Origin: Pseudomonadota bacterium
GTDB lineage: Bacteria > Pseudomonadota > Gammaproteobacteria > Steroidobacterales > Steroidobacteraceae
Assembly (NCBI GenBank): GCA_025355105.1
Contig: JANYAE010000001.1
Coordinates: 1-64,000 of the forward strand
DNA: 64,000 nt
Direction of reading: 5' to 3'
Shown here: positions 1-64,000 of the stretch, one piece after another
Numbering within the stretch: the stretch's first letter is position 1
Layout of the letters: the number at the start of each line of letters is the position of its first letter
Program-made: the position numbers and the translations under genes
Notes under the pieces: model-generated
What the model was told of the DNA's origin: nothing
The model's database searches: none
Seen by the model: the letters and a program-made list of their open reading frames with translations, nothing else

Positions 1-176
1 AGGTCGCCGCGACGCTGCTCACCGTCCCCTACCTCGGCTACGGGTTGATGGAGGTGCTCGCCAACCCCGGCGCACGCCATTACGCCGGCGCGCTCGTGCT
101 GGTCGCGTTCGCGACCTTCGTCGCGCTGATCGCGTCGCTGCGGCTCAGTCGCCCGTCCACTGCAGCACCGACCTGA
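1..176 (+). CDS. DUF2069 family membrane protein, C-terminal part
   Basis: This is the last 58 codons of a gene that begins before the window. The visible peptide is hydrophobic, with two likely membrane segments (about residues 5-20 and 28-47 of the visible part) and a short polar tail. Its position next to a converging hda gene matches the DUF2069 gene beside hda in Pseudomonas-like genomes, which is the main reason for the call. Its stop lies inside the 3' end of hda, so the two genes converge with a 32-base overlap. The function of the family is not known. Confidence 0.6.
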   Translation, partial: VAATLLTVPYLGYGLMEVLANPGARHYAGALVLVAFATFVALIASLRLSRPSTAAPT

Positions 177-840
177 CGAAGGGCACGGTCAGGCGCCGCT
201 GCTGCGACAGCGCGGCGGCGTCGAGACGGTCAAGCGCCTCGCACAGCGCCGCGAGGTCGCGCGGCAAGCGCCGCTGCAGATAGGCGAGCGTTTCCTCCGG
301 CAGCTCGATGCCGAGCGCCCGCGCGCGATCCAGCAATGCCATGCCCTGCTCGCGCTCGTCGAGCGCGCGCAGCTGCCAGACGACGCAGGCGGCCAGACGC
401 GAGGCGAGATCCGGCAGCGCCACCGGCAGCGCCGCCGGCGCCCCGTTCGCGCTGAGCACCAGGTTGCCACCGCGCTCGGCGAGGTCGTTGTAGAGCGCGA
501 ACAGCGCGCGCTCCCAGGCCGCGTCGCCGGCCACGCCGTCGAGGTCGTCGAGGCACACGAGCTCAAGCTGCTCGAGCCCGGGGAGCATCTCGGCGGACGG
601 CCAGCGCTCGCCGAGCGGCAGGTAGCCGGCGCGGCGGCCGCGCGCGCCGGCGAGCGCGCAGGTGGCCTGCAGCAGGTGCGTGCGCCCGGCACCTGCCGCC
701 GAGTACAGCCACAGCGGCGCGACACCCGGCGTCGTGGCACGTGCCTCGAGCGCGGCAACCAGTGGTCCGTTCGGCCCGATCTGGAAGCTCGCGAAGGTCG
801 ACGCGGCGCGCAGCCGGACGCCGAGCGGCAGCTGCTCCAT
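145..840 (-). CDS. hda: Hda, DnaA regulatory inactivator (AAA+ protein)
   Basis: 231 residues, close to the 233 of E. coli Hda. Hda binds the DNA-loaded sliding clamp and stimulates ATP hydrolysis by DnaA after initiation, preventing re-initiation. The N-terminus (MEQLPLGVRL) fits the short clamp-binding segment of the family. A DnaA-like AAA+ core follows, with a Walker A-like AGAGRTHLL loop in which Arg replaces the usual Lys, as in E. coli Hda, and an acidic LVCLDDLD Walker B strand. The start is the ATG whose A also ends the TAA stop of the upstream phosphatidyltransferase gene (TAATG), so the two are probably translationally coupled. It is the last gene of a three-gene operon with that gene and the DUF2066 gene. 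Confidence 0.9.
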   Translation of the reverse strand: MEQLPLGVRLRAASTFASFQIGPNGPLVAALEARATTPGVAPLWLYSAAGAGRTHLLQATCALAGARGRRAGYLPLGERWPSAEMLPGLEQLELVCLDDLDGVAGDAAWERALFALYNDLAERGGNLVLSANGAPAALPVALPDLASRLAACVVWQLRALDEREQGMALLDRARALGIELPEETLAYLQRRLPRDLAALCEALDRLDAAALSQQRRLTVPFVRSVLQWTGD

Positions 841-1409
841 TACTGCGCGCTGCGCGACGCGACGCGGGTTGCCCGGATCGCCTCGCGCGCGTAGGTCAGG
901 ACGTAGTCGATGCCGCTGACGACGGTGGTGACCAAGGTTGCGGCGCCGATCGCGACCACCAGCGGCCGCGGCACGTTCTGCCACGCCGCCGCGGCGATCA
1001 CCGCGAGCACGAACGTCAGCTGCAGCAACGTGTTCAGCTTGCTGACCGGCGTCGGGTGACCCTCGACGTAGCCGATCAGCACGCGGTAGATGATCGCGCC
1101 ACCGACGATGAGGATGTCGCGGACCACGACCGCGACGCCGAGCCACAGCGGCACCAGTCCGATCCAGACCAGCGTCAGGAACACCGTCACCAGCAGCAGC
1201 TTGTCGGCGATCGGGTCGAGGATCTTGCCGAGCCGCGAGGTCCAGCCGAAGTGCTTGGCGAGCCAGCCGTCCAAACCGTCGGAGATGGCGGCGACGCCGA
1301 ACAGCACGAGGGTCAGCTCGTAGCGACCGGCGAGTAGCGCGAGCGCGCTCGGCGCGACCAACAGGATGCGCAGCACGCAGATCGCGTTCGGGATCCACGC
1401 CAGGTTCAC
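840..1409 (-). CDS. CDP-alcohol phosphatidyltransferase family protein (PgsA-like)
   Basis: 189 residues, an integral membrane enzyme with about five hydrophobic segments. The family signature D-x2-DG-x2-AR-x8-G-x3-D-x3-D is present at about residues 44-69 as DGLDGWLAK, eight residues, G, three, D, three, D, with Lys in place of the usual Arg. The four Asp residues that bind metal and CDP are intact. Enzymes of this class transfer a phosphatidyl group from CDP-diacylglycerol to an alcohol such as glycerol 3-phosphate. Which alcohol is used cannot be read from the sequence. The start is a GTG overlapping the TGA of the upstream DUF2066 gene (GTGA). This position next to hda is typical of Pseudomonas-like genomes. 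Confidence 0.85.
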   Translation of the reverse strand: MNLAWIPNAICVLRILLVAPSALALLAGRYELTLVLFGVAAISDGLDGWLAKHFGWTSRLGKILDPIADKLLLVTVFLTLVWIGLVPLWLGVAVVVRDILIVGGAIIYRVLIGYVEGHPTPVSKLNTLLQLTFVLAVIAAAAWQNVPRPLVVAIGAATLVTTVVSGIDYVLTYAREAIRATRVASRSAQ

Positions 1410-2401
1410 GGCCGCAGCACGAGTTGCAGTGCGCCCCCCGGCGGAGCGGAGTCGTCCGGCGCGAAGCGGCCGGATTCGCGCGCGGCGCGGCGCAGCGCGT
1501 CGGCGTCGCCGTCGAAGGCGACCCGAAAGTGCAGCGACTCGCCGCTCACTTCCTCGAGCGAGACGGCACGGACGTTGGCGAGCGCGGCGAGCGCGTTGCC
1601 GGCCAGCGCGTAGCCGGCGAGATCGCGGACGCCGCGCACGACCGCGTCGATCTGTCCGGCGCGTGCACCGGCGGTGGCGAATTGGGCACCGAAGCGGTCC
1701 GCCAGCGCCTGCACCCCCTCATCACTGGCGCCGCTGGCGCTGCCCTCGCCGGCCGGGCCGGTCCAGATCCAGCTCACCACGCCGGGCGCCACGCGGCCGA
1801 CCAGCAGCGCGTCGGCACCGTACTGGCGCGCGAGATCCCGCAACGGCTCCAGGCGGCCGGCGAGCGCGTCGTCGGCGCGCAGCTGCTCGATCGAGGTCGG
1901 CAGCCCGGTCGGCCAGAGCAGCGGCAGGCCGCGCAGCTGCGCCGTCGCAACGACCGCGCGGCGCACCTCCGGCTCGGCGCCAGGGCCGAGCGAGCGCGCG
2001 GCGCCCGGCTTGGCACTCACCAGCAACACCAGCGTCAGCGGCCGCTCCCGCGACCAGAGTCGCTGACCTGCCTGCAACAGCCGCGTCTCGAGTGCTTCCG
2101 GGTCGAAGCTGACAACCTGCTGGTTGCCCGCGGCCGAGCGGAAGGTGCGCGCGAGCCGCGCTGCGTCGGCGTACAGCGCCGTCAGGCCAGGGTCGGTGGC
2201 CGCCGCCCGACGGCCGGTCAGGCGGACCACCACCTGGTGAAGGGCATCCGTGGCGGCCGCAGCGCGCCCGCTGTCGGACGCATCCCCGGCGCCGGTACCC
2301 TCGTAGAGGCCCTCCACGGTGACGCCGCCGGCCGCCCCCGGAAGCCCGGCAACGAGCAGGCCGGCGAGCAGCGCGGCGGCGATCGGGTGGACAAGGCGCA
2401 T
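1406..2401 (-). CDS. DUF2066 domain protein, exported
   Basis: 331 residues. A clear signal peptide is visible at the N-terminus (MRLVHPIAAALLAGLLVAG, then a probable cleavage after GLPGAAG), so the protein is likely periplasmic. The rest has no catalytic motif that I recognise. The call rests on length, export and gene order: a DUF2066 gene lies between hda and purM, divergent from purM, in Pseudomonas-like genomes. It is the first gene of a three-gene operon running down to hda, and every junction in that operon is an overlap. The 99-base divergent gap to purM must hold both promoters. No function is known for the family. Confidence 0.75.
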   Translation of the reverse strand: MRLVHPIAAALLAGLLVAGLPGAAGGVTVEGLYEGTGAGDASDSGRAAAATDALHQVVVRLTGRRAAATDPGLTALYADAARLARTFRSAAGNQQVVSFDPEALETRLLQAGQRLWSRERPLTLVLLVSAKPGAARSLGPGAEPEVRRAVVATAQLRGLPLLWPTGLPTSIEQLRADDALAGRLEPLRDLARQYGADALLVGRVAPGVVSWIWTGPAGEGSASGASDEGVQALADRFGAQFATAGARAGQIDAVVRGVRDLAGYALAGNALAALANVRAVSLEEVSGESLHFRVAFDGDADALRRAARESGRFAPDDSAPPGGALQLVLRP

Positions 2402-2460
2402 GCGTTTCCCTGGCGGGTACCGAGGTCACCGCGCGACCGGCGGCGACGTGGATCGCCATG

Positions 2461-2466
2461 TAAAAT
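2461..2466 (+). promoter_or_regulatory. Possible -10 element of the purM promoter
   Basis: TAAAAT lies 35 bases before the purM start and stands out in an otherwise GC-rich gap. No good -35 hexamer is visible 16-18 bases upstream, so the call is weak. Confidence 0.3.
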
Positions 2467-2500
2467 ACCATAGCCTCGAAACCTCTCCCGGCGACGCCCT

Positions 2501-3538
2501 ATGTCCAATTCCCGCCCTTCCGTGACCTACCGCGACGCCGGTGTCGACATCGACGCAGGCGACGAACTGGTCGAGCGCATCAAGCCGCACGTGCGACGGA
2601 CCCTGCGCAAGGAGGTGTTGGGCGGGCTCGGCGGCTTCGGCGCGCTGGTGCGCGTGCCGCTCGATCGCTACCGCAAGCCGGTCCTCGTCTCGGGCACCGA
2701 CGGCGTCGGCACCAAGCTGCGGCTCGCGATCGAGACCGGCCGGCACGACACCATCGGCATCGACCTCGTCGCGATGTGCGTCAACGACGTGGTGGTCCAG
2801 GGCGCCGAGCCGTTGTTCTTTCTCGATTACTACGCGACCGGCCACCTTGACGTCGCGGTCGCCGAACGGGTCATCGCCGGCATCGCCGCGGGCTGCGTCC
2901 AGGCCGGCTGCGCGCTGGTCGGCGGCGAGACCGCCGAGATGCCGGGGATGTACCACGACGCCGACTACGACCTCGCCGGCTTTTGCGTCGGCATCGCCGA
3001 CGAGGACCGCTTGATCGACGGCAGCACGACACGGGCCGGCGACGTCATCATCGGACTCGCCTCCTCCGGCCCGCACTCGAACGGCTACTCGCTGATCCGC
3101 AAGCTGCTCGCGCTCGGTGGCGCGACCCCGGCCACCGAAGTCGACGGCCGCAAGCTCTACGACTTGCTGCTCGCACCGACCCGCATCTACGTGAAATCGC
3201 TGCTCGCGCTGCAGGCGGAGATGGCGGTGCGCAGCTTCGCGCACATCACCGGCGGCGGCCTGCTCGACAACATCCCGCGGGTTGTGCCGGACGGCCTCGA
3301 GGTGCGCCTCAACCGGCGCGCCTGGACGCGCCCGCCGGTGTTCGACTGGCTGCAGGCGACCGGCAACATCGACGAAACCGAAATGCACCGGACCTTCAAT
3401 TGCGGAATCGGCATGACCGTCTGCGTGCCGCCGGACGGCGCCGAGCAGGCGCTCGTGCGGCTGCGGGCCCTCGGCGAAACGGCGACGGTGATCGGCGAGG
3501 TCCGTGCGGGCACGAACGGTGTCGTCCTCGACGGCTGA
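2501..3538 (+). CDS. purM: Phosphoribosylformylglycinamidine cyclo-ligase (AIR synthetase)
   Basis: 345 residues, the normal family length. PurM closes the imidazole ring: formylglycinamidine ribonucleotide plus ATP gives aminoimidazole ribonucleotide in purine synthesis. The sequence carries the expected family blocks, including the N-terminal [12 protein letters not shown], the glycine-rich [11 protein letters not shown] nucleotide-binding segment, the metal-binding [23 protein letters not shown] and the C-terminal [13 protein letters not shown]. The start codon is an ATG with no competing upstream start. purN overlaps its 3' end by 35 bases, so the two consecutive purine genes are in one transcription unit with DUF3108 behind them. 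Confidence 0.97.
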
Positions 3539-4202
3539 GGCAGCCCGTCGGCTGCCGGTCGTCATCCTGCTGTCGGGCTCCGGCAGCAACTTTGCCGCCA
3601 TCGCCGCGGCGGCCGGCCACGGCGCGCTGCCGATCGAGCTGCGGGCCGCGGTCTCGGACCGGCCGGCCGCGTACGGGCTCGTGCGGGCCCGCGCGCTCGG
3701 CATCCCGGCGCAGGCGGTGCCGGTCACCGGCCACGCCGATCGCGCGGCGCACAATGTGGCGCTTGCGGCCTGCATCGACGCCTACCGGCCCGAGCTCGTG
3801 GTCTGCGCCGGCTACATGCGCATCTTTTCGGCCGCCTTCGTCGAGCACTACGCCGACCGGATGCTCAACATCCATCCGTCGCTGCTGCCGGAGTACCGCG
3901 GCCTGAACACGCACCAGCGCGCGCTCGAGGCGGGCGCCCGCTGGCACGGCTGCTCGGTCCATTTCGTCACCGAGGAGCTGGACGGCGGCCCGCTCGTCGC
4001 GCAGGCGCCGGTGCCGGTGCTGCCCGGCGACACGGTCGAAACGCTTTCAGCGCGGGTTCATCGGGCCGAGCACAGACTCTACCCGACGGTCATCGGTTGG
4101 TACGCCACCGGTCGCTTGCGCTCGACCGCCGGCGTGGTCACGCTCGACGGCGAACCGCTCAGCACGCCGGTGCGGCTGGAGAATCTGCATGCCGAGGCTT
4201 GA
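3504..4202 (+). CDS. purN: Phosphoribosylglycinamide formyltransferase
   Basis: 232 residues if read from the GTG at 3504. A second in-frame GTG at 3519 would give 227 residues and has the better-placed purine-rich stretch before it, so the start is uncertain. The enzyme transfers a formyl group from 10-formyl-tetrahydrofolate to glycinamide ribonucleotide. The phosphate-binding GSGSNF loop follows the first strand. The catalytic Asn-His pair is in [14 protein letters not shown], and the catalytic Asp is in [10 protein letters not shown]. The residues before LPVVILLSG are extra compared with E. coli PurN. It overlaps purM upstream and DUF3108 downstream, which indicates translational coupling. 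Confidence 0.95.
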
Positions 4203-4965
4203 TGGTCGGCGCCGTCCCTGGCGAGCCTGGCTGCTCGGCCTCGGCCTTGCGTGGCTCGGCCTACCCGCGCTCGGCGAGGGCTTGCGGCCGCACGACGTCG
4301 TCTATCAGTTCCTCTTCAAAGGCGTCAGCGGCGGCGAACTCGAACTGAAACTGCGCGCCGACGCCGGGCCGGACAGCTGGATCTACGAGACCCACGCGCA
4401 CCCGAACTTCCTCGCCAGCTTCTTCGTCCGCTCAAACTCGATCGAGCGCGGCTGGTTCCGCGTGACGCCTGCCGGCGTCGAACCGCAGCGTTACTACATC
4501 GATGACGGCTCCTCCGACAAGAGCAACAGCAGCGATCTGCGCTATGACTGGGCGCAGGGCCGGATCACCGGCAGCGCACGCGGACAGCCGCTCGATCTCG
4601 CGCTCGAGCCGGGGACGCAGGATGTGATGTCGATCCGCGCGGTCGTGCTCGTGGACCTTCTCGCCGGTCGCGAGCCGCAGGAGTACACGATGCTCGACGG
4701 CCGGGAGCTCAAGCACTACGTCTACACCCGAGTCGGCACCGCGAAGCTCAAGACCGACATCGGCGAGTACGACACGGTGATCTACAAGAGCGATCGCAAG
4801 GACTCCGACGGTCGCGGTCGCATCTGGCAGTACTGGTACGCGCCGTCGCTCGGCTGGCTGCCGCTGCGCGCCGAGCAACGCGAGGACGGCAAGACGCGCA
4901 TGACGCTCGCGATCCGCTCGCTGAAATGGCTCGATGCCGGCGTCGCCGCGCCCGCAGCCCGGTGA
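4189..4965 (+). CDS. DUF3108 domain protein, exported
   Basis: 258 residues. A basic N-terminus and a hydrophobic stretch (about residues 12-29, WLLGLGLAWLGLPALG) form a signal peptide, so the protein is probably periplasmic or outer-membrane associated. The remainder is rich in beta-strand-like sequence and has the DUF3108 pattern, including PHDVVYQFLFKG near the mature N-terminus and a C-terminal YWYAPSLGWLPLR block. The start overlaps the end of purN by 14 bases, the same arrangement as in Pseudomonas. It converges on dcd with only nine bases between. No biochemical role is known for the family, although it travels with the purine genes. Confidence 0.8.
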   Translation: MPRLDGRRRPWRAWLLGLGLAWLGLPALGEGLRPHDVVYQFLFKGVSGGELELKLRADAGPDSWIYETHAHPNFLASFFVRSNSIERGWFRVTPAGVEPQRYYIDDGSSDKSNSSDLRYDWAQGRITGSARGQPLDLALEPGTQDVMSIRAVVLVDLLAGREPQEYTMLDGRELKHYVYTRVGTAKLKTDIGEYDTVIYKSDRKDSDGRGRIWQYWYAPSLGWLPLRAEQREDGKTRMTLAIRSLKWLDAGVAAPAAR

Positions 4966-4974
4966 CGCCGGCGG

Positions 4975-6663
4975 TCAGGTCTTCGGCAGCGTAACGCCGC
5001 GCTGGCCCATGTACTTGCCGGCGCGGTCCTTGTAGGACGTGCCGCACACCTCGTCCGACTCGAAGAACAGCATCTGCGCCACGCCCTCGTTGGCGTAGAT
5101 CTTCGCCGGCAGCGTTGTCGTATTGGAGAACTCGAGCGTCACGTGCCCTTCCCATTCCGGTTCCAAGGGCGTTACGTTGACGATAATCCCGCAGTTGTGG
5201 ACGAACACGCCGCACTGCAGCGCAAAGTTACCGGCCTCCGGAACGGACAGGCAGTAGACATCGTGATCGCCCTTCAGCGACCGGACCGCCGCAACTTTGT
5301 GGTTGCGATACGGACGCCCGGCCGCTTGCGCGACGACCTCGGGGAACCGGCGAAAGACCGCTCGGTCGCAGCCGAGGAGCCGCGCCGCACCCCGAATCGA
5401 GCCCGCCGCGTGCAGCGCGCGCTGCACGCCGGCCGCATCGACGTCCGCCCGCAGATCGATGCCGCGGGCAATTTCGCGCTGCGCGGCGCGACGTGATCCG
5501 TCATCTCGACTCCACGCACGCGCGCTCATGGCCGGCTGGCGCTCGCGCTCCGCTGGATCGGCAAAGCGCCGCAGCGTCGCCGCCCGGTGCCGTTCGCGCT
5601 GCTCGTCGGAGCCGTTGCGCCGCAACGCCAGAATGCGTTCGCGCGCGGCAGCGAATCGGTCGTCCGACCAGAAGGCTGTGGCGCGATCCGACCGCAAGGC
5701 AGCGAAACGCTGGCGCCAGGACGGATCCTGCGCTCGCGTCTCGAGCGCCTGACGGATCGCGGCGGAATCCTCGGCGGCGTCCAAGCCAGCGCCGTACGAT
5801 TCGCTGTTGTGCAGGCGAACGTGCTCGCTCGCAGCCATACGCACAAGATTCGTCGGCCGATTATTGCGACGGTCGAAGTCGATGTGATGTCGATGCGTGC
5901 TAGGCACGTCCCGGTAGACTCCGTGGCGCAGGTTCCACTCGTCCGCGAGCCGGTGCGTCGGCGACAAGTGCCCGGTCAGCGGCTGATATGCCATCTCGGA
6001 GCCGCGAAAGAGCTGTCGATAGAGCGGCATGAGCGCGTCGGCCGGGCGGAGGTCGCCGGCGGCGACCATCCGGCCGTCGCGGGTCATGAACAGGTGGTCC
6101 GGAGTGGCATGAATCAGGGCGCCGTCATCGAGCTCAACCTCGAGCAGGGCGTCTCTTCCAATGAATCGCGGCGAATCCAGCAGCGACACGATCATCCGCC
6201 CGTTCGCACCAATGCTGTAGCCGAAGAAAGCCTCGCCGGACTCGGCGCGGCGGGCCATCTGCTCGAGCGTCGGCGCGGTACCGTCAACCAGCGCAACCTT
6301 GGTATCGCCGCGAAAGCAGCGTGCGTACGTTGACTTCCCAAGTGTTATTACAAGCACGTTGCGCGGGATCCGAAACAGCTCGACCGTGCGCGCGAGCGCG
6401 AACGAGTTTGGCGGAATAATGGCGACGTCCGCGGTCACGTCGACGAAGCTCGCGGGGTCGAAGGCCTTCGGATCGACGATCGTCGAGTTGATGTTCGTGA
6501 AGATCTTGAACTCGTTCGCGCAGCGAACGTCGTAGCCGTAGCTCGAAGTGCCATAGGAAACGATCTTCCGACCGTCGACGGACCGTACCTGGCCGTGCTC
6601 GAAGGGCTCGATCATGCCAGTGGCGGCCATGCGGCGAATCCAATGGTCTGACTTGATGCTCAT
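4975..6663 (-). CDS. dcd: dCTP deaminase precursor interrupted by an intein
   Basis: One intact 562-codon frame. Residues 1-115 and 491-562 together form a normal 187-residue dCTP deaminase, which converts dCTP to dUTP and so feeds dTMP synthesis. Residues 116-490 are an intein. Extein motifs include [13 protein letters not shown], the catalytic STYAR (Ser111, Arg115), and VTLEFSN with the catalytic Glu at mature position 136, equivalent to Glu138 of E. coli after a two-residue gap. The insertion falls between Arg115 and Cys116, inside the active site, so the precursor should be inactive until spliced. The start [12 protein letters not shown] matches Pseudomonas Dcd; a 20-residue upstream extension is not family-like. 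It lies 89 bases downstream of mrp on the same strand. The extein reading is very secure. Splicing activity is inferred. Confidence 0.95.
5194..6318 (-). mobile_element. HNH homing-endonuclease intein in Dcd (375 residues)
   Basis: Splicing motifs are complete. The first residue is Cys ([10 protein letters not shown], block A). Block B is IHATPDHLF with the T-x-x-H pair at precursor residues 187 and 190. Block F is [14 protein letters not shown], and block G ends GVFVHN before Cys491, giving the penultimate His489, terminal Asn490 and Cys+1 nucleophile. Block F has Cys where Asp is usual. Between them lies an HNH nuclease segment ([10 protein letters not shown] and SEHVRLHN, about residues 257-286). 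A basic, helical stretch rich in Arg and Ala follows, then a helix-turn-helix-like segment ([20 protein letters not shown], about 421-440), probably for DNA recognition. By eye, base composition is somewhat lower in GC than the host genes. No stop or frameshift is present, so it could be active in splicing and homing. Confidence 0.93.
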
Positions 6664-6752
6664 GCGTCCCCCGGACCAAACGATCGAATCATCGCTGCGC
6701 CCACCGTCGACGGTGAGTCGCATCTGTCCCCGGAATCGACCGATTCACGGCG

Positions 6753-7826
6753 CTAGTCGTCGCTGACGGAAAGCGTCGGGAACGCGGTCGTCGCGGCCCC
6801 GGAGGCGAGGCGCGCGGCCGTACGGCGCGCGATCTCGTGGTAGGCCTGAGCGAGACGGCCGTCCGGCTCGGCAACGACCGTCGGCCGGCCGCCGTCGGTC
6901 TGCTCGCGGATGCGGATGTCGAGCGGCAGGCTGCCGAGCAGCGGCACGCCGTATTCCTTCGCCATCCGATCGCCACCGCCGCTACCGAAGATGTGTTCCT
7001 CGTGGCCACACTTCGAGCAGATATGCGTTGCCATGTTCTCGACGATGCCGAGCACCGGCACCGAGACCTTTCGGAACATCATCAGGCCCTTGCGCGCGTC
7101 CGCGAGCGCGATGTCCTGGGGCGTCGTCACGATGATGGCGCCGCTGACCGGCACGCGCTGCGCGAGCGTGAGCTGGATATCGCCAGTGCCCGGCGGCATG
7201 TCGACGATCAGGTAGTCGAGCTCGCCCCACTGGGTATCGCCGAGCAACTGCGTGAGCGCCTGGGTGACCATCGGGCCGCGCCAGACCATCGGCTGCGCCG
7301 GATCGATCAGGAAGCCGATCGACATCACCGCGACGCCGTAGGCCCGCAGCGGCTCGATCTGCTTGCCGTCAGGCGTGTTCGGGCGCTCGCCCTCGAGCCC
7401 CATCATCAACGGCTGGCTGGGCCCGTAGATGTCCGCGTCCAGCAGGCCGACCCGGGCACCCTGCGCGGCGAGCGCGAGGGCGAGGTTGACGGCGGTGGTT
7501 GACTTGCCGACTCCGCCCTTGCCGGAGGCAACCGCCAGTACGTTGCGGATCGTCGGCAGTGGCTTGAGGCTGCCCTGCACGGCGTGCGCAACGATCTTCG
7601 AACTCAGCCGCAGCCGGACGCCACCGGTCCAGCCGGCGGCCGAGAGCTCCTGCCCCAGCAACTGACCGAGCGGGCCCTCGTAGCCGCCGGCGGGGAAGCC
7701 GAGCGTGATGTCGATCACGGCGTCCGGACCAACAATTTCCGTACCGGTCACGGCGGCGCCGAACGGCTGGCCGAGATAGGGCTCGACGACGGCGGAAGCT
7801 CGGGCGCGAAGCTCGTTGGCGTTCAT
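6753..7826 (-). CDS. apbC: Mrp/ApbC family iron-sulfur carrier ATPase
   Basis: 357 residues. An N-terminal MIP18/DUF59-type domain (about residues 1-85) precedes a P-loop NTPase of the MinD/Mrp type with the deviant Walker A SGKGGVGKST at residues 101-110. The C-terminal half has a CSKCG motif (C-x2-C), the pair that holds a bridging Fe-S cluster in Mrp dimers. The family binds and delivers Fe-S clusters to target proteins in the cytoplasm. The ATG at 7826 begins MNANELRARA, the normal family start; longer readings run into unrelated sequence. It is upstream of dcd on the same strand, a pairing also known from Pseudomonas, and divergent from the kinase gene across 91 bases. Confidence 0.93.
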   Translation of the reverse strand: MNANELRARASAVVEPYLGQPFGAAVTGTEIVGPDAVIDITLGFPAGGYEGPLGQLLGQELSAAGWTGGVRLRLSSKIVAHAVQGSLKPLPTIRNVLAVASGKGGVGKSTTAVNLALALAAQGARVGLLDADIYGPSQPLMMGLEGERPNTPDGKQIEPLRAYGVAVMSIGFLIDPAQPMVWRGPMVTQALTQLLGDTQWGELDYLIVDMPPGTGDIQLTLAQRVPVSGAIIVTTPQDIALADARKGLMMFRKVSVPVLGIVENMATHICSKCGHEEHIFGSGGGDRMAKEYGVPLLGSLPLDIRIREQTDGGRPTVVAEPDGRLAQAYHEIARRTAARLASGAATTAFPTLSVSDD

Positions 7827-7900
7827 TGGGGTGGGGTATCGACCAGTGACCCGCCATTCTAGCGGACCGGTACGCACCGGGGGCGGCTCGGGAGGCCCCC

Positions 7901-7911
7901 TATGGCATAAT
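7901..7911 (+). promoter_or_regulatory. Promoter -10 region placing transcription start at the kinase GTG
   Basis: TATGGCATAAT is an extended -10-like element (CATAAT at 7906-7911). The GTG start of the kinase gene is only six bases after it, so transcription should begin at or next to the start codon and the mRNA would be leaderless or nearly so. No convincing -35 is visible, which fits an extended -10 promoter. Confidence 0.45.
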
Positions 7912-7917
7912 TCTGGG

Positions 7918-10308
7918 GTGAAGTTTCTATCGTCTCTACGCGGTGAAAAACTCCTCGCCGACATCAAGTCGGGCGGCGACCCGTCCAGCCCCACGGTCCG
8001 CAAGGCCGTCGAGAAGCTGATCGGCCTCGGCAAGGACGGGATCCCGATGGTGATCGAGGCGCTCGGCACCGCCGACAAGGGCGCGACGATGGCCTTCGTC
8101 GAGGTGCTGACCGCGCTGGCCGACGCCAAGAACGTGCCCCTGATCCTGGCAGGGCTGACCGAGCCCAACCCGCGGACGACCGCCGCCGTCGCCTGGGCGC
8201 TGGGCAGCGCCAAGGCTTTCCCGGCCAGCCTGCTGCTGGATGCGCTCAAGAACCCGGACGTCGCCGGCCCGGCGCTCATCGAGGTCATCGCCGCCCACAA
8301 GGCGCGAATCCCGCTGCGGGACCTGCTCGCGGCAGCGTACGCCCACGACTCCGGCGACAAGGCCGCGCTGTTCAAGATCATCGCGGACGTCGCCGACGAG
8401 AGCTCGATTCCGGACCTGCTGGCACGGCTTGACGGCAAGGACTTCATCGTCCGCATCAACCTGATGGACATCCTGTCGCGCTTCGGCACGCCGGAGGTCC
8501 AGCAAGCGCTGATCAGTCAGCTCAAGGACCCCTCGAAGATCATCCGCCAGGCGGCCCTCGCCGCCCTGCTCAAGACCCCGGCGCTGACCGAGATCGAGGC
8601 GGTGGCGCCGCTGCTCGCCGACGTCGACATGGAAGTCACCAATCGGGCCATCGAACTGCTGATCAAGGCCCATCACCCGCAGACCGTCCGCTTCCTGATC
8701 CCGGTGCTCAAGGAAGAGTCCGAGTACGCGCGCCGCGCCGCGGTCGAGGTGCTGAACGAGGTCGGCGACGCCAATTCGATCAAGCACCTGCTCGAGGCGA
8801 TCAAGGACAGCGACTGGTGGGTGCGCAGCCGCGCCGCCGATGCGCTCGGCAAGATCGGCGGGCCGCGCGTGGTGGACGCCGTGCTGCTGCTGGTGCGCGA
8901 CCCGGACGAGGACATCCGCCGCACCGCGATCGAGATCCTGAACCTCACCAAGGACGAGCGCGCGGTCGACTATCTGCTGCAGGCGACCCGCGACACCGAC
9001 TGGTGGGTCAGCGAGCGCGCCGTCGATGCGCTGGCCGACCTCGGCAGCGAGCGCGCCCTGCCGCGGCTCATCGAGATGCTGCGCGGACCGGCCCGCTCCG
9101 TGCCATCGGCGATCCGCGCGCTCGGCAAGCTCGGCGACTCGCGGATCATCGACTCGCTGCTGCCGCAGCTGACGCGACCCGAGAAGGAGATCCGCGTCGA
9201 GACCATGCACGCGCTCGCGCGCCTGACCGACGAGGCCAACGCCGAGACGATCCGCGGCAAGATCCGCGCGCTGGGCGAGATCTCGACCGACCAGACGGTG
9301 GTGGTCGCCGCCAACCGGGCGCTCGAGGACCTCGACGCCCGCTTCTCGACCGCCGAGCTCGCCTCGCAGCGCAAGGCCGAGCACGTCGCGGCAGCGCCGG
9401 CGCGCACGATGCTGATCGAAAATGCGGACCTCGCCGAGCTGGTGCGCCAGAACGAGGCCGCCGCCCAGCGCCTCGACATCTCGACGCTGAAGACCGGTGA
9501 CATCCTCGACGGCCGCTACAAGTACATCGAGAAGATCGGCAAGGGCGCCTTCGGCACGGTGCTGCTGATGGAGGACACGGTCGTCGACGAGCGGCTGATC
9601 CTGAAGTTCCTGAACCCGGCAGTATCCGGCGACGAGGAGATGATGCAGCGCTTCGTGCACGAGCTGCGCTACTCGCGCAAGATCACGCACCGCAACGTCA
9701 TCCGGATCTACGACTTCCTGTTCATCCGCGGCAACTACGCGATCTCGATGGAGTACTTCCCGAGCCACACGCTCGGTGCCGAGATTGTCAACGAGAAGCC
9801 GATGACGATCGCGCGCGCCGTCAAATACGGCATCGACATCGCGACCGGCATGACGGTCGCACACGAGATCGGCATCGTGCACCGCGACCTGAAGCCCGCC
9901 AACGTGCTGATCAATGATCAGGGCCTGCTCAAGATCGTCGACTTCGGCGTGGCGGCCGCACAGCGCGAGGGCGACGTGCAGCTGACCAAGACCGGCTACG
10001 TGATCGGCTCGCCCAAGTACATGGCCCCGGAGCAGATCCTCGGCAAGCAGGTGGATCCGCGCGCCGACGTCTACAGCACCGGCGTGATCCTCTACGAAAT
10101 GCTGACCGGCGTGCCGCCCTACAGCCGCGGCGACCATATGGCCGTCATGTACCAGCACGTGCAGGGCAAGGCGCGTCCGCCGATCGAAATCAACAGCCAG
10201 CTGCCAAAGCCGCTCTCCGACCTCGTAGTCAAGGCGATGGCGGTCGACAAGACCAAGCGCTTTCAGAGCATGGACGAGCTGCGCGTGGCGCTCGAGAAGT
10301 TCCTCTAG
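7918..10308 (+). CDS. HEAT-repeat Ser/Thr protein kinase, upstream of pilT-type genes
   Basis: 796 residues. About residues 1-480 are tandem HEAT repeats of roughly 31 residues, for example the near-copies DSDWWVRSRAADALGKIG and DTDWWVSERAVDALADLG. A linker leads to a eukaryotic-type kinase domain at about 525-796. This has the glycine loop IGKGAFGTV from residue 540, a Lys in LILKFLNP, HRDLKPANVLI with catalytic Asp657, DFG at 675-677, and the activation-segment end GSPKYMAPEQ, so it should be active. No membrane segment or PASTA repeat is present, so the protein should be cytoplasmic. The GTG at 7918 is preferred because upstream in-frame sequence is not family-like. Two PilT-type ATPase genes follow after 14 bases, which suggests a role in pilus control. 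Substrates are unknown. Confidence 0.9.
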   Translation: MKFLSSLRGEKLLADIKSGGDPSSPTVRKAVEKLIGLGKDGIPMVIEALGTADKGATMAFVEVLTALADAKNVPLILAGLTEPNPRTTAAVAWALGSAKAFPASLLLDALKNPDVAGPALIEVIAAHKARIPLRDLLAAAYAHDSGDKAALFKIIADVADESSIPDLLARLDGKDFIVRINLMDILSRFGTPEVQQALISQLKDPSKIIRQAALAALLKTPALTEIEAVAPLLADVDMEVTNRAIELLIKAHHPQTVRFLIPVLKEESEYARRAAVEVLNEVGDANSIKHLLEAIKDSDWWVRSRAADALGKIGGPRVVDAVLLLVRDPDEDIRRTAIEILNLTKDERAVDYLLQATRDTDWWVSERAVDALADLGSERALPRLIEMLRGPARSVPSAIRALGKLGDSRIIDSLLPQLTRPEKEIRVETMHALARLTDEANAETIRGKIRALGEISTDQTVVVAANRALEDLDARFSTAELASQRKAEHVAAAPARTMLIENADLAELVRQNEAAAQRLDISTLKTGDILDGRYKYIEKIGKGAFGTVLLMEDTVVDERLILKFLNPAVSGDEEMMQRFVHELRYSRKITHRNVIRIYDFLFIRGNYAISMEYFPSHTLGAEIVNEKPMTIARAVKYGIDIATGMTVAHEIGIVHRDLKPANVLINDQGLLKIVDFGVAAAQREGDVQLTKTGYVIGSPKYMAPEQILGKQVDPRADVYSTGVILYEMLTGVPPYSRGDHMAVMYQHVQGKARPPIEINSQLPKPLSDLVVKAMAVDKTKRFQSMDELRVALEKFL

Positions 10309-10322
10309 CCGGACGCCGTGCG

Positions 10323-11417
10323 ATGCCCCGCATAGATGCCTTCCTCAAGCTCGGCACCGCACAGGGATGCTCGGACGTGCACCTCGCGGTCGGCGTGCCG
10401 CCGATGCTGCGGATGAACGGCGAGCTGATGCCGATCCGCTTCCGCGATCTCGGCGACTCGGAGCTCGAAGCCTACGTCCACGAGATCCTGACCAAGAACC
10501 AGGCCGACGTCTTCAAGGGCGGGCACGACCTCGACTTCTCGTACGTCGCCGAGGACGGCGGTCGCTTTCGCGTCAACGTGTTCCGCAAGGAGACCGGCGT
10601 CGGCGCCGTGTTCCGCTCGATCCCGTCGACGGTGCCGACGCTCGACAGCCTCAATCTGCCGCCGATCGTCGGCAAGCTGCTGGACTACCACCAGGGCATG
10701 ATCCTGGTCACCGGCTCGACCGGCACCGGCAAGTCGACGACGCTGGCGGCCATGATCGACCAGCTGAACCGGACCCGCCGGCTCAATATCATCAGCCTCG
10801 AGGATCCGATCGAGTTCGTGCACCGCAGCGTCGAGGCGCAGATCATCCAGCGCGAGTACGGGACGCACGTGCCGTCGTTCGCCGAGGGCGTGCGCGCCGC
10901 GATGCGCGAGGACCCGGACGTGATCCTGGTCGGCGAGATGCGCGACGCCGAGACGATCCGCATGGCGATGACGGCCGCCGAGACCGGCCACCTGGTGCTC
11001 GGCACGCTGCACACGACCAGCGCGGTCAAGACGATCGACCGCATCATCGACGCGCTGCCGATCGAGGAACGCGAGCAGACCAAGAGCTTCCTGTCGCAGA
11101 GCCTGCTGGCGGTCATCACGCAGGTGCTGGTCAAGCGCGCCGACAGCCGCGCTCGGCGCGCGGTCTGCGAGGTCATGGTGATGAACCGCGCGATTGGCAA
11201 GCTGATCCAGACGGACCAGACCCACCAGGTCCCGGCCCAGCTGCAGACCGGCAGGGACAGCGGCATGCAGCTGCTCGACCAGTCGCTGCTCGCCGGCGTG
11301 CTGGCCAAGGAACTCGACCCCGACGATGCCTACGTCTACGCCGTCGACCGCAAGGTCCTGCAGCGCTACGTGACCGACACGAGCATGCTGCCCAAGATGG
11401 ACGCCCCGAGCGCCTGA
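10323..11417 (+). CDS. pilT: PilT/PilU-type pilus retraction ATPase, first copy
   Basis: 364 residues. It has the PilT plan: an N-terminal PAS-like domain (MPRIDAFLKL, then SDVHLAVGVPP) and a C-terminal RecA-like ATPase with Walker A GSTGTGKST, an Asp box around LEDPIEF, Walker B VILVGEMRD and a His box around GTLHTTSAVKTIDRI. These hexamers power retraction of type IV pili and so twitching motility. The C-terminal 60 residues differ from classical PilT and are acidic. The gene starts 14 bases after the kinase gene and 9 bases before a second PilT-like gene, so the three are almost certainly co-transcribed. Whether it functions as PilT or PilU cannot be decided from sequence alone. Confidence 0.9.
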   Translation: MPRIDAFLKLGTAQGCSDVHLAVGVPPMLRMNGELMPIRFRDLGDSELEAYVHEILTKNQADVFKGGHDLDFSYVAEDGGRFRVNVFRKETGVGAVFRSIPSTVPTLDSLNLPPIVGKLLDYHQGMILVTGSTGTGKSTTLAAMIDQLNRTRRLNIISLEDPIEFVHRSVEAQIIQREYGTHVPSFAEGVRAAMREDPDVILVGEMRDAETIRMAMTAAETGHLVLGTLHTTSAVKTIDRIIDALPIEEREQTKSFLSQSLLAVITQVLVKRADSRARRAVCEVMVMNRAIGKLIQTDQTHQVPAQLQTGRDSGMQLLDQSLLAGVLAKELDPDDAYVYAVDRKVLQRYVTDTSMLPKMDAPSA

Positions 11418-11426
11418 GCCCGCAGC

Positions 11427-12488
11427 ATGCCGCGCATCGACGAATTCCTCACCGAAGTTCTGAACCGCAAGGGTTCGGACCTGCACTTCATCGCCGGCGA
11501 TCCGCCGCGGCTGCGCGTCTACGGTGAGCTGCAACCACTGCGCCCGGAGCCGCTGAAGGCCGACTTCGTCAGGGAAACTCTTTACGAGATCATGCCGCCG
11601 AAGGCGGTGGCGCGCTTCGAGGAGAAGGAAGGCGCCGACTTCGCCTATTCGGTGCCGAACCTGGCGCGCTTTCGCGTCAACATCATGCGCCAGCTGAACG
11701 GCATGGGATGCGTCGCGCGGGTCATCCCGTCGGCGGCGCTGACGCTCGACCAGCTCAATATGCCGGAGGCGGTTCGCTCGCTGTGCCGCGCCAACAGCGG
11801 CCTGATTCTCGTGACCGGTAAGACCGGCTCCGGCAAGTCGACCACGCTCGCGGCGATGATCGACGACATCAACACGCGCCTCAAGGGCCACATCCTGACC
11901 GTCGAGGACCCGATCGAGTTCGTTCACCAGCGCAAAAACTGCCTCATCAGCCAACGCGAAGTGGGCGTGCACGCGCCGTCGTTCGCCGACGCGGTCCATT
12001 CGGCTCTGCGCGAGGATCCCGACGTCGTGCTGGTCGGCGAAATGCGCGACCTCGAGACGATCAGCGTGGCCGTATCGGCGGCGGAAATGGGCATCCTCGT
12101 CATGGGCACGCTGCACACCAACGGCGCGGCACCGACCGTCGACCGGATCGTGAACGCGTTCCCGGCCGACAAGCAGTCGCACGTCCGCACCATGCTGTCG
12201 ACCAGCCTGCGTGGCGTGATCTCGCAGCAGCTGCTGCCGCGCGCCGGCCAGGCCGGCCGGGTGGCGGCGCTCGAGATCCTGATCAATAACCCGGCGGTCC
12301 AGAACCTGATCCGCCAGGGCAAGATCGACCAGCTCGAAAACGCGATGCAGAGCGGCGCGAACTTCGGCATGCGGACCATGGACATGGCGATCCAGCAGCT
12401 GCTGGACAACCGGGTCATCACCGGGCGCGAGGCCTTCCGCAAGGCGATCAATAAGCAGCGCTTCGAGCAGGTCAGGAACGACGCCTGA
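11427..12488 (+). CDS. PilT/PilU-type pilus retraction ATPase, second copy
   Basis: 353 residues, paralogous to the preceding gene but clearly diverged. The N-terminus MPRIDEFL copies its neighbour, followed by [15 protein letters not shown]. The ATPase core has Walker [20 protein letters not shown], Walker [10 protein letters not shown] and the His box [16 protein letters not shown]. The stretch [17 protein letters not shown] is closer to classical PilT than the same stretch in the first copy, so this one may be the main retraction motor and the first an accessory PilU-like protein, or the reverse. It is the last gene of the kinase-ATPase-ATPase set; an inverted repeat and the metG promoter follow. 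Confidence 0.88.
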
Positions 12489-12506
12489 GCGGCCCTGTCG
12501 GGCCGC
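12489..12506 (+). terminator. Inverted repeat after the pil ATPase genes
   Basis: GCGGCCC and GGGCCGC form a seven-base-pair stem with a TGTC loop, starting just after the second ATPase stop codon. There is no T-run behind it, so it would be a weak or factor-assisted terminator. It abuts the metG -10 element. Confidence 0.4.
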
Positions 12507-12515
12507 TGGCATAAT
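12507..12515 (+). promoter_or_regulatory. Likely -10 element of metG
   Basis: TGGCATAAT (CATAAT at 12510-12515) lies 31 bases before the metG ATG and repeats the TGGCATAAT string seen before the kinase gene at 7903-7911. The -35 is not clear. Confidence 0.4.
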
Positions 12516-12546
12516 GATCGGCCTCCTCCGGCCCGCTGCACACCTC

Positions 12547-14592
12547 ATGCGCCGCATCCTCGTCACGCACGCCCTGCCCTACGCCAACGGCCCGCTGCAC
12601 TTCGGCCACATCCTCGAGGCCGTGCAGACCGACGTCTGGGCGCGCTACATGCGCCTCGCCGGCCACGAGTGCGTGCTGGTGTGCGCCGACGACACCCACG
12701 GCACGCCGATGATGCTCAAGGCGCAGGCGGAAGGCATCACGCCGGAGGAACTGATCGCCGCCGTCGCCGCCGAGCACCGCGCGACCTACGCCGGCTTCCT
12801 GATCGAATACGACTTCTTCCACTCGACGCACAGCGCCGAGAACCGCGAGATGACCGACCGGATCTACCGCACGCTCGATGCGTCCGGCTACATCGCGCGG
12901 CGCACCATCCGCCAGGCCTACGACGCCGAAGCACAGATGTTCCTGCCCGATCGCTACGTCAAGGGCACCTGCCCGCGATGCGGGGCCAAGGATCAGTACG
13001 GCGACAGCTGCGAGGTGTGCGGCGCCACCTACTCGCCGTCCGAGCTCATCGACCCGCTGTCGGTCGTCAGCGGCACGCGCCCGGTCGAGCGCGAGTCGGA
13101 GCACCTGTTCTTCCGCCTGGCGGCCTTCGAACCGATGCTGCGCGAATGGACGCGCTCCGGCGCAATCGACGACAGCGTCGCCAACAAGCTCGACGAGTGG
13201 TTCGACGCCGGGCTGCGCGACTGGGACATCTCGCGCGACGCGCCGTACTTCGGCTTCGAGATCCCCGGCCACCCCGGCAAGTACTTCTACGTCTGGCTCG
13301 ACGCGCCGATCGGCTACATGGGCGCGAGCCTCGCGCTCGCGCGCCGCGACGGACTCAACTTCGACTCCTGGTGGGGCCCGGACAGCAATGCCGAGCTGCA
13401 CCACTTCATCGGCAAGGACATCCTCTACTTCCACACGCTGTTCTGGCCGGCGGTACTGACCGGCGCGGGCTTTCGGCGCCCGACGGCGGTGCACACCCAT
13501 GGCTTCCTGACGGTCAATGGCCAGAAGATGTCGAAGTCGCGCGGCACCTTCATCACCGGTGCCCGCTACCTGGAGCGGCTGCCGCCGGAGGCACTGCGCT
13601 ACTACTTCGCGGCCAAGCTGAGCCCCGGCGTCGAGGACATGGACCTGTCGCTCGACGACTTCGTCAGCCGCTACAACTCCGACGTGGTCGGCAAGCTCGT
13701 CAACATCGCGAGCCGCTGCGCCGGCTTCATCGCCCGCGGCGGCGGGCGCCTCGCGGCTGAGCTGCCCGAGCCCGCGCTGTACGCCGAGTTCGCGGCGGCT
13801 CGCGAGCGCGTCGGCGCGCTGTACGAACGCTGCGATTTCGCCGCCGCGATCCGCGAGATCGCCGCGCTCGCCGACCGCGCCAACCAGTACATCGATGCCC
13901 ACAAGCCCTGGAACCTCGCCAAGGACCCGGCGCGCGCCGCCGAGGCGCTCGCGGTGTGCACGCAGGGCGTCAATCTTTTCCGGGTGCTCATCACCTTCCT
14001 GAAGCCGGTGCTGCCGGCGATGGCCGACCGTGCGGCCAGCTTCCTCGGCCAGCCGCTGCGGCACTGGGACGACGTGACGACGCCGCTGCTCGGTTCGCCG
14101 CTCGCGGCCTACGAGCCGCTGGCGACGCGGCTCGATTCGAAGGTCGTGGCGACGCTGGTCGAGGCGGAGGTCCCGGCCGCAGCCTCGACGCCGGCCCCGG
14201 TGGCCGCGACCGCGCCGGCCGCGGCCCCGGCGGCCGGGCCCAAAGCCGCGCCGGCCGCCCCGCCCGCGGAAATTACCGTCGACGAGTTCGCGCGCATCGA
14301 CCTGCGCGTCGCACGGGTGGTCGCCGCCGAGTTCGTCGACGGTGCGGACAAGCTGCTGAAGCTCACCGTCGACATGGGCGCGGAGCAGCGCACCGTGTTC
14401 GCGGGCATTCGCGGCGCCTACGCGCCGGAGCAGCTTGTCGGCCGACACGTCGTCGTGGTCGCGAACCTCAAGCCGCGCAAGATGCGCTTTGGCGTCTCGC
14501 AGGGCATGGTGCTCGCCGCGAGCGGCGACGGCGCCGGCGTGTTCCTCGTCAGCCCCGATCCGGACGCGGCGGCCGGGATGGCCGTCAAGTAG
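12547..14592 (+). CDS. metG: Methionyl-tRNA synthetase
   Basis: 681 residues, the long form with a C-terminal tRNA-binding domain. The class I HIGH-type motif is at the N-terminus ([12 protein letters not shown]). A zinc knuckle (CPRCG and CEVCG, about residues 144-164) sits in the connective peptide, and the KMSKS motif is in [12 protein letters not shown]. An Ala/Pro-rich linker (about 545-570) joins the body to a Trbp111-like oligonucleotide-binding domain that ends the protein. It charges tRNA-Met for initiation and elongation. The ATG at 12547 begins [15 protein letters not shown], the usual family start; the ATG 33 bases upstream would add residues not seen in the family. Confidence 0.97.
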
Positions 14593-14596
14593 CCTG

Positions 14597-15151
14597 GTGG
14601 AAGCGGCGACCGTCGAGCAACTGGACCTGCTGCTGCCGCAGACGCAGTGCACGCGCTGCGGCTACGCCGGCTGCCGGCCGTACGCCGAGGCGCTCGCCGC
14701 CGGTCAGGCCGACATCGATCAGTGTCCGCCGGGCGGGGTGGCGACGGTCACCGCGCTTGCCGCGCTGCTCGGCCGCGAGCCCAAGCCGCTGAATCCCGCC
14801 TTCGGCGCCGAAGGGCCGCGCAAGATCGCCGTGATCGACGAGACGGTGTGCATCGGCTGCGCCAAGTGCCTGCCGGCCTGCCCGGTCGACGCGATCGTCG
14901 GCGCGCGTCGCCAGCTGCATACCGTGATCACCGCCGAATGCTCCGGCTGCGAGCTGTGCCTGCCGCCCTGCCCGGTGGACTGCATCACGCTGCTCGTCAC
15001 GACGCCGGCGACGCTGCCGCTCGCGACGCTGCGTGCGCTCGCCGGGCGCTACCGGTCGCGATTCCTGGCGCACACCGCGCGCGCCACCGCCCGCGTCCGG
15101 CAGCGCGCCGAGCGCCTCGCGGCGCGCGGCCGGCCGGAGACCGGGCCGTGA
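14597..15151 (+). CDS. rnfB: RnfB-like ferredoxin, soluble form
   Basis: 184 residues. An N-terminal Fe-S domain of the RnfB type ([16 protein letters not shown], with a later Cys in DQCPPGG) is followed by two 4Fe-4S ferredoxin motifs, [12 protein letters not shown] and [13 protein letters not shown]. coli RnfB begins with a membrane anchor. Here the protein starts almost directly at the first cluster ([18 protein letters not shown]), so it should be soluble. No other rnf gene is nearby; the gene sits between metG and nth, an arrangement also found for stand-alone RnfB homologues. The GTG start is four bases after the metG stop. Its electron partner is unknown; feeding the Fe-S enzyme Nth is only a guess from position. 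Confidence 0.8.
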
Positions 15152-15825
15152 CGCCGGCCAGGCGCATCGCCTTGTTCGCGCGGCTCGCGGCAGCCGATCC
15201 TGAGCCCAGGACCGAGCTCGTGTTCTCGAGCCCGTTCGAGCTGCTGGTCGCCGTGATCCTGTCGGCGCAGGCGACCGACAAGAGCGTCAACCTCGCGACC
15301 CGGGGACTGTACGCCACCGCCCGCACGCCCGCGGCGATCGTGGCGCTCGGCCTCGACGGCCTGAAGCGGCACATTCGCACCATCGGTCTCTACAACTCGA
15401 AGGCCAGCAACATCCTCGAAATGTCGCGGCTGCTGCTCGAGCGCCACGGCGGCGAAGTGCCGCACGACCGCGAAGCGCTCGAGGCGCTGCCGGGGGTCGG
15501 CCGAAAGACGGCGAACGTGGTGCTCAACTGCGTGTTTGGCGAACCGACCATCGCGGTCGACACGCACATCTTCCGGGTCGCCAACCGCACCGGGCTCGCG
15601 CCGGGACGCAACGTCGTCGAAGTGGAGGAGCGCCTGCTCAAGGTGGTACCGGCGGCGTACCGCCAGCACGCGCACCACTGGCTGATCCTGCTCGGCCGCT
15701 ACACTTGCAAGGCGCGCCGGCCCGAATGCTGGCGCTGCCTCGTGAGCGCCGAGTGCGGCTTCCGGCCGAAGACGGCGGCGCCGGACGGCGCGCTCAGCGC
15801 GCCGGGGCGAGCGAGGCGCTCTTGA
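15148..15825 (+). CDS. nth: Endonuclease III (base-excision repair DNA glycosylase)
   Basis: 225 residues. Nth removes oxidised pyrimidines and cuts the abasic site. The helix-hairpin-helix is [12 protein letters not shown], with the catalytic Lys in GRKTAN, and the catalytic Asp is in AVDTHIFRV. The C-terminal Fe-S loop has the exact spacing C-x6-C-x2-C-x5-C ([17 protein letters not shown]). The GTG start overlaps the TGA of the rnfB-like gene (GTGA), so the two are coupled. Its 3' end overlaps the converging small exported protein by 32 bases, and the extra C-terminal residues beyond the Fe-S loop are in that overlap. Confidence 0.95.
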
Positions 15826-16180
15826 CCGGCTTGACGCCGATGTCATGCAGCGCGCGCCGCAGATTGTGCACGGCGTCGGCGTAGCGCCCGCCCTGGCAAT
15901 CCGCCTCGCCGAGATCGCGGCTGTGGCGGGCGCCTGCCGCGCGCGCGGAGTCGCGGTGCGCGGGCCAGGCGACGTCGAACTGCTTGAGGAGGTTCTGACA
16001 CTCGCCGAGCGTCGCGGCCGCCGGCGTCGCCGGCCGCGGCGGCGTGCCCTGCCCGGTCGGCCCGGCGGCGAGCGCGAGGCCGGCCACGAACGCCGCGGCG
16101 ATGCCGGCCGATGCAGCACGCAGTCGCCGCAGAGCTGGCCCCGCACTCGGCCGAGCGTCGCTGGGTAGTCGTGGTGTCAC
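15794..16180 (-). CDS. Small exported protein, conserved hypothetical
   Basis: 128 residues. A basic N-terminus and hydrophobic core (about residues 20-40, ending LALAAG) look like a signal peptide. The mature part has two Cys residues (ECQNLLKQFD and ADCQGGRYA) that could form a disulfide, and a C-terminal ALHDIGVKP. The cleaved form would be about 90 residues and periplasmic. I recognise no named domain and assign no function. It converges on nth with overlapping ends and lies back to back with the response-regulator gene, 116 bases away. High G/C at third positions supports it as a real gene. Confidence 0.65.
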   Translation of the reverse strand: MTPRLPSDARPSAGPALRRLRAASAGIAAAFVAGLALAAGPTGQGTPPRPATPAAATLGECQNLLKQFDVAWPAHRDSARAAGARHSRDLGEADCQGGRYADAVHNLRRALHDIGVKPVKSASLAPAR

Positions 16181-16225
16181 GCTCGCAGACTAGCCCGACC
16201 TCGCCCCTCGGCGCCTTACGCCCGC

Positions 16226-16241
16226 GTTAAGACTCCTTAAG
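16226..16241 (+). promoter_or_regulatory. Direct repeat, probable response-regulator operator
   Basis: GTTAAG and CTTAAG lie ten bases apart (one helical turn) about 55 bases before the response-regulator start. OmpR/PhoB-family regulators bind such tandem repeats, and PmrA/QseB types bind TTAA-cored hexamers. A TATCCT that could be a -10 lies at 16273-16278. Autoregulation of the two-component operon is the simplest reading. Confidence 0.5.
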
Positions 16242-16296
16242 GTTGCGGTCTTCGCCGCGACTTGAGTTGCCGTATCCTTGGCGTCGAGACACCGCC

Positions 16297-16974
16297 ATGA
16301 AGATTCTGCTCGTCGAGGATGACCGCCGCGCCAGCGAGTACCTGGCGAAGGGCCTGCGTGAACTCGGTCACGTGGCCGAGCAGGCGTTCGACGGCGAAAC
16401 GGGCCTGAAGGCCGCCGAGACGGGCAATTACGACGTCCTGGTCCTCGACCGCATGCTGCCAAAGCTCGACGGCCTCGAGATCGTCAAGCGCCTGCGCGGC
16501 GCCGGCAGCAGCGTCCCGATCCTGATCCTGAGCGCCCTCGACGAGGTCGACGAGCGGATCCAGGGGCTGCGGGCCGGCGGCGACGACTACCTGGCCAAGC
16601 CCTACCACCTGGAGGAGCTCGCCGCGCGGCTCGACGCGCTGGCGCGGCGGCAGGGCGAGGCCGGCTTCGTCGGCAAACTCAAGATCGCCGACCTCGAGCT
16701 CGATGCCCGCGCCCGTCGCGTCACCCGCGCGGGTCGCAAGATCGAGCTGACCGCCCGCGAGTTCCAGCTGCTCGAGTTCCTGATGCGCCACACCGGCCAG
16801 GTGGTGACGCGGACGATGATCCTCGAGGGCGTCTGGGACTACCACTTCGACCCGAAGACGAACGTCATCGACGTGCACATCAGCCGGCTGCGGCAGGCGA
16901 TCGACAAGGGCTTCGAGCGCCAGCTGCTGCACACGGTACGCGGCGCCGGCTACACGCTCACCGAAGACCCCTGA
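16297..16974 (+). CDS. OmpR/PhoB-family response regulator
   Basis: 225 residues. The receiver domain (about 1-115) has the acidic pair in LLVEDDRR, the phospho-acceptor Asp in VLVLDRMLPKLDG, Ser in LILSALD and Lys in DDYLAKPYHLEEL. The winged-helix DNA-binding domain follows, with ELTAREFQLLEFL, VWDYHFDPKTNVIDVHISRLR and the final hairpin VRGAGYTL. The ATG begins MKILLVEDD, the classical start; the upstream in-frame sequence is the promoter region. It is followed after 12 bases by its histidine kinase. The target signal is not evident; the output domain resembles QseB/PmrA/CusR-like regulators. Confidence 0.93.
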   Translation: MKILLVEDDRRASEYLAKGLRELGHVAEQAFDGETGLKAAETGNYDVLVLDRMLPKLDGLEIVKRLRGAGSSVPILILSALDEVDERIQGLRAGGDDYLAKPYHLEELAARLDALARRQGEAGFVGKLKIADLELDARARRVTRAGRKIELTAREFQLLEFLMRHTGQVVTRTMILEGVWDYHFDPKTNVIDVHISRLRQAIDKGFERQLLHTVRGAGYTLTEDP

Positions 16975-16986
16975 GCGCGCTGCGGC

Positions 16987-18357
16987 GTGGCCCTCGTCAG
17001 CTTCGCGCGCTCGTCGATCGCCCGCCTCGCGCTGCTGCACGGGCTGCTGCTCGCCGCCTCGATGATGGCGGTGCTCGGCGGCGTCTACCTCGGCACCTCG
17101 CGACTGATCGCCGCCGAGGGTGACCAGCTGATCTCGCTCGAGGCTCAGGGCCTCGCCGCCGAGTTTCGCGAACGCGACCTCGACGGCTTCGTGACCGCGG
17201 TCGTCGATCGCGCCGACGATCCGTGGGTGCGCGGTGGCGTCTACGAGCTGCGCGGCCCGACCGGCGACTTCCTGGCCGGCAACGTCGTAGTGCTTCCGGA
17301 CCTGACGATCCAGGCTGGCGGCTGGGCCGAGTTCGACGTCGCGGTGACACGCGGCGACGCCAATGCGAGCCGCCGCATCCGCGCCAAGCTGACCGAGCTC
17401 GGCAGCGGCTTCCGGCTGCTGGTCGGCCACGACGTGCAGGATCGCCGGGCCTTTCGCGCCGTGATGCTGCGCAGCCTCGCCTGGGCGGTGCTGGTGACGC
17501 TGCTCTTCGGCGCACTCGGCGGCTGGTGGCTCGGGCGACGCATCTCGCGCACCGCGCAGGCGATCAGCGCGAGCGCCGGGCGCATCGCCGCGGGCAGCCT
17601 CGGCGAGCGCCTGCCGGTGACCGGCAGCGGCGATGAGATCGACGCGCTGGTGTCGCGCTTCAACGAGCTGCTCGGCCGGGTCGAGTCGCTGACGACCACC
17701 ATGCGCGCCGTGCTCGACAGCACGGCCCACGACCTGCGCGGCCACCTGAACCGCATCCGCGGCGCCGCCCAGGACGCGCGCAAGGCGGCCGCGAGCCCGG
17801 CCGAGAGCGCCGCGACCGACACCGTGCTCGCCGAGATCGACCGCCTGAGCGAGACACTGCAGGGGCTGCTGCGGATCGCGCTCGCCGAGTCCGGCACGGC
17901 GCCGCTCGAGGACGTCGATCTCAGCGCCGTCGCGCTTGACCTCGCCGAGTTCTACCAGCCGGTCGCCGAGGCCGGCCAGCTGTCGGTGGCCGTGGATCCG
18001 GGCCTGACCGTGCGCGGCCACCGGCAGCTGCTGTCGCAGGCGCTGTCGAACCTGCTCGACAACGCGCTGAAGTACGGCCAGGGCACGCCGGTGAGCGTCA
18101 GCCTGCATCGCGCCGGCGGGCACGCGCGGCTGGAAGTCACCGACGGCGGTCCCGGCATTCCGGCCGAGCACCGCGGTCTCGCCACGCAGCGATTCCGGCG
18201 GCTGCCGGGCAGCTCCGGCCTGCCGGGTTCCGGGCTCGGCTTGTCGCTGGTGGCCGCGGTGGCCCGGCTCCATCACGCCGATCTCGAGCTCGCCGACGCC
18301 GCTCCCGGGCTGCGGGTGGTGCTCGCCGTGCCGCTCGCCGGGTTCGCGCCTGCCTGA
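16987..18357 (+). CDS. Sensor histidine kinase with altered H-box
   Basis: 456 residues. A first membrane segment (about 13-35), a periplasmic sensor region of about 120 residues, a second membrane segment (about 160-182) and a HAMP domain precede the dimerisation helix and a HATPase domain with N-box NLLDNALKYG, G1 DGGPGIP and G2 GSGLGLSLV. The H-box reads STAHDLRGHLNRIRG. The phospho-accepting His is present, but the usual H-E/D-L-R-T-P-L has become H-D-L-R-G-H-L. The Thr/Asn four residues after His is needed for phosphatase activity in HisKA kinases, so this protein may be a kinase without phosphatase. The GTG start is 12 bases after the regulator gene. Confidence 0.9.
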   Translation: MALVSFARSSIARLALLHGLLLAASMMAVLGGVYLGTSRLIAAEGDQLISLEAQGLAAEFRERDLDGFVTAVVDRADDPWVRGGVYELRGPTGDFLAGNVVVLPDLTIQAGGWAEFDVAVTRGDANASRRIRAKLTELGSGFRLLVGHDVQDRRAFRAVMLRSLAWAVLVTLLFGALGGWWLGRRISRTAQAISASAGRIAAGSLGERLPVTGSGDEIDALVSRFNELLGRVESLTTTMRAVLDSTAHDLRGHLNRIRGAAQDARKAAASPAESAATDTVLAEIDRLSETLQGLLRIALAESGTAPLEDVDLSAVALDLAEFYQPVAEAGQLSVAVDPGLTVRGHRQLLSQALSNLLDNALKYGQGTPVSVSLHRAGGHARLEVTDGGPGIPAEHRGLATQRFRRLPGSSGLPGSGLGLSLVAAVARLHHADLELADAAPGLRVVLAVPLAGFAPA

Positions 18358-18367
18358 GCGCAGGCGC
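18346..18367. terminator. Inverted repeat between the converging kinase and lpdA genes
   Basis: GCGCCTGC and GCAGGCGC form an eight-base-pair stem around CTGAGC, overlapping the histidine kinase stop codon and 18 bases from the lpdA stop. No T-run follows on either strand, so the terminator call is tentative. Confidence 0.35.
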
Positions 18368-18385
18368 CGGCGCTCAACTGCGAAG

Positions 18386-20203
18386 TCAGCCCTTCCGCGG
18401 TATGTAGAGGTCGGTCAGCGTGCCCTCGAAGGCCTCCGCCGCGAAGGCGACGGTCTCCGACAGGGTCGGGTGCGGGTGCACGGTCAGGCCGATGTCATGC
18501 GCGTCGGCGCCCATTTCGATCGCCAGTGCGACCTCCGAGATTAGCTCGCCGGCGTTGGTGCCGACGATACCGGCGCCGAGCACGCGATGCGTCTCCGGAT
18601 CGAACAGCAGCTTCGTGAAGCCTTCCTCGCGGCCGAGCGCGAGCGAACGCCCTGAAGCGATCCACGGGAATGCGCCCTTGCCGAAGCGGATTCCCTGCGC
18701 CTGCGCCTCGGTCTCCGTGAGGCCGACCCAGGCGATCTCCGGATCGGTGTAGGCCACCGACGGGATGACCCGGGCGTCGAAGGCACGCTTCTGGCCGGCG
18801 GCCACCTCCGCGGCCACCTTGCCCTCGTGGCTTGCCTTGTGAGCGAGCATCGGCGCACCGGCGACGTCGCCGATCGCGAAGATGTGCGCGATGTTGGTGC
18901 GCAGCTGGCGATCCGATGGAATGAAGCCGCGTTCGTCAACCCGAACGCCGGCCGCCTCGGCGCCGAGGCCGCGGCCGTTCGGTCGCCGGCCGATCGCGAC
19001 CAGCACGCGGTCGTAGCGTTGTGCCGGCGGGGCGCCGTCGCCCTCGAAGCTCACCTGCAGGCCGTCGGCCGCCGCCTTGATGCGCGTGACCTTGGTTCCG
19101 GTGTGAATCCCCTCGTAGTGGGCGCGCAGCCGCTTCTCGAGCGGCCGCACCAGGTCGCGGTCGCAGCCCGGAATCAGGCCCGGCGCGAGCTCGACGACCG
19201 TGATCCGGGTGCCGAGCGCGCCGTACACGCAGGCCATCTCGAGCCCGATGATGCCGCCGCCGACGACCAGCAGCCGCTCGGGGATTGCCGCGAGCTCCAG
19301 CGCACCGGTGGAATCGATGATCCGCGGGTCGTCAGGCGCGCCCGGCATGCGCAGCGCCTCCGAGCCCGCGGCGATGATGCACTGGTCGAAGCCGACCACG
19401 CGGCTCCCGGCCTCGCCGGTGACCACGATGCGGTGCGGCGAGACGAAGCGCGCCTCGCCGCGCACGATCTCGACCTTGCGCTGCTTGGCAAGCGAATTCA
19501 GGCCCGAAGTCAGTCGGCTGACGATGCGGTGCTTCCAGGCGCGCAGCCGATCGAGGTCGATCTGCGCTGGCCCGAACACGACGCCTGCGCTGGCCATCGA
19601 GGCGGCATCGTCGACGACCTTGGCCGCGTGCAGCAGCGCCTTCGACGGGATACAGCCGACGTTGAGGCAGACCCCGCCGAGGGTCGGTGCGCGCTCGATG
19701 AGTCCGACGTTGAGGCCGAGGTCCGCGGCGCGGAACGCCGCCGTGTAGCCGCCGGGACCGGCACCGAGCACGACCAGCGAGAAGAACACGTCGGCTGCCG
19801 GCTCGTCGCCGGCCGCGGTCGCGGCGGCGGCGGCGGCGGCGACCGCCTCGAACGCGGCCGGCCGCTGCATGCGCACGGTGTCGCCGGAACGCCCGCCCGG
19901 CGTCTCGTCCGCGGCCGTCGCACTCGCCTCCGGCGCGGCGGCCGGCGTGCCGACGCTCGCCACGAGCGCGAGCAGCGTGCCTTCGGCTACGCGCTCGCCG
20001 ACCTTGACACGGAGCTCGCGGATCACGCCCGCGAACGGCGCCGGTACGTCCATCGTCGCCTTGTCGCTCTCGAGCGTGACCAGCGGATCGTTCTCTTCGA
20101 CCGCCTGGCCGACCTTGACCAGGACCTCGATGACCGGCACGTCCTTGAAGTCGCCGAGCGCCGGAACGCGGACCTCGCGTGTGGTGCCCGCGCCCTCGGT
20201 CAC
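18386..20203 (-). CDS. lpdA: Dihydrolipoyl dehydrogenase (E3) with N-terminal lipoyl domain
   Basis: 605 residues. An N-terminal lipoyl domain (about 8-82, lipoyl-Lys in LESDKATMDV) is joined by an Ala-rich linker to a full E3 flavoenzyme. This has the FAD-binding GAGPGGYTAAF, the redox disulfide GGVCLNVGCIPSK, a NAD-binding GGGIIGLEMA and the C-terminal catalytic HPHPTLSE. E3 reoxidises dihydrolipoyl groups with NAD+. The GTG start overlaps the aceF stop (GTGA). The extra lipoyl domain on E3 is a known variant of the pyruvate dehydrogenase complex. It is the last gene of the aceE-aceF-lpdA operon and converges on the histidine kinase gene. Confidence 0.95.
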   Translation of the reverse strand: MTEGAGTTREVRVPALGDFKDVPVIEVLVKVGQAVEENDPLVTLESDKATMDVPAPFAGVIRELRVKVGERVAEGTLLALVASVGTPAAAPEASATAADETPGGRSGDTVRMQRPAAFEAVAAAAAAATAAGDEPAADVFFSLVVLGAGPGGYTAAFRAADLGLNVGLIERAPTLGGVCLNVGCIPSKALLHAAKVVDDAASMASAGVVFGPAQIDLDRLRAWKHRIVSRLTSGLNSLAKQRKVEIVRGEARFVSPHRIVVTGEAGSRVVGFDQCIIAAGSEALRMPGAPDDPRIIDSTGALELAAIPERLLVVGGGIIGLEMACVYGALGTRITVVELAPGLIPGCDRDLVRPLEKRLRAHYEGIHTGTKVTRIKAAADGLQVSFEGDGAPPAQRYDRVLVAIGRRPNGRGLGAEAAGVRVDERGFIPSDRQLRTNIAHIFAIGDVAGAPMLAHKASHEGKVAAEVAAGQKRAFDARVIPSVAYTDPEIAWVGLTETEAQAQGIRFGKGAFPWIASGRSLALGREEGFTKLLFDPETHRVLGAGIVGTNAGELISEVALAIEMGADAHDIGLTVHPHPTLSETVAFAAEAFEGTLTDLYIPRKG

Positions 20204-21546
20204 GGCACCACCGCCTCGAGCAGGCCGCGCGCGTCGGCGAGCGCGGCCGCGAGCGCGGTCGTGAAGCGGGCTGCCTCGGCGCCGTCGATGACGCGGTGGT
20301 CGTACGACAGCGACAGCGGCAGGATCAGCCGCGGCACGAACTGGCCGTCGGCGTACACCGGCTTCATCGCCGAGCGCGACACGCCGAGGATCGCGACCTC
20401 CGGCGCGTTGATGATCGGCGTGAACGCCGTACCGCCGATGCCGCCCAGGCTCGAGACGGTGAAGCAGCCGCCCTGCATGTCGGCCGCGGTGAGCTTACCG
20501 CCGCGCGCCTTGTCCGACAGTGCGCCGAGCTCGCGGGCGATCTCGTAGACGTCCTTGCGGTTCGCATCGCGCAGCACCGGCACCATCAGCCCGTTCGGCG
20601 TATCGGCCGCGAAGCCGAGGTGCAGGTATTTCTTGTAGACGAGGTTCTCGCCGCGCGCATCGAGCGAGGAATTGAAGCGCGGAAACTGCTGCAACACCTT
20701 GACGCAGGCGCGCAGGATGAACGCCAGTGGCGTCAGCTTGATGCCCTCGTCGAGCGCCTTTTGCTTGAGACCGGCGCGCGCCTCCTCGAGGGCGGTGATG
20801 TCCGCCTCGTCGAATTGCGTGACGTGCGGAACGTTGACCCAGCTCGCGTGCAGTCGCGGCCCGGAAATCTTCTGGATCCGCGTCAGCGGCTGGACGTCCA
20901 CCGGGCCGAAGCGCGCGAAATCGACCTCCGGCACGCGCGGCAGGCTGCCGCCGGCGGCGGCCGCGGGCGGCGCAGCCGCGAGCGCCCGCTTGACCCAGCC
21001 CTTGACGTCCTCGTGGGTAATGCGGCCCTTCGGCCCGGAGCCGGTCACGCGCGTCAGGTCCACGCCGAGTTCGCGCGCGAGCAGGCGCACCGACGGACTG
21101 GCGTGCGTGCGCGCGAAACCGATCTCCTCGACCGGCGTGCGCCCGGCGACCGGCTCCGACGGCGCGGACGAGGCTGCCGGCGGCGCCATCGACGACGACG
21201 CGGGCGGCGGCGGCTCTGCCCTGGGCGGTGAGGTCGGCGGCGGCGGCGGCGGCGCAGCGGGCGGCGGCGGGCGCGGCTGGATCAACGTCGGCTCGACCTC
21301 GGCGGTCGCGGCCTCGAGCTCCACGACCGGCGAGCCGGCAGAGACCTTCTCGCCCTTCTTGATCAGCACCGCGACGACACGGCCGGCCCGGCTCGAGGGC
21401 ACGTCCATCGTCGCCTTCTCGGTCTCGAGCGTCGCCAACGGCGTGTCGACCGCGATCACGTCGCCGACGCGCACCAGCACTTCAACGACGTCGACCGACT
21501 TGAAGTCGCCGAGATCGGGGACCAGAACCGGGATGCGCGGCGCCAT
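20200..21546 (-). CDS. aceF: Dihydrolipoyl acetyltransferase (E2 of pyruvate dehydrogenase)
   Basis: 448 residues with one lipoyl domain (lipoyl-Lys in LETEKATMDV, near residue 45). A Pro/Ala/Ser-rich linker with proline runs (about 92-135) leads to a peripheral-subunit-binding domain (SPSVRLLARELGVDL) and a catalytic acetyltransferase domain with the active-site SYDHRVIDGA near the C-terminus. E. coli AceF has three lipoyl domains. Here there is one, the second being carried by E3 in the next gene. It moves the acetyl group from lipoamide to CoA and forms the complex core. The start is an ATG four bases after the aceE stop. Confidence 0.95.
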   Translation of the reverse strand: MAPRIPVLVPDLGDFKSVDVVEVLVRVGDVIAVDTPLATLETEKATMDVPSSRAGRVVAVLIKKGEKVSAGSPVVELEAATAEVEPTLIQPRPPPPAAPPPPPPTSPPRAEPPPPASSSMAPPAASSAPSEPVAGRTPVEEIGFARTHASPSVRLLARELGVDLTRVTGSGPKGRITHEDVKGWVKRALAAAPPAAAAGGSLPRVPEVDFARFGPVDVQPLTRIQKISGPRLHASWVNVPHVTQFDEADITALEEARAGLKQKALDEGIKLTPLAFILRACVKVLQQFPRFNSSLDARGENLVYKKYLHLGFAADTPNGLMVPVLRDANRKDVYEIARELGALSDKARGGKLTAADMQGGCFTVSSLGGIGGTAFTPIINAPEVAILGVSRSAMKPVYADGQFVPRLILPLSLSYDHRVIDGAEAARFTTALAAALADARGLLEAVVP

Positions 21547-21550
21547 GGCG

Positions 21551-24214
<2,664 letters not shown>

Positions 24215-24265
24215 GCTTGGGTCAGTCCACAGCTGAAGCAACTCGCCCCGGGGCGCGACTCCGAT

Positions 24266-24294
24266 ATCATCTGGCTTTGATGTGGGTGGGTCAA
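24266..24294 (-). promoter_or_regulatory. Probable sigma-70 promoter of aceE
   Basis: On the minus strand TTGACC (-35, 24294-24289) and GATGAT (-10, 24271-24266) are 17 bases apart. Transcription would begin near 24259, giving a leader of about 45 bases. The divergent aminopeptidase gene starts only 15 bases from the -35. Confidence 0.5.
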
Positions 24295-24308
24295 GGTAAG
24301 CTCCGCAC

Positions 24309-25817
24309 GTGAAACTGCTTCCTCCGGACGATCGTCTCGCCGTCAGTCGCGTCGCAGCACCGCCTGCCAAGGCTTGGCTCGCGCGCCTCGACGCGCTGCT
24401 GCTGATGGTCGACGCCGAGCGGCTCGACGAGCTTGCGGCACTGCCCTGGGGCACGCTGCTGCAGCGCGAGCAGCGGCGACTGCGGTGCACGCCGGGACAC
24501 CACTTCGCGCTCAGCCTGCCGACGGCCCGCGGCCTGCGGGTCGTGGTGGGCGTGCGGCCGGCGCGCGCCGACGCGTTCCAGTCGCTCACGCTCGCCGGAC
24601 GCATGCTGCGCGAGCTGGCCAGCGCCCGCCCGGCGACGCTCGGCCTCGCGGCGCTTGCCGCCAGCGGCGCGGACCGGCCGCCCGCCACCGAGGCGCTGCT
24701 CGCCGCCGTGCTGGCCGGCACCGAGCGCCGGCCGCAGCAGAAGCGCAAGCCGGCCGCGCCGTGGCGGCCGCGCGTGCAGCTCTGTGGCGCCGCGGACGTC
24801 GACGGCACGACGGCGATCGAGTCCGGCGCGCAGCTGGCGCGCTGGCTGACGCAGCTGCCGCCGAACGTGCTTGCGCCGGGCAGCTATCGCCGCGCGCTCG
24901 CGACGCTCGCCCGCCGCCACGGCTGGCGAATGCAGGTCCACGGTGAGGCGGCGCTGCGGCGGCTCGGCGCCGGCGCCTTTACCGCGGTCGCCCGCGGCAG
25001 CGCGCGCCGCGATGCCGCGCTGGTGCGCCTGCAGTACCGGCCGCGCGGCGCGCAGGGCCGTCCGATCGCGCTGGTCGGCAAGGGCCTGTGCTTCGACACG
25101 GGCGGTCTCAACATCAAGACCGCGAAGTCGATGCTCGACATGCACGGCGACATGGCCGGCAGCGCCGTCGCGGTCGGCATCCTTGCGGCACTCACCGAGA
25201 CCGCCTACCCGCATCCGGTCGACGCCTGGCTGGCGATCGCCGAGAACCGGATCGGCCCGGGCAGCTACACGCAGCAAGACGTCGTCACGGCGGCCAACGG
25301 CACGACCATCCAGGTCATGCACACCGACGCCGAGGGGCGCATGGTGCTGGCCGACACGCTCGCGCTCGCCTCGCGCACCCGGCCGGTGGCGATCATCGAC
25401 TTCGCGACGCTGACCGGCGCCTGCGTCACGGCGCTCACCGAGCGCTTGTCCGGCGTGTTCACGAATCAGCAGCGGCTGCGCGACCTGCTGGAGGGCGCCG
25501 GGCGTCGGTCCGGCGAACGGGTCTGGACGCTGCCGATGCCCGAGGACTTCGACGAGGACCTCGACAGCCCGGTCGCCGACGTCGTGCAGTGCCTGCTCGA
25601 CGGCAAGGGCGACCATATCTACGCAACCCGCTTCCTGTCGCGCTTCGTCGGCGCCGGCATCCCGTGGGTGCACGTCGACCTGTCGGCTGCCGAGCGTAGC
25701 GGCGGCCTCGCGCACGTGCCGTCGCCGACCACCGGCTTCGGCGTGCGTTTCGGAACGGCGCTGCTGACCGACGCGGCCTTCCGCCGCGCGATCACGGCGC
25801 GCGGGGCGCGCCGATGA
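24309..25817 (+). CDS. Leucyl aminopeptidase family protein (M17)
   Basis: 502 residues. An N-terminal domain poorly matched to E. coli PepA precedes the metal-binding M17 catalytic domain. Key blocks are VGKGLCFDTGGLNIK (two Lys and an Asp of the active site), DMHGDMAGSA with its Asp ligand, and HTDAEGRMVLADTL, in which the M17 signature NTDAEGRL has His for Asn and Met for Leu, while Asp, Glu and Arg are kept. The enzyme should remove N-terminal residues from peptides in the cytoplasm using two metal ions. The start is a GTG. pyrC begins inside its stop codon (ATGA), so the two are translationally coupled. It is divergent from aceE. Confidence 0.88.
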   Translation: MKLLPPDDRLAVSRVAAPPAKAWLARLDALLLMVDAERLDELAALPWGTLLQREQRRLRCTPGHHFALSLPTARGLRVVVGVRPARADAFQSLTLAGRMLRELASARPATLGLAALAASGADRPPATEALLAAVLAGTERRPQQKRKPAAPWRPRVQLCGAADVDGTTAIESGAQLARWLTQLPPNVLAPGSYRRALATLARRHGWRMQVHGEAALRRLGAGAFTAVARGSARRDAALVRLQYRPRGAQGRPIALVGKGLCFDTGGLNIKTAKSMLDMHGDMAGSAVAVGILAALTETAYPHPVDAWLAIAENRIGPGSYTQQDVVTAANGTTIQVMHTDAEGRMVLADTLALASRTRPVAIIDFATLTGACVTALTERLSGVFTNQQRLRDLLEGAGRRSGERVWTLPMPEDFDEDLDSPVADVVQCLLDGKGDHIYATRFLSRFVGAGIPWVHVDLSAAERSGGLAHVPSPTTGFGVRFGTALLTDAAFRRAITARGARR

Positions 25818-26857
25818 CGCTGACGCTGCGCCGCCCGGACGACTGGCACCTGCACCTGCGCGACGGCGCCACCCTCGCCGCGGTCGTCGGCCACACGGCA
25901 GAACGCTTCGCGCGCGCGATCGTGATGCCGAACCTCAAGCCGCCGGTGACGACCACCGAGCTCGCCGCCGCCTACCGCCAGCGGATCGTAGCGGCGCTGC
26001 CGGCCGGCGCACGCTTCACGCCGCTGATGACGCTGTACCTGACCGACAACACGAGCGGCGCGGAAATCGCCCGCGCCCGCGCCTGCGGCTTCGTGCACGC
26101 CGTCAAGTACTATCCGGCCGGCGCGACCACCCATTCGGACGCCGGCGTGACCGCGATCGACAAGGTCCACGGTGCGCTCGCGGCGCTCGAGGAGCACGAT
26201 CTGCCGCTGCTAGTGCATGGCGAGGTCACCGATCCGGCGGTCGACGTCTTCGACCGCGAGGCGGCCTTCATCGACCGCGTGCTGGCGGACGTCGTGCGGC
26301 GCTTCCCGAAGCTGCGAATCGTCTTCGAGCACGTCACGACGCGCGAGGCCGTGGCCTTCGTGCGCAGCGCCGGGCCGCGGGTCGCGGCGACAATCACGCC
26401 GCAGCACCTGCTCCTCAACCGCAATGCGCTGTTCGACGGCGGCGTCCGGCCGCACCACTACTGCTTGCCGGTGCTGAAGCGCGAGGCGCACCGCGAGGCG
26501 CTGGTCGCGGCGGCGACCGGCGGCGAGGCGCAGTTCTTCCTCGGCACGGACAGCGCGCCGCACGCCCGCCACAGCAAGGAGAGCGCCTGCGGCTGCGCCG
26601 GTGTCTACTCGGCGCACGCCGGCATTGAGCTGTACGCCGAAGCCTTCGACCGCGCCGGCCGCCTCGAGCAGCTCGAGGGCTTCGCCAGCCACCACGGCGC
26701 CGACTTCTACCGCCTGCCGCGCAACGACGCATCGATCACGCTGAGCCGCTCGTCCTGGACGGTGCCGGCGAACTATCCCTTCGGCGCCGACGCGCTGGTG
26801 CCGTTCCGCGCCGGCGAAACGGTCGCCTGGCGCCTGCAGCCGAGCGGCGGCAGATAG
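25814..26857 (+). CDS. pyrC: Dihydroorotase, class II
   Basis: 347 residues, the length of E. coli PyrC (348). The enzyme cyclises carbamoyl-aspartate to dihydroorotate in pyrimidine synthesis. Metal ligands and family blocks are visible: PDDWHLHLRDG near the N-terminus, the carboxylated Lys in HAVKYYPAG, LLVHGEVTD, FEHVTTREAV and the catalytic Asp in GTDSAPHARHSKE. The ATG overlaps the stop of the aminopeptidase gene. RNase T follows after four bases, so aminopeptidase, pyrC and rnt form one operon. Confidence 0.97.
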   Translation: MTLTLRRPDDWHLHLRDGATLAAVVGHTAERFARAIVMPNLKPPVTTTELAAAYRQRIVAALPAGARFTPLMTLYLTDNTSGAEIARARACGFVHAVKYYPAGATTHSDAGVTAIDKVHGALAALEEHDLPLLVHGEVTDPAVDVFDREAAFIDRVLADVVRRFPKLRIVFEHVTTREAVAFVRSAGPRVAATITPQHLLLNRNALFDGGVRPHHYCLPVLKREAHREALVAAATGGEAQFFLGTDSAPHARHSKESACGCAGVYSAHAGIELYAEAFDRAGRLEQLEGFASHHGADFYRLPRNDASITLSRSSWTVPANYPFGADALVPFRAGETVAWRLQPSGGR

Positions 26858-26861
26858 CCGA

Positions 26862-27563
26862 ATGGGCGAGCTTTACCTGATGAAGGACCGGTTCCGCGGC
26901 TTCCTGCCGGTCGTGGTCGATTGCGAGACCGGCGGTTTCATCGCCGCCACCGACGGCCTGCTCGAGATCGCCGCGGTCATCCTCAAGCTCGACCCCGACG
27001 GCGTACTGCACCGCGAGGAGACCTGGCGCTACCACGTGCAGCCCTTCCCGGGGGCGCGACTGGACCCGGCCTCGCTGGCGGTCAACGGCATCGACCCGCA
27101 TCACCCGCTGCGGCCGGCGCTGCCGGAGCGCGATGCGCTCGGCCGGCTGTTCAAGGAGGTGCGCACCGCCATCAAGGAAGCGGACTGCACGCGGGCGATC
27201 CTGGTCGGCCACAACGCGGCTTTCGACCTCGGCTTCCTCAACGCGGCGGTCGCGCGCTGCGGCATCAAGCGCAACCCGTTCCATCCGTTCAGCTGCTTCG
27301 ACACGGCGACGCTCGCCGGCGTCGCCTTCGGCCAGACGGTGTTGTCGCGGGCGGTGATCGCCTCCGGCCTGCGCTGGGAGCGCGACTCGGCGCACTCGGC
27401 GCGCTACGATGCCGAACGCACGGCGGACCTGTTCTGCGACGTCTGCAACCAGTTCCGGCCGATCTACGACGCGGCGCGCTCGCGCATCGCGGCCCTGACC
27501 TCGCTCGAGGACGAGCCGCGCAACCCGATGATCGAGCCGTCGCCGGAGCCCGACGAGGGCTGA
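26862..27563 (+). CDS. rnt: Ribonuclease T
   Basis: 233 residues. A DEDDh-type 3' exonuclease that trims the 3' ends of tRNA and other stable RNAs. The acidic catalytic residues are visible: Asp20 and Glu22 in VVVDCETGGF, the second Asp in VGHNAAFDLGFLN, and the His and last Asp in HSARYDAERTADLF. E. coli RNase T has DTETAGF where this one has DCETGGF, a conservative change outside the metal ligands. A short acidic, Pro-rich tail is extra. It lies four bases after pyrC and converges on grxD with seven bases between. Confidence 0.95.
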   Translation: MGELYLMKDRFRGFLPVVVDCETGGFIAATDGLLEIAAVILKLDPDGVLHREETWRYHVQPFPGARLDPASLAVNGIDPHHPLRPALPERDALGRLFKEVRTAIKEADCTRAILVGHNAAFDLGFLNAAVARCGIKRNPFHPFSCFDTATLAGVAFGQTVLSRAVIASGLRWERDSAHSARYDAERTADLFCDVCNQFRPIYDAARSRIAALTSLEDEPRNPMIEPSPEPDEG

Positions 27564-27570
27564 GGCGACT

Positions 27571-27903
27571 TCAGGCGGCGACCGCGCCGGCTTCCTTGAG
27601 AACCGGCGCGAGCTCGCCGCTGCGGTACATCTGCAGCAGGATGTCGCAGCCGCCGAGCAGCTCGCCGCGCACGTACAGCTGCGGGTAGGTCGGCCAGTTC
27701 GAGTACGCCTTGAGCGCTTCGCGCAGCTCCGGATCCTCGAAGATATTGACCGCGTGAAACGCGGCGTGGCAGGCGTTCAGTGCCGCGACGACCTGCGCCG
27801 AGAAGCCACACTGCGGGAAGTCGGGCGTACCCTTCATGAACAGCACGACCGGGGACTTTTCGATGTGCGCCTTGATGCGCGCGCTGACTTCGGACTCACT
27901 CAT
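27571..27903 (-). CDS. grxD: Monothiol glutaredoxin, Grx4 type
   Basis: 110 residues. The monothiol active site CGFS is in FPQCGFSAQVV, with the glutathione-binding KGTPDFP loop before it and the WPTYPQLYV and GGCDILLQMY blocks after. Grx4-type proteins carry a bridging 2Fe-2S cluster held by the active-site Cys and glutathione and hand it to other Fe-S proteins. The ATG begins MSESEVSARIKAHI. The DUF1289 gene lies just upstream on the same strand, 31 bases away, and may be co-transcribed. Confidence 0.95.
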   Translation of the reverse strand: MSESEVSARIKAHIEKSPVVLFMKGTPDFPQCGFSAQVVAALNACHAAFHAVNIFEDPELREALKAYSNWPTYPQLYVRGELLGGCDILLQMYRSGELAPVLKEAGAVAA

Positions 27904-27934
27904 CGGTGCGAACCTCGTGGCGGATGGGCTAAGT

Positions 27935-28132
27935 TCAGGCGCCGTCGACGGCGCGGCAATCGGCAACGGTGCGACGCGCCTCGCACGCGCGCAGCACCGC
28001 CCACTGGCGGGTGGCGTCGAGCCGGACCCAGCCCGCGATCTCCTCTATCGTGCGGAAGCAGCCACTGCACCAGCCGCTCGGGCCGATGTGGCAGACGTTG
28101 ATGCACGGCGAATTGGGCGCGGGTGCGGTCAT
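27935..28132 (-). CDS. DUF1289 family small Cys-rich protein
   Basis: 65 residues from the ATG beginning MTAPAPNSPCINVC. Four Cys residues in the N-terminal half (PCINVC, then GWCSGCFR) have the DUF1289 pattern and could bind a metal or Fe-S cluster. The core GCFRTIEEIAGW is the family hallmark. The function is unknown. It sits directly upstream of grxD. An in-frame start 63 bases earlier would add unrelated residues. Confidence 0.85.
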   Translation of the reverse strand: MTAPAPNSPCINVCHIGPSGWCSGCFRTIEEIAGWVRLDATRQWAVLRACEARRTVADCRAVDGA

Positions 28133-28274
28133 GCTGGGCTCGGGGACGTGCCCCGAGCCGGCCGCAGGCCGGTTGAAATCAACTGGGGCAAACACCTATT
28201 CTACCTGACACGTCGCGATCCGTCGCATCCGCTTGCGACGCCATCCGGGCACAGCCACTAAGGGGACTAACGAG

Positions 28275-28889
28275 ATGAATCCACTCCATTCGGTCAAGGG
28301 CGCCATGACGACCGGCTTCGTGCTGGCCATCATCGTGAGCGTCGTGCTCACGGCGACGAGCGGCACCGGCCACAGCCTCGATTTCAGCGCCCCGCACCTC
28401 GGCCGCTGGCTGCACATCCTGGCAGGCGTGATGTGGATCGGCCTGCTGTGGTACTTCAACGTCGTGCAGACGCCGGGCCTCGCCGTCGCGGCCGCCGACA
28501 AGGGCGGACCCGGCGGTGCCGGCATCAGCAAGTACATCGCGCCACGCGCGCTCTGGTGGTTTCGCTGGGCGGCGGTCGTGACCTGGCTGACGGGCGCCTA
28601 CTACCTGATGTTCGGTTTTGGGGCGATGGACACGATCCACAAGGCCTTCATGCTGTCGGAAGGCTTCCGCACGATCGGGGTCGGCGCCTGGCTCGGCACG
28701 ATCATGCTGTTCAACGTCTGGGTGTTCATCTGGCCGAACCAGAAGAAGATCCTCGGCATCGTGCCGGCGAGCGACGAGCAGAAGGCGGCGGCGCGCAAGA
28801 CCGCCGGGATGGCCTCGCGCATCAACTTCGTGCTGTCGATCCCGATGCTGATGTGCATGGGCGCCCACACTCACGGACTGCCGTTCTGA
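28275..28889 (+). CDS. PuuD-like membrane protein (urate hydroxylase membrane domain family)
   Basis: 204 residues with about four membrane segments. His residues in the hydrophobic parts (GRWLHILAGVMWIGLLW, HKAFML and the C-terminal GAHTHG) resemble the haem-containing membrane domain of PuuD. PuuD proteins described as urate hydroxylases have in addition a C-terminal cytochrome c domain; no CxxCH motif is present here. The ATG at 28275 has a good ribosome-binding site (AGGGGA, eight bases upstream), which decides against the earlier in-frame start. No purine-catabolism gene is nearby, so urate oxidation is not supported by context, and a haem or electron-transfer role is as likely. Confidence 0.65.
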   Translation: MNPLHSVKGAMTTGFVLAIIVSVVLTATSGTGHSLDFSAPHLGRWLHILAGVMWIGLLWYFNVVQTPGLAVAAADKGGPGGAGISKYIAPRALWWFRWAAVVTWLTGAYYLMFGFGAMDTIHKAFMLSEGFRTIGVGAWLGTIMLFNVWVFIWPNQKKILGIVPASDEQKAAARKTAGMASRINFVLSIPMLMCMGAHTHGLPF

Positions 28890-28984
28890 AGCGGCGGCGC
28901 GGGATCAGGCCCGCGCCTGTCCCCCGCGCCGCGTCCTGAGCGCGCGGCGCCGCGCTTGCCGGTACGTTGCCGAGGGCGGGATCC

Positions 28985-29926
28985 ATGACCGTCTCGAAAG
29001 TGGCCGTGGTCCAGCAGGCGCCGACCTACCTGCACCGCGAGGCGACGCTCGCAACGGCCGTCGCGGCCGTCGCCGAGGCTGCCGCGGCCGGCGCCCGACT
29101 GATCGTATTCCCCGAGGCCTTCGTGCCGGGCTATCCGGCGTGGCTGTGGCGGCTGCGACCGGGTGCCGACGGCGCGCTGAGCGCGCGCCTGCATGCCCTG
29201 CTGCTCGAGAACTCGGTCAGCCTGCGGCGCGGCGACCTCGCGCCGCTGCTCGATGCGGCCCGCCGGCACGCGGTCACCGTGGTCTGCGGGATCGACGAGC
29301 GCGACGACGATTTTGGCGGCGGCACCCTCTACAACACGGCGCTGCTCATCGGCGCCGACGGCACGATCCTGAACCGGCACCGCAAGCTGATGCCGACCAA
29401 CCCGGAGCGGATGGTGTGGGGCTTCGGCGACGCGAGCGGCCTCAAGGTCGTGGACACACCGGCCGGCCGCCTCGGCACACTACTGTGCTGGGAGAGCATG
29501 ATGCCGCTCGCGCGTTACGCGCTGTACGCGCAGGGCATCGAGATCTACGTCGCACCCACCTATGACACCGGCGACGGCTGGATCGGCACGCTCCAGCACA
29601 TCGCGCGCGAAGGCTGCTGCTGGGTCGTCGGCGGCGGCTGCATCCTGCGGGCCAGCGACTTCGCCGCGGATTTTCCGGGGCGCGAGACGCTGTATCCGGA
29701 CGCCGAGGAATGGGTCAACGTCGGCGATTCCGTCGTCATCGCGCCCGGCGGGACGATCGTCGCCGGGCCGCTGCGCCGGCAGGCCGGCATCCTCTACGCG
29801 GAGATCGACACCGCGCGGGTCGGTGCCGCGCGCCGCAGTCTCGACGTCGTCGGCCACTACGCGCGGCCAGACCTGTTCCAGCTGCGGGTCAACACCCAGC
29901 CGCAACAGCCGGTGCGCTTCGACTAG
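28985..29926 (+). CDS. Nitrilase / carbon-nitrogen hydrolase family protein
   Basis: 313 residues. The catalytic triad of the nitrilase superfamily is complete: Glu in [12 protein letters not shown], Lys in NRHRKLMPT and Cys in [15 protein letters not shown], whose Cys-Trp-Glu is typical of true nitrilases rather than amidases. It should hydrolyse a nitrile to its carboxylic acid and ammonia; the substrate is unknown. The ATG at 28985 follows a GGCGGG ribosome-binding site. It stands alone between the PuuD-like gene and nadC on the same strand. No nitrile-forming aldoxime dehydratase is nearby. Confidence 0.88.
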
Positions 29927-29988
29927 CGCCGGCTCGGCGCCGGCGCGGCGCGGTTCCTTTTTCGACGCCGGCGTGCAAGGCTTTGCGG

Positions 29989-30840
29989 ATGGAGCTGCCG
30001 CCCGCCGACTGCATTCGCCAGGCCGTTGCCGCCGCGCTCGCCGAGGATCTCGGCGCCGGCGACCTGACCGCCCAGCTGGTGCCGGCGCAGGCTCGCGGCC
30101 GGGCGCGCGTCATCACGCGCGAGGCCGGCGTGCTGTGCGGCAGCGCCTGGGTGGCGGCCGTGTTCGCCGCCCTCGATCCCGGCGTGCGGCTGTCGTGGCA
30201 GGTCGCCGACGGCGCCGCCGTCGCCCCTGGCCAGCTGCTGTTCACCGCCGAAGGACCTGCCCGCCCGCTGCTCACCGGCGAGCGCACCGCGCTCAATTTC
30301 CTGCAGACGCTGTCGGGCACCGCGACCGCGGCGCAACGCTACGTGGCCGCGATCGCCGGCACCGGCTGCCGCATCCTCGACACCCGTAAGACGATCCCCG
30401 GACTACGGCTCGCGCAGAAGTACGCGGTCCGCTGCGGCGGTGGCCGCAACCACCGCCTCGGCTTGTATGACGGGATCCTGGTGAAGGAAAACCACATCGC
30501 CGCGGCCGGCTCGATCGCGGCGGCGGTCGCCGCGGCGCGGCGTCTCGCGCCGACCGTGCCGGTCGAGGTCGAGGTCGAGACCCTCGAGGAACTGGAACAA
30601 GCCTTCGCGGCCGACGCCGACCTCGCACTGCTCGACGAGTTCAGCCTCACGGACCTGCGCAGCGCCGTGGCACGCAACCGCAGCCGCTCGCGGCCGCTCG
30701 GCCTCGAGGCCAGCGGCGGCATCGATTTCGACACGATCCACGCCATCGCCGCGACCGGCGTCGACTTCATTTCGGTCGGTTCGATCACCAAGCACGTGCG
30801 TGCCCTCGACCTGTCGATGCGGCTGGAGCTGCTCGGCTAG
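29989..30840 (+). CDS. nadC: Nicotinate-nucleotide pyrophosphorylase (quinolinate phosphoribosyltransferase)
   Basis: 283 residues. NadC joins quinolinate and phosphoribosyl pyrophosphate with loss of CO2 to give nicotinate mononucleotide in NAD synthesis. Family blocks are clear: [13 protein letters not shown] near the N-terminus, [13 protein letters not shown], the basic substrate-binding [10 protein letters not shown] and [37 protein letters not shown] and the final SVGSITKHV. The ATG at 29989 begins [10 protein letters not shown]; no nearer competing start fits the family better. Its stop is 16 bases from the converging GGDEF-EAL gene. Confidence 0.96.
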
Positions 30841-30856
30841 CGCGCCGGGCGCGCCC

Positions 30857-33556
30857 TCAGGTCGGCTCGCCGCTGACGCTGCGCTCGAGCGGGCTGCGCT
30901 GGATCTTCTGCGGGCGCGCGACGCCGTAGCCCTGCGCGTAGTCGACGCCGAGATTGCGCAGCATCGTGATGATGTCCTCGTTCTCGGCGAACTCCGCGAT
31001 CGTCTTCTTGTTGGTCAGGTGGCCGATTTCGTTGATCGAGCGGACCATTTCGCGGTCGATCGGGTCGTGCAGGATTTCCTTGACGAAGCTGCCGTCGATC
31101 TTGAGGAAATCCACCGGGAAGTGCTTGAGGTAGCCGAACGACGACAGACCCGTGCCGAAATCGTCAAGCGCGAACTTGCAGCCAAGTTCCTTGAGCGCCT
31201 GGATGAAGCGATTCGCCTGCGAGAAGCTCGCGATCGCCGCCGTCTCGGTGATTTCGAAGCAGATGCGGCGCGCGTCCAAACCGGTGCGGTGGAACTGCTC
31301 GATCACGAACGGCAGGAACTTGTCGTCGCCGAGACTCTGCCCCGAGAGGTTAATCGAGCACATCGCGAGCTTGTCGCGCTCGTCCGCTTCCGACACGAGC
31401 CAGCGCAGCGTGTTCTCCACCACCCAGCGGTCGATCGACGGCGTGAGGCCGTAGCGCTCGGCGGCGGCGATGAAGTTGTCGGGCGTGATGATTTTACCCT
31501 GCTCGTCGCGCATGCGCAGCAGGATCTCGTAGTGCAGGCCCGGCTCGTCGCTCTGCAGCGGCCGGATCGCCTGCCGGTAGAGGTCGAAGCGGCCCTCCTC
31601 GAGTGCCGTATTGATGCGTGCCGCCCACTGCATCTCGCGGCGGCGGCGCATCAGGTCGATGTCGTTTTCCTCGAAGCAGTGCACGCGGTTGCGGCCCTGC
31701 TCCTTGGCCGCCTGGCAGGCGCTGTCGGCCGCCGACAGCACCGAAGCGACGTCCTCGTTCTCAGGCGCGATCGGCACGACGCCGATGCTGACACCGAGAC
31801 GGAAGGTGCGGTCCTCCCACTGGAAGCGGCAGTTGCGGACTGCCTCGCGCAGCCCCTCCGCGGTGCGCAGCGCCTCGTCGAGCGAACAGGCTTCGAGCAG
31901 CACGCCGAACTCGTCGCCGCCAAGCCGCGACAGCGTATCGCGCCAGCGGACCTTGGATTTGAGCAGTTGGCCGACCTGGCCGAGCAGGGCGTCGCCGGCG
32001 CTGTGGCCACAGGTGTCGTTGACGATCTTGAACTGGTCGAGGTCGAGGTAGCACAGCGCGTAGGAGGTCTCGCGGGCCTTGGCGCTGCGCAGCGCGCGCT
32101 CGAGCCGGTTCTCGAACTCGCGGCGATTGACGAGCCCGGTGAGCACGTCGTGGCTCGCGTGGTAGCTGAGCCGGCGGTTGAGCTCGCGCGATTCGCTGAC
32201 GTCGTGGAACACCAGCACTCCACCGGTCACGGTGCCGGTGCCGTCGCGGATCGGCGAGGCGGTGCTCTCGATGTAGATCTCGTTGCCGTCGCGGCGGATG
32301 AACAGCATCGGCCGCACCGACTTCACCGGCCGGAGCCGCCGGATCGCCGAGGCCAGCGGGTTCTCGAGCGGCTCGCAGGTCTCCTCGTGGAAGGCCCGGA
32401 AGATGTCGTCGAGGTTGCGGCCCATCGCGTCTTCGACGCGCCAGCCGGTCAGCTCCTCGGCGACCGGGTTCAGGTACTCGACCCGCGAATGTTCGTCGGT
32501 CGTGATCACGCCGTCGCCGATCGACTGCAGCGTGATCTGGGCGCGTTCCTTCTCGCGGAACAGCGCCTCCTCGTACAGTTTGCGCTCGGTCACGTCGAGC
32601 TCGACGCCGATCAGGCGCTTCAGGCTGCCGTTGTCGACGTGCGCCTTGGCCCGCGACACGACCCAGCGCCACTCGCCGTCGCGATGGCGCATGCGGTGCA
32701 TGCTCTCGAACTGTGGCGAGCGGCCGGCGACGTGCTCGCGAATCATCTGCGAGACGCGCGGCAGGTCGTCGGGGTGCACGAGCTTGTTCCAGTCCGGCGC
32801 GCGGTTCAGCTCGTCCTCGGCGTAGCCGAGCATCGCCTTCCAGCGCGGCGAGAACCAGGTGCGGTTGCTGGCCGCGTCGTAGTCCCACAGCCCCTCGTTG
32901 GTGCACGGCAACGACAGCTCATTGCGCTCCTTGAGGTCCGCGAGCTCGTGCTCGAGCGCGACGCGGTCGAGGCCGGCGGCGAGGCTGTTGCCGACCAGCT
33001 TCAGCAGCAGGTGGAAATTGACGTCCCAACCGGCGCACGGCGAGCCGGTCGCGAGGCCGAGAAAGCCGTACATGCGGCCGCGAACGGCGAGGCCGACCAG
33101 CAGGATGGCGCGCATGCCGAGCTCGCCGAAGCGCTGCGCCTCGGCGGCGTGCTCGCGGCGCGCGTTCAGCGTGTCGCGGATCTCGAGGATGCGGGTATGC
33201 GTCAGTCGCTGGCCGATCCACGACAGGCGCTCGAGGTTCTCGCCGCGCAGCACCTCAGGCGAGCAGGACACGAACAGGCCCTTGGAGACGTCCACCGTGA
33301 CGATCGAGGCCGCGGTCGCGTCGTAGGTGGCGAGGAACACCGCGTCGGTGCCGGTGGCATCGCGCAGCAGCTCGAGGTTCTGGCGGATGACGACTTCGGC
33401 CGTCTTCGGCTCGAGGTTTTGGAAGTCGACCGCGATCTTGGTGCAGGTGACGTCGAGGCCGAACTGCGGACGGCTCGTCGCCGACGCCCAACGCTGGGGC
33501 GCCAGAATGTCAGAGGCGGTGAAATCCCGCTCTTCCTGGCCCTTCATGATCGGCAT
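30857..33556 (-). CDS. GAF-PAS-PAS-GGDEF-EAL cyclic-di-GMP protein
   Basis: 899 residues, with no membrane segments. A GAF-like domain (about 30-200) and two PAS domains, the first with the PAS-fold DDLPRV, precede a diguanylate cyclase domain with GGDEF at 546-550. The RxxD product-inhibition site (Arg537, Asp540) is at the correct five-residue distance. The C-terminal phosphodiesterase domain has YEILLRM (Glu677), NLSGQSL, FEITET, DDFGTG, FLKIDGSF, AEFAEN and YAQGYG, so all metal and catalytic residues are kept. Both activities may be present, with the sensor domains setting the balance. The start at MPIMKG is uncertain by three residues. It is divergent from the CDF exporter. Confidence 0.92.
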   Translation of the reverse strand: MPIMKGQEERDFTASDILAPQRWASATSRPQFGLDVTCTKIAVDFQNLEPKTAEVVIRQNLELLRDATGTDAVFLATYDATAASIVTVDVSKGLFVSCSPEVLRGENLERLSWIGQRLTHTRILEIRDTLNARREHAAEAQRFGELGMRAILLVGLAVRGRMYGFLGLATGSPCAGWDVNFHLLLKLVGNSLAAGLDRVALEHELADLKERNELSLPCTNEGLWDYDAASNRTWFSPRWKAMLGYAEDELNRAPDWNKLVHPDDLPRVSQMIREHVAGRSPQFESMHRMRHRDGEWRWVVSRAKAHVDNGSLKRLIGVELDVTERKLYEEALFREKERAQITLQSIGDGVITTDEHSRVEYLNPVAEELTGWRVEDAMGRNLDDIFRAFHEETCEPLENPLASAIRRLRPVKSVRPMLFIRRDGNEIYIESTASPIRDGTGTVTGGVLVFHDVSESRELNRRLSYHASHDVLTGLVNRREFENRLERALRSAKARETSYALCYLDLDQFKIVNDTCGHSAGDALLGQVGQLLKSKVRWRDTLSRLGGDEFGVLLEACSLDEALRTAEGLREAVRNCRFQWEDRTFRLGVSIGVVPIAPENEDVASVLSAADSACQAAKEQGRNRVHCFEENDIDLMRRRREMQWAARINTALEEGRFDLYRQAIRPLQSDEPGLHYEILLRMRDEQGKIITPDNFIAAAERYGLTPSIDRWVVENTLRWLVSEADERDKLAMCSINLSGQSLGDDKFLPFVIEQFHRTGLDARRICFEITETAAIASFSQANRFIQALKELGCKFALDDFGTGLSSFGYLKHFPVDFLKIDGSFVKEILHDPIDREMVRSINEIGHLTNKKTIAEFAENEDIITMLRNLGVDYAQGYGVARPQKIQRSPLERSVSGEPT

Positions 33557-33766
33557 CGCCGTGGCCCAACCCCCTCGGATCTGTGCCGAGTCTCGCAGTC
33601 GCCCTCCGGGTAGACGCGGACCTGTGGCACAGTTCTCGGATCCCCTCACGTCACGGAGTTGCGACGCATTCTGGCATGATTTTCGAGGATTGCAAGCTAA
33701 CCACAAGCTTCCATTGAGTTTTTGGCGCGCATTGCATCGACCTGTCCTGCCACCTAGAGTGCGCCG
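33557..33766. promoter_or_regulatory. Divergent intergenic region with an AT-rich core
   Basis: The 210 bases between the GGDEF-EAL gene and the CDF exporter contain an AT-rich stretch at about 33675-33730 (ATTTTCGAGG through TTGAGTTTTT) that contrasts with the surroundings and should hold the promoters of both genes. No clear -35/-10 pair was assigned. Confidence 0.35.
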
Positions 33767-34894
33767 ATGTCGACGCAAGACCATCCGCCGAACGACCCCG
33801 GCCACCGCCACGCCCCGTCAGCAGGCGACCGCCCCGGCCGCGGGCCCGCCGCGGCGCACGGGGATCACCCCCGCGATCATCGTCACGGGCACCACGACCA
33901 CCACCACGACCACGACGATCACGGGCACGCCGGGATCCCGGGCCACGATCACGAGCCCGTGCACGTGCACGGGCTGGCCGCGAGCGGCGGGTCCGGGGGA
34001 CTCGGCGTCGCCTTCTGGCTGATCGGCGGCTTCACGATCGTCGAGGCACTGGGCGGCTACTGGTCAGGGTCGCTGGCGCTGCTCGCCGACGCCGGCCACA
34101 TGTTTGTCGACACGCTGGCCCTTGCCCTCGCCTTCTTCGCGCACCGCCTCGCGCGTCGCCCGGCCTCCGAGTCGCGCAGCTTCGGCCACAGCCGCATGCA
34201 GGTGCTCGCCGCCTTCGTCAACTCACTGCTGCTGCTCGCGATCGTGGTTGCGATTCTGGTCGAAGCGGTACAGCGACTGATGACGCCGCACCCGATCAAC
34301 GCGCCGCTCGCCTTCGGCGTCGCGCTGGCAGGAGCCGTGATCAACCTGGTGGCCGCGTGGCTGCTGCACGGCGACGAGCATGACCTCAACGTGCGCGCTG
34401 CCTACCTGCACGTGCTCAGCGACCTCGCCGGCTCCGGCGCCGCGGTACTGGCCGCACTGATCGTCATGACGACCGGCTGGCTGCCGGCGGACGCCTGGCT
34501 GTCGCTGGTGGTGACGGCGCTGATCGCCCGCGGCGCGTGGCAGCTGTTGCGGCACTCAGCCCACGTGTTGCAGGAAGGTGCGCCGCACGGCTTCGACGCC
34601 GGCGGGCTGGCGAGCCGGCTGGTCGACAGCGTGCCCGCGGTGCTCGACGTGCACCACGTGCACGCGTGGTCGCTGACGCCGCGCGAGACGCTGCTGACCC
34701 TGCACGCGCGGCTGGCGCCGGGCGCCGACGGCGCCGCGGTTCTCGCCTCGCTGAAGCGCGTGCTGGTCGACGAGTTCGCGATCACGCACTCGACGATTCA
34801 GCTCGAGGCCAGCGATTGCGCCGACGACGATCCGCGCTGCCACGGCAGCGCGGCGCCAGGTCAGCCGGCGGCCAGCGCCGCGCGCGCGACCTGA
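33767..34894 (+). CDS. Cation diffusion facilitator (zinc-type exporter) with His-rich N-terminus
   Basis: 375 residues. The first 70 residues are full of His and Asp, for example HRHGHHDHHHDHDDHGH, a likely metal-binding tail. Six membrane segments follow, with the metal-site motif in helix II (LLADAGHMFVDTLAL, D-x3-D in the form DAGHMFVD) and helix V (HVLSDLAGSGAAV). A C-terminal cytoplasmic domain has HHVHAWSLT. Proteins of this kind export Zn2+ or Cd2+/Co2+ in exchange for protons. The ATG has no strong ribosome-binding site. The 3' end overlaps the converging acyltransferase gene by 34 bases. Confidence 0.92.
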   Translation: MSTQDHPPNDPGHRHAPSAGDRPGRGPAAAHGDHPRDHRHGHHDHHHDHDDHGHAGIPGHDHEPVHVHGLAASGGSGGLGVAFWLIGGFTIVEALGGYWSGSLALLADAGHMFVDTLALALAFFAHRLARRPASESRSFGHSRMQVLAAFVNSLLLLAIVVAILVEAVQRLMTPHPINAPLAFGVALAGAVINLVAAWLLHGDEHDLNVRAAYLHVLSDLAGSGAAVLAALIVMTTGWLPADAWLSLVVTALIARGAWQLLRHSAHVLQEGAPHGFDAGGLASRLVDSVPAVLDVHHVHAWSLTPRETLLTLHARLAPGADGAAVLASLKRVLVDEFAITHSTIQLEASDCADDDPRCHGSAAPGQPAASAARAT

Positions 34895-35607
34895 TAGGTG
34901 GCGTGCAGCTCGGCAGCCATTTCGGCCTGCCAGCGCTGCAGGGCCGCCGCATCGAGGCTCTTCGGCACGTAGCGCGGCGCACCGACCGCGATCACCACGC
35001 GCGCGAACGGCCACGGCAGCACGAAGCGGTCCCAGGTCCGGAACCGCCACACCCGGCTCGCGTGGAACGCGAGCGGCAGCATCGGCCGACCGGACAACTG
35101 GGCGGCGAGGATGGCGCCCGGCTTGAATTCAAATCGCGGCCCGTACGGCCCGTCCGGCGTGATCGCCGGCGAAACGCCCTCGCGCAGCGCCATGTAGTTG
35201 TCGCGCAGTACCCGCGCGCCGCTGCTGCTCGAGGAGCCGCGCAGTACCACCGCGCCCTCGCGGCGCGCGATCATGGCGGGCAATTCGCCGTCGACCGACG
35301 GGCTGATCAGGAACCCCGGCACGATACCGTGCGCGCGCTGCTGGATCAGGAAGCGCGTGCAGAACAGCTGGTGCTGGTGCCAGAACACCGGCACGATCGG
35401 CCCGTCCGCGAGCGCCGCAACCGCGTGCTCCTGGCCCACCACGCGCACGACGCGGCAGGTGCGCCACCAGAAGCGGATCAGCAGCATGCCGACCGGGAGC
35501 GCCATCTGATACAAACGGCGCCGCAGCGGCGTCAGGCGGCGTCCGGAGCGCGTCTGGCGCTCGTAGAGCGTGTTCTTCGGGCCTTGCGGATCTGGCGAAT
35601 CGGACAT
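34861..35607 (-). CDS. Lysophospholipid acyltransferase-like protein (DUF374)
   Basis: 248 residues. The DUF374 pattern is visible: IVPVFWHQHQL near the middle (in place of the acyltransferase HX4D box), SPSVDGELPA, the RGSSSSSGARVL block and PDGPYGPRF. An N-terminal hydrophobic segment (about 35-50) may anchor it to the membrane. The family is related to glycerolipid and lipid A acyltransferases, but its substrate is not settled. The ATG begins MSDSPDPQGPKN; longer readings add Arg-rich, non-family sequence. The phosphopantetheinyl transferase gene is 41 bases upstream on the same strand. Confidence 0.82.
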   Translation of the reverse strand: MSDSPDPQGPKNTLYERQTRSGRRLTPLRRRLYQMALPVGMLLIRFWWRTCRVVRVVGQEHAVAALADGPIVPVFWHQHQLFCTRFLIQQRAHGIVPGFLISPSVDGELPAMIARREGAVVLRGSSSSSGARVLRDNYMALREGVSPAITPDGPYGPRFEFKPGAILAAQLSGRPMLPLAFHASRVWRFRTWDRFVLPWPFARVVIAVGAPRYVPKSLDAAALQRWQAEMAAELHATYQVARAALAAG

Positions 35608-35648
35608 CGGGGTCCTCGAGGTCGACGAATTCTGCGGGCTGGCGCGGC

Positions 35649-36329
35649 TCACGGCAACGGCGCGAACTCGCCGGCGCCGTGGCGCACGCAGCACAGCTCG
35701 AGCGAGGCCCCCTGGTGGGCGAGCCAGGCCACCAGCGCCGGCGCGAGCGGCGCCGGCGCGAGCGCGAAGCGCGCGCCATCCAGCGTCGCCGCGCGCTCAC
35801 CGAGCTGCACGCGCGTCGCGGTGTCGACGCCGCGACCGGCCGCCTTCAGCACCGCCTCGGTCATGACCCAGTACGTGGTGGCGTCGCCGTCGCCGCGGCC
35901 GAGCCGGCCGCGCGTACCCGCGTTCAGCGCCAGCCGCAGCGCCTCCGGCTCGACCGCGCCGGCCGCTTCGAGGTCGAAGCCCACGCGCCCGGCGGTGGCG
36001 AGCGCGCAGCCCACGTAGCCGGCCGCGTGCGCGATGCTGAAGTCGGGGCCGGCTGCGAGGCGCGGCTTGGCCCGTGGCCGGTAGTCGAGCGCTCGCGGCT
36101 CGAACGGCACCGCCCGCGCCGCGAGCGCTGCCCCGAGCAGCGCGCAGCCGAGCAGGCTCGCGTTCACGTCAAGCGGTTCCCGCAGCCGCAAGATCGCCGC
36201 GCGCTTGGACTCCGGCAGCTGCGGCAACCAGACCGCCGCGAGCGCGGGCCAAGGCTGCGCCGGAACCTCCGCGTAATGTAAACTGACGCACTCTTCCAAG
36301 GGGATCGGCAGCCGCTTTTCAGCCCGCAT
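35649..36329 (-). CDS. 4'-phosphopantetheinyl transferase superfamily protein
   Basis: 226 residues, Sfp/AcpT-like. The fold signatures are FSIAHAAGYVGCALA, then VGFDLEAAG with the Mg-binding Asp and Glu, and WVMTEAVLKAAGRG. Such enzymes load the phosphopantetheine arm of CoA onto carrier proteins. A suitable carrier domain is encoded about 2 kb away in the adenylating enzyme, across the divergent P450 gene. The start codon is doubtful: the ATG at 36329 shares two bases with the P450 ATG on the other strand, and a TTG at 36299 is an alternative. It lies upstream of the DUF374 gene on the same strand. Confidence 0.85.
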   Translation of the reverse strand: MRAEKRLPIPLEECVSLHYAEVPAQPWPALAAVWLPQLPESKRAAILRLREPLDVNASLLGCALLGAALAARAVPFEPRALDYRPRAKPRLAAGPDFSIAHAAGYVGCALATAGRVGFDLEAAGAVEPEALRLALNAGTRGRLGRGDGDATTYWVMTEAVLKAAGRGVDTATRVQLGERAATLDGARFALAPAPLAPALVAWLAHQGASLELCCVRHGAGEFAPLP

Positions 36330-37653
36330 GTCGCGAATTAAAGACCAGCATAGCGCGAGCGCTGAGCTGCCGCCGCTGGCACTTGAGCATTTCGACGTCG
36401 GTTCGACCGAGGACTCGCTCGAGCGTCTGGTGGCGGCCGCCGCGAGCTGCGGCGACGTGTTCCGGATCCGGGCGCCCGGCCGCGGCTCCGACACCTGGAT
36501 CATCAACAACCCCGCGGACATCAAGCGCGTGCTGGTGACCAACCACCGCAATTACACCAAAGGCGTCGGCCTCGACCGGGTCAAGATCCTGCTCGGCAAC
36601 GGCATCATGACCAGCGAGAGCGATCAGTGGCGGCGGCAGCGGCGCATGATCCAGCCGATGTTCCACCGCCGCGTCACCGAGGGCTTCGGCGCGCTGATCG
36701 AGCGCTGCGTCGACGATCGCGTCGAGCGCTGGCAGGGCTTCGCCGACCGCGACGAGCCGATCGACGTCACCGAGGAGATGAGCGCGCTGACGCTCGACAT
36801 CATCCTCGGGGCGATCTTTGGTCGCGACCTCAGCTGGCTCGACGAACGGATGGGCGGCAACCCGTTCGCCATGGTGACCGAGCACGCGGCGCGTGATCTG
36901 CAGTTCGCCTACAAGTTCCGCTCGCTGACGCGGCTGGTCGGCGAACTGGTCGCGCGGCGCCGCGACAGCGGCGAGGAGCACCACGACTTCCTCGGCATGC
37001 TGATCGGCGCGCGCGACAAGGAGAACGGCGAGCCGATGCCGGAGCGCGACCTGATCGACGAGGTCATGACGCTGGTGGTCGCCGGCCACGAGACCAGCGC
37101 GGCGGCGCTCAACTGGACCTGGTACCTGCTCGCGACCCATCCGGAGGCCTACGCCCAGCTGACCGCCGAGCTCGATGCGACGCCGGAACGCAGCGGCCTG
37201 GGCTTCGCCGATAGCGAAGGCCTGCGCTACACGCAGGCCGCAATCAAGGAAGCGATGCGCCTGTACCCGCCCGGCTGGCTGCTGACGCGACGCACGATCG
37301 GCACCGATGTCCTGTCCGGCTACGCGGTTCCGGCCGGCACAGACGTGATGCTGAGCCCGTACCTGATCCACCGGCACCCGGCGCACTGGCAGCAGCCTGA
37401 CGCCTACCGCCCCGAGCGCTTCATCGACAGCGACGACGATCCGCGCGACCGCTGGATCTACATCCCGTTCGCCGCCGGCCCGCGCCACTGCGTCGGCGAG
37501 AACTTCGCAATGTACGAGATGACCCTGCACGTCGCGCGCGTCGCGCGACGCTGGCGTCTCGAGTACCTTGACGACGGGCCGATCGGCGTCGAGGCGGCCA
37601 TCAATCTGCGTACGCGCCGTGGGCTGCGCATGCGGCTGCGGCCGCGGCGCTGA
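36328..37653 (+). CDS. Cytochrome P450
   Basis: 441 residues, a soluble bacterial-type P450. The oxygen-binding I-helix is AGHETSA (252-258), the ExxR motif is EAMR (308-311), the PERF block is present, and the haem-binding loop FAAGPRHCVGENFA has the axial Cys388. The N-terminus MSRIKDQHSASAEL has no membrane anchor. Redox partners are not encoded nearby. It is divergent from the phosphopantetheinyl transferase gene with overlapping start codons and is 50 bases upstream of an adenylating enzyme with a carrier domain. That layout recalls P450s that oxidise a substrate while it is tethered to a carrier, but the substrate is unknown. Confidence 0.93.
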   Translation: MSRIKDQHSASAELPPLALEHFDVGSTEDSLERLVAAAASCGDVFRIRAPGRGSDTWIINNPADIKRVLVTNHRNYTKGVGLDRVKILLGNGIMTSESDQWRRQRRMIQPMFHRRVTEGFGALIERCVDDRVERWQGFADRDEPIDVTEEMSALTLDIILGAIFGRDLSWLDERMGGNPFAMVTEHAARDLQFAYKFRSLTRLVGELVARRRDSGEEHHDFLGMLIGARDKENGEPMPERDLIDEVMTLVVAGHETSAAALNWTWYLLATHPEAYAQLTAELDATPERSGLGFADSEGLRYTQAAIKEAMRLYPPGWLLTRRTIGTDVLSGYAVPAGTDVMLSPYLIHRHPAHWQQPDAYRPERFIDSDDDPRDRWIYIPFAAGPRHCVGENFAMYEMTLHVARVARRWRLEYLDDGPIGVEAAINLRTRRGLRMRLRPRR

Positions 37654-37703
37654 GCGGCACATGACTGGGCGCGCCGCGCGCGCGCCGCCAAGGACCCTGA
37701 CGA

Positions 37704-39665
37704 ATGCAACACGCGACCCTGACCGAAATCCTCGAGGCGAACCGCACGGCGCCGCGCTCGATCCACTACCTCGAGGGCGAGCACGACGAGCGCGTCGTGC
37801 CGTTCGGCGAACTGTACGAGCGCGCGCTCGGCATCCTCTGGCACCTGCAGAAGCTCGGCGCCGACCGCGGCGACAAGCTGATCGTCTTCCTCAACCACAA
37901 CGAGCAGTTCATCGACGGCTTCTGGGCAGCGCTCAGCGGCGGCATCGTGCCGGTACCGCTGGCTGTCGGCATTTCCGACGAGCACCGCCACAAGCTGCTG
38001 CGCATCGCGCGGCTGCTCGGCGACCCGTTTCTGTACACCGATCGCAAGAACCTCGACCGCCTCGGCGCGTTCGCCGAGAGCGTCGGCGAGTCCGCGACCT
38101 TCGAGCGCCTCAAGCGCCGCGCGTTCCTCGCCGACTCGCTCGATGACGTGGCGCGCGCCGGCCGCGTGGTCCGCGCGACGCCGGACGACGTCGCCTTCAT
38201 CCAGTTCTCGTCCGGCTCGACCAGCGCGCCGAAGGGTATCGTCCTCACGCACCGCAATGTGGTCGCGAACTGCCGCAGCACGACCGCCGCGGCGGGATTC
38301 AACGAACACGACGTCTCGCTGAGCTGGATGCCGCTGACCCACGACATGGGCTTGATCGGCAAGCACATCTTCATGTTCGCGAACCGCATCGAGAACCACC
38401 TGATGCCGACGGAGCTGTTCATCCGCCGACCGCTGCTGTGGCCGAAGTTCGCGAGCGAGCGGCGCGCGACGATCCTGAGCGCGCCTAACTTCGGCTATCG
38501 CCACTTTCTCAAGGTGCTCGGCGATCGGCAGCTCGAGAGCCTCGATCTCAGCGCCGTCCGGCTGATGTTCAACGGCGCCGAGCCGATCTCGGTCGAGCTC
38601 TGCAACGAGTTCATGGAGCGCATGGCGCCGCACGGCCTGAAGCGGACAGCGATGTTCCCTGTCTATGGCCTGGCGGAGGCGACCCTGGCGGCCACGTTCC
38701 CGGTACCCGGCACGGTCTACAGCGCGATCCGCTTCGACCGGCACCGGCTGGTGCTCGGTGCGCCGGCTGGCCGCGCCGGGGCCGATGCACGCGACGCGCT
38801 GTCGCTGATGAATGTCGGGCGGCCGATCCCCGGGACGGAAGTCCGGATCGCGGCCGAGGACCGCTCGCCGCTGCCGGACGGGCACGTCGGACACCTGCTG
38901 ATCCGCGGCGAGAACGTCACCAAGGGCTACTACGAGGCGCCTGAGATCAACGCCCGCACGATCACCGCCGACGGCTGGCTCGACACCGGTGATCTCGGCG
39001 TATTCGTCGACGGCGACCTGTACATCACCGGTCGCGCCAAGGAGATCATCTTCGTCAACGGCCAGAACTACTATCCGCACGACCTCGAGGAGATCGCGCA
39101 GCGCGCCGAGGGCCTCGAGCTCGGCAAAGTGGTCGCCGCCGGCACTCGCCCTGCGGGCGCCGAAGGCGACCAGCTGACCTTCTTCATCTTGCACCGCGGT
39201 TCGCTCGAGGATTTCCTGCCGGTCGCCGCCGAGGTGACCCGGCTGGTCAACGAGCACGCCGGGCTCGAGGTGGCGCACGTCGTCCCGGTCAAGCGCATCC
39301 CGAAGACCACCAGCGGCAAGATCCAGCGCGTGCAGCTCGAGGAGGCCTTCGTCGCCGGTGAATTCGTCGACGAGATGGTCGCGCTGGAGCGCCTGCGCGA
39401 GGCGCACCACGGACACCGCGACGCCGGCGCCGGCGTCGAGAGCAAGATCAAGGCGATCTGCGACGGCGCCCTGCCCGGCAAGCGCGTCGAGGTCGACGAC
39501 AACCTGTTCGAGATCGGCGCAAGCTCGCTGACGCTGATCCAGATTCATGAGGAGATCGACAAGGAGTACCCGGGCATCGTCGACCTGACCGAGCTGTTCG
39601 ACTACCCGACGGTCGCCTCGCTCGCCAAGCACGTCGAATCCAAGCTCGCGGCGCAGCGCGCCTGA
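37704..39665 (+). CDS. Adenylating enzyme (fatty acyl-AMP ligase-like) with C-terminal carrier domain
   Basis: 653 residues. The AMP-binding domain (about 1-560) has the P-loop FSSGSTSAPKGIVLTHRN, WMPLTHDMGLIG, a YGLAEATL A5-type motif, the adenosine-binding DTGDLG and the C-terminal Lys motif TTSGKIQR. WMPLTHDMGLIG resembles fatty acyl-AMP ligases. Residues about 575-653 are an acyl/peptidyl carrier domain with the phosphopantetheine Ser at 608 (IGASSLTLIQ). The protein should activate a carboxylic acid as its adenylate and load it onto its own carrier domain. A ribosome-binding site AAGGA lies nine bases before the ATG. The upstream P450 and the nearby phosphopantetheinyl transferase fit as partners. 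Confidence 0.9.
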   Translation: MQHATLTEILEANRTAPRSIHYLEGEHDERVVPFGELYERALGILWHLQKLGADRGDKLIVFLNHNEQFIDGFWAALSGGIVPVPLAVGISDEHRHKLLRIARLLGDPFLYTDRKNLDRLGAFAESVGESATFERLKRRAFLADSLDDVARAGRVVRATPDDVAFIQFSSGSTSAPKGIVLTHRNVVANCRSTTAAAGFNEHDVSLSWMPLTHDMGLIGKHIFMFANRIENHLMPTELFIRRPLLWPKFASERRATILSAPNFGYRHFLKVLGDRQLESLDLSAVRLMFNGAEPISVELCNEFMERMAPHGLKRTAMFPVYGLAEATLAATFPVPGTVYSAIRFDRHRLVLGAPAGRAGADARDALSLMNVGRPIPGTEVRIAAEDRSPLPDGHVGHLLIRGENVTKGYYEAPEINARTITADGWLDTGDLGVFVDGDLYITGRAKEIIFVNGQNYYPHDLEEIAQRAEGLELGKVVAAGTRPAGAEGDQLTFFILHRGSLEDFLPVAAEVTRLVNEHAGLEVAHVVPVKRIPKTTSGKIQRVQLEEAFVAGEFVDEMVALERLREAHHGHRDAGAGVESKIKAICDGALPGKRVEVDDNLFEIGASSLTLIQIHEEIDKEYPGIVDLTELFDYPTVASLAKHVESKLAAQRA

Positions 39666-39697
39666 GCCCCGATCCGACCACACGGTCCCGAGCGCAA

Positions 39698-40714
39698 GTG
39701 GCACGGACGCCATCCCCGGATCCGAGCGCGCTGCCGCGCTTCGACGTCGCGCGCCTGACCGTGATCCGGCCACCTTTTCTGGTGGCCGCGATCCTCATGC
39801 TCGCGCTGCTGGTGGTGTTCGGCGAGCTGCCGGGGCGGCCGCTGATCCTGCACGTCCTGCAGAAGCTCGCGCATCCGAGCGTCTTCGGCGTGATCGCGCT
39901 CGGCGTCCTAGTGCTGTCGCGCCAGCGCGCCGCGCCGGCGCGCCCGGCCTGGCGCGACTACCTGACGGCGCTGGTGATCGCGCTCGCGATCGGTGGCATC
40001 ACGGAGCTCGGCCAGCTGTTCACCCACCGCGACCCGTCGCTGCGCGACGTCGGACTCGACGGCCGCGGCGCGGCCTGCGTGCTGGCGCTGGCCGCCGCCT
40101 TCGACGTCCGCTGCCGCCCGGGCGAGCGTCCGGGCCGCTGGCGGGCGTTGTACATCGCCGCCGCGGCAGTTCTCGCCGCGGTGATCCTGACGCCGCTCGC
40201 GTGGACGGTCGCCGGCTACACGCTGCGGACGGCGCGGTTCCCGGCGTTGTTCGTGCCAGCGACGCGGCTCGACCTCGTGTTCCTGTCCGGCACCAGCGGC
40301 GGACTCGAACGCTTCGCGCTGCCGGCGGCGTTCGCGCGCGAGGCCGGCGAGATGGCGCTGCGCGTACCGCTGCTGACGCGTCCGTACGCTGGCGTCACCT
40401 TGGACGAGCCGCGAGCGGACTGGACCGGCTATCGGACGCTGGCCGTCGACGTGACCAACCCCGGGCGCAGCGACCTCGAGCTCACCGTCCGCGTCCATGA
40501 TCGCGAGCACAACTGGACCTACGCCGATCGCTTCAACGTCACCGTCACGATTGCGGCCGGACACCGACAGACCCTCGAGTTTCCGCTCGAGACGGTCCGC
40601 CTCGCGCCGCACGGCCGAACGCTTGACCTCGCGCACGTGGCGAACGTCGCGCTGTTCCGCAGCGGACCGGACGGGCCGCGCGAATTCTGGCTGCAGCGCG
40701 TTGAGCTGCGCTGA
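39698..40714 (+). CDS. VanZ-like membrane protein with C-terminal beta-rich domain
   Basis: 338 residues. The N-terminal half has about five hydrophobic segments with the VanZ-type pattern, including LQKLAHPSVFGVIALGVLVL and a GGITELGQLF segment. After a membrane segment around 145-165 the rest looks like a beta-rich extracytoplasmic domain (WTGYRTLAVDVTNPG, VRVHDREHNWTYADRFN), resembling carbohydrate-binding-like modules. No enzyme motif is visible. It starts with a GTG 32 bases after the adenylating enzyme gene and is probably in the same operon with it and the P450. A role in export or cell-envelope display of their product is only a guess. Confidence 0.7.
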   Translation: MARTPSPDPSALPRFDVARLTVIRPPFLVAAILMLALLVVFGELPGRPLILHVLQKLAHPSVFGVIALGVLVLSRQRAAPARPAWRDYLTALVIALAIGGITELGQLFTHRDPSLRDVGLDGRGAACVLALAAAFDVRCRPGERPGRWRALYIAAAAVLAAVILTPLAWTVAGYTLRTARFPALFVPATRLDLVFLSGTSGGLERFALPAAFAREAGEMALRVPLLTRPYAGVTLDEPRADWTGYRTLAVDVTNPGRSDLELTVRVHDREHNWTYADRFNVTVTIAAGHRQTLEFPLETVRLAPHGRTLDLAHVANVALFRSGPDGPREFWLQRVELR

Positions 40715-41124
40715 CTCCGCGCCGCGCCGCGAGCCCGCGGCGGGTCGCGGCGCGGCGGATTCGACCGGCTGCGGGCGCAGGCGCGAATAGCGTCATTCGC
40801 TGGTCGAGCTCACGCGCTGCGTCGCATCACGCGGTGCGCGATCCGGATTGCAAGTTGCGCGGACGGCGCGCACTGTCGGCAGCGAGACCCACAACGCGCA
40901 ACAGGCTGCCCTGAACGGAAGCTGCGCGAACCGACGCGCATGGCGCGTCGATGAGGCGACGCCACTCGACACGCCACACGCGGCGAGGGAGGTGAGCCGA
41001 CGGCAATGCCGGCTGAACAACTCACGGCCTCGCGAGCGCCGAACACCGACGACACGCTGCCTCCCGACGAGTCGCCCGCGGTCGCACGATCCGACGCCCG
41101 TCTCTCCAGATTCGGAGACGCAAC
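40715..41124. other. 410-base region without a recognisable gene
   Basis: No frame here has family-like sequence or the codon pattern of the neighbours, and no inverted repeat with a T-run was found. It ends with a clear ribosome-binding site (GGAG at 41114-41117) for the sedolisin gene, so its last part must be the 5' leader and promoter of that gene. Confidence 0.5.
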
Positions 41125-42693
41125 ATGCAAATGCGCACACTGAACGGAAGCGAACGGACCCCTGCTGCCGGCGCCCGGCCGATCGCCGCCGCCGATCCCG
41201 GCGAACGCCTCGAGGTCAGCCTGATTCTGCGCTCACCTGCCGCCGGCGCGCTGCGCGCCCGGGTCGAGCGGGTCGTCGCCGGCGACCGATCGGACCGCCA
41301 CCTGAGTCGCGAGGAATTCGCGGCGACGCACGGCGCGCGACCGGACGATCTGGCCGCCGTTCGCAAGTTCGCTGCGGGATTCGGCCTCGCGGTCGTCCAG
41401 GAGCACGGTCCGCGGCGGAGCGTCGTGCTGTCCGGCACGGTCGCGCAGTTCAACAAGGCCTTCGACGTGCAGCTGACGCACTACCAGCACGACCAGGGCA
41501 CCTATCGCGGCCACGCCGGCGCAATCTCGCTTCCGGACGCCGTCCACGAGCGTGTCATCGGCGTGTTTGGTCTCGACAACCGGCCACAGGCGAAGCCGCA
41601 CTTTCGTATGCGCCGACCGTCGACCGACAACGCGCCGGCCGCCTCGTTCAGCGCGCCGCAGCTGGCGGCCCTGTACGACTTCCCGGGCGGAACCGGTCAG
41701 GGCGAGTGCATCGCGATCATCGAGCTCGGCGGCGGCTTTCGCACCGTCGATCTGGCGCAGTATTTCGCCAAGCTCGGCATGCACGTGCCGACGATCGCGG
41801 CGATTTCCGTCGACCACGGTCGCAACCATCCGACCGGCGATCCCAACGGTCCGGACGGCGAGGTCATGCTGGACATCGAGATCGCCGGCGCGACGGCGCC
41901 GCAGGCGAAGTTCGCGGTCTACTTCGCCCCGAATACCGACGCGGGGTTCATCGACGCCGTGACCACGGCGATTCACGATATGAACAACCGGCCGTCGGTG
42001 ATCTCGATCAGCTGGGGCGGCGCAGAGTCCAGCTGGAGCGCCCAGGCGATGGCGGCGCTGGACCAGGCCTTTCAGGAGGCGCTGGCGCTCGGCGTCACGG
42101 TCTGCGTGGCATCCGGCGACAACGGCTCGAGCGACGGCGTCGGCGACGGCCGCGAGCACGTCGACTTTCCGGCCTCGAGCCCGCACGTGCTCGCCTGCGG
42201 CGGCACCAGCCTGCGCGCCCGCGACGGACAGATTGCCACCGAGACGGTCTGGAACGACGGCCTGGCGGGCGGTGCGGGCGGCGGCGGCGTCAGCGCCGTA
42301 TTCGCCGTGCCGGCGTGGCAGAACGGCCTGCCAGTGGCGAGCACCGCGGGCACGACACCGCTGACGATGCGCGGCGTCCCGGACGTCGCCGGTGACGCAG
42401 ACCCGCAGACCGGCTACGACGTGCGCGTCGACGGCTCCGACGCGGTCATCGGCGGGACCAGCGCGGTGGCGCCACTCTGGGCGGCACTGATCGCGCGCCT
42501 CAACTCGACCGCGCAGACCAAGCTCGGCTTCATCAATTCGCAGCTCTACGCCGAGCGCGGCCTGCTTAACGACATCACCGTCGGCAGCAACGGCGACTTC
42601 GTCGCGACCGCTGGCTGGGACGCGTGTACGGGGCTCGGCACGCCAAACGGCGTCAGGCTGGCCTCGGCGCTGGCGAGAACCAGCACGCGATAG
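41125..42693 (+). CDS. Sedolisin family serine-carboxyl peptidase (S53, kumamolisin-like)
   Basis: 522 residues. An N-terminal pro-domain (about 20-165) precedes the catalytic domain. The Glu-Asp pair is in GEVMLDIEIAG (Glu246, Asp250, four apart as in kumamolisin), the oxyanion-hole Asp is Asp332 in SGDNGS, and the nucleophile is Ser446 in GGTSAVAP. A C-terminal calcium site is suggested by NDITVGSNG and GWDACTG. These enzymes are acid-active endopeptidases and cut off their own pro-domain. The N-terminus MQMRTLNGSERT has no signal peptide, as in kumamolisin, so its route of export, if any, is unknown. A ribosome-binding site GGAG lies seven bases before the ATG. A strong terminator follows. 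Confidence 0.93.
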   Translation: MQMRTLNGSERTPAAGARPIAAADPGERLEVSLILRSPAAGALRARVERVVAGDRSDRHLSREEFAATHGARPDDLAAVRKFAAGFGLAVVQEHGPRRSVVLSGTVAQFNKAFDVQLTHYQHDQGTYRGHAGAISLPDAVHERVIGVFGLDNRPQAKPHFRMRRPSTDNAPAASFSAPQLAALYDFPGGTGQGECIAIIELGGGFRTVDLAQYFAKLGMHVPTIAAISVDHGRNHPTGDPNGPDGEVMLDIEIAGATAPQAKFAVYFAPNTDAGFIDAVTTAIHDMNNRPSVISISWGGAESSWSAQAMAALDQAFQEALALGVTVCVASGDNGSSDGVGDGREHVDFPASSPHVLACGGTSLRARDGQIATETVWNDGLAGGAGGGGVSAVFAVPAWQNGLPVASTAGTTPLTMRGVPDVAGDADPQTGYDVRVDGSDAVIGGTSAVAPLWAALIARLNSTAQTKLGFINSQLYAERGLLNDITVGSNGDFVATAGWDACTGLGTPNGVRLASALARTSTR

Positions 42694-42746
42694 AGCGTGT
42701 TGGGCACGACCGGGCAACCTCTCCTAGGGTCCGGTCGCGTCCTTGA

Positions 42747-42781
42747 GTCGCGCGGCGTCATGCGCCGCGCGACGTTTTTTT
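42747..42781 (+). terminator. Rho-independent terminator of the sedolisin gene
   Basis: A perfect 11-base-pair stem (GTCGCGCGGCG with CGCCGCGCGAC, loop TCATG) is followed by G and seven T residues. It lies 53 bases after the sedolisin stop and is the clearest terminator in the window. Confidence 0.92.
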
Positions 42782-42904
42782 GACGGCTTCGGATGGCCGC
42801 TCAACGCTCCCGCGAGCGCCGGCGGCACGCCGCGGGACGGTCGCGGGAGCTGAATCGAACCAGCTGCCGGACCGGTGAGGGCGAGGACAACTGGTTGATT
42901 TTAT

Positions 42905-42980
42905 TGGTGCCGGTGGAGAGACTTGAACTCCCGACCTCTCGCTTACGAAGCGACTGCTCTACCAACTGAGCTACACCGGC
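42905..42980 (-). tRNA. tRNA-Thr (anticodon CGT)
   Basis: 76 bases including an encoded CCA. The acceptor stem GCCGGTG/CACCGGC is perfect, the D-arm is GCTC-AGTTGGTA-GAGC, the anticodon loop is TTCGTAA giving CGT (reads ACG), and the T-arm is GGGAG-TTCAAGT-CTCTC. The first pair of the anticodon stem is G-G. A promoter lies just upstream on the same strand. Confidence 0.96.
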
Positions 42981-42994
42981 GCGAAAGGCGGCGC

Positions 42995-43024
42995 AGTATA
43001 CGGAAACAGCCCTGCCGGCGGCAA
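42995..43024 (-). promoter_or_regulatory. Promoter of tRNA-Thr
   Basis: On the minus strand TTGCCG (-35, 43024-43019) and TATACT (-10, 43000-42995) are 18 bases apart. The -10 ends 14 bases before the tRNA 5' end, leaving a leader of about seven bases. Confidence 0.65.
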
Positions 43025-43052
43025 CGCGATTGGCCGCGCCGCGCCGGCGCCG

Positions 43053-44003
43053 CTAGTCCGCCTTCGCGATGTCGCGCAGCGGCCGCGGCAGCGCGAACAC
43101 CACGTGCTCGGTGCGGCCCGGCACCTCAAGCGCCGGCTCCCCGCCCCACTCTCGGAGGCGCGTCACCACCTGCTGCACCAGGATCTCGGGCGCCGATGCG
43201 CCCGCAGTGACCCCGACCGACCGGGCACCGGCGAACCACTGCCGTTGCAGATCGTCCGCGCCGTCGACCAGGTAGCCTGCCACCCCACGCTTGGCCGCGA
43301 TCTCCCGTAGCCGGTTCGAGTTCGAGCTCGTGCTCGAGCCGACCACGACCAGGACGTCGCAGCTCGCCACCAGCTCCTTGACCGAATCCTGCCGGTTCTG
43401 GGTCGCGTAGCAGATGTCTTCCTTACGCGGCGAGGCGAGACCGGGGAAGCGCGCCTTGAGCGTCTCGACGATCCGCGCCGTGTCGTCAACCGACAGCGTC
43501 GTCTGCGTGACGAAGGCAAGCCGCGACGGGTCGCGGACCTCCAGCTTCATCGCGTCCTCCGGCGTCTCGACCAGGTAGATCCGTCCACCGAGCGATTCGT
43601 CGAACTGGCCGGTCGTACCCTCAACCTCCGGGTGACCGGCGTGTCCGATCAGGATCACCTCGCGCGCGTCGCGCGCGTAGCGGGTCACCTCCATGTGCAC
43701 CTTGGTGACCAGCGGGCAGGTCGCGTCGAACACGTGCAGCGCGCGGCGCGCGGCCTGCTGCTGCACCGCGCGCGACACGCCGTGCGCGCTGAAGATCACG
43801 GTCGCCCCGTCCGGGACCTCGTCCAGCTCCTCGACGAACACCGCGCCGAGCGCACGCAGACGTTCGACGACGTAGCGGTTGTGCACGACCTCGTGGCGCA
43901 CGTAGATTGGGGCGCCGAACAGCGCGACCGCGCGCTCGACGATGTCGATCGCCCGGTCGACGCCGGCGCAGAAGCCGCGCGGATTGGCGAGGTGGATCTT
44001 CAC
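43053..44003 (-). CDS. ispH: 4-hydroxy-3-methylbut-2-enyl diphosphate reductase
   Basis: 316 residues. IspH is the last enzyme of the non-mevalonate isoprenoid pathway and makes IPP and DMAPP. The three Cys ligands of its Fe-S cluster are in [24 protein letters not shown] and [11 protein letters not shown], and the catalytic Glu is in [16 protein letters not shown] and [10 protein letters not shown] are further family blocks. The GTG start overlaps the lspA stop (GTGA). It ends the operon murJ-ribF-ileS-lspA-ispH. Its product feeds the polyprenyl diphosphate synthase encoded at 52.8 kb. Confidence 0.97.
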
Positions 44004-44548
44004 GGCGTGGTCGGCGGCGACCCCGGGTCGGGCGCCGGCGCGCCGCGGCTGCGGCGCGACTCGAGCAGCGAGTCGAGGATCAGCAGCCCCGCGCCAATCG
44101 TGATCGCCGTGTCGGCGACGTTGAATGCCGGAAAGTACCAGCGTTCGAACCAGTGAAAGTGGATGAAGTCGACGACGTGACCGCGCAGCAGGCGGTCGGT
44201 CGCATTGCCGAGCGCGCCGCCGAGGATGAGCGCGAGCCCGCTCGCGAGCAGTGCGCTCCCCGGCGCGCGCAGCCGCAGCAGCCAGACGACGATCCCGACG
44301 CTGACCAGCGCGGCGAGCCCGAGGAACAGGTAGTGCTGCCAGCCGGAGGCGTCGCTCAGGAAGCTGAACGCGGCGCCCTTGTTGTGCAGCCGCGTAAGCT
44401 CGAGTATCGGCAACAGCGCCTTGCGCTCGAACAGCTCGAAACGCGCGACGATGATGGCCTTGGTAGCCTGGTCGAGCGCGATCACTAGCAGGCTCAGCCA
44501 CAGCCAGCGGACCGCGCTCGGCATCGCGGCGGTACCCGGCGCGTTCAT
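44000..44548 (-). CDS. lspA: Lipoprotein signal peptidase (signal peptidase II)
   Basis: 182 residues with four membrane segments. LspA removes signal peptides from diacylated prolipoproteins in the inner membrane. The catalytic Asp residues are in [15 protein letters not shown] and [21 protein letters not shown] in the first helix is also typical. The C-terminus has a short Pro/Gly-rich cytoplasmic tail. The ATG overlaps the ileS stop (ATGA). The ileS-lspA-ispH order is conserved in many proteobacteria. Confidence 0.96.
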
Positions 44549-47367
44549 GCGAACCTCCGCGTCTCGCCCGGCCCGTCGAGGTTGCTCGCGCAGCGCGCGC
44601 AGATTTCCGGGTGCCGCGGGTCGCCGCCGACGTCCGCTCGCAGGTGCCAGCAGCGCACGCACTTCCTCTCGGTGCTGGGTCGCACGGCGATGTAGACGCC
44701 TGCCTTGGCGACGCCCGGCGCCGGCACCGCATCGGCCGGGCGCGTGGCCGCGTCGTGCAGCCGCGCCTCCGAGGTGATCAGCGCAAAGTGCAGCTCGTCG
44801 CCGAGCGGTGCGAGCCGCGCGTGCACCGCCGGCTCCGCCCAGACGTCGACGACGGCGTCGAGCGTGCCGCCGATCAGGCCGGCGCCGCGCAAAGCCTCGA
44901 GTTCCCGGCTGACGTCGGCTTTCAGGGCGATCACGGCGTCCCAGTCGACTTCGGCGTCGGCGGTCGCCGCCGGCAGCACGTGCCACTGCGAGAGGAATAC
45001 CGACTCGGGACGGCCGGCGGCCGCCGGCAGGGCCTGCCAGATTTCCTCGGCCGTGAACGACAGGATCGGCGCCAGCCAGCGCACCATCGACTCGGCGATG
45101 TGCCACAGCGCCGTCTGTGCCGAGCGCCGCGCCGGGCCGCCTGCCGGCGTCGTGTAGAGACGATCCTTGATGACGTCGAGGTAGAAGGCGCCGAGGTCAA
45201 CGACGCAGAAGTTGTGCATCGTCTGGTAGATCACATGGAACTCGTAGCTGCGGTACGCGGCGACGATCTGCTGCTGCACCGCGTGGGCGCGGGCGATCGC
45301 CCAGCGATCCAGCGCGACCAGCTCGGCGGCCGGCAGCGCGTGCTCGTCGGGCACGAAGCCGGCGAGGTTGCCGAGCAGGAAGCGCACCGTGTTGCGCATG
45401 CGCCGGTAAGAGTCGGCCATCCGCTTCAGGATCTCGTCGGAGACCGCGATCTCGTTCGCGTAGTCGGTGGCCGCGACCCACAGGCGCAACACGTCCGCGC
45501 CGAGCGAGCTGATGACCTTCTGCGGCACGATCGTGTTGCCGAGCGACTTCGACATCTTGCGGCCCTTCTCGTCCACGGTGAAGCCGTGGGTGAGAACGCC
45601 GCGGTACGGCGCGTGACCGTGCATCGCCACCGACGTCAGCAGCGACGAGTGAAACCAGCCGCGGTGCTGGTCCGAGCCCTCGAGATAGAGATCGGCCGGG
45701 AAGCGCAGTTCCGGCATCAGGTGCGGCGTGCACCAGTGCGAGACGCCGGAGTCGACCCAGACGTCCATGACGTCGGTTGACTTCTCGTAGTCCGCGGCCT
45801 CCGCGCCGAGCAGTTCCTCGGGCTTGAGGTCGAACCACGCGTCGATGCCGCCCTGCTCGACGCGCGCGGCGACCGCGTCGATGAGCTCGACGGTGCGCGG
45901 GTGCAATTCGCCGCTGACACGGTGGATGAAGAACGGGATCGGCACGCCCCAGGTGCGCTGGCGCGAGACGCACCAGTCCGGGCGGCCCTCGATCATGCTG
46001 TAGATGCGATTCTCGCCCCAGCCCGGCGTGAAACTCACCTTGCGGATCTCAGCGAGCGACTGCGCGCGCAGGCCCTCCTTCTCCATGCTGATGAACCACT
46101 GCGGCGTGGCGCGGAAGATCACCGGTGTCTTGTGCCGCCAGCAGTGCGGGTAGCTGTGGCGGTACGGCGCGTGCGACAGCAGCCGTCCGGCCGCGGCGAG
46201 CACCTCCACGACCTTCGGATTGGCCTCGAACACCTGCAGGCCGGCGAACAACGGCGTCGACGCGACGAAGCGGCCGTCGCCACCTACCGGGTTGTCGACC
46301 GGCAGGCCATAGCGCTGCCCGACAATGTAGTCGTCGAGACCGTGTCCGGGCGCCGTGTGGACGCAGCCGGTGCCGGCGTCGAGGGTCACGTGGCCGCCGA
46401 GGATCACCGGGACCTCGCGGTCGTAGAACGGGTGCCGAAGCCTCAGGCCCTCGAGCGCGCTGCCCTTGAGGCGGGCGATCGCTGCCAGCGTGCCGAAGCC
46501 GCCGCGCACGGCGAGTGCCGGCGCGAGCTCGGCAGCGGCGATCAGCGTCTCCGGGCCGTTGGCTCCGTCGGCGCGCAGCAGCGCGTACTCCAAATCCGGG
46601 TGGACGGTGACCGCCTGGCTCGCCGGCAGCGTCCACGGCGTCGTGGTCCAGATCACGACGCTCGCCGCCGGCAGGTCGCCGGCGTCGACGCCGGCCCGCC
46701 GGCCGAGGTCGGCCGTGTCGACCACCGCGTAGCGGACGTCGATGCTCGGGCTGGTGCGCTCCTCGTACTCGACCTCCGCCTCGGCGAGCGAGGAGCGGCA
46801 GTCGAGGCACCAGTGCACGGGCTTGTAGCCCTTGTAGATGTGGCCGCGCGAGTAGATGAGGCCGAAGGCCCGCAGCTGCGCGGCCTCGTAGCCCGGCGCC
46901 ATCGTCAGGTAGGGCCGCTGCCAGTCGCCCATCACGCCGAGCCGCACGAAGTCGGCGCGCTGCGTCGCGACTTGCTTGCCGGCGTACTCGCGGCACGCCG
47001 CGCGAAATGCCTTGGCGTCGAGCTTGCCCCCGACCCGGCCGTGCGTCTTCTCGACCTGGTGTTCGATCGGCAAGCCGTGGCAGTCCCAACCCGGCACGTA
47101 CGGCGCGTCGTAGCCGTCCAGCGTGCGCGACTTGACGACGATGTCCTTGAGCACCTTATTGACCGCGTGGCCGATGTGAATCGCACCGTTGGCGTACGGC
47201 GGACCGTCCGCCAGGATGAAGGTCGGCCGGCCACGGGCCGCGGCGCGCAGCTTCGGGTAGACGTCGCGGCTCTGCCAGAACTCCAGCCAGCGCGGCTCGC
47301 GGTTCGCGAGATCCGCCTTCATCGGGAAGTCGGTCTGCGGCAGGTTGATCGTTTGCTTGTAGTCCAC
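44545..47367 (-). CDS. ileS: Isoleucyl-tRNA synthetase
   Basis: 940 residues, the bacterial type with a C-terminal zinc finger. The HIGH-type motif is in [20 protein letters not shown] is in [11 protein letters not shown], and the editing domain has [12 protein letters not shown]. The C-terminal zinc site is [12 protein letters not shown] with EICARC. It charges tRNA-Ile and edits valine. The chosen start is the GTG beginning [16 protein letters not shown], the E. coli-like N-terminus, 13 bases after ribF. The frame upstream of it is the overlapping wrong frame of ribF. Confidence 0.97.
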
Positions 47368-47380
47368 TTCGGCTCTCGAA

Positions 47381-48319
47381 TCAGGCGGCGCGGGCCGCAA
47401 GGATCTCACGGGCGCGGGCGGCATCGGCGTGCATCTGCACCACCAGCGCGTCGAGCGACGGAAATTTCTCCTCGTCGCGCAGCTTGGCGAGGAAGTCAAC
47501 CGACAATCGGCGGCCGTAGAGCTCGCCGTCGAAGTCGAAGACATGCACCTCGAGCAGCGTCTCGCCGCCGCCGACGGTCGGCCGGGTGCCGAGCGAGGCC
47601 ACCGCCGCCGCCGCCGGGCGCCCCTCGATGCCGCGCACCTCGACCGCGAACACGCCCCCGAGCGGCGCCGAGCGGCGGTGCAGCCGCAGATTGGCGGTCG
47701 GGTAGCCGAGACGCCGGCCGAGCTGCTGGCCGTAGATGACCCGGCCGCTCATCGCGTACGGCCGGCCGAGCAGGCGCGCGGCGGCGGCCAGGTTGCCGGC
47801 ACCGAGCGCCTCGCGCACCCGCGTGCTCGACACGCGGGCGCCGTCGGCGGTGACACCCGGCACCGCGACGACCTCGAAGCCGGCGCGGGCGCCGAGTCCG
47901 GCGAGCGTCTCGACGGTACCGGCGCGCCGGCAGCCGAAGCGAAAGCCCTCCCCGACCACGACGTGGCGTGCGCCGAGGCCACGGCACAGAGCCTGCTCGA
48001 CGAAGGCGTCGGGGCTCAGGTGCTGCAGGCGGGCGTCGAAGCGCAGAACCACCAAGCGCTCGACGCCGAGCGCGTCGAGCGCGGCGCATTTCTCGCCGAG
48101 CCGCATCAGCCGCGGCGGCGCCGCGGCAGGGTCAAAGTACTCGCGCGGATGCGGCTCGAAGGTCAGCACCGCAAGACACGCGCCGCTCGCTCCGGCGCGC
48201 TCGCGTGCCGCCCGCACCAGGGCCTGGTGACCGAGATGCACGCCGTCGAAGTTGCCGATCGCGACCGCCACGCCGCGGCCGTCAGCCTTGCAATTGTTGA
48301 GCCCGCGAAAGAGGTGCAT
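47381..48319 (-). CDS. ribF: Bifunctional riboflavin kinase / FAD synthetase
   Basis: 312 residues. The N-terminal FMN adenylyltransferase domain has [13 protein letters not shown] and [14 protein letters not shown]. The C-terminal riboflavin kinase domain has [13 protein letters not shown] and [14 protein letters not shown]. The enzyme makes FMN and then FAD. The ATG begins MHLFRGLNN, as in E. coli. It is 34 bases after murJ and 13 bases before ileS on the same strand, the common order in gammaproteobacteria. Confidence 0.97.
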
Positions 48320-48353
48320 GGTGCCTGCGAAGCGGCGCGCCGAAAACCGTTGA

Positions 48354-49910
48354 TTATACGGCCCGCAGATCCCGGTACCGGAGCCCGGCGAGCCACAGCA
48401 CGGCGCCATACACGGCGCCGCCGCCGGCCACGCATAGGCCGAGGTGCAGAACCCGCGCCGGTGCGCGCCAAGTGGTCCAGTCCGCCCAGCTGCCGCCGGC
48501 CCACCACAGGAACGCCGCCATCGCGGCGTTGGCAAGCAGCATCTGCCCGGCCAGCCGCCGCCAGTGCGGCGACGGCACGTAGACGCCGCTGCGCCGGAGG
48601 CCGCGATACAGCAGCCAAGTGTTGACGTAGGCGCCGATACCGGTGGCAAGCGCAAGCAGCGCGTGCGGCGCCGGCACGCCGAGACGGCTCGCCGGCAAGG
48701 CGACGAGCAGGTTGAAGCTCATCGTGACGATCAGCGAGATCACCCCTGCGCGCACCGCCGGACCGACCACCTGGCGGGCGAAGTAGCCGGGCGCCAGCAC
48801 CTTGACGAGGCTGAAGCCCATCAGCCCGAGCGCGTAGGCCATCAGGGCGATCGAGGTCATCCAGACGTCGTGCACGTTGAACCGGCCGTAGCCGTAGAGG
48901 GTCGCGTTGAGCGGCCCGGCGAGCATGAACAAACCGACCGCCGCCGGTAGCGACACGAGGCAGGTCAGGCGCAGCCCCCAGTCGAGCGTCGCGTTGAAAT
49001 GCGCCGGCGTGTCCTCGGCATGGTGCGACGCGAGCCGAGGCAGGATCACGGTGGCCAGCGCAATCGAGAACACGCCCATCGGGAACTCGACCAGCCGGTC
49101 GGCGTAGTAGTTCCAGGAGATGCTGCCAGTGACGAGGAACGACGCGATCCAGGTGTCGAGCAGAATCGACACCTGCGCGACCGAGGAACCGAAGATGCCG
49201 GGCAGCATCAGCCGGCCGACGCGGCGCACGCCCTCGTTGGACCAGGCCCAGCGCGGCCGGGCCAACAGTCCGAGGCGCGCTAGGCCACGGAACTGGGCCA
49301 CGAGCTGCACGATGCCGGCGACGAACACGCCGATCGCCAGCGCCAGCCCGGGGCGCTCGAAGTGCGGCGCGACGACTGCCGCGAACACGATCATGACGAC
49401 GTTCAGGATCACCGGGTTGAAGGCCGCGGTGCCGAACTTGCCGTAGCTGTTGAGGACGCCCGCGCCGAGCGCCGTCAGCGAGACGAAGAAGATGTACGGG
49501 AACGTCCAGCGCAGCATCTCCACCGCCAGCTCGTGGCGCGTGCCGGCCGGGTCGAAGCCCGGCGCGAACAGGTAGATGACGACCGGTGCGCCGACGACGC
49601 CGATCGCGGTCACTGCGAGCAGCAGCAGGCCAAGGGTGCCCGTGACGCCGGCCACCAGCGCCTCGACCTCGGTGTGCTCGCGCTTCAGGCGATACTCGGA
49701 CACCACCGGCACGAAGGCCTGCGAGAAGGCCCCCTCGGCGGTGATGCGCCGCAGGAAGTTCGGGATCTTGAAGGCAACCAGGAACGCGTCCATCGCCGGG
49801 CTCGCGCCGAGCATCGCGGCATAGACGGTCTCGCGCACTACGCCCGTGATGCGCGACACCAGCGTCATCGCGCCCACGATCGAGGTGCTGCGGAGAAAGC
49901 CGCCCTTCAT
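48354..49910 (-). CDS. murJ: Lipid II flippase MurJ (MviN)
   Basis: 518 residues with about 14 membrane segments. MurJ flips lipid II across the inner membrane for peptidoglycan synthesis. The N-terminal SIVGAMTLVSRITGVVRETVYA and PNFLRRITAEGAFSQAFVPV are typical and contain the Arg residues known to be essential in E. coli. It heads the operon running to ispH and is divergent from rpsT, as in many proteobacteria. A TATAGT lies 34 bases upstream. Confidence 0.96.
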   Translation of the reverse strand: MKGGFLRSTSIVGAMTLVSRITGVVRETVYAAMLGASPAMDAFLVAFKIPNFLRRITAEGAFSQAFVPVVSEYRLKREHTEVEALVAGVTGTLGLLLLAVTAIGVVGAPVVIYLFAPGFDPAGTRHELAVEMLRWTFPYIFFVSLTALGAGVLNSYGKFGTAAFNPVILNVVMIVFAAVVAPHFERPGLALAIGVFVAGIVQLVAQFRGLARLGLLARPRWAWSNEGVRRVGRLMLPGIFGSSVAQVSILLDTWIASFLVTGSISWNYYADRLVEFPMGVFSIALATVILPRLASHHAEDTPAHFNATLDWGLRLTCLVSLPAAVGLFMLAGPLNATLYGYGRFNVHDVWMTSIALMAYALGLMGFSLVKVLAPGYFARQVVGPAVRAGVISLIVTMSFNLLVALPASRLGVPAPHALLALATGIGAYVNTWLLYRGLRRSGVYVPSPHWRRLAGQMLLANAAMAAFLWWAGGSWADWTTWRAPARVLHLGLCVAGGGAVYGAVLWLAGLRYRDLRAV

Positions 49911-49943
49911 CAGGCTGAGATCGAGGGGTTCATCGGCCGGGCA

Positions 49944-49949
49944 CTATAC
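49944..49949 (-). promoter_or_regulatory. Likely -10 element of murJ
   Basis: TATAGT on the minus strand, 34 bases before the murJ ATG. The region 17 bases upstream is a run of G and C with no recognisable -35. Confidence 0.4.
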
Positions 49950-49990
49950 CGGGCCGGCCCGGCCCCGGCCCGGGGCACTCGCCGATAGAA

Positions 49991-50019
49991 TTGACAGAAA
50001 TTGCACGAATCAGCAAAAT
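49991..50019 (+). promoter_or_regulatory. Sigma-70 promoter of rpsT
   Basis: A consensus TTGACA (-35, 49991-49996) and CAAAAT (-10, 50014-50019) are exactly 17 bases apart. Transcription would start near 50026, giving a leader of about 33 bases with a GAGGT ribosome-binding site at 50046-50050. Confidence 0.8.
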
Positions 50020-50058
50020 AGCGGGCTCAGTTTCGAGTCCTTTCCGAGGTCCGGTCCC

Positions 50059-50322
50059 TTGGCCAACATCAAGTCCGCACAGAAGCGCGCCCGCCAAGGC
50101 GTCGTCCGCCGCGCGCACAATATGACGCTGCGTTCCAAGATGCGCTCCGCCATCAAGAAGGCGCGTGCCGCGATCGCCGCGGGCGAGAAGGCCGGCGCCC
50201 AGGCCGCCGTGAAGGCCGCCGTGCCGGTCATCGACTCGATGGTCAACAAGGGCATCATTCATCGCAGCACGGCTGCCCGCCACAAGAGCCGCCTGTCGGC
50301 GCTCGTCAAGGCGCTCAAGTAA
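50059..50322 (+). CDS. rpsT: 30S ribosomal protein S20
   Basis: 87 residues, very basic, beginning LANIKSAQKRARQ and ending SALVKALK. S20 binds 16S rRNA early in 30S assembly. The start codon is TTG, placed eight bases after GAGGT; E. coli rpsT also uses a UUG start, which takes part in its autogenous control, so the same may hold here. Upstream ATG codons in the same frame lie before the promoter and cannot be the start. It is divergent from murJ and converges on obgE with an inverted repeat between. Confidence 0.97.
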   Translation: MANIKSAQKRARQGVVRRAHNMTLRSKMRSAIKKARAAIAAGEKAGAQAAVKAAVPVIDSMVNKGIIHRSTAARHKSRLSALVKALK

Positions 50323-50357
50323 CACTGCCGCAGCCTCCCCCCGGGGAGGCCGGATGC

Positions 50358-50391
50358 GCAACGGGCCGGTCCTTGACCGGCCCGTTGCGTT
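50358..50391. terminator. Terminator between converging rpsT and obgE
   Basis: A perfect 14-base-pair stem (GCAACGGGCCGGTC with GACCGGCCCGTTGC) and a three-base CTT loop lies between the two stops, followed on the plus strand by GTTT. It can act on either strand. A second, shorter hairpin (CCTCCCC/GGGGAGG) precedes it at about 50334-50348. Confidence 0.65.
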
Positions 50392-51432
50392 TCAGCCCGG
50401 CGGATCGTCCGCCACCGGCGGCGCGAGCTCCTCGACCCGGCGCATCAGCGCCTCGACGAGCTCCCGCGTCCCGGGGCCGGTCGCCGCCGAGATCCGGAAC
50501 GTCGGGCCCTTGAAGCGAAGCCGCCGCACGATGTCCTTGCAGCGTGCCTCGGCCTCGGCCGGCGGCAACAGGTCGATCTTGTTGAGCACCAGCCAGCGCT
50601 CGCGCTTCCCGAGTTCGGCGCTGAACTTCTTGAGCTCGCCGATGATCGCGCGCGCGTCCTTGACCGGATCGGCGTCCGGGTCCGGCGGTAGGATGTCGAC
50701 CAGGTGCAGCAGCACCCGCGTGCGCTGCAGGTGCTTGAGAAACCGGATGCCGAGGCCAGCGCCGTCGGCGGCACCCTCGATCAGGCCGGGGATATCGGCC
50801 ATCACGAAGCTGCGGCCCATGCCGACGCTGACGACGCCGAGGTTCGGATAGAGCGTCGTGAACGGATAGTCGGCCACCTTCGGACGGGCCGCGGACACCG
50901 CGCGGATCAGCGTCGACTTGCCGGCGTTCGGCAGGCCGAGCAGGCCCACGTCCGCGATCACGCGCATCTCGAGCCGCAGCACCCGCTTCTCGCCGGGCAG
51001 CCCCGGCATGAACTTGCGCGGCGCGCGGTTGGTGCTCGACTTGAAGCGGGTGTTGCCCCAGCCGCCCTTGCCGCCGCGCGCCACCAGCACCGTGTGGCCG
51101 GCCTGCAGCAGGTCGCCGAGCTGCTCCTGCGTCTCGTCGTCGAGCACCGTGGTGCCGACCGGCACCAACACGACCAGATCCTCGCCGCCGGCGCCGGTGC
51201 AGTCGTTGCTGCTGCCGGCGGTGCCGTGCTGCGCCTTGAAGGTGCGCTGGATGCGAAAGTCGGCGAGCGTGTTGATGCCGTGCTGTGCGCGCAGGTAGAC
51301 GCTGCCGCCCAGGCCGCCGTCGCCGCCGTCCGGGCCGCCGAAGGGCACGAACTTCTCGCGGCGGAAGCTGGCGCAACCGCGGCCGCCGTGGCCGGCCTGG
51401 ACCCGTACGAGGGCTTCGTCGACGAATTTCAT
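50392..51432 (-). CDS. obgE: Obg family GTPase (ObgE/CgtA)
   Basis: 346 residues. The glycine-rich Obg domain (about 1-157, for example [15 protein letters not shown]) precedes a GTPase domain with G1 [10 protein letters not shown], the [13 protein letters not shown] switch, G3 [11 protein letters not shown]4 NKIDLL and G5 ISAATG. It acts in 50S ribosome assembly and growth control. The usual rplU-rpmA-obgE order is broken here by an acetyltransferase gene and a terminator, so obgE likely has its own or a readthrough promoter. The C-terminal tail is short. Confidence 0.97.
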
Positions 51433-51498
51433 GGTGGCAGTCTAGCGCCGTCCGCGCGACGGAGCCGGCTCCAACTCCGACGGCCGGCCGTGTGCGGG

Positions 51499-51957
51499 CT
51501 ACAGCGCAAGATGGAGGAACTGATTGAAGGCGCTCTTGACATAGTCCCCGAAGGCGGCGCCGTCGACGAAGCCGCGCCGCCGGTAGAGCACGAGCGCCGG
51601 CTCGAACGCGGCGCCGCTGCCGGTCTCGAGGCTGAGCCGCTTGAGTCCGCGGCGCCGCGCCTCGCCGATCACCTGCTCGAGCAACGTGGCCGCGACCCCT
51701 CGGCGCAGGTAGGCCGGGTGGGTGCGCATCGACTTGAGCTCGCCGTCACCGTCACCGAGTTCCTTCAGCGCGCAAATGCCGGCGGCCGCATCGCCAATCC
51801 AGGCGGTCCAGACGGTGACCTCCGGCGACCGCAGGCCGCTCTCACCCAGCGCAAAGACGTGGCCGGGCGGCGAGTGGGCGTGCATCCCCGCCAGGTGCAG
51901 AGCCAGCAGCGCACGGCTGGCCGCACTGCTGAGGTCATCCTGGCGGATCGTGATCAT
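51499..51957 (-). CDS. GNAT family N-acetyltransferase
   Basis: 152 residues. The acetyl-CoA-binding motif A is LKSMRTHPAYLRRGVAATLL (the R/Q-x-x-G-x-G/A loop as RRGVAA), followed by RLSLETGSGAAFEPALVLYRRRGF. The C-terminus DYVKSAFNQFLHL is typical of a common GNAT subgroup with unknown substrates. The ATG begins MITIRQDDLSS; the in-frame start 39 bases earlier lies in the rpmA terminator. It sits between the terminator of rplU-rpmA and obgE, interrupting the normally contiguous order. Confidence 0.88.
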   Translation of the reverse strand: MITIRQDDLSSAASRALLALHLAGMHAHSPPGHVFALGESGLRSPEVTVWTAWIGDAAAGICALKELGDGDGELKSMRTHPAYLRRGVAATLLEQVIGEARRRGLKRLSLETGSGAAFEPALVLYRRRGFVDGAAFGDYVKSAFNQFLHLAL

Positions 51958-52000
51958 CGCCGCTGCCTTCCCCGGCGCCGCCGGCGGCGGCCCCAAAACG

Positions 52001-52027
52001 AAAAACCCCGGCGCTGGGCCGGGGTTC
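52001..52027 (-). terminator. Rho-independent terminator of rplU-rpmA
   Basis: On the minus strand CCCCGGC and GCCGGGG form a stem with a CCAGC loop, extended by AA/TT, and are followed by TTTTTCG. It lies about 25 bases after the rpmA stop and separates rpmA from the acetyltransferase gene. Confidence 0.85.
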
Positions 52028-52049
52028 CTCGGCCGCAGGCGCCGGCCTG

Positions 52050-52307
52050 TCAGTCCGAGACGACGCTGACGAAGGTGCGCTGCTCGGCACCCTTCTTGGC
52101 GAAGGCGACCTTGCCGGTCACCAGCGCGAACAGCGTGTGGTCGGTGCCGACGCCGACGTTGCGGCCGGGCTTGTAGAGCGTGCCGCGCTGACGGACCAGG
52201 ATGTTGCCGGCCAGCACCTGCTCGCCGCCGAAGCGCTTGACGCCCAGGCGCTTCGAGTGGGAATCGCGGCCGTTCTTGGTACTGCCGCCTGCCTTTTTAT
52301 GTGCCAT
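52050..52307 (-). CDS. rpmA: 50S ribosomal protein L27
   Basis: 85 residues with the invariant N-terminus [20 protein letters not shown], which reaches the peptidyl-transferase centre, and the core [15 protein letters not shown]. It is 33 bases downstream of rplU on the same strand, and a terminator follows, so the two ribosomal genes form a closed unit. Confidence 0.98.
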
Positions 52308-52340
52308 GGGGAGTGAACTCCAGTGCTCGTGGGACGCGGC

Positions 52341-52652
52341 TTAGCCGCTGATCCCGGTGACTTTGACTTCGGTGTACGACTGGCGGTGCGTCCCCTGCCG
52401 CATGTAGTGCTTGCGGCGACGGAACTTGACGATCGTCACCTTCGGGGCGCGCCCGTGGGACTGGACCGTCGCCGTGACCTTGGCGCCGGCGAGATAGGGC
52501 TTGCCGAGCTTGATGTTGTCGCCCTGCGCGAGCAGCAGCACGTCGCTGAACTCGACTGTGGCACCGGCGTCGGCCGGGAGCTTCTCGATGCGAAGGACCG
52601 AGCCCTCGCTGACGCGGTACTGCTTACCGCCGGTTTGGATGACCGCGAACAT
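52341..52652 (-). CDS. rplU: 50S ribosomal protein L21
   Basis: 103 residues, the normal length. The start [14 protein letters not shown] and the C-terminal [15 protein letters not shown] are typical of L21, which binds 23S rRNA and L20. The ATG at 52652 is chosen over one 12 bases earlier because L21 begins with MFAVI. A well-formed promoter and a leader with a perfect hairpin lie upstream. Confidence 0.98.
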
Positions 52653-52673
52653 GTTCAGATGCACCTCGAAACG

Positions 52674-52690
52674 GGGATCCTCGGGATCCC
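52674..52690 (-). promoter_or_regulatory. Hairpin in the rplU leader
   Basis: GGGATCC and GGATCCC form a perfect seven-base-pair stem with a three-base loop, 21 bases before the rplU start and inside its predicted leader. Ribosomal-protein leaders often fold for autogenous control, but no specific L21-leader motif was recognised. Confidence 0.4.
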
Positions 52691-52727
52691 GGGCAACCGG
52701 CGCTGAGGCCGGTCGACGGAACCGCGA

Positions 52728-52756
52728 ATTCTAATGAGGGCGCGGGGTTGCGTCAA
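52728..52756 (-). promoter_or_regulatory. Sigma-70 promoter of rplU-rpmA
   Basis: On the minus strand TTGACG (-35, 52756-52751) and TAGAAT (-10, 52733-52728) are exactly 17 bases apart, each one base from consensus. Transcription would start near 52721, giving a leader of about 70 bases. Confidence 0.8.
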
Positions 52757-52787
52757 ACCCGGTTGCCGGGCGGCCGGCAAGCCCTGT

Positions 52788-52816
52788 TTGGCCGTCATCC
52801 GGATTGCCGGTAGGAT
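52788..52816 (+). promoter_or_regulatory. Probable promoter of the polyprenyl synthase gene
   Basis: TTGGCC (-35, 52788-52793) and TAGGAT (-10, 52811-52816) are 17 bases apart. The -10 ends only ten bases before the ATG, so the message would have a leader of about four bases. It is divergent from the rplU promoter. Confidence 0.5.
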
Positions 52817-52826
52817 GCCGGGCCCT

Positions 52827-53816
52827 ATGGCGGCCGAACAACCGACTCTGCTCGAGGGCCTGCGTGGCAGCGTCGCCGCGGACCTGGTCGCCGTCGACGC
52901 GACCATCCGTCGCGAGCTCGCGAGCGATGTAGCGCTCGTCAATCAGGTCTCCGAATACATCATCGGGGCCGGCGGCAAGCGCTTGCGCCCGTTGCTGGTG
53001 CTGCTCGCCGCGCGCGCCGCCGGCGCCCCGCCGCTCGGGCCGCAGGTCATGGCGGCGGTCGTGATCGAATTCATCCACACCGCGACGCTGCTGCACGACG
53101 ACGTGGTCGACGGCTCGCACCAGCGGCGCGGCCGCGATACCGCCAACGAGGTCTGGGGCAACTCGGCGAGCGTGCTGGTCGGGGATTTCCTGTACTCGCG
53201 CGCCTTTCAGATGATGGTGCGGCTGAGCAGCCTGCGGGTCATGGAGATCATGGCCGACGCGACCAATGTGATCGCCGAGGGCGAGGTCCTGCAGCTGATG
53301 AACGCGCACGACCCGGAGACCTCCGAAAGCCGGTATCTCGAGGTCATCTACCGCAAGACGGCGCGGCTGTTCGAGTCCGGTGCGCAAATCGCGGCAGTGC
53401 TGGCCGGCGCCACTCCGGCAGTCGAGCAGGCGCTCGCGAGCTACGGCCGCCACCTCGGCAATGCCTTCCAGCTGGTCGACGACGCGCTGGACTATCGCGG
53501 CAGCCCGGCCGAACGCGGCAAGAACGTCGGCGACGACCTCGCCGAGGGCAAGCCGACGCTGCCGGTCATCCATGCGCTGCGCGCTGGCTCCGCGGAGCAA
53601 CAGGCGCTCCTGCGGCGCGCGATCGAGAGCGGTGGCCTTGACGACCTGCCGGCGGTGCTCAAAGCGATTGAATCGGCCGGAGGGCTTGAGTACACTGCCC
53701 GACTCGCTCAAGGCGAGGCCGATCAAGCTCTTGCGGCGCTGGAACCTCTCCCCGAGTCGGTTCACGGCGAAGCGCTCAGGCAGCTGGCGGGATTTGCGAT
53801 CAGTCGCTCGTACTGA
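52827..53816 (+). CDS. ispB: Polyprenyl diphosphate synthase (octaprenyl type, IspB-like)
   Basis: 329 residues. A trans-isoprenyl diphosphate synthase with GGKRLRPLLVLLAA, the first Asp-rich motif LLHDDVVDGSHQRRG and the second LVDDALDY. It makes the long side chain of ubiquinone from farnesyl diphosphate and IPP. Chain length cannot be read with certainty; the rplU-divergent position is that of ispB in E. coli. The ATG begins MAAEQPTLLEGL; an earlier in-frame start lies before the promoter. tRNA-Pro follows after 27 bases and may be co-transcribed. Confidence 0.94.
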   Translation: MAAEQPTLLEGLRGSVAADLVAVDATIRRELASDVALVNQVSEYIIGAGGKRLRPLLVLLAARAAGAPPLGPQVMAAVVIEFIHTATLLHDDVVDGSHQRRGRDTANEVWGNSASVLVGDFLYSRAFQMMVRLSSLRVMEIMADATNVIAEGEVLQLMNAHDPETSESRYLEVIYRKTARLFESGAQIAAVLAGATPAVEQALASYGRHLGNAFQLVDDALDYRGSPAERGKNVGDDLAEGKPTLPVIHALRAGSAEQQALLRRAIESGGLDDLPAVLKAIESAGGLEYTARLAQGEADQALAALEPLPESVHGEALRQLAGFAISRSY

Positions 53817-53843
53817 CCAAAGCCCGCGGATCGCGGCACGCGA

Positions 53844-53920
<77 letters not shown>

Positions 53921-54065
53921 TCTTTAGACCGGCCGCTGAGTGCCACTCAGCCGCGGCGGCCCCGTTCGGCCGGTCGCCGCGCCAAGCTCACAGTAGGCGT
54001 CACTGCTCGCTCGCCACGGCGTGCGGCATCTGCAGCTGGCGAGCCGCGCACGACGCGATCGCGAC

Positions 54066-54621
54066 TCAGGTCCGGATCGGCCGCGGGCGCACGGTGTTGC
54101 CGACGTAGTGCCACTTGCGGGCCTCCCGCCGCAAGGCCTCCACCAGCGAGATCTCTTTGACGTCGTCGTGGCGCATATCGCGGATCCGCCCGGCGTTCAG
54201 GTCGATCGCGTACGCGACGCGGCCAATCACCGACGCGTCAACGGCCTGCACCGCATCGCCTGCCGGGCGTCCGTAGCGCTTGGTCGCGACGTTGGTGCCG
54301 CACTTCTCGATGATCCGGCGTGCCAGCAGGCAGTCGGTCGGCGACGTGCGGTCGTCCTTGGCGAGCATGACGATCTCGCCGGTCTTCATCTTTATCCAGC
54401 GGCACGGCCTGGATGATCGCCACCTCTGCCGGCGCGGGCGAATCGTCGCTCGCAGGCGCGGCGCCGACGAAGCCGAGACCGCCACCGGCGGCCCTCGCCA
54501 GGACTAGCGCAATCCGCATCGGCTCCGACAACTCCGCCGCCGGCGTCGCCGCCGCTTCGGCCACCTCGCCGGGCGCGGCCAGTAGCGGCCCGGCGGCGAG
54601 CAGCAGGCCGCTGAGCAGCAT
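54066..54621 (-). pseudogene. Exported protein gene with a one-base frameshift
   Basis: From an ATG at 54621 the minus strand encodes a clean signal peptide (MLLSGLLLAAGPLLAAPG), then about 60 residues ending AEVAIIQAVPLDKDE. The coding pattern then switches by one base near 54390 to a second frame running KTGEIVMLAKDDRTSP to the stop at 54066, about 105 residues with strong G/C third positions. The whole is 556 bases, one more than a multiple of three, as expected for a single inserted base. The second part contains RRIIEKCGTNVATKRYG. I recognise no family. It may be a decayed gene, a sequencing error, or less likely a programmed +1 shift. Confidence 0.5.
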
Positions 54622-55162
54622 CGCGGCGCGCGGCCAGGCTTCGTGTCGGCTCGCAGCGCGCCGGCCGGAGGGCGCAAGGCACGAGGACCGGGCCGATCCG
54701 AATGTTGCTTCCGGCGTCGTGCGTGACTCCGTCCGGCAGGCAGAGGACATCGCCGGCGGCGCCGGTCCCACACCATTCGACGACCGGTGCTCGACGTTCT
54801 TGAGGCGGCGCCGCGCGCACTGCGCGATGGCCGCACTTTATCGCCGCACACGATTCGACATTGCGGCGCACTGCCCATCCCGCGAGGGATCGACTAGGGG
54901 AGCACGGCCACCGGCACGCCGGCGCTGCCGCCTGCGACCGGACTTGCGTCGCAGCACGGACGGCCGCGCGGCCGGGGCGTCCGGCCGCCGGCGCCGGCTG
55001 TGCTAAGGTCCCGGTGAATCGAGCCTTCGAGCGATGCGACACGGCACCGATCGCGCTCGGAGCGTCCGGCGCGCAGGAGCGCCTCCGGTCGCTCGGGTTG
55101 CTCGATCCCCGGGCCGGCCGCTGTGTGCCGCCCAACGACGCACGGATCCGACGACCGCACCG
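54622..55162. other. 541-base region without a recognisable gene
   Basis: Between the frameshifted gene and the MatB-like gene no frame shows family-like sequence or a start with a ribosome-binding site. It must contain the promoters of both divergent genes, but no clear -35/-10 pair was found. Confidence 0.45.
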
Positions 55163-56713
55163 ATGGCGACCCTGATTCCATCGCGAACCGACCCGGCGGC
55201 CTGGGTGGAGGCCGCAGCCGCAAGTCGTGGCGATCGGCCGTTTCTGCTGACATCGAGCGGCCGACGGCTGAGCTACCTGGACCTCGAACGCGAATCGCGC
55301 CGCTACGCCGCGACGCTCGCGGCGCTCGGCGTCGGCGTCGGCGATCGGGTCGCCATTCAGGTCGACAAATCGGTCGAGGCGCTGGTGCTGTACGTCGCCT
55401 GCCTGCGGCTCGGCGCGGTGCTGCTGCCGCTCAATACCGCCTACACGCCGCGCGAACTCGAATACTTCCTAACCGATGCGCGTCCGCTGCTTGCCGTCGT
55501 GCGCCCGGCGGACCAGGCCGCGCTCGCGCCGCTCGCCCGCGCCGCGGGTTGCCGCCACGTTGAGTCGCTCGGCACGGCCGGAGACGGCTCGCTGCTCGCG
55601 CGCAACGCCGCCGCCGCCGGCGCCGGCGCCGAATTCGGCCTGCCGACGGGCCTGCCGGCCGAGACGCTCGCCGCCCTCCTGTATACGTCGGGCACGACCG
55701 GTCGCTCGAAAGGCGCGATGCTGACGCGCGGCAATCTCGCCTCGAACGCCGCCGCGCTCGTGGACTGCTGGGCCTTCACGGAGCGAGACGTGCTGCTGCA
55801 TGCGCTGCCGCTCTTTCACGTGCATGGCCTGTTCATTTCGATGAACACGGTGCTCGCATCCGGTGCGAGCGCGCTACTGCTCGAGCGCTTCGACACGGCC
55901 GAGGTGCTGGCGCGACTGCCGTCGGTGAGCGTGCTGATGGGCGTGCCGACCTTCTACACGCGGCTGCTCGCCGAACCCGGTCTGAGTCGCGAGACGACCG
56001 GCGCGGTCCGGCTGTTCGTCTCCGGCTCCGCGCCGTTGCTCGCCGAGACCCAGCGCGAGTTCGCGGCGCGCACGGGCCACACGATTCTCGAGCGCTATGG
56101 AATGACGGAGACGCTGGTCAACGCCTCGAACCCGTACGTCGGGCTCCGGCTCCCGGGCTCGGTCGGGCCGGCGCTGGCGGGAACCGAGATCCGCGTCACC
56201 GGCGCCGGCTCGGGCGAGTCCGCCACCGCCGCGGTCGGCATGCTCGAGGTCCGCGGACCCAACGTCTGCAGCGGCTACTGGAACGATCCGATCAAGACCG
56301 CCGAGGCGTTCACGGCGGACCGCTTCTTCATCACCGGTGACCTCGGCCGGATCGACGCCGACGGCTACGTCCACATCGTCGGTCGCGCTAAGGACCTCGT
56401 GATCAGCGGCGGCTACAACGTCTATCCGAAGGAAGTGGAGGCCGAGCTTGACGCACTGCCTGGCGTGGTCGAGAGCGCCGTCATTGGCCTGCCGCACCCA
56501 GACCTAGGCGAGGGAGTCACGGCGGTCGTCGTCAGAGCCGCCGGCGCGACGCTGACCGAGGCCGACGCGGTGGCGGCGCTGCAGGCCTGCCTGGCGCGCT
56601 ACAAGGTGCCGCGCCGCGTGCTGTTCGTCGCCGAATTGCCGCGCAACTCGATGGGCAAGGTGCAGAAGGCGCTGCTGCGGCAGACGCACGCCGCGCTGTA
56701 CGCGCCGCGCTGA
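55163..56713 (+). CDS. matB: Malonyl-CoA synthetase-like acyl-CoA ligase (MatB type)
   Basis: 516 residues of the AMP-forming ligase family. The P-loop is LLYTSGTTGRSKGAMLTRGN. MatB-like stretches follow: ALPLFHVHGLFISMN, VSVLMGVPTFYTRLL, LFVSGSAPLLAETQREF, ERYGMTETLVNASNPYVG and LRLPGSVGPALAG, whose Arg fits the site that binds the distal carboxylate in malonyl-CoA synthetases. TGDLGRID and the C-terminal NSMGKVQK complete the family. It would make malonyl-CoA (or methylmalonyl-CoA) from the free diacid. The ATG begins MATLIPSRTD. No malonate transporter or decarboxylase is nearby, so the source of substrate is unclear. Confidence 0.82.
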   Translation: MATLIPSRTDPAAWVEAAAASRGDRPFLLTSSGRRLSYLDLERESRRYAATLAALGVGVGDRVAIQVDKSVEALVLYVACLRLGAVLLPLNTAYTPRELEYFLTDARPLLAVVRPADQAALAPLARAAGCRHVESLGTAGDGSLLARNAAAAGAGAEFGLPTGLPAETLAALLYTSGTTGRSKGAMLTRGNLASNAAALVDCWAFTERDVLLHALPLFHVHGLFISMNTVLASGASALLLERFDTAEVLARLPSVSVLMGVPTFYTRLLAEPGLSRETTGAVRLFVSGSAPLLAETQREFAARTGHTILERYGMTETLVNASNPYVGLRLPGSVGPALAGTEIRVTGAGSGESATAAVGMLEVRGPNVCSGYWNDPIKTAEAFTADRFFITGDLGRIDADGYVHIVGRAKDLVISGGYNVYPKEVEAELDALPGVVESAVIGLPHPDLGEGVTAVVVRAAGATLTEADAVAALQACLARYKVPRRVLFVAELPRNSMGKVQKALLRQTHAALYAPR

Positions 56714-56968
56714 ACGCCGATGTTTGGGTCCCGGCGGCGCGCCGGCTCTGTGGTAACCTCGCGCCGATCCGAGTTTCTTGGTCACGTTGCGGCTGACCGC
56801 AGCACTGCGCCGCCGCATGCGGCGCCGGCCCGGCCTGCCTCCCCGACCGCCGCCTCGCGCCGCAGCGATCCGTCGCCTCGGCCGCGGCGACGCGCGTGGC
56901 GGGCGCCCGCGGTCACCGCCAACGTGTGCGAACGGTCTCCGGGAGCCCCGCGCGGGTCGATACGAGTC

Positions 56969-59059
56969 ATGACGTCCTCATCTGTGCCGCCTGCCGGCGT
57001 CGCCTCGCCTGCCCTGCGTCCCGAGCTCTGGCTCGGCCTCGACACCGGCGGCACGTTCACCGACGCGGTCCTGCTCGATGGCGAGCGGCGTGTCGTCGCG
57101 AGCGCCAAGTCGCTGACCACGCACTGGGATCTCGCCGTCGGTCTCGGCGGCGCGATCCGCGCCGTGCTCGCGGCGCTGCCGGCCGGCGCGCGCCGCGAGG
57201 ACGTGACGCTGGTGTCTGTATCGACGACGCTCGCGACCAACGCGGTCGTCGAGAACCGTTTCAGCCCGGTCTGCACGATCCTCATCGGATTCGACGAGCC
57301 GATGCTCGAGCGCTCCGGTCTGGCGCGTGAGGGCAGCGGCTTCGTGGCGCGCATCCGCGGCGGCCACGACGCGACCGGCGACGAATTCGAAGCGCTCGAC
57401 GAGGACGGCCTCGCCGCGGCGGTGCGCGAATTCGAGGCTCGCGTCGAGGGCTTCGCCGTCGCCGCGCGCTTCTCGGTCCGCAATCCCGCCCACGAGCTGC
57501 GCGTGCGGCAGCGGATCCGGACGCTGTCGCGCAAGCCCGTGACCTGCGCGCACGAGCTGAGCTCGAAGCTCGACGCGCCGCGCCGGGCACTGACGGCGGC
57601 CCTGAACGCGCGCCTGACGCCACAGATCCGCCACCTGATCGAGGCCCTCGGCAGCGTGCTCGAGGCCGAATCGGTCGACGCGCCGCTGATGATCGTCAAG
57701 GGCGACGGCTCGCTGATGAAGGCCGAGGTCGCGCTCGAGTATCCGGTCGAGACCATCCTCTCCGGCCCGGCGGCCAGCGTCGTCGGCGCGGGCTTTCTGA
57801 CCGGCCTCAAGGACTTCGTCGTCTCCGACATGGGCGGCACGACCACCGACGTCGCCGTCGTCAACGGCGGGCGCCCGGTGATCAACGCCGAAGGCGCGCT
57901 GGTCGGCGGCTGGCGCACGATGGTCCAGGCGGTCGACATGCGCACCATCGGCCTCGGTGGCGACAGCGAGGTGCACATCGATCGCGACCTGCGTCTGCGC
58001 GTCGGGCCGCGCAAATCCATGCCGCTCAGCCTGCTGGGCCACCAGGTGCCGGACGTGATCGCCGACCTGCGCGTGCTCGCGACGCTGGAACGGCTGCCCG
58101 AGTTCGCGACGCACTTCGCGTTCCGCAATCCCGGCCGCGAGCCGCCGGCACACCTGACGGCGCTCGAACGCCGCGTTTGGGACGCGCTCGGCCCGGAGCC
58201 GAGACGCGCCTCGGTGCTGGTGCGCAACGCCGCCGGCCTCGATGCGCTGCGACGGCTGGCCGATGCCGGACTCGCCACGCTCGCCTCGTTCACCCCCAGC
58301 GACGCGATGCACGTGCTCGGCCGTCAGCACGGCTGGAGTGTTGAGGCCGCGCAGCTCGGCGCGCAGCTGCTCGCGATCGACGAGCGCAACGCGCGCGGCG
58401 CCAGGATGGCGGCGACGCCGCTCGAGATCTGCGAACGCACCGCGGAGCACGTGATTCAGGAGTCCGCGCGGATCGTGCTCGCGACCGCGCTCGCGCACGA
58501 CCCGGGCCTCGAGGCGCGCGCCGGCCGCTGGGGACCGCTCGGCGACCGGCTGATGGCGGACGTCGTCGCCGGCCGCCCGTTCTCGGGCCTGGTGCGGGCC
58601 GGCTTCAGCCTCGCCTCGCCGCTGGTCGCGATCGGCGCCCCGGTCGGCGCCTACTACCCCGAAGTCGCCCGCCGGCTCGGCGCGCCGCTGTCGATCCCGG
58701 AGCACGCCGCGGTCTGCAACGCGGTCGGCGCCGTCGCCGGCGTCGTGTCGCAGACCGTTGACGTGCTCGTCAACCAGCCGACCTTCAAGGTGTTTCGCGT
58801 CCACGATCCGTCCGGCACCCGCGACTACGAGGAACCGGAACCGGCGATCGAGCACGCCCGACGGCTGTCGCAGGAACTCGCGCTCGCCGCGGCGCTGCGC
58901 GCCGGGGCGCTCGACCCGCACGTCGAGACCACGGTGACCGAAAGGCGCGCGCAGGTGGGCATGACCGTGGACTACCTCGCCGAGGCGGTCGCCCGCTCGA
59001 CCGCGACCGGGCGACCGTTCGCCGGTCACCTGCACGCCGGCGCGACGCCGGCCGGCTGA
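56969..59059 (+). CDS. HyuA-type hydantoinase/oxoprolinase family protein
   Basis: 696 residues. The N-terminal ASKHA ATPase pattern LWLGLDTGGTFTDAVLLDG and the later VSDMGGTTTDVAVV are the two phosphate-binding blocks of HyuA, the ATP-dependent A subunit of N-methylhydantoinase, 5-oxoprolinase and acetone/acetophenone carboxylases. VSVSTTLATNAVVE and SGPAASVVGAG are further family blocks. In known systems HyuA works with a HyuB subunit; none is encoded here, so the reaction is open. The ATG at 56969 begins MTSSSVPPAG. It is 255 bases after matB and 20 bases before the monooxygenase gene, so it is probably co-transcribed with the latter. Confidence 0.85.
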   Translation: MTSSSVPPAGVASPALRPELWLGLDTGGTFTDAVLLDGERRVVASAKSLTTHWDLAVGLGGAIRAVLAALPAGARREDVTLVSVSTTLATNAVVENRFSPVCTILIGFDEPMLERSGLAREGSGFVARIRGGHDATGDEFEALDEDGLAAAVREFEARVEGFAVAARFSVRNPAHELRVRQRIRTLSRKPVTCAHELSSKLDAPRRALTAALNARLTPQIRHLIEALGSVLEAESVDAPLMIVKGDGSLMKAEVALEYPVETILSGPAASVVGAGFLTGLKDFVVSDMGGTTTDVAVVNGGRPVINAEGALVGGWRTMVQAVDMRTIGLGGDSEVHIDRDLRLRVGPRKSMPLSLLGHQVPDVIADLRVLATLERLPEFATHFAFRNPGREPPAHLTALERRVWDALGPEPRRASVLVRNAAGLDALRRLADAGLATLASFTPSDAMHVLGRQHGWSVEAAQLGAQLLAIDERNARGARMAATPLEICERTAEHVIQESARIVLATALAHDPGLEARAGRWGPLGDRLMADVVAGRPFSGLVRAGFSLASPLVAIGAPVGAYYPEVARRLGAPLSIPEHAAVCNAVGAVAGVVSQTVDVLVNQPTFKVFRVHDPSGTRDYEEPEPAIEHARRLSQELALAAALRAGALDPHVETTVTERRAQVGMTVDYLAEAVARSTATGRPFAGHLHAGATPAG

Positions 59060-59079
59060 GGCGCAGGCATACTGCGCCC

Positions 59080-60639
59080 ATGAGCTGGCCGCGGCTGGCG
59101 GCGTGGAGCGCGCTGATGTCGCAGGTGACGATGGCCGGCGCACGCCCGGACGAGGCCGGCAGCTCCTTCGCGGCCGAGCCGGACGTCGTGATCCTCGGCG
59201 CCGGCATGTCCGGCATCTGCATGGCGATCGAGCTCAAGCGCGCCGGACTCAACTCCTTCGTCGTGCTCGAGCAGTCGGCGGGGGTCGGCGGCACGTGGTG
59301 GGACAACGCCTATCCGGGCGCGCAATGTGACGTCCCGTCCCACCTCTACAGCTTCTCGTTCGAGCTGAAGTCGGACTGGACCCGCGTCTTCGCCCCGAGC
59401 CACGAGATCCAGAGCTACGTCGAGCACTGCGTGCGTCGCTACGCGCTCGCCTCGCACTTGCGGCTCGGCGCCGAAGTGATCGCCGCCGCCTGGGACGAGC
59501 CGGCCGCGCGCTGGCGCGTGACGACCAGGCAGGGGCAGGTGCTGCGGCCGCGGGTGTTCGTGCTCAGCCTCGGGCCGCTCAACCATCCGCGCCTGCCGGC
59601 CGGCGTCGAGGCTTTCCGCGGCGAAGTCATGCACACAGCGCGCTGGAACCAACGCTACGATTTTCGCGGCAAGCGGGTCGCGGTGCTGGGCAGCGCCGCG
59701 AGCGCGGTGCAGGTCGTGCCGGCGCTGGCCGAGCAGGCCTCACAGCTGACCGTGTTCCAGCGCACACCGTCCTGGATCGTCGCGCGCCCGGACCGGCTCT
59801 ACGGGCGCCTCGAGCGGCGCCTGTTTCGGATCCCGCTGGTCGCGCGCGCCTATCGGGCGTGGCTCTACTGGCGGTTCGAGGCGAATTTCGCGGCGTTCAA
59901 GGGCCGCGGCATCATGTACCGGCTGCTGACGCACATGGCCGCGAAGCATCTGAACGAGCAGGTACGGGACCCGGCCCTGCGCGACGCGTTGCGGCCCCGC
60001 TACCCGATGGGGTGCAAGCGCATCCTCATCAGCAACGACTTCTACCCGGCGCTGCAGCGGAGCAACGTCGAGTTGGTCGCGCAGCCGGCCTCGGCGTTCA
60101 CCGCCTCGGGTGTGGTCGCGGCCGACGGCACGGTGCGCGAGGTCGACGCGCTCGTCTGCGCCACCGGCTTCGAGACCGTCGAGCCGCTCGCCCACCTCGA
60201 CGTGCGCGGCAGCGGTGGCCGCGCGCTCGCCGCGGCGTGGCGCGATGGTCCCGAGGCCTACCACGGCATCACCGTGGCAGGCTTTCCGAATCTGTTCCTG
60301 CTGCTCGGGCCCAACACCGGCACCGGGCACACCTCCGTGCTGATCCCGATCGAGGCGCAGGCGCGCTACGTGCTCGCCTGCCTCGGTGAGCTGCGTCGCC
60401 GCGGCGCGCGCTCGATGGACGTGCGCGCCGACGTTCTACGCGAGCACAACGCCGAGCTGCAGCGCCGGCTGGCCGCGACCGTGTGGGCGTCGCCGGCGTG
60501 CACCAGCTGGTACAAGATGAACTCGGGCAAGATCCTCGCGACCTATCCCGGCTACATCACGCGCTACGTGCGCGAGACGCGCCAGCCGCGCTACGGCGAC
60601 TTCGTCTTCGAGCCGGACGCCGCTGCCGCCGCAGGTTAA
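59080..60639 (+). CDS. Flavin-containing monooxygenase, Baeyer-Villiger type
   Basis: 519 residues. The FAD-binding motif is VVILGAGMSGICMA. The Baeyer-Villiger fingerprint FxGxxxHxxxW is exact in FRGEVMHTARW. The NADPH-binding site reads VAVLGSAASAVQ, with Ala for the middle Gly of GxGxxG. GGTWWDNAYPGAQCDVPSHLYS is another typical stretch. Such enzymes insert oxygen next to a carbonyl and turn ketones into esters. Substrate is unknown. The first ATG is used, but Met13 or Met18 could also start the protein, since the FAD motif begins only near residue 35. An alpha/beta hydrolase gene follows 44 bases later. Confidence 0.9.
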   Translation: MSWPRLAAWSALMSQVTMAGARPDEAGSSFAAEPDVVILGAGMSGICMAIELKRAGLNSFVVLEQSAGVGGTWWDNAYPGAQCDVPSHLYSFSFELKSDWTRVFAPSHEIQSYVEHCVRRYALASHLRLGAEVIAAAWDEPAARWRVTTRQGQVLRPRVFVLSLGPLNHPRLPAGVEAFRGEVMHTARWNQRYDFRGKRVAVLGSAASAVQVVPALAEQASQLTVFQRTPSWIVARPDRLYGRLERRLFRIPLVARAYRAWLYWRFEANFAAFKGRGIMYRLLTHMAAKHLNEQVRDPALRDALRPRYPMGCKRILISNDFYPALQRSNVELVAQPASAFTASGVVAADGTVREVDALVCATGFETVEPLAHLDVRGSGGRALAAAWRDGPEAYHGITVAGFPNLFLLLGPNTGTGHTSVLIPIEAQARYVLACLGELRRRGARSMDVRADVLREHNAELQRRLAATVWASPACTSWYKMNSGKILATYPGYITRYVRETRQPRYGDFVFEPDAAAAAG

Positions 60640-60683
60640 GCTGCGCGCGTTCCGTCTGCAGACACCGCCCGAGGCCGAGACCC

Positions 60684-61613
60684 ATGTCCTGGATCGTCGT
60701 CGCAGTCGCGATCGCCGCCGTGCCGGCGGTGGTCGGCGCCCTCGAGTTTCTCGCGCCCGCGTGGATGGCGCGCCGCTGGCTTGCACTCGAGCGCCGGCGC
60801 GCCGGGCTGCGGCTGCGTTGTGCACAGGTCCCGGGATTCTCGATGCCGTACCTCGACGGCGGACAGGGTGAACCGCTCGTGCTGGTGCACGGCTTCGGCG
60901 CGGACAAGGACAATTTCACGCGGATCGCGCGCCTGCTGACGCCGCGCTTGCGGGTGATCGCGCCAGACCTGCCGGGCTTCGGCGAGGCCACCCGCGAGCC
61001 GGCCGCCCGCTACCACATTGACGCGCAGGTCGAGCGACTGCGCGCCTTCATCGACCAGCTCGGGCTCGGCGCGGTGCACCTCGGCGGCAGCTCGATGGGC
61101 GGATTCATCGCTGCGCAATTCGCCGCAACCCACCCTGACGCGGTGCGAAGCCTGTGGCTGCTCGACGCCGCGGGTGCCGCGATGGCGCGCGACACCGAGC
61201 TCATCAACCGCTACGTCGCCACTGGCGAGATGCCGCTGCTGGTGCGTCGCGCGGCCGACTACGGCGCACTGCTCGCCGCCGTGACCTACCGAAGACCGCT
61301 GCTGCCGCACTCACTGCGCCTGGCACTCGGCCGCCGCGCTGCGGCGGACTACGCGCTCCACAGCCGAATATTCCGCGAGATCGGCGTCGAGTCGCCGCCG
61401 CTCGACGAGCGTTACGCGGCGATCCGCGCGCCGACGCTGATCGTCTGGGGCCGCGAGGACCGGATCCTCAACCCGGCCGCCGGCGAGTTCATGCGGGCAC
61501 GCGTACCGCGCTCGCGGCTCCGGTTGATGGATGCCACCGGGCACCTGCCGATGATCGAACGACCCGCCGCGACGGCGGCGGACCTGCTGGCGTTCCTGGC
61601 GGATCCACCGTAG
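60684..61613 (+). CDS. Alpha/beta hydrolase with N-terminal membrane anchor
   Basis: 309 residues. The first 27 residues (MSWIVVAVAIAAVPAVVGALEFLAPAW) form a membrane anchor or signal. The hydrolase fold has the oxyanion block VLVHGFGADKDNF, nucleophile Ser in GGSSMGGF, catalytic Asp in WGREDRILNP and His in ATGHLPMIE. It is probably an esterase or lipase at the membrane. Coming right after a Baeyer-Villiger-type monooxygenase, it could hydrolyse the ester made by that enzyme; such pairing is known in ketone catabolism, but here it rests on position only. Confidence 0.85.
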   Translation: MSWIVVAVAIAAVPAVVGALEFLAPAWMARRWLALERRRAGLRLRCAQVPGFSMPYLDGGQGEPLVLVHGFGADKDNFTRIARLLTPRLRVIAPDLPGFGEATREPAARYHIDAQVERLRAFIDQLGLGAVHLGGSSMGGFIAAQFAATHPDAVRSLWLLDAAGAAMARDTELINRYVATGEMPLLVRRAADYGALLAAVTYRRPLLPHSLRLALGRRAAADYALHSRIFREIGVESPPLDERYAAIRAPTLIVWGREDRILNPAAGEFMRARVPRSRLRLMDATGHLPMIERPAATAADLLAFLADPP

Positions 61614-61710
61614 GGCTCGTTCCGGGCCGGCCTGCGGCAACCCCGGACGATGTGCCCGGCGGATTGGGCGATAGTGGCCTTATCTCCCCGGAGCCACCGG
61701 AGTTGCCATC

Positions 61711-62187
61711 ATGACCACCACCATCGACGCTCTGCGAGCGAGCCCGCTCGCGGCCGAACTCACGCCGGCCGAGACCCAGGTGCTCGCCGCCTTGGTGCGG
61801 GTCCGCGCGCTGAAGGATGCCGAGGTGTTGTTGCCGGAGGGCGCGCGCGATGGTCACCTTCACGTGGTCGTCAGCGGCCGCATCCACGTCATGAAGGAAG
61901 GCCCCCACGGACGCACCCTGCTGCACACCGTCGAGCCCGGCGACCTGGTCGGCGAGCTGTCGTTCATGGACGACGAGCCGCGCTACGCGGCCCTGGTCGC
62001 GTCCGGTGTCTGCGAGGTGCTGGTGCTCGACCGGCGCGACTTCGAAACGCTGGTCGAGACCGAGCCGCGCGTCGTCTACAAGGTGATGCGCGCGGTGATG
62101 CGCGTCGCTCACAAGGTGCAGCGCCGCCTCAGCCTGCAGATGCGCGACCTCGAGAACTACCTGTACCGGACCGGCGCCAAGTACTGA
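61711..62187 (+). CDS. Small cyclic-nucleotide-binding-domain protein
   Basis: 158 residues, essentially a single cNMP-binding beta-barrel of the CRP type. The phosphate-binding cassette region reads VEPGDLVGELSFMDDEPRYAALVA, with the Gly-Glu-Leu core and an Arg in the cassette. A C-terminal helix follows (AVMRVAHKVQRRLSLQMRDLENYL), but there is no helix-turn-helix, so it is not a classical CRP transcription factor. Such stand-alone domains may regulate a partner protein. It is 97 bases after the hydrolase gene on the same strand and converges on the XRE gene. Confidence 0.85.
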   Translation: MTTTIDALRASPLAAELTPAETQVLAALVRVRALKDAEVLLPEGARDGHLHVVVSGRIHVMKEGPHGRTLLHTVEPGDLVGELSFMDDEPRYAALVASGVCEVLVLDRRDFETLVETEPRVVYKVMRAVMRVAHKVQRRLSLQMRDLENYLYRTGAKY

Positions 62188-62217
62188 GCGCGCGACACGC
62201 GGCCCGCAGGCCCGCAG

Positions 62218-62442
62218 TCAACCCTCGGACGCGCCGCCATCCGGCCGGTACTCGAGCAGTTCCCCCGGCTGGCAGTCGAGCGCGGCACAGATCTGCGCGA
62301 GCGTCTCGAAGCGCACGCCCTTGACGCGCCCGCTCTTCAGCAGCGACACGTTCGCCTCCGTGATGCCGATGTGCTCCGCCAGTTCCTTGGAGCGCATCTT
62401 GCGCCGCGCCAGCATCACGTCGAGTCTGACGACGATCGGCAC
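62218..62442 (-). CDS. XRE-type helix-turn-helix regulator (DUF2975 partner)
   Basis: 74 residues. The helix-turn-helix is in RSKELAEHIGITEANVSLLKSGRVKGVRF, and ALDCQPGELLEY follows. The start MPIVVRLDVMLARRKMRS is a GTG at 62442, two bases after the stop of the DUF2975 gene. Very similar short regulators are found directly after DUF2975 genes in many bacteria. It probably represses its own operon through the palindromes upstream of the DUF2975 gene. Confidence 0.9.
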   Translation of the reverse strand: MPIVVRLDVMLARRKMRSKELAEHIGITEANVSLLKSGRVKGVRFETLAQICAALDCQPGELLEYRPDGGASEG

Positions 62443-62444
62443 GG

Positions 62445-62996
62445 TCAGACGATCTGCCGGTGGTCGGCCGCCATGCGTGCCGCATCGGCCAGCACCGAGC
62501 CGGTGACGAGGATCACGACACTGACGAGCGCGAGCGTGATTTCCTCGCTGCCGAGGCCGAAGCCGAGCGCCCGCTCGCCGGCCGGGTTCGCGAGCGTAAC
62601 GATCAGCAGCGTCGCGGAGTTCACCAGCGGAATCAGCGCCGCGTAGAGCAGCAGCGCCTTGCCGAAGCGGCGCAGCAGCGCGCCGGTCTCGATCTCGAAC
62701 ACCTCGCCTGCCGCGAAGCGCAGCAGCAGCGCGCGCGCCGACCACAGCGCAAACGCCAGAATCGCCACGTGCAGCAGGTTGACGCCGCAGCCGGCGAGCC
62801 GGACCAGCGGCGTCACCGTGATCAGGCCGAGGTAGTGGCCCATCGAACTGCGCAGGCGCTCGTCGTTCTCAGAAGGCATCAGCCAGGAGTAGGCCGTGAA
62901 GCTGAGGAACGCGGCCGCCGCGACCGGCGTGACGGCGGCGGCGACACGACACAGGCGGGCGCTGACCCTCGGGATGACATCGGCGGCGGCATTCAT
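62445..62996 (-). CDS. DUF2975 family membrane protein
   Basis: 183 residues with four membrane segments (about 18-37, 65-88, 107-127 and 145-165). The family pattern is visible in RFAAGEVFEIETGALLRRFGKALL. A strong ribosome-binding site (GAGGAG, eight bases before the ATG) sets the start. The function is unknown; the gene pairs with the XRE regulator downstream, an arrangement in which the membrane protein may sense a signal. It is preceded by an AT-rich region with two palindromes. Confidence 0.88.
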   Translation of the reverse strand: MNAAADVIPRVSARLCRVAAAVTPVAAAAFLSFTAYSWLMPSENDERLRSSMGHYLGLITVTPLVRLAGCGVNLLHVAILAFALWSARALLLRFAAGEVFEIETGALLRRFGKALLLYAALIPLVNSATLLIVTLANPAGERALGFGLGSEEITLALVSVVILVTGSVLADAARMAADHRQIV

Positions 62997-63016
62997 GCGC
63001 AACTCCTCATGACGAT

Positions 63017-63057
63017 TAATTATTGTTTCACAATAATTATTTGTCGTCAAATGATTA
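63017..63057 (-). promoter_or_regulatory. Two overlapping AT-rich palindromes, probable XRE operator
   Basis: TAATTATTG-TTTCA-CAATAATTA (63017-63039) is a perfect nine-base-pair inverted repeat. It runs into a second, TAATTATTTG-TCGT-CAAATGATTA (63034-63057), with nine of ten pairs. Centres are about 18 bases apart. The sites lie just upstream of the DUF2975 ribosome-binding site, where a repressor would block transcription. Confidence 0.7.
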
Positions 63058-63096
63058 GTGAAGCGCAGACAATCTGACGCCGGGCACACGGTGGAG

Positions 63097-63822
63097 CTAG
63101 CGAGGCGGCACCTCGGCCGCCAGCACCTGCGGCAGCAGCACGAACCGGAAGCCTTTCGCCTCGAGGCCGTCGACGATCCGCGGCAAGGCCTCCGCGGTGT
63201 GCCAGCCGCGCCCGTTGACGTGGAAGATCAACACGTCGCCGGGACGGGTGCGCGCCAGCGTCTGCGCCACCAGCCGGTCGGCATCGACGCTTGGCGCCGG
63301 GTCGCCCTCTGCCCACCGCCAGTGCACGATCCGGTAGCCGAGCCCGCGCACGATCGCGACCGTGCGCTCGTCGGCGTTGCCGCCCGGGAAGCGGAACAGC
63401 GTCGGGTGGTGCCCGGTCACGTGCGCGATCATGGCGTCGGCGCGCTCGACCTCCGCGCGCACGCGCGCGTCGTCGAGCAGCCGCATGTCCTGCGGATGGC
63501 TCCACGAGTGGTTCTCGATCGCCACGAACGGATGCTGCGCCAGCGCGCGCACCTCCGCGGCGTTATCGCGCGCGAAGCGACCAGCCATGAACACCGTGAA
63601 CGGGATCCGCCGTCCGACGAGGAACTCGACGATGCCCTGGTCGAGGTGCATGCGCTCCACCGCCTGGCAGGCGTCGAAGCTCAGCGCGACGACGCGCTCG
63701 CGGGTCGCGAGTCGCGTCACGATGCCAGGCGGCACGATCTCCGGCGCCGTGGCGGCGGCGGCCGGTGGCCGGCCGATGCTGATACTGAGCAGCATCGCGG
63801 CGCCGAGCCGCAGCGCGCTCAC
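63097..63822 (-). CDS. Polysaccharide deacetylase family protein, exported
   Basis: 241 residues from the GTG at 63822, which overlaps the stop of the upstream acetyltransferase gene (GTGA); a GTG four codons earlier is the alternative. A signal peptide is visible (LGAAMLLSISIGRPPAAAA). The NodB fold has VALSFDACQA, in which the usual second Asp of FDD is Ala, the zinc-binding His pair in ENHSWSHPQDM, and RFPGGNADERT. The family removes acetyl groups from N-acetylglucosamine polymers or peptidoglycan. The FDAC form is a known subgroup, and its substrate is not established. Confidence 0.85.
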   Translation of the reverse strand: MSALRLGAAMLLSISIGRPPAAAATAPEIVPPGIVTRLATRERVVALSFDACQAVERMHLDQGIVEFLVGRRIPFTVFMAGRFARDNAAEVRALAQHPFVAIENHSWSHPQDMRLLDDARVRAEVERADAMIAHVTGHHPTLFRFPGGNADERTVAIVRGLGYRIVHWRWAEGDPAPSVDADRLVAQTLARTRPGDVLIFHVNGRGWHTAEALPRIVDGLEAKGFRFVLLPQVLAAEVPPR

Positions 63823-64000
63823 GTGGCGCGCCACTCGCTGCGCAGGATCGACATGATGCAGCGGTCGGCGCGCGAACCGTCGGCCATCCGGTAGGCCTGG
63901 CGCAGCAGCCCGTCCTCGCGCATGCCGGCGCGCCGGTAGACGTGCCTGGCGCGCTCGTTGTGCGTGAACACGTCGAGCCAGAGTCGCTCGTTCGCCGTCG
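63819..64000 (-). CDS. GNAT family N-acetyltransferase, C-terminal part
   Basis: The last 59 or so residues of a gene that begins beyond the window. RLWLDVFTHNERARHVYRRAGMREDG has the typical final strand and helix of GNAT enzymes (motif B, N-x-R-A-x-x-x-Y). Its stop overlaps the deacetylase start, so the two are in one operon. The substrate is unknown. Confidence 0.8.
   Translation of the reverse strand, partial: TANERLWLDVFTHNERARHVYRRAGMREDGLLRQAYRMADGSRADRCIMSILRSEWRAT

Follow-up and report, generated by a model that had tools for sequence, protein, structure and literature searches.

The dcd gene and its intein

The window, by which we mean the whole stretch of 64,000 nucleotides analysed here (GCA_025355105.1, contig JANYAE010000001.1, family Steroidobacteraceae), carries on its minus strand an open reading frame (ORF) of 582 amino acids without internal stop (4975–6723) that encodes dCTP deaminase (Dcd) with an in-frame insert. 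The frame opens 20 codons upstream of Met21, the likely true start, which was deduced from the alignment with the solved Dcd structure 4dhk. With this deduced start, family models and structure matches divide the gene as translated (4975–6663) into an N-extein, an intein, a C-extein and a stop codon. The N-extein (115 codons, 6319–6663, minus strand) ends in GKSTYAR and contains Ser111 and Arg115, which, going by E. coli Dcd, we take to be catalytic residues. The C-extein (72 codons beginning CGIIVN, 4978–5193, minus strand) is followed directly by the stop codon. Removing the insert (residues 136–510 of the ORF) leaves a Dcd of 187 amino acids counted from Met21 (MSIKSD...), and the split falls after residue 115 (GKSTYAR^CGIIVN). 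The model TIGR02274 identified the protein as a dCTP deaminase (126 bits, cut-off 92.8), Pfam DCD scored 97.9 bits (cut-off 27), and the solved structures 4dhk (E = 2.7e-90) and 3km3 (E = 8.6e-62) matched both flanks in two pieces meeting at the split. The original prediction, made from the letters of the window, had placed 375 extra residues in a single Dcd frame between Arg115 and Cys116 and had joined the flanks into a normal 187-residue enzyme; the ORF, the family models and the structure matches agree with it.

The surroundings of dcd are a housekeeping setting, judging by the tested neighbours at 2501–4965 and 6756–7838. These are AIR synthase (2501–3538), a formyl transferase (3504–4202) and a DUF3108 protein (4189–4965), all on the plus strand, and an Mrp/NUBPL-type P-loop NTPase on the minus strand (6756–7838; Pfam PF10609, E = 2e-104). 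At 7816–10308, a long ORF fuses HEAT repeats with a protein kinase domain. Searches of the whole source assembly found a single dcd, the window copy.

Family models, alignment and predicted structure identify the insert as an intein of 375 amino acids (5194–6318, minus strand). It passed the cut-offs of the models intein_Nterm (26.7 bits, cut-off 24.5), intein_Cterm (21.3 bits, cut-off 15.6) and Pfam Intein_splicing (46.1 bits, cut-off 35.8). Its splicing residues were compared across 55 distinct inteins inserted at the same position, GKSTYAR^C, hereafter site a (32 from the family, 22 from other genome contigs and one from phage CL131). Invariant in 55/55 were Cys1, the first intein residue and site of the N–S acyl shift (6316–6318); Thr72 and His75 of block B (TPDH, intein residues 72–75, 6094–6105); Cys356 in the block that contains DVYC (residues 353–367, 5218–5262); Asn375 of block G (His374-Asn375, 5194–5199); and Cys+1, the first C-extein residue (5191–5193), all on the minus strand. 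The penultimate His of the window copy is present in only 27/55. Cys1, the Thr-x-x-His of block B, the C-terminal Asn and the Cys+1 nucleophile are all present, the sequence signature of a class-1 intein with the full motif set that had been predicted (Cys1, TPDH, HN, Cys+1). The presence of Cys1 rules out class 3, in which position 1 has no nucleophile. The intein was modelled with AlphaFold2 from 21 rows (mean pLDDT 76.8); at both splicing ends the blocks reached about 90, and the nuclease part was modelled less well. Foldseek grouped the model with splicing domains of solved inteins, 4kl5 being the best match (E = 3.1e-6, probability 1.00, TM 0.60 by target length), and the predicted fold is that of a Hint domain.

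The intein also contains a putative HNH nuclease core (residues 142–170, HRHH...NN...N...H...H, 5809–5895, minus strand). Although Pfam HNH_3 stayed under its cut-off (20.4 bits, E = 4e-4, cut-off 24.8), the core residues of the catalytic motif are present: H142, H144, H145, N152, N153, H166 and H170 were invariant, and N157 nearly so, in a 21-row alignment (A1) of the window intein, 14 Dcd inteins and six GyrB-like inteins. On the 3' side of the nuclease lies a helix-turn-helix-like motif ending in FRRF (residues 306–325, 5344–5403, minus strand), predicted to be helical and with its pattern found in 22/55 site-a inteins; assigned by eye without a domain match, it is probably the DNA-binding part of the nuclease. 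Family models, splicing residues and HNH core residues together support the earlier description of the insert as an HNH-bearing class-1 intein in Dcd, and the HNH motif it had named is borne out despite the low Pfam score.

Distribution, decay and ancestry of site-a inteins

The junction of site a was uninterrupted in 142 of 217 genomes of the family (exact pattern; the reversed-pattern control gave 0 among the matches listed), 32/217 carried an intein at site a, and 15/217 carried one at a second site, site b, three of these 15 having both. All 15 site-b matches counted had E ≤ 1e-52 and proved on reading to be Dcd; the next match had 6.7e-38. No genome was common to the empty and the invaded lists. 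In all, 186/217 genomes were placed, and the remaining 31, which gave neither an empty nor an invaded site, have dcd missing or broken or other residues at the junction. Among the 15 genomes of the window's genus, six had intein a, four had intein b (one with both) and six were empty. Five other genomes of the family (G024, G075, G105, G167 and G168) carried a full-size intein (375–376 aa) at the same site. Whether the insert was a fixed host domain or a sporadic intein had been raised at the outset; with so many empty junctions it is sporadic, and a fixed domain of Dcd is ruled out.

The 55 site-a inteins ranged from 190 to 386 aa in length. A five-residue HNH core was intact in 23/55, and in 8/32 within the family. 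Six family copies, the window among them, combined full size with an intact core, and two shortened copies also retained it. With splicing residues invariant in 55/55 and the HNH core intact in 23/55, the sequences give a picture of splicing apparently kept under selection while the nuclease is lost. A further site-a Dcd intein, in a Burkholderiaceae metagenome-assembled genome (MAG; L058), has a frame break near its 3' end, either real decay or a sequencing error, and was excluded from the set of 55.

The 22 further distinct carriers from genome contigs (among L050–L074 and L077) are in records titled Proteobacteria, Cyanobacteria, Chloroflexi and, in one case, Actinomycetota. Like the window copy, the full-size inteins among them have the HNH core and the helix-turn-helix-like motif; unlike it, 8/22 are without an intact core and shortened to 192–241 aa. 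On viral contigs, 28 Dcd loci were found and none had an insert (insert 0 by script in 22; total span 175–196 aa in the other six, L023–L028). A query with the intein by close patterns yielded two viral loci (L083 and L084), both in a non-Dcd phage gene; the protein, which holds a related intein, resembles a portal protein by eye. Among annotated phages, 105 records matched and only one, CL131, covered most of the query. With no insert in the 28 viral Dcd loci and only this one phage match of such extent, a viral origin of the intein was dropped.

The CL131 gene provides the closest precedent. Excerpts of PMC6293099 describe an HNH intein in the Dcd of cyanophage vB_AphaS-CL131 (gp069, MG209611) that excised itself in E. 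coli, the purified product of about 25 kDa agreeing with a predicted 23.8 kDa after splicing; the same excerpts cite earlier bacterial Dcd inteins in Proteobacteria and Chloroflexi. Gp069 has in common with the window the host gene, the GKSTYAR^C junction and the HintN and HNH_3 domains. It differs in being a phage gene with an insert of 352 aa, and identity is only 40% in the splicing core and 50% in the extein. The window intein is thus a further case at a known Dcd site and not a new kind. The original prediction had named no earlier intein at this site in Dcd and had proposed a search for insertions there; that search returned the 55 inteins, CL131 included. More distant relatives have the same Hint and HNH layout in another host gene, which by eye is GyrB. 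These inteins, which come from archaea and candidate phyla (L075, L076 and L078–L081), are 28–32% identical to the window intein (six aligned), and they differ in having Ser at +1 and Asp where the window intein has Cys356. L082 holds a GyrB-like HNH intein of this kind in shortened form. The best intein-bearing family model was RtcB intein 2 (NCBIfam NF052663, E = 4.7e-36), which belongs to another host protein and scored 124.8 bits, far under its cut-off of 1050.

We assessed mobility by comparing inteins with the genes that hold them. An extein tree was built from 86 of 115 distinct genes, leaving out L058 and the 28 viral loci and taking in 18/142 empty genes of the family. On it the four states needed 25 changes versus a shuffled mean of 32.1; the tree is weak, with 7/82 inner branches starred and 45 open. 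Inteins of Trichormus, Nostoc and Prochloron (L057, L062 and L072, three of the six cyanobacterial loci) were 64–70% identical to the window intein in the splicing core, whereas their exteins were only 52–54% identical. Within the genus this order was reversed (inteins 61–71%, exteins 88–91%, four compared). Since inteins diverge more than exteins within the genus and less in the cyanobacteria, the cyanobacterial excess points to cross-phylum transfer. Two Chloroflexi had no intein excess (core 66 and 69%, extein 66 and 70%). Transfer of the intein between phyla is supported but not proven by these comparisons.

The history of the window intein itself may be vertical. A quick tree placed it apart from the five other site-a inteins of its genus. 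A careful tree contained a supported seven-row set (99/97) of the six genus inteins and L109, and a branch separating the genus inteins alone from all other rows appeared in 2% of bootstrap trees. In an AU test, a single clade of the window and the five other genus inteins was not rejected (p = 0.80), and the tree held to that clade scored better. We therefore dropped separate acquisition of the window intein within the genus.

A footprint of co-conversion in the flanks was also considered. GC3 of the window gene was 11/20 near the site versus 139/160 elsewhere (Fisher p = 0.0014, examined after seeing the sequence). Mean near-minus-far GC3 was −0.07 for genes with site a only (26 genes), −0.20 for site b only (13 genes), −0.14 for doubles (three genes) and −0.02 for empty genes (18 genes), in a set of 29/32 family site-a genes, one site-b gene of another family and 18/142 empty genes. 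Two of the 18 empty genes (L113 and L119) also drop, by about 0.26 and 0.49, compared with 0.32 in the window, and the near flanks, compared with other genes for identity, showed no clear co-conversion signal. We set aside the AT-rich flank as a weak, post hoc footprint that these two empty genes display too.

A second intein site and genes with both inteins

Site b (LGK^STYAR) lies immediately before the serine, 15 bp upstream of site a, and was occupied in 17 distinct genes. Its intein had Cys1, His-Asn and Ser+1 in 17/17; in both copies scanned (2 of 17), Pfam Intein_splicing and LAGLIDADG_3 were found, and the nearest solved relatives of the copy in L107 were inteins of replicative helicase (DnaB). 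The site-b lineage differs from that of site a. Fifteen of the 17 genes came from the window's family, one (L065) from a gammaproteobacterial MAG and one (L133) from another family of the class. In a search of 369 genomes, 16 matched, and of the 15 loci taken from these L133 was the single Dcd case, with a 244-aa form of the intein. In many genomes of the family, other frames of near 900 aa, perhaps DnaB, hold an intein more distantly related to that of site b.

Site b alone was occupied in 13 genes (L107, L110, L111, L044, L039, L038, L133, L138, L143, L144, L147, L150 and L151), and four carried both inteins: L037 (G005), L108 (G123), L109 (G068) and L065. In these double genes, the frame was open over the 790–869 residues extracted, and STYAR alone separated the inteins. 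This middle extein of five residues presumably contains two catalytic residues. The site-a intein of the double genes was shortened (191–271 aa) and the site-b intein near full size (393–411 aa). The HNH core residues of the site-a intein were still intact in L065. In L037, the first LAGLIDADG motif of the site-b intein reads LLGMMIAAGQ, compared with LLGLMISEGQ in L107, and by this altered motif its nuclease, too, may be in decay. The double state needed four changes on the site-b tree, at least three of them forced by well-supported branches, with gains and losses indistinguishable.

We consider it probable that two unrelated inteins target the active-site segment of Dcd, one with an HNH nuclease at STYAR^C and one with LAGLIDADG at LGK^S, that STYAR is joined at both ends in the four double genes by two splicing reactions, and that intein b, as the combination of a shortened a with a near-full-size b suggests, invaded genes holding intein a once the latter had begun to lose its nuclease region. 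By analogy, the a/b pattern would fit stepwise invasion. According to excerpts of PMC10643990, homing of neighbouring inteins of the MCM gene is poor when both enter an empty gene together and improves when the allele already has one of them. Like the Dcd pair, the haloarchaeal MCM-a and MCM-d inteins described there lie near each other in one gene; unlike it, they occupy an archaeal helicase, and these excerpts give no spacing figure for comparison. In the open-access literature we found no report of a second Dcd intein site or of very short middle exteins, and deaminase was not mentioned in the available portions of PMC6390638 and PMC4853749. The double genes and the site-b intein are the part for which no report was found in open-access text.

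Proposed splicing and homing, and possible roles of the intein

The window gene almost certainly holds, at a known site of chromosomal dcd, a class-1 intein that bears an HNH homing endonuclease and would splice itself out and home. After translation, the Hint domain would initiate splicing by an N–S shift at Cys1, followed by transesterification to Cys+1, cyclisation of Asn375 and an S–N shift, which would release the 187-residue Dcd and a free intein of 375 residues. Once free, the intein would cleave, at the conserved site, dcd alleles that lack it, and would be copied into them as the break is repaired from the carrier; the sporadic distribution is an indirect sign of such homing.

Going by the gene structure, an active Dcd should require this splicing, and as only one dcd was found in the assembly, Dcd activity should depend on it. 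The original prediction had extended this dependence to the supply of dUTP and dTMP, which is too strong. The source genome encodes ribonucleotide reductase, and UDP reduction could also feed dUTP; with this other route, a cut-off of dUTP and dTMP in the absence of splicing is unsupported. A search for dUTPase gave no match in the source assembly (G000), compared with 29/29 other genomes searched that have one. As all of these have the enzyme and the source assembly is about 91% complete, its absence is probably an assembly gap, and for the same reasons we dropped loss of dUTPase as a cause of dependence on Dcd.

Could the intein act as a conditional switch, its splicing answering a signal such as thiol redox at Cys1, Cys356 or Cys+1 and so gating dUTP synthesis? 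The intein adjoins the active site, these three cysteines are conserved in 55/55, 24/32 family carriers keep an intein whose HNH core is no longer intact, and portions of published work describe conditional splicing for other inteins. We nonetheless regard a switch as unlikely, given the prevalence of empty junctions in the family and the alternative route through ribonucleotide reductase. Persistence after nuclease loss is, moreover, expected anyway, as nothing short of a precise deletion removes an intein. Still more doubtful is a decayed, non-splicing intein that leaves dcd without function. The broken frame of its relative L058 would fit such decay, but the frame of the window copy is open, all of its tested splicing residues, which are invariant across site-a inteins, are present, and no other dcd was found in the assembly. 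An assembly chimera, or a host domain peculiar to the window Dcd, is conceivable in a draft of 142 contigs but can practically be dismissed in view of the full-size inteins at the same site in five independent genomes of the family and the empty site in most others.

On its own, the window contributes one more full-length copy, to all appearance intact, at an intein site already known. The family around it is a natural experiment on the homing cycle, with empty, full, shortened, second-site and double states found even among the 15 genomes of a single genus. Two questions can be put to the double genes: how short an extein shared by two inteins can be if both are still to splice, and whether neighbouring inteins with overlapping target sites block one another from homing.
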